The notes below the pieces were generated by a model. The model searched no databases. It worked only from the letters and a program-made list of their open reading frames with translations, and was not told the origin of the DNA. From Friedmanniella sp. (lineage in GTDB: Bacteria; Actinomycetota; Actinomycetes; Propionibacteriales; Propionibacteriaceae): DNA of 10,612 bases. This document shows positions 1 to 10,612 of the stretch, piece by piece. Location of the stretch: the NCBI GenBank assembly GCA_025964935.1, contig JAOPXW010000238.1, positions 1-10,612 of the forward strand, written 5' to 3'. Each line of letters begins with the position of its first letter. Positions within the stretch are counted from its first letter, which is position 1. Position numbers and translations under genes: made by a program.

Positions 1-190
1 AGAACGGGCACTCCCCGACCGCCGAGCTGGCCGGCTTGTTCTCACCCTTGATGTACACCATCCGGTGCGGGGTCCACAGGCGGGCGAAGCCGTCCGGCTC
101 ACCCGCGTACGCCGTCACGTCAGCCACCTCGACCCCCGGGTCGGACCCGGGCGGGACCGAGTCGGACGGGACGGGCTCGGGTCCGGGCAC
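1..190 (-). CDS. HIT-family protein, N-terminal part (truncated by window edge)
   Basis: Translating the minus strand from a GTG directly after the thrS stop (TGA then GTG, no gap) gives 63 codons that stay open to the window edge. After a Pro/Ser/Asp-rich leader, the segment RLWTPHRMVYI followed by KGENKP and, at the edge, GECPF matches the N-terminus of actinobacterial HIT proteins such as M. tuberculosis Rv2613c, which has RLWTPYRMNYL. Rv2613c is described as a diadenosine tetraphosphate phosphorylase. The histidine triad itself would lie beyond the edge, so the catalytic motif is not seen. The thrS-HIT order is the known actinobacterial one, and the lack of a gap suggests translational coupling. 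The start is uncertain: in-frame GTGs at 127 and 118 are also possible, and the latter has a GAGG eight bases upstream. The family call rests on recalled similarity of a short stretch. Confidence 0.72.
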   Translation of the reverse strand, partial: MPGPEPVPSDSVPPGSDPGVEVADVTAYAGEPDGFARLWTPHRMVYIKGENKPASSAVGECPF

Positions 191-2194
191 TCAGACCTGG
201 GCCCGTCGGGCGATGGCGTCGGTGATCTCGGCGACCGCCTCGGCGACCGGCACGCCGTTCTTCTGGGTCCCGTCGCGGTAGCGGAAGGACACCGCCCCCG
301 CGGCCGCGTCCTCGCCGCCGGCGATCAGCATGAACGGCACCTTGGACTTCTGCGCGGTCCGGATCTTCTTCTGCATCCGGTCGTCGGAGGCGTCGACCTC
401 GACCCGGACGCCGGCCCGCTTGAGCTGGTCGGCCACATCGAAGAGGTAGTCGTCGAACTCGGCCGCGACCGGGATGCCCACGACCTGCACCGGGCTCAGC
501 CAGACCGGGAACGCCCCGGAGTAGTGCTCGGTCAGGACCCCGATGAAGCGCTCGACCGAGCCGAAGAGGGCGCGGTGGATCATCACCGGGCGCTGTCGCG
601 AGCCGTCGGAGGCCGTGTACTCCAGCTCGAAGCGCTCGGGCAGGTTGAAGTCCAGCTGGATCGTCGACATCTGCCAGGTGCGGCCGATGGCGTCGCGGGT
701 CTGCACCGAGATCTTCGGGCCGTAGAAGGCGGCCCCACCCGGGTCGGGGACGAGCTCGAGCCCGGAGGCGGCGGCGACCTCGGCCAGCGTGGCCGTGGCC
801 TCGTCCCAGGTCGCGTCGTCGCCCACGAACTTGTCCGGGTTCTTGGTCGAGAGCTCCAGGTAGAAGTCGTCCAGCCCGTAGTCCTTCAACAGGTCCAGGA
901 CGAAGGTCAGCAGGCTGGTCAGCTCGCTGCGCATCTGGTCGCGGGTGCAGTAGATGTGGGCGTCGTCCTGGGTCATCCCGCGGACCCGGGTCAGGCCGTG
1001 CACGACCCCGGACTTCTCGTAGCGGTAGACGCTGCCGAACCCGAACAGCCGCAGCGGCAGCTCACGGTAGGACCGCCCCCGGGACCGGAAGATCAGGTTG
1101 TGCATGGGGCAGTTCATGGGCTTCAGGTAGTAGTCCTGCCCCGGCTTGCGGACCGACCCGTCCTCGTTCAGCTCCGGGTCGATGTGCATGGGCGGGAACA
1201 TGCCGTCGGCGTACCAGTCCAGGTGCCCCGAGGTCTCGAACAGGGAGCCCTTGGTGATGTGGGGGGTGTAGACGAACTCGTACCCGGCGTCGCTGTGGCG
1301 CTGCCGGGAGTAGTCCTCCATCGACTTGCGCAGCACCCCGCCCTTGGGGTGGAAGACCGGCAGCCCGGAGCCCAGCTCGTCGGGGAAGGAGAACAGGTCC
1401 AGCTCGGTGCCGAGCTTGCGGTGGTCACGCTTGGCGGCCTCCTCCAGGCGTGTCTGGTACGCCTTCAGCTCGTCCCGGCTCGGCCAGGCCGTGCCGTAGA
1501 CCCGCTGCAGCTGCGCGTTGGCCTGGTTGCCCCGCCAGTAGGCGGCGGAGACCCGGGTGAGAGCGAACGCGGGGATGTAGCCGGTGTGGGGCACGTGCGG
1601 ACCGCGGCAGAGGTCGCGCCAGGCCACCGAGTCGTCGCGACGCAGGTTGTCGTAGATGGTGAGCGCACCCGCGCCCACCTCGACGCTGGACCCGTCGTCG
1701 GCCGAGGACCCGCCCTTCAGTCCGATCAGCTCCAGCTTGTAGGGCTCGTCGGCCAGCTCGACCCGGGCCTGCTCGTCGCTGACCTCACGACGACGGAAGC
1801 GCTGGCGCTCCTTGACGATCCGGTTCATCGCCTTCTCGAGCTCGCGCAGGTCCTCCGGCGTGAACGGCTCGGCCACGTCGAAGTCGTAGTAGAACCCGTC
1901 GACGATGGGCGGACCGATGCCCAGCCGGGCCTCCGGGTGGGCGGCCTGCACGGCCTGGGCGGCCACGTGGGCCGCCGAGTGGCGGAGGATGGCGAGTCCG
2001 TCGGGGCTGCCGACGGTCACCGGCTCGACCGTGTCGCCCGAGGACACGACCCGCTGCAGGTCCTGCAGCTCGCCGTTGACCCGCATGGCGACCACGCTGC
2101 GGTCCTCGGCGAACAGGTCGAGCCCGGTCGTGGTGTCGGTCACCTGCTGCTCACGGGCCTCGTCGCGAACGATGGTGATCGACATGCTGGGCAC
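191..2194 (-). CDS. thrS: Threonine--tRNA ligase (class II aminoacyl-tRNA synthetase)
   Basis: This cytoplasmic enzyme charges tRNA-Thr with threonine using ATP. The 667-residue length is normal for the family. The order is an N-terminal TGS-like domain, the second additional (editing) domain with HSAAH and later CRGPH, the class II catalytic core, and an anticodon-binding domain at the C-terminus. In the core I see [15 protein letters not shown] (motif 1 region), [27 protein letters not shown] (motif 2), DDAHIYC, FYGPKI, and [12 protein letters not shown] (motif 3). The Cys of MNCPMH, the His of DDAH and the His of MIHRAL fit the three zinc ligands that select threonine (Cys334, His385 and His511 in E. 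coli). I chose the GTG at 2194 because AGGA at 2203-2206 lies eight bases upstream. The ATG at 2185 (MSITIV) is the alternative and lacks a well-placed Shine-Dalgarno sequence. The gene lies in a likely operon with the HIT gene at its 3' end. Confidence 0.97.
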
Positions 2195-2283
2195 GATCTG
2201 GGTCCTGTCCTTCCGGGGTTGCGGTCCCGCGCACGGAGGTGCTGCAGCGGTGGGCCGGGGCGCGCCGCGAGCCGACGCCGAGG

Positions 2284-2294
2284 CTAAGACTAGA
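2284..2294 (-). promoter_or_regulatory. Possible thrS promoter -10 region
   Basis: On the minus strand this is TCTAGTCTTAG, the only AT-leaning stretch in the 178-nt gap upstream of thrS. TAGTCT is a plausible actinobacterial -10 element. No convincing -35 hexamer is seen 16-18 bases upstream, where the sequence is G-rich. It would give a leader of about 85 nt. I see no T-box or other riboswitch in the leader. Confidence 0.3.
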
Positions 2295-2339
2295 CCTCCC
2301 GCACCCCCACACCCCGCCCCATTCGGCCGGGGTCGGGGT

Positions 2340-2370
2340 CCCGGTCCGCGGCCGGCGGCCTCCGGTCGGG
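2340..2370 (-). terminator. Imperfect GC-rich hairpin after the GH130 gene
   Basis: Just past the stop of the GH130 gene, CCCG at 2340 pairs with CGGG at 2367-2370. Further in, GCGGCC pairs imperfectly with GGCC around a GGC-type loop. There is no U-tract, which is common for actinobacterial terminators. The pairing is interrupted by several mismatches, so this is a weak call. Confidence 0.25.
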
Positions 2371-2372
2371 CC

Positions 2373-3848
2373 TCAGTCGTCGGCGAGCAGGGCGTCCAGC
2401 AGGGCCGGGACATCGACGTAGGCGAACCGGATCGCGGAGTCGCTGCAGCCGTACGGGATGACCATGGTGCCGTCGTGCAGCAGCGGTCCGCAGGAGTAGA
2501 CGACGTTGGGCACGTAGCCCTCCCGCTCCTCGGCGTTGGGGGTCAGCAGGGGCCGCTTGAGCTGACCGAGCAGCTTGGTCGGGTCCGCCAGGTCGAGCAG
2601 CATCGCGCCGATGCCGTACCCGCGGACCGGGCCGACGCCGTGCGTCAGGACCAGCCAGCCGGCCTCGGTCTCCAGCGGCGGGCCGCAGTTGCCGAGCTGG
2701 ATGACCTCCCACGGCTGCTCGGGGGTCTCCACGGTGACCGCGTCACCCCACTCGCGGGCGTCGCTGGAGGTGGAGATGCCGATGCTCTCGCGGTCCCAGC
2801 GGGACAGGGCGAAGTAGCGGCCGTCGACCAGCCGCGGGAAGATCGCCATCCCCTTGTCCTTGGCCGCCGGCCCGGTGAGCTGGCTGATCTCGAAGCCGGC
2901 GAAGTCGTCGGTGGTGATCAGGTGCGGGGCGACGTGCACCCCGTCGAAGGCGGTGTAGGTGCCCAGGTAGGTGACCGTGCCGTCGTCGCGGACGAAGCGG
3001 GTGAAGCGGGCGTCCTCGATGCCGTGGCTCTCGTCGGGCGCACGGGGGTAGAGCACCCGCTCCGCCAGCGGCAGCTCGGGGTCGAAGGTGATGCGGTAGT
3101 TGCAGTCCAGCACCCAGCGGATCCGCTCGATCACCGCGCCGGCGCTGCGCCGGGTCGGGTCCGCTGCGGCCAGGGCGCCCACCCGGGCGACCGCCTCGGC
3201 GTCCACGTCCTCGGGCAGCAGCGCCAGCACGTGACCGGGCTCGGCCAGGTCGGGGCGCTCGGCGAGCACGCTGGCGAGGAAGGTGCGGGTCAGCGGGCGC
3301 GCCGACGGCTCCCCGGTGCTCACGTGCCGGCCGGGGTCGTCGACCCGGACGTCCCCGTCGGCGGTCACGACGCCGGTGCGGAACTCGAGGCTGGAGATGT
3401 GACCCTCCCCCACGCCCCGGGCGCTCATCACGAACCGGAGCTCGCCGGGGCCGACCCCGTCCTGGTCGGGGTGGGCCACCAGCGACGGGTTGAGCACGGC
3501 CGCGGACTCGACGGCATACTCCTGCGTGAAGTACGCCCCGATCAGCGCGATGCGGTCGGCGGCCAGGTTGGGCAGGTCGGGCACCCGGTGGGAGGCCGCG
3601 ACCATGAAGTGCCGCCGCAGGGTGGCGGCCAGGTCGCGGTGCCGGTCGCCGTAGAGGGCCAGGGTGTCCCCCAGCGTCTCGGCCACGACCTCGTCACTCA
3701 TGGCCAACACCCGGTTGATCACCGCCTGGGCGCGGGAGAGCCCGCTGGCCAGGGTCTCCTGGCCGGGCAGGAACAGCTTGGCCAGCACCCGACGCGGGTC
3801 GGCCACCAGAACTGTCGGTCCGCGCCGGACGATCGCGTCAGCGCTCAA
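2373..3848 (-). CDS. GH130-family glycoside phosphorylase/hydrolase-like protein
   Basis: The predicted protein is 491 aa. Its second half has the five-bladed propeller signature of GH130 enzymes: HGIEDARFT (276-283), [10 protein letters not shown] (330-339), [20 protein letters not shown] (386-405), [11 protein letters not shown] (444-454) and [15 protein letters not shown] (466-480). Characterised GH130 members are phosphorylases or hydrolases acting on beta-linked mannosides, with the acid Asp in the EDPR-type motif. Here that motif reads EDAR, with candidate catalytic Asp279. About 110 N-terminal residues precede the core, and it is longer than many GH130 enzymes. The substrate cannot be read from the sequence. 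The start is a TTG forming TTGA with the upstream gene's TGA, the same 4-nt overlap style as the junction before it. This start keeps the N-terminal [16 protein letters not shown]. It is the last gene of the operon. Family assignment is firm; activity is inferred. Confidence 0.88.
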
Positions 3849-4930
3849 CGAGCCGATCCCAGCCGGCGCGCGTGCTGGAAGGTGGAGATCATCGCCATGG
3901 TGGATTCGGCTCCCTGGTTCTCGTTGCGTCCGTGACGATGGAGTCCATCGCACCCGCCGCCGGTGTCGGGGTCCACCAAGGAGGTGGCCGCGTCGTTGGC
4001 GCCGTGGAACCAAGCCTCGCAGCGCAGCACCGCGGTCCGCCACCGGGGGTCACCGGTGAGGGCGTACGCCCGGGCGCAGGCGTCCGCCAGGGAGGAGACC
4101 TCGATGGGCTGCTGGTCGAAGCCGGGGCGCGGCTCGCCGTGCACCCAGCCCCCGACCGGGGTGACCGAGATGTGCTCGCCGCGGGTCTCCACGTCGAGCA
4201 GCCAGCCCAGCAGGGCCAGCCCGTCGGCGCGCAGCTCCGGCTCGTCCAGCCACTCCCCCGCCGCCACCAGCACCTCGGGCAGACTCGCGTTGGAGTAGCG
4301 CAGCCGGGGCTCGGGCCAGGGCCAGCCGGGTCGACCGGACGCGCCGCCGCTGCGGCGGTCGGGGTGCAGCCGGGTCCGGACCGCGATCGCGTGGGCCGCG
4401 TCCCGCAGCAGGCTCCGGGCGACCTCGTGCTCGGGGTAGCGGGTCAGGACCTCCGCCGCACCCAGCGCCGCGTACGCCATGGCCATCAGCCACGGGGCAC
4501 GCCGGGCGGCGCCGATCTCGAAGTGCCGCAGGGCCGTCCGCGCCGCCTCCGAGCCGGGGTCGAGCCGCGCGGCGGCGGTGCCGAGGCCCCACAGGGCGCG
4601 GCCCCAGCAGTCCTCCAGGGTCGGCTCGTCGGTCCAGTGCAGGGTCAGGTCGCGCCGGTTGTGGAACCGGCCGTCCTCGGTCTGGGCCTCCACCACCAGC
4701 CACAGGTAGAACTCGGCCAGATCGGTCAGCTCCGGGCTGCGGCCGGGCTCGCGGGCGGCCACGATCAGACCGCGGGCGATGTCGTCCACGCAGTAGCCGT
4801 GCTCGGGCCGGGGGGTGGACAGCTCGGCGTGCTCGTAGAGGCCGCCGTCGTCACTGAGCCGGAAGAGGTGCTCGAAGGAGACCGGGGCGTCGGAGGAGCC
4901 GGCGGGCTCCCCGAGGCCGGACCGGCTCAC
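3845..4930 (-). CDS. (alpha/alpha)-barrel, six-hairpin glycosidase-like protein
   Basis: The predicted protein is 361 aa. It has no signal peptide or membrane segment and is probably cytoplasmic. The sequence is a series of amphipathic helices with conserved-looking loop motifs: HGYCVDDIARGLIVA (44-58), EDCWGRALWGLG (106-117), PWLMAMAYAALGAAE (146-160), RYSNASLPEVLVAAG (211-225) and GGCDGLHRHGRNENQGAEST (325-344). This pattern fits the six-hairpin glycosidase superfamily fold. Relatives are found beside, or fused to, GT4 glycosyltransferases and next to GH130 genes, which matches the context here. I do not recognise a characterised member, so reaction and substrate are unknown. The GTG start at 4930 overlaps the upstream GT4 stop as GTGA, and the gene ends in a TTGA overlap with the GH130 gene. 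This implies tight translational coupling of all three. Confidence 0.72.
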   Translation of the reverse strand: MSRSGLGEPAGSSDAPVSFEHLFRLSDDGGLYEHAELSTPRPEHGYCVDDIARGLIVAAREPGRSPELTDLAEFYLWLVVEAQTEDGRFHNRRDLTLHWTDEPTLEDCWGRALWGLGTAAARLDPGSEAARTALRHFEIGAARRAPWLMAMAYAALGAAEVLTRYPEHEVARSLLRDAAHAIAVRTRLHPDRRSGGASGRPGWPWPEPRLRYSNASLPEVLVAAGEWLDEPELRADGLALLGWLLDVETRGEHISVTPVGGWVHGEPRPGFDQQPIEVSSLADACARAYALTGDPRWRTAVLRCEAWFHGANDAATSLVDPDTGGGCDGLHRHGRNENQGAESTMAMISTFQHARRLGSAR

Positions 4931-6060
4931 GCGCTGGCCAGAGCCGCGGCGGGCTGCCGGATCGCGCCGGCGACCTGACGGTAGCGGTCGGCCACGGCGG
5001 GCCACAGCAGGTCGGGAGCGATCCGGTTGGCCTCCCTGGCCATGGACCGGGCGAGGCCCGGCTCGGTCATGATCCGGCGTAGGGCCGCGGCGATGCCGGC
5101 CGGGTCCTGCCGGTCCACCAGCAGCCCGGCGCCGCTGGAGAGCAGCTCGACGGCGTGCGGGAAACGGGTGGAGACGACCGGCTTGCCCGCCGTGACCGCC
5201 TCGATCAGCACCCCCGACGTGACCTGCTCACGGGAGTCGTACGGCAGCAGCACGATGTCGGCCTGCTGCACGATCCGGTGCAGCTCGGCCTTGTCGATGT
5301 AGCGGTCCTCGAAGACGACCATCCCGTCCCAGCCGGCCCCGGTGTGCTCGACCAGCATCTCCCGGTAGACCTCGCCGCGCACGGCCTTGACCTTGGGGTG
5401 GGTCTGGCCCACGACCCAGTACTCCGGGCGGGGGTCCAGGTCGGACAGGGTCGCCATGGCGTCGATGGCCCACTCGATGCCCTTGCCCTCGCCCAGCAGG
5501 CCCCAGGTCAGGACGACCGGGCCGCGACCGGCGACCTCGGGGGCCGGCGCGGCGTCGACCAGCGGGGACGGCTCGGCACCGTGCGGGATGACCTGGACCT
5601 GGCCGGCGTCGACCTCGTAGTGCGCGAGCAGCCGCTGACGGGCGGTCTCGGTCATGGTCACCAGGACGCTGGAGTTCCGGGCCAGCTCCTCGAGGATCTC
5701 GCGCTGGTGCTCCGAGGGGGTGACCAGGACGGTGTGCAGGACCACGATCGTGGGAACGCGCAGGGCCCGGACCAGGGGCAGGATCTCGTCGCCGTCGTGG
5801 CCGGGGAAGATGCCGTACTCGTGCTGGATGACGGCGACGTCGTAGCTGTTCAGGGCCGCGGCGGCGGACTCGGCTCCGCGGGGGGTCCCGCGGACCCAGG
5901 TGTGGTCGACCGGGGCGGGGCTCTCCCCCGGGTCCATCACGCGGACGACCCCGACCCGGTTGGCGGGCGAGGAGATGGCGGCCACCAGGGCGCGGCTGAA
6001 GCTGGCCAGGCCGCACTGGGTGGGCGGGTAGGTGCTCAGGACTCCGTAGGACATCGACAC
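4927..6060 (-). CDS. GT4-family glycosyltransferase, first gene of the glycan operon
   Basis: The predicted protein is 377 aa with a GT-B fold of the retaining GT4 family. It would transfer a sugar from a nucleotide donor to an unknown acceptor in the cytoplasm. Visible signatures are the N-terminal CGLASFSRALVAA acceptor-side loop (16-28), VIQHEYGIFPG (78-88), LTWGLLGEGKGIEWAIDAM (185-202), the donor-site stretch SREQVTSGVLIEAVTAGKPV (276-295) and GAGLLVD (310-316). The usual EX7E pair is changed: the first Glu position is Gln279, with Glu278 just before it, and the second is Glu287. The GTG at 6060 is chosen because AAGGAAGG at 6068-6075 is seven bases upstream. The ATG two codons later (6054) is possible. 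It leads the operon with the six-hairpin protein and the GH130 gene, and is divergent from a second GT4. Donor and acceptor are unknown. Confidence 0.9.
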   Translation of the reverse strand: MSMSYGVLSTYPPTQCGLASFSRALVAAISSPANRVGVVRVMDPGESPAPVDHTWVRGTPRGAESAAAALNSYDVAVIQHEYGIFPGHDGDEILPLVRALRVPTIVVLHTVLVTPSEHQREILEELARNSSVLVTMTETARQRLLAHYEVDAGQVQVIPHGAEPSPLVDAAPAPEVAGRGPVVLTWGLLGEGKGIEWAIDAMATLSDLDPRPEYWVVGQTHPKVKAVRGEVYREMLVEHTGAGWDGMVVFEDRYIDKAELHRIVQQADIVLLPYDSREQVTSGVLIEAVTAGKPVVSTRFPHAVELLSSGAGLLVDRQDPAGIAAALRRIMTEPGLARSMAREANRIAPDLLWPAVADRYRQVAGAIRQPAAALASA

Positions 6061-6325
6061 GGGCGAACCTTCCTTCTGACGCGTACGTGGACACGTTCAG
6101 CGGACAGCGGGGCGTCGGCGGCACTTCGGACCGGGTGACGGTTGAAGCGGTACCGCCGGGGCCAGGTGGCCGCGATGGGCACAGCAGTGGAGCGTCGTGC
6201 GCTGACCGGCGGGCCGCACCCGTTCCGCGTCGGTTGACGCCCGGGGGCCGTACGGTCGATCCTGCGCCGCGCTGCGCTGATCTGAACAGATTGTCGGGTC
6301 GTGGCCACGACCGCCGACAGAGTTG

Positions 6326-6334
6326 ATTTTAGCA
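6326..6334 (-). promoter_or_regulatory. Extended -10 element for the minus-strand glycan operon
   Basis: On the minus strand this reads TGCTAAAAT: TAAAAT matches TATAAT at five of six positions and is preceded by an extended TGN. No TTGACA-like -35 lies 17 bases upstream, which an extended -10 may tolerate. Transcription would start near 6319, leaving a leader of about 260 nt. The 22-bp palindrome lies about 18-40 bp upstream of this element, a position suited to a repressor or activator. Confidence 0.45.
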
Positions 6335-6351
6335 TTCCCAGGCCGGCTCGC

Positions 6352-6373
6352 CTGCCACCCCTAGGGGTGGCAG
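6352..6373. promoter_or_regulatory. Perfect 22-bp palindrome, probable operator
   Basis: The left arm CTGCCACCCCT is followed directly by its exact reverse complement, with CTAG at the centre. An 8-bp direct repeat GCTCGCCT sits at each side (6346-6353 and 6373-6380). With no spacer it is more likely a protein-binding dyad than an RNA hairpin. The CCACCCC...GGGGTGG pattern resembles, from memory, the G-tract operators of the CsoR/RcnR (DUF156) repressors, including the M. tuberculosis CsoR site. No such regulator is in the window. It is placed between two divergent promoters and could control both. Confidence 0.6.
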
Positions 6374-6406
6374 CTCGCCTCTCCCGCGTCCGGCCGTACG
6401 GCGGCG

Positions 6407-6412
6407 TAGGTT
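6407..6412 (+). promoter_or_regulatory. Possible -10 for the plus-strand GT4
   Basis: TAGGTT lies about 70 bases before the GT4 start and about 34 bases past the palindrome. It keeps the T, A and final T of an actinobacterial -10. There is no recognisable -35. Weak. Confidence 0.2.
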
Positions 6413-6471
6413 GGCAGCCCCGGCTCCCGCCTGCCGTCGGCGGCTCGACGCCGGCAGGCCCGCCCCGTCGC

Positions 6472-6476
6472 AAGGA
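6472..6476 (+). promoter_or_regulatory. Ribosome binding site that fixes the plus-strand GT4 start
   Basis: AAGGA is followed by six bases and then ATG at 6483. This rejects longer readings that begin upstream at 6411, which would add about 24 residues not typical of GT4 N-termini. Confidence 0.8.
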
Positions 6477-6482
6477 CCCTCT

Positions 6483-7499
6483 ATGCGGATCGGCGTCATC
6501 GCCTCCATCGCCCACCGGACCCCGCCCATCGGGTACGGCCCGTGGGAGCAGGTCGCCTCGACCCTGGCCGAGGGCTACCTGGCCCGGGGGCACGAGGTGA
6601 CGCTGTTCGCCACCGCGAACTCCCTCACCGGCGGTCGGCTGGTGAGTCCCGTGGCCGAGGGCTACGAGGAGGCCGACGGCGTCGACGCCAAGGTCGGTGA
6701 GGCTCTGCACCTGGGCGCCGCCTTCGAGCACGCCGGCGAGCTCGACGTGCTGCACAACCACTTCGACTTCTTCCCCCTCAGCTACAGCCGGCTGGTGAGC
6801 ACGCCGATGGTGACGACGGTCCACGGGTTCTCCTCGGAGCAGATCGTGCCGGTCTACCGCACCTACAACGACGTGGCGCACTACGTGGCCATCAGCGACG
6901 CGGATCGCCACCCGGATCTGGTCTACGACGCCACGATCCACCACGGCATCGACACCGACTCCTTCACCGTCGGGTCGGGGACCGGTGGCTACCTGCTCTT
7001 CCTGGGGCGGATCCACCCCGACAAGGGCACCCACCGGGCGATCACGGTGGCCCGCCGGGCCGGGCTGCCCCTGGTCATCGCCGGCATCGTGCAGGACCGG
7101 GCCTACTTCGAGGCGCAGGTCGCGCCACACCTGGACGGCCGCGACGTGCGCTACGTGGGGTCCGTCGGGCCGGCCGAGCGGGACCGGCTGCTGGGCGGAG
7201 CAACGGCACTGCTGCACCTGATCGCGTTCGCAGAGCCGTTCGGGCTGTCGGTGGTCGAGTCGCTGGCCACCGGCACCCCGGTCATCGCCGCCCCGCTGGG
7301 GTCGATGCCCGAGCTGATCCGCGACGGGGTAGGGGGCTTCCTGGTCCATGACGACGACGAGGCCGTGGCGGCGGTGTCCCGGCTGACCGAGGTCGATCGG
7401 GCCGGTTGCCGGGCCGAGGCCGTGACCCGGTTCGGCGCGGACCGGATGGTCGAGGAGTACCTGACGCTGTTCGAGCGCATCCTGGCCCGGCGGGGCTGA
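6483..7499 (+). CDS. GT4-family glycosyltransferase (divergent partner)
   Basis: The predicted protein is 338 aa, a retaining GT-B glycosyltransferase. The N-terminus MRIGVIASIAHRTPPIGYGPWEQV carries the glycine-rich acceptor loop of this GT4 subgroup, followed by HNHFDFFPLSY, TVHGFSS and AISDADR. The donor half shows LLFLGRIHPDKGTHRAI, then FAEPFGLSVVESLATGTPVIA with an intact EX7E motif (Glu251 and Glu259), then GSMPELIRDGVGGFLV. It has no signal peptide or membrane helix. The start is fixed by AAGGA six bases upstream of the ATG. It reads away from the GT4/six-hairpin/GH130 operon and may share the intervening palindrome as an operator. Genes of this subgroup are often found near GH130 genes, so a common glycan pathway is likely. 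Donor and acceptor sugars are unknown. Confidence 0.92.
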   Translation: MRIGVIASIAHRTPPIGYGPWEQVASTLAEGYLARGHEVTLFATANSLTGGRLVSPVAEGYEEADGVDAKVGEALHLGAAFEHAGELDVLHNHFDFFPLSYSRLVSTPMVTTVHGFSSEQIVPVYRTYNDVAHYVAISDADRHPDLVYDATIHHGIDTDSFTVGSGTGGYLLFLGRIHPDKGTHRAITVARRAGLPLVIAGIVQDRAYFEAQVAPHLDGRDVRYVGSVGPAERDRLLGGATALLHLIAFAEPFGLSVVESLATGTPVIAAPLGSMPELIRDGVGGFLVHDDDEAVAAVSRLTEVDRAGCRAEAVTRFGADRMVEEYLTLFERILARRG

Positions 7500-7511
7500 G
7501 CCGAGTCCACC

Positions 7512-7524
7512 GGCGGGCCCCGCC
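7512..7524. terminator. Short hairpin between convergent genes
   Basis: GGCGG, a three-base loop GCC, then CCGCC lies in the 39-nt gap between the convergent GT4 and kinase genes. On the plus strand it is followed, after TGA, by a run of eleven C. No U-tract is present. It could act as a terminator in either direction. The short stem makes the call tentative. Confidence 0.35.
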
Positions 7525-7527
7525 TGA

Positions 7528-7538
7528 CCCCCCCCCCC
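7528..7538. repeat. C11/G11 homopolymer next to the kinase stop codon
   Basis: Eleven consecutive C on the plus strand read as G11 directly after the TGA of the kinase on the minus strand. It lies outside both coding regions, so a length change would not alter either protein. It is a possible sequencing or assembly length error. Confidence 0.9.
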
Positions 7539-9197
7539 TCACAGACCGCTGGGGACCGTCCAGAGCAGCCGGAGGCCGCCACCCTCGACGGGCTCCAGCG
7601 TCATCGACCCCCCGAGCCGCTCGGCCCGCTGCCGCAGGTTGGCCAGACCGCTGCGCCGGGTCGTGGTGTCGAGCCCGCGACCGTTGTCGGCCACCACCAC
7701 GGTCAGCGCCTCCTCGCTCGCCCGAACCTCCACCGAGACCTCCGACGCGCCCGCGTGCTTGGCCACGTTGCTGAGCGACTCCCGGACCACCGCCTCCACG
7801 TCGGCCGCGGCGGGTCCGGCCATCGTGTCGACCGGCCCGTCCAGGACCAGCCCGGGCTTGAAGCCCAGGACGGGCGTCAGCTCCTCCACCATCCGGAGGA
7901 TCCGGCCGCGCAGCGAGCTGGCCACCGGCCCCGACCCGTGCAGGGCGAAGATCGAGGTCCGGACCTGCCGGATGGTCCCGTCCAGGTCCTCGATGGTCTG
8001 CCACAGGCGCTTGCGGAGCTCGGGATCCTGGACCCGGGTGAGGCTGCCCTCCAGCCGCATCCCGGCGGCGAACAGCCGCTGCACCACGTGCTCGTGCAGG
8101 TCGCGGGCGATCCGGTCGCGATCCTCCAGCACCGCGAGCCGCTCCCGGGAGGAGCGCGCATCCAGCAGCTCCAGGGCCAGCGCCGTCTGGCTGGCGAAGC
8201 CGGCAGCCATGTCCAGGTCGAAGGCCACGAAGGGCCTCCGCGGGACCCGCCCCGCCACGATCGCCCCGTGGCAGCTGGTCTCGCCCTGGAGTGGCAGCGC
8301 CATCACCTGGGTGACGTTGACGAACTGGCGCAGGTGGACGGGCAGACCCTGGCTCACGTCCACGTCGTCGCGGATCCGCCCGCGCCGCTCCTGCATCACC
8401 TGCTGCCCCAGGCTGCCCTTCGCGAGGTAGCGCAACCCGGTCAGCTCGGCCTGCGCCAGCCCGACCGCGACCACCACCCGCAGCAGCTCCGCGTCGTCGG
8501 GGTCGGGCAGGACGACCGTGACGACGTCGGCAGAGGTCAGCCGCAGCACCGCGCGCGCGATGACTTCCAGCACCTCGACCCCCCCGCCGCGGGCCACCGC
8601 GAGCCGGCGGGTGATCTCGGCAGAGGCCTCCAGCCAGGTCTGTCGGTAGCGGGACTGTTCGTAGAGGCGGGCGTTGGCGATCGCGGTGCCGGCGTTGGCG
8701 GCGAGAGCGGCGGCCAGCCTCTCGTCCTGCTCGCTGAAGACCCCACCGTCCGGTCCGTTCGCCAGGTAGAGGTTGCCGAAAGTCTCCTCCCGTACGCGGA
8801 CCGGCACCCCCAGGAAGGCCGACATCGGCGGGTGGCCCTCCGGGAAGCCCGAGGACCGCGGGTCCTGGCCGAGGACGGGCAGCCGGATCGGCCGGGGGTC
8901 CTGGATCAGCGCCCCGAGGAGCCCCTTGCCCTTGGGCAGGTCGCCGATGGCCGCCACCGTGCCCGGGTCCATGCCCAGGTGCACGAACTGCTCCAGCCCG
9001 CCGTCGGGGCCCAGCACGCCGAGCGCGGCGTAGTCGGCCCCGGTCGTCTCCCGGGCCGCCGCCACCACGCGGCTCAGGACCTCGTCCAGGGTGAGGGCGG
9101 CGACGATGCTGCGGTTGGCCTCGAGCAGACGCTCCAGCCGCTCGGCCGCGTCGTCGTGGACGCCGCCGGCCGAAGTGTGCCGACCCTGGTCGACCAC
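7539..9197 (-). CDS. DevS/DosS-like two-GAF sensor histidine kinase
   Basis: The predicted protein is 552 aa, with tandem GAF domains (about 25-180 and 190-345), a HisKA_3 dimerisation/phosphoacceptor region (about 355-420) and an HATPase domain to the end. The H-box DRDRIARDLHEHVVQRLFA gives phosphoacceptor His368. The ATP site has ESLSNVAKHA (Asn477), DNGRGLD (504-510) and GLANLRQRAERLGGS (517-531). It has no membrane segment, so it is a soluble sensor. The first GAF is close to M. tuberculosis DevS/DosS: LPKGKGLLGALIQDPRPIRL, GHPPMSAFLGVPVRVR and FGNLYL. His122 and Tyr144 align with the DevS haem ligand His149 and distal Tyr171, so haem-based redox, O2 or NO sensing is plausible but unproven. 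The start is uncertain: GTG at 9197 has a G-run about five bases upstream, whereas GTG at 9203 abuts it. No response regulator is in the window. A cation-pump gene is divergent. Confidence 0.92.
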   Translation of the reverse strand: MVDQGRHTSAGGVHDDAAERLERLLEANRSIVAALTLDEVLSRVVAAARETTGADYAALGVLGPDGGLEQFVHLGMDPGTVAAIGDLPKGKGLLGALIQDPRPIRLPVLGQDPRSSGFPEGHPPMSAFLGVPVRVREETFGNLYLANGPDGGVFSEQDERLAAALAANAGTAIANARLYEQSRYRQTWLEASAEITRRLAVARGGGVEVLEVIARAVLRLTSADVVTVVLPDPDDAELLRVVVAVGLAQAELTGLRYLAKGSLGQQVMQERRGRIRDDVDVSQGLPVHLRQFVNVTQVMALPLQGETSCHGAIVAGRVPRRPFVAFDLDMAAGFASQTALALELLDARSSRERLAVLEDRDRIARDLHEHVVQRLFAAGMRLEGSLTRVQDPELRKRLWQTIEDLDGTIRQVRTSIFALHGSGPVASSLRGRILRMVEELTPVLGFKPGLVLDGPVDTMAGPAAADVEAVVRESLSNVAKHAGASEVSVEVRASEEALTVVVADNGRGLDTTTRRSGLANLRQRAERLGGSMTLEPVEGGGLRLLWTVPSGL

Positions 9198-9230
9198 GCT
9201 CACCCCCCATGATCGTGAACCAACGCCTCC

Positions 9231-9236
9231 ACGGTA
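9231..9236 (-). promoter_or_regulatory. Possible -10 of the kinase gene
   Basis: On the minus strand this reads TACCGT, keeping the TA....T frame of a -10 element, about 34 bases before the start. The same hexamer occurs in the divergent direction at 9371-9376. No clear -35. Weak. Confidence 0.25.
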
Positions 9237-9310
9237 GCCCGGGACCCCGCGGAGGGCGACAGGTTCGCCGTCTCCGCCCGTACGCCGTCCCGACCACCCC
9301 CGGGCCCGGT

Positions 9311-9324
9311 GGGACTTCGGTCCC
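9311..9324. promoter_or_regulatory. DosR/DevR-box-like palindrome
   Basis: The sequence GGGACTTCGGTCCC matches the core of the M. tuberculosis DosR/DevR consensus, GGGACTWWAGTCCC, at 12 of 14 positions. It is a perfect GGGAC/GTCCC inverted repeat around TTCG. It lies between a DevS-like kinase and a P-type ATPase. I found no other match of this quality in the window. Extra half-sites GTCCC (9287-9291) and GGGAC (9377-9381) lie nearby. If transcription of the pump starts near 9383, the box centre is about 65 bp upstream, within the range of distal DosR sites. The alternative is an RNA hairpin with a UUCG tetraloop. Confidence 0.6.
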
Positions 9325-9370
9325 TGTCGCCCCCGACCTCCGCCCCGGGCGCCGGGGTCACCCGGTTGCC

Positions 9371-9376
9371 TACCGT
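9371..9376 (+). promoter_or_regulatory. Possible -10 of the ATPase gene
   Basis: TACCGT follows GGTTGCC and precedes GGGACGAGG. Only the TA....T positions fit, and there is no -35, as is usual for activator-dependent promoters. It is placed from the position of the DosR-like box, so it is an inference. Confidence 0.25.
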
Positions 9377-9412
9377 GGGACGAGGGCCGCCGAGGCCGAG
9401 GACAGGAGCCCC

Positions 9413-9454
9413 ATGACGCCGGACGAGACGACGCCCCCGTGCCTGAGGGCCTGA
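9413..9454 (+). other. Short ORF with a good ribosome binding site overlapping the ATPase start
   Basis: ATG at 9413 is preceded by AGGAG at 9404-9408 with four bases between them. It opens only 13 codons (MTPDETTPPCLRA) before TGA. It overlaps the GTG proposed for the ATPase in another frame. Adding one C to the C5 run at 9434-9438 would fuse it in frame to the ATPase (MTPDETTPPVPEGLTS). It is therefore either a true short leader ORF, the real ATPase start broken by a one-base sequence error, or a natural frameshift. The sequence alone cannot decide. Confidence 0.45.
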
Positions 9455-10612
9455 CCTCCACCGAGGGTCTGACCCCCACCGGCGGCCTGACCTCGGTGGA
9501 GGCCGCCCGGCTGCTGGCGCAGCTGGGCCCGAACCGCCCGCCCGAGCACCGGGGGCGGTCGCTGCCCCGTCGCCTGGCCGCGGCGCTGGCCGAGCCGCTG
9601 GTGGTCGTCCTGCTGGTCGCGGCCGTGCTGACGGCCCTGACCCGGGACTGGTCCGACCTGGCCGTCATCGTCCTGGTCGTCACGGTCAACACCAGCCTCG
9701 GCCTCGCCCAGGAGCTGCGGGCCGAGGGGGCGGTGCGGGCCCTGGCCCGTCTGTCCACGCCGACCGCCCGGGTGGTGCGGGACGGCCGGGAGGCGATGGT
9801 CGACGCCGACACGCTGGTCCCCGGCGACCTGCTGGTGATCACCGAGGGCGACGGGGTCGCGGCGGACGGCCGGGTGGTGGAGGCGGCGGCGCTGGCCCTG
9901 GACGAGTCACTGGTCACCGGTGAGGCGCAGCCGGTGGACCGCGGCGTCGGGGAGACCGTGCTCGCCGGCACGGTGACCACCCACGGGCGGGCGCGTGTGG
10001 TCGTCACCGCCACCGGGGCGGCGAGCCAGCTCGGACGGGTGAGCGGCCAGCTCGCCGTACGGGAGCGCCCGACGCCGCTGCAACGGCGGATGACGCAGCT
10101 CTCCCGCGTCCTGGCCACGGTCGTGGTGCTGCTCTGTCTGGTGGTGCTGGCGCTCGGCCTGTGGCGGGGCCAACCACTGGAGCTGATGCTGCTGACCGCG
10201 ATCAGCCTGGCCGTCGCCGCCGTCCCGGAGTCGCTGCCCGTGGTGGTGACGATGACCCTGACCCTGGCCACGCGCCGGATGGCGCGCCGGCACGCCGTCG
10301 TGCGCTCGCTCTCCGCCGCCGAGACGCTGGGATCGGTGACCCTGCTGGCCACCGACAAGACCGGCACCCTGACCCACGGGCGGATGGCGGTCACCCAGCT
10401 GGTCTGCGCGCCGGACGTGACCCGGGCCGACCTGCTCGGGGCGGCCGTGCTCTGCAACGACGCCCAGCTCGACCAACCCGGCGGGGTGACCCACCTCGGC
10501 GACCCCACCGAGGTGGCCCTGCTGCAGGCGGCCCGGGCCGCCGGGCTGGACGTCGACGGCGTCCGGAGGGCGGCACCCCGTACGGCTGAGCACCCCTTCG
10601 ACAGTGCGACCC
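9439..10612 (+). CDS. P2-type cation-transporting ATPase, CtpF-like (3' truncated by window edge)
   Basis: The reading frame is open for 391 codons to the window edge. The order follows P2 ATPases. First is a cation-ATPase N-terminal domain, GLTSVEAARLLAQLGPNRP, then two membrane helices (LVVVLLVAAVLTAL and DLAVIVLVVTVNTSLG). Next is the actuator domain with TGE (160-162), then two more helices with the ion-site motif PESLP (263-267). The P-domain follows with phosphorylated Asp306 in DKTGTLT, and the nucleotide domain with GDPTEVALL (354-362). PESLP and GDPTE point to the Ca2+/Mg2+-type group rather than heavy-metal pumps, since no CPC is present. M. tuberculosis CtpF, a DosR-regulon member, is a relative. 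The ion cannot be settled here. The GTG at 9439 is the only start in this frame after the last upstream break and has a weak ribosome site. The reading frame could instead begin at ATG 9413 if a base is missing. Confidence 0.9.
   Translation, partial: MPEGLTSTEGLTPTGGLTSVEAARLLAQLGPNRPPEHRGRSLPRRLAAALAEPLVVVLLVAAVLTALTRDWSDLAVIVLVVTVNTSLGLAQELRAEGAVRALARLSTPTARVVRDGREAMVDADTLVPGDLLVITEGDGVAADGRVVEAAALALDESLVTGEAQPVDRGVGETVLAGTVTTHGRARVVVTATGAASQLGRVSGQLAVRERPTPLQRRMTQLSRVLATVVVLLCLVVLALGLWRGQPLELMLLTAISLAVAAVPESLPVVVTMTLTLATRRMARRHAVVRSLSAAETLGSVTLLATDKTGTLTHGRMAVTQLVCAPDVTRADLLGAAVLCNDAQLDQPGGVTHLGDPTEVALLQAARAAGLDVDGVRRAAPRTAEHPFDSAT

Follow-up and report, generated by a model that had tools for sequence, protein, structure and literature searches.

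Genomic context of the divergent gene pair

The window, that is, the whole 10,612-nucleotide stretch of DNA analysed here, is an entire contig of a 2.95-Mb assembly that is 83% complete. Its assignment to a non-mycobacterial actinobacterium, as proposed in the initial annotation, is supported; the organism is an uncultured relative of Microlunatus. The initial annotation had also described a two-GAF kinase and a P2-type ATPase lying back to back around GGGAC-TTCG-GTCCC, and both sequence and Pfam confirmed this arrangement: the kinase gene (K1) and the ATPase gene are divergent, with the palindrome between them (Table 1). Position 10612, given previously as the end coordinate, is the contig end, which falls within the ATPase gene; the gene itself runs beyond. 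The downstream neighbour of K1 is a convergent glycosyltransferase gene, and no regulator directly follows the kinase.

Table 1 Features of the divergent kinase–pump region (window coordinates).
Feature	Position	Strand	Remarks
K1, two-GAF DevS/DosT-type sensor histidine kinase	7539..9209	-	556 aa from a GTG read as start
HisKA_3 and HATPase_c	7551..8120	-	H-, N- and D-boxes intact: DLHEH 370, ESLSN 477, VADNG 506
GAF-B	8169..8576	-	Pfam GAF_3, residues 212-347
GAF-A, predicted heme pocket	8652..9089	-	residues 41-186 aligned to DosT and DevS GAF-A chains
Divergent intergenic region	9210..9438	.	229 bp; sequence
Putative DosR-type box GGGACTTCGGTCCC	9311..9324	.	exact GGGAC-TTCG-GTCCC palindrome; form enriched at DevS/DevR loci
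14-codon frame, stop included	9414..9455	+	sequence; AGGAG upstream of ATG; overlaps ATPase start in another frame
P2-type cation ATPase, N-terminal half	9439..10612	+	Cation_ATPase_N, E1-E2_ATPase, start of N-domain; cut by contig end

Sensor kinase and cation pump

K1 shows the Pfam domain order of DevS/DosT sensor kinases, with two GAF domains followed by HisKA_3 and HATPase_c. The best solved match of its GAF-A domain is 2vzw (E 5.5e-43), which we take to be the GAF-A domain of DosT, and DevS GAF-A comes second, bearing out the DevS-like sensor of the initial annotation. Alignment to the DosT and DevS chains placed His126 (codon 8832-8834), Tyr148 and Gly64 at the pocket positions; presumably, these serve as the heme ligand, a heme-pocket residue and the DosT-type glycine, respectively. 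In the alignment of kinase residues (two of 18 rows, L075 and L288, dropped for a wrong reading frame), the heme-ligand His and the Tyr are retained in K1 as well as in two further kinases of this genome, K2 and K3 (see below). K1 is thus supported as a DevS/DosT-type sensor, with heme binding predicted. At the loci examined, none of its closest relatives among the matches listed (up to 55%) adjoins an ATPase of the window type.

The pump, whose start we read as the GTG at 9439, carries the TM4 motif PESLP and, in TM6, NLLTHG as compared to NLVTDG in SERCA2. The TM4 Glu is retained in the alignment as in LMCA1. Relative to SERCA2, the TM5 Glu and the TM6 Asn/Thr are likewise retained, while the TM5 Asn is replaced by Gly and the TM6 Asp by His. 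By these sequence features the pump is a member of a distinct PESLP/THG subclade of P2 ATPases; the earlier label ‘CtpF-like’ holds at the level of the P2-type class. Mycobacterium tuberculosis CtpF is described in the accessible part of a report as a DosR-regulated calcium P-type ATPase (PMC9180918), and the window pump resembles it as a P2-type cation pump predicted to be under DosR-type control, a likeness at class level.

A palindrome of defined spacing marks DevS/DevR loci

The palindrome is the sole exact GGGAC-N4-GTCCC match in the window. It begins 102 bp upstream of where K1 is read to start (9209) and ends 115 bp before the ATPase GTG. In the whole assembly, the exact pattern occurs seven times (~1 per 421 kb) against two occurrences of the reversed pattern. 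Arithmetic from this genome count gives a chance expectation of 0.025 in the window and ~5e-4 in the 229-bp gap. Weaker forms carry no signal: allowing up to one mismatch returned 267 sites genome-wide versus 202 for the control, and allowing up to two returned nine sites in the window versus a shuffle mean of 24.6. The window box agrees with the mycobacterial core GGGACTWWAGTCCC at 12 of 14 positions. Of the longer form TTSGGGACTWWAGTCCCSAA, to which we take the TTS...SAA flanks to belong, it matches none of the six flanking positions, its own flanks being GGT and TGT; mycobacterial-type flanks are also missing from other actinobacterial sites.

Inspecting DevS/DevR loci at large revealed the four-nucleotide spacing to be prominent in four of five locus sets. 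Across 80 loci, 21 GGGAC palindromes had this spacing, compared to 0-7 at every other spacing in the range 0 to 10. The corresponding numbers were five versus none for 21 trimmed same-genus loci, six versus 0-1 for 17 loci of other families (three of the six hits stemming from the single locus L216), and 12 versus 0-6 for 31 loci of the window-ATPase clade; the sets of 21 and 17 loci leave out L228-L231, which had been fetched for holding a box. The fifth set, 18 untrimmed loci (L066-L083), showed no spacing preference (three hits each at spacings 4 and 3), but spacing 4 did stand out once these loci were cut to 1.5 kb around the kinase/regulator and taken together with other loci. DevS loci hold more CGAGG than GGGAC palindromes (30 vs 21; 8 vs 6), which counts against the box. 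As some other half-site palindromes are as frequent as GGGAC, the argument therefore rests on spacing, and it is this signal that supports the putative DosR-type box of the initial annotation. In total, 20 genomes of the genus contain 186 GGGAC-N4-GTCCC sites versus 90 for the reversed control.

One genome of another family (G104) likewise has a kinase and a window-type ATPase in divergent orientation with an exact box between them; that this arrangement was found at one of 31 loci of the ATPase clade counts against the reading. As a side observation, the gene following the G104 box bears a ‘DoxX-like’ label at a Pfam score below cut-off, and its counterpart at the locus L296 belongs to no Pfam family.

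Were the palindrome a GC-rich inverted repeat that arose by chance, or else an RNA hairpin, the proteins would be as they seem and the genes would be controlled otherwise. We regard this as unlikely, even though several observations fit it. The window box scores low (14.7) on a matrix built from 21 DevS-locus sites ranging from 14.3 to 24.5, ranking fourth among the seven exact sites of the genome. The exact core also occurs inside genes, at no fewer than three of these seven sites and, by crude gene calls, at 9 of the 21 sites of G014 and 10 of the 18 of G018. Equal-scoring coding-region sites, which the initial annotation had named beforehand as a sign against its proposal, thus speak partly against it. 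Moreover, G018 holds the identical 14-mer with an ABC transporter gene on one side and a DUF5648/phosphoesterase gene on the other, a setting devoid of a dormancy link. A chance repeat is, however, hard to reconcile with the low expectation in the gap, with the spacing-specific enrichment, and with the occurrence of GGGACTTAGGTCCC, one base off the window box, in the upstream region of a DevS-type kinase gene both in G003 and, on the other strand, in G017. As for the hairpin, the TTCG centre would give C-UUCG-G on the plus strand, yet the plus-strand RNA folds no more stably than shuffles (z 0.49), and this candidate was rejected. With regard to orthologue conservation of the box, the ATPase was absent at E ≤ 1e-70 from all 19 other same-genus genomes (best 2.6e-56).

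Very probable continuation of the locus on a second contig

Contig C346 begins with a matching C-terminal ATPase half, the only unpaired one found in the genome. The expected gap between the halves is 17 residues, a length seen in four of four distinct closest relatives. Over relatives, the bit-score profiles of both halves correlated at Spearman 0.89 (42 rows) and 0.90 (39 rows), with duplicates partly kept, compared to 0.19 and 0.22 for the other unpaired N-terminal half (C107). The latter was rejected as a partner, being 71% identical to the L068 pump and belonging to another clade. Judged by these sequence comparisons, C346 very probably continues the window ATPase, and the evidence for contig adjacency is strong albeit indirect. 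A separate origin of C346, with its DevR genes coming from another locus, would fit contig ends that lack overlap, a slightly different G+C content (0.732 vs 0.752) and the incomplete (83%) assembly, but is highly improbable: the two halves complement each other within one pump type, the search yielded no further unpaired C-half, their relatives match, and the gap is short and constant.

Past the ATPase half, C346 encodes the one-GAF kinase K2 and two DevR-type regulators (R1 and R2), and thereafter DUF4389, USP and flavodoxin proteins. R1 and R2 each combine a receiver with a GerE domain and have DevR as their closest solved relative. The K-x-x-K-N motif of the recognition helix, which we assume to contact DNA, is present in both (EKTIKN and EKTVKN, versus EKTVKN in 3c3w). 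Genome-wide, three DevR-type regulators adjoin DevS-type kinases, and for two of these regulators the match to DevR 3c3w reaches E 7.6e-69 and 4e-63; a complete DevS/DevR pair, including the kinase K3, lies on C111. The proposal thus withstood the search for a DevR-type regulator, whose absence the initial annotation had set against it. Because C346 very probably continues the ATPase and carries two such genes, the former placement of the response regulator ‘elsewhere’ and the notion of a ‘compact unit’ are probably wrong: the locus very probably extends onto C346.

Weaker boxes lie upstream of most C346 genes, namely those for K2, the DUF4389 protein, USP and flavodoxin. At a matrix threshold of 9, seven of nine weaker sites were intergenic, a number reached by none of 200 permuted matrices (permutation at this threshold only); for thresholds 8 to 13, the intergenic fractions were 7/12, 7/9, 5/7, 4/6, 2/3 and 1/1.

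A putative DosR-type circuit

What was observed are the protein families, the conservation of key residues in sensor and regulators, the box, and the enrichment of its form at loci of this kind. From these we infer with a probability of roughly 0.7 that the window forms one end of a DosR-type locus that responds to hypoxia/NO, DNA binding and the oxygen response being predicted from sequence. K1 would act as a DosT-like heme sensor kinase. When its GAF-A heme loses O2 or binds NO or CO, it would autophosphorylate on the H-box His and hand the phosphate to a DevR-type regulator; the simplest candidates are R1 and R2, whose genes lie downstream of the ATPase gene. The phosphorylated regulator would then bind the palindrome and activate both divergent genes. 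Activation of K1 would constitute positive feedback on its own sensor, whereas activation of the cation pump, whatever ion it may carry, would reset the ion balance at entry into a non-growing state. The weaker C346 boxes would bring the K2, DUF4389, USP and flavodoxin genes into the same regulon.

Alternatively, K1 might signal to a distant regulator with other targets—for instance, the partner of K3 on C111—leaving the pump under R1/R2 alone or under neither. The complete pair on C111 and the missing regulator next to K1 are consistent with this, as is the precedent of PolS-PolR in Microlunatus phosphovorus, where PolR, a relative of DevR, reportedly binds poly-P and phosphate-transport promoters (PMC6754071, in the part available). 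Yet R1 and R2 lie close by if the contigs join as proposed, and the GTTCAC repeats of PolR occur at chance level in the window (6 vs 5.6 expected, up to three mismatches), with none in the gap, so that a PolR-type repeat was rejected here. Signalling to a distant regulator is improbable, to about the same degree as a chance repeat.

K2 has lost both the N-box Asn and the D-box Asp needed for ATP binding, with the phospho-acceptor His intact. Tentatively, and with the odds against it, K2 may be a ligand-controlled pseudokinase, phosphorylated in trans by K1 or draining phosphate from R1/R2. The oxygen response of a single pump and USP regulon, set by two heme sensors, would then be graded or have two thresholds. 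K2 would lend itself naturally to testing whether a DosR-type circuit can be tuned by a heme sensor incapable of binding ATP.

Relation to known systems

The locus is a well-marked further example of the already known DosR-type system. With M. tuberculosis DosS/DosT-DosR it shares a two-GAF sensor that retains the heme His, the Tyr and the Gly typical of DosT, regulators of the NarL type that closely resemble DevR 3c3w, the box core, and a nearby P2-type pump together with USP and flavodoxin or PNPOx genes. It differs in the centre and flanks of the box, in having two DevR-type genes and a kinase whose ATP site is degenerate next to the pump, and in the P2 subclade of the latter. If the proposed circuit is true, the order to which Microlunatus belongs has a locus uniting sensor, box, pump and regulators with dormancy-type genes, and that group gains a candidate box open to testing.

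OsdK-OsdR of Streptomyces coelicolor is, as far as the accessible text of its description goes, a similar non-mycobacterial DevR-type system with USP genes nearby; its 16-nt consensus, AGGGCCGATCGGCCCT, has GGGCC where the window box has GGGAC (PMC5069765). PolS-PolR is likewise a DevS/DevR-type pair, probably from the same genus as the window, and the PolR site given in the available part of the publication, GTTCACnnnnnGTTCaC with GTTCAC repeats, differs from the window box (PMC6754071), a point against the proposed reading. Unlike in the window, no pump gene turned up within the 11 kb examined at the probable pol locus of M. phosphovorus (L296). The genome G019 is tentatively taken to be M. 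phosphovorus, as it fits the locus-tag order in PMC6754071 and has a DevR-like gene that matches 3c3w at E 4.6e-68. L296 does hold GGGACTATCGTCCC, a box of the kind discussed here that departs from the published motif, which suggests that PolR merits re-testing.

Organization of the kinase–ATPase intergenic region

The assembly comprises 2.95 Mb in 417 contigs at 83% completeness, and the window is its complete contig C326. The candidate palindromic box separates the gene of a two-GAF kinase of the DevS/DosT type (K1) from a divergently oriented P2-type ATPase gene, of which the first half is present. At 9414–9455, a 13-residue frame, whose ATG is preceded by AGGAG, overlaps the GTG start of the ATPase in a different frame; as a single extra base in the C run would bring both into one frame, the alternatives are a short coupled leader and an assembly slip. 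Beside K1, the stretch from 2373 to 7499 holds a GH130 mannoside-phosphorylase-like gene, two GT4 glycosyltransferase genes and the gene of a 386-aa protein with no family in Pfam or NCBIfam; a threonyl-tRNA synthetase gene adjoins the GH130/GT4 group.

Features of the window and of locus L065 on contig C346.
Feature	Location	Strand or placement	Basis or remark
K1, two-GAF kinase	window, 7539–9209	−	domain calls
P2-type ATPase, first half	window, 9439–end of contig	+	domain calls
Box GGGACTTCGGTCCC	window, 9311–9324	between K1 and ATPase	sequence
K2, one-GAF DevS-type kinase	L065 (C346), 6956–8092	−	overlaps R1 start by 25 bases

The closest solved structures to K1 were 2vzw (DosT GAF-A; E 5.5e-43) and DevS GAF-A chains. 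Aligned to these domains, K1 keeps the His of HPPM (residue 126) and the Tyr of NLYL, and carries Gly at the position occupied by Gly in DosT and Glu in DevS. Because His, Tyr and the DosT-type Gly are all retained, K1 is predicted to be DosT-like. Its H-, N- and D-boxes are intact in the kinase alignment.

A candidate continuation of the pump gene on contig C346

The window’s ATPase breaks off at ...HPFDSAT, and contig C346, which we infer to carry on this gene, opens in reverse with VKGAPE...; the two contig ends do not overlap. Searching the genome with the C-terminal half from C346 returned three places, namely C346 itself, C77 and C368, and the pumps on C77 and C368 also match the N-terminal half. 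Over relatives, the two halves (window and C346) score in parallel, with Spearman coefficients for their bit scores of 0.89 (42 rows) and 0.90 (39 rows), some genes being included twice; the N-terminal half on C107 does not track the C346 half (0.19 and 0.22). For the missing stretch, four distinct closest relatives give 17 residues, the next group 18 and remoter pumps −6 to 48.

The top solved matches of the two halves were the Listeria calcium pump lmo0841 (N-terminal) and SERCA2 (C-terminal). Nine aligned clade members read PESLP (one PESMP) in TM4 and ...THG in TM6; three pumps beside other DevS-type genes read PEGLP, PEGLL and PQLLP, respectively. Calcium is not assured as the transported ion, since the TM6 Asp of SERCA2 is replaced by His in the window/C346 pump.

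On C346, the ATPase is followed on the same strand by K2, the DevR-type regulator genes R1 and R2, and a DUF4389 gene, with a USP gene (opposite strand) and a flavodoxin gene farther along. R1 and R2 matched DevR (3c3w) at 7.6e-69 and 4e-63, respectively. The genome holds 12 GerE matches, 10 of them above the cut-off, and three GerE-type regulators (one on C111, two on C346) adjoin DevS-type kinases. K2 retains the GAF His, GAF Tyr and H-box His and has lost the Asn of its N-box and the first Asp of its D-box, two residues present in all 15 other correctly read kinases of the alignment; Pfam returned no HATPase_c match in K2 at E ≤ 0.001. K2 is likely a degenerate partner or pseudokinase.

Spacing, enrichment and ranking of the box

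For the best 80 of 167 DevS-type relatives, with loci taken from named genomes, GGGAC-n-GTCCC had 21 occurrences at n = 4, against 0–7 at every other n (0–10). Twenty-one loci from the same genus, cut down to the surroundings of kinase and regulator, gave five occurrences at n = 4 and none elsewhere (n 0–12); 17 other-family loci gave six at n = 4 and one at n = 9; and 31 loci of this ATPase clade gave 12 at n = 4, six at n = 3 and 0–3 at other spacings. Eighteen loci from the order, left untrimmed, had three occurrences each at n = 4 and n = 3, so that spacing 4 was not ahead. Summed over 20 genus genomes, the exact pattern (n = 4) was found 186 times versus 90 for the reversed control, an excess that is uneven: 21 versus 5 in G014 and 18 versus 3 in G018, with no clear excess in G019 (6 versus 5), G016 (5 versus 7) and G001 (1 versus 4).

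On C346, seven of the nine sites reaching threshold 9 with the core of a matrix built from 21 DevS-locus sites were intergenic. Two of these precede the flavodoxin gene and two precede DUF4389; USP and K2 have one upstream site each, and the last lies near the end of the contig. None of 200 column-permuted matrices reached seven.

The window site scored 14.7, close to the lower end of the training range of 14.3–24.5, and ranks fourth among the genome’s seven exact sites by matrix score; it is nevertheless the top core score across C326 and C346. Three of the seven lie inside genes (C38, C68 and C253) and three, including the window site, are intergenic. The remaining one, GGGACCAACGTCCC on C132 (L004, 1501–1514), falls within an over-long open frame, yet stands 85 bp ahead of a flavodoxin start; the same sequence precedes a flavodoxin gene by ~77 bp in G189, of another family (L319, 14609–14622). 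Crude gene calls place 9 of the 21 exact sites of G014, and 10 of the 18 of G018, in genes. The window’s 14-mer recurs in G018, where it is flanked by an ABC transporter gene and a DUF5648/phosphoesterase gene.

Distribution of the arrangement

Of 293 genomes from the order, 32 carried the ATPase clade at E ≤ 1e-70, counting the window’s own. Within the 16–20 kb fetched around the pump, 22 of the 31 other clade genomes have a USP, DUF4389, PNPOx, flavodoxin, DevS- or DevR-type match (DevS or DevR type in nine of these), and nine have none of these families. A K1-like kinase directly divergent from the pump with a box between was found in one of the 31, G104 of another family, in the order kinase (−), box, small membrane-protein gene and ATPase (+), with PNPOx, DevR-type and USP genes and two additional boxes downstream. 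Titles and abstract openings on Microlunatus with DosR, on Nocardioides/DevR/USP/P-type ATPase and on DevS with pseudokinase did not mention this arrangement, which is not proof of its being unpublished.

Related systems described in the literature include OsdR (PMC5069765), CtpF (PMC9180918) and PolS–PolR (PMC6754071). An exact GGGACTATCGTCCC lies between DevR-type and DevS-type genes in G019, probably M. phosphovorus (L296, 4179–4192), 97 bp before the gene of a 182-aa protein with no Pfam family. This is probably the polR–polS locus; the PolR motif published in PMC6754071 differs from this box, and GGGAC is absent from the main text of that article. In two same-genus genomes, boxes at L230 (G006, 15282–15328) and L244 (G018, 2914) sit between divergent genes identified by eye as a TetR-type regulator and an NmrA/epimerase-like protein, with two boxes in tandem in G006.
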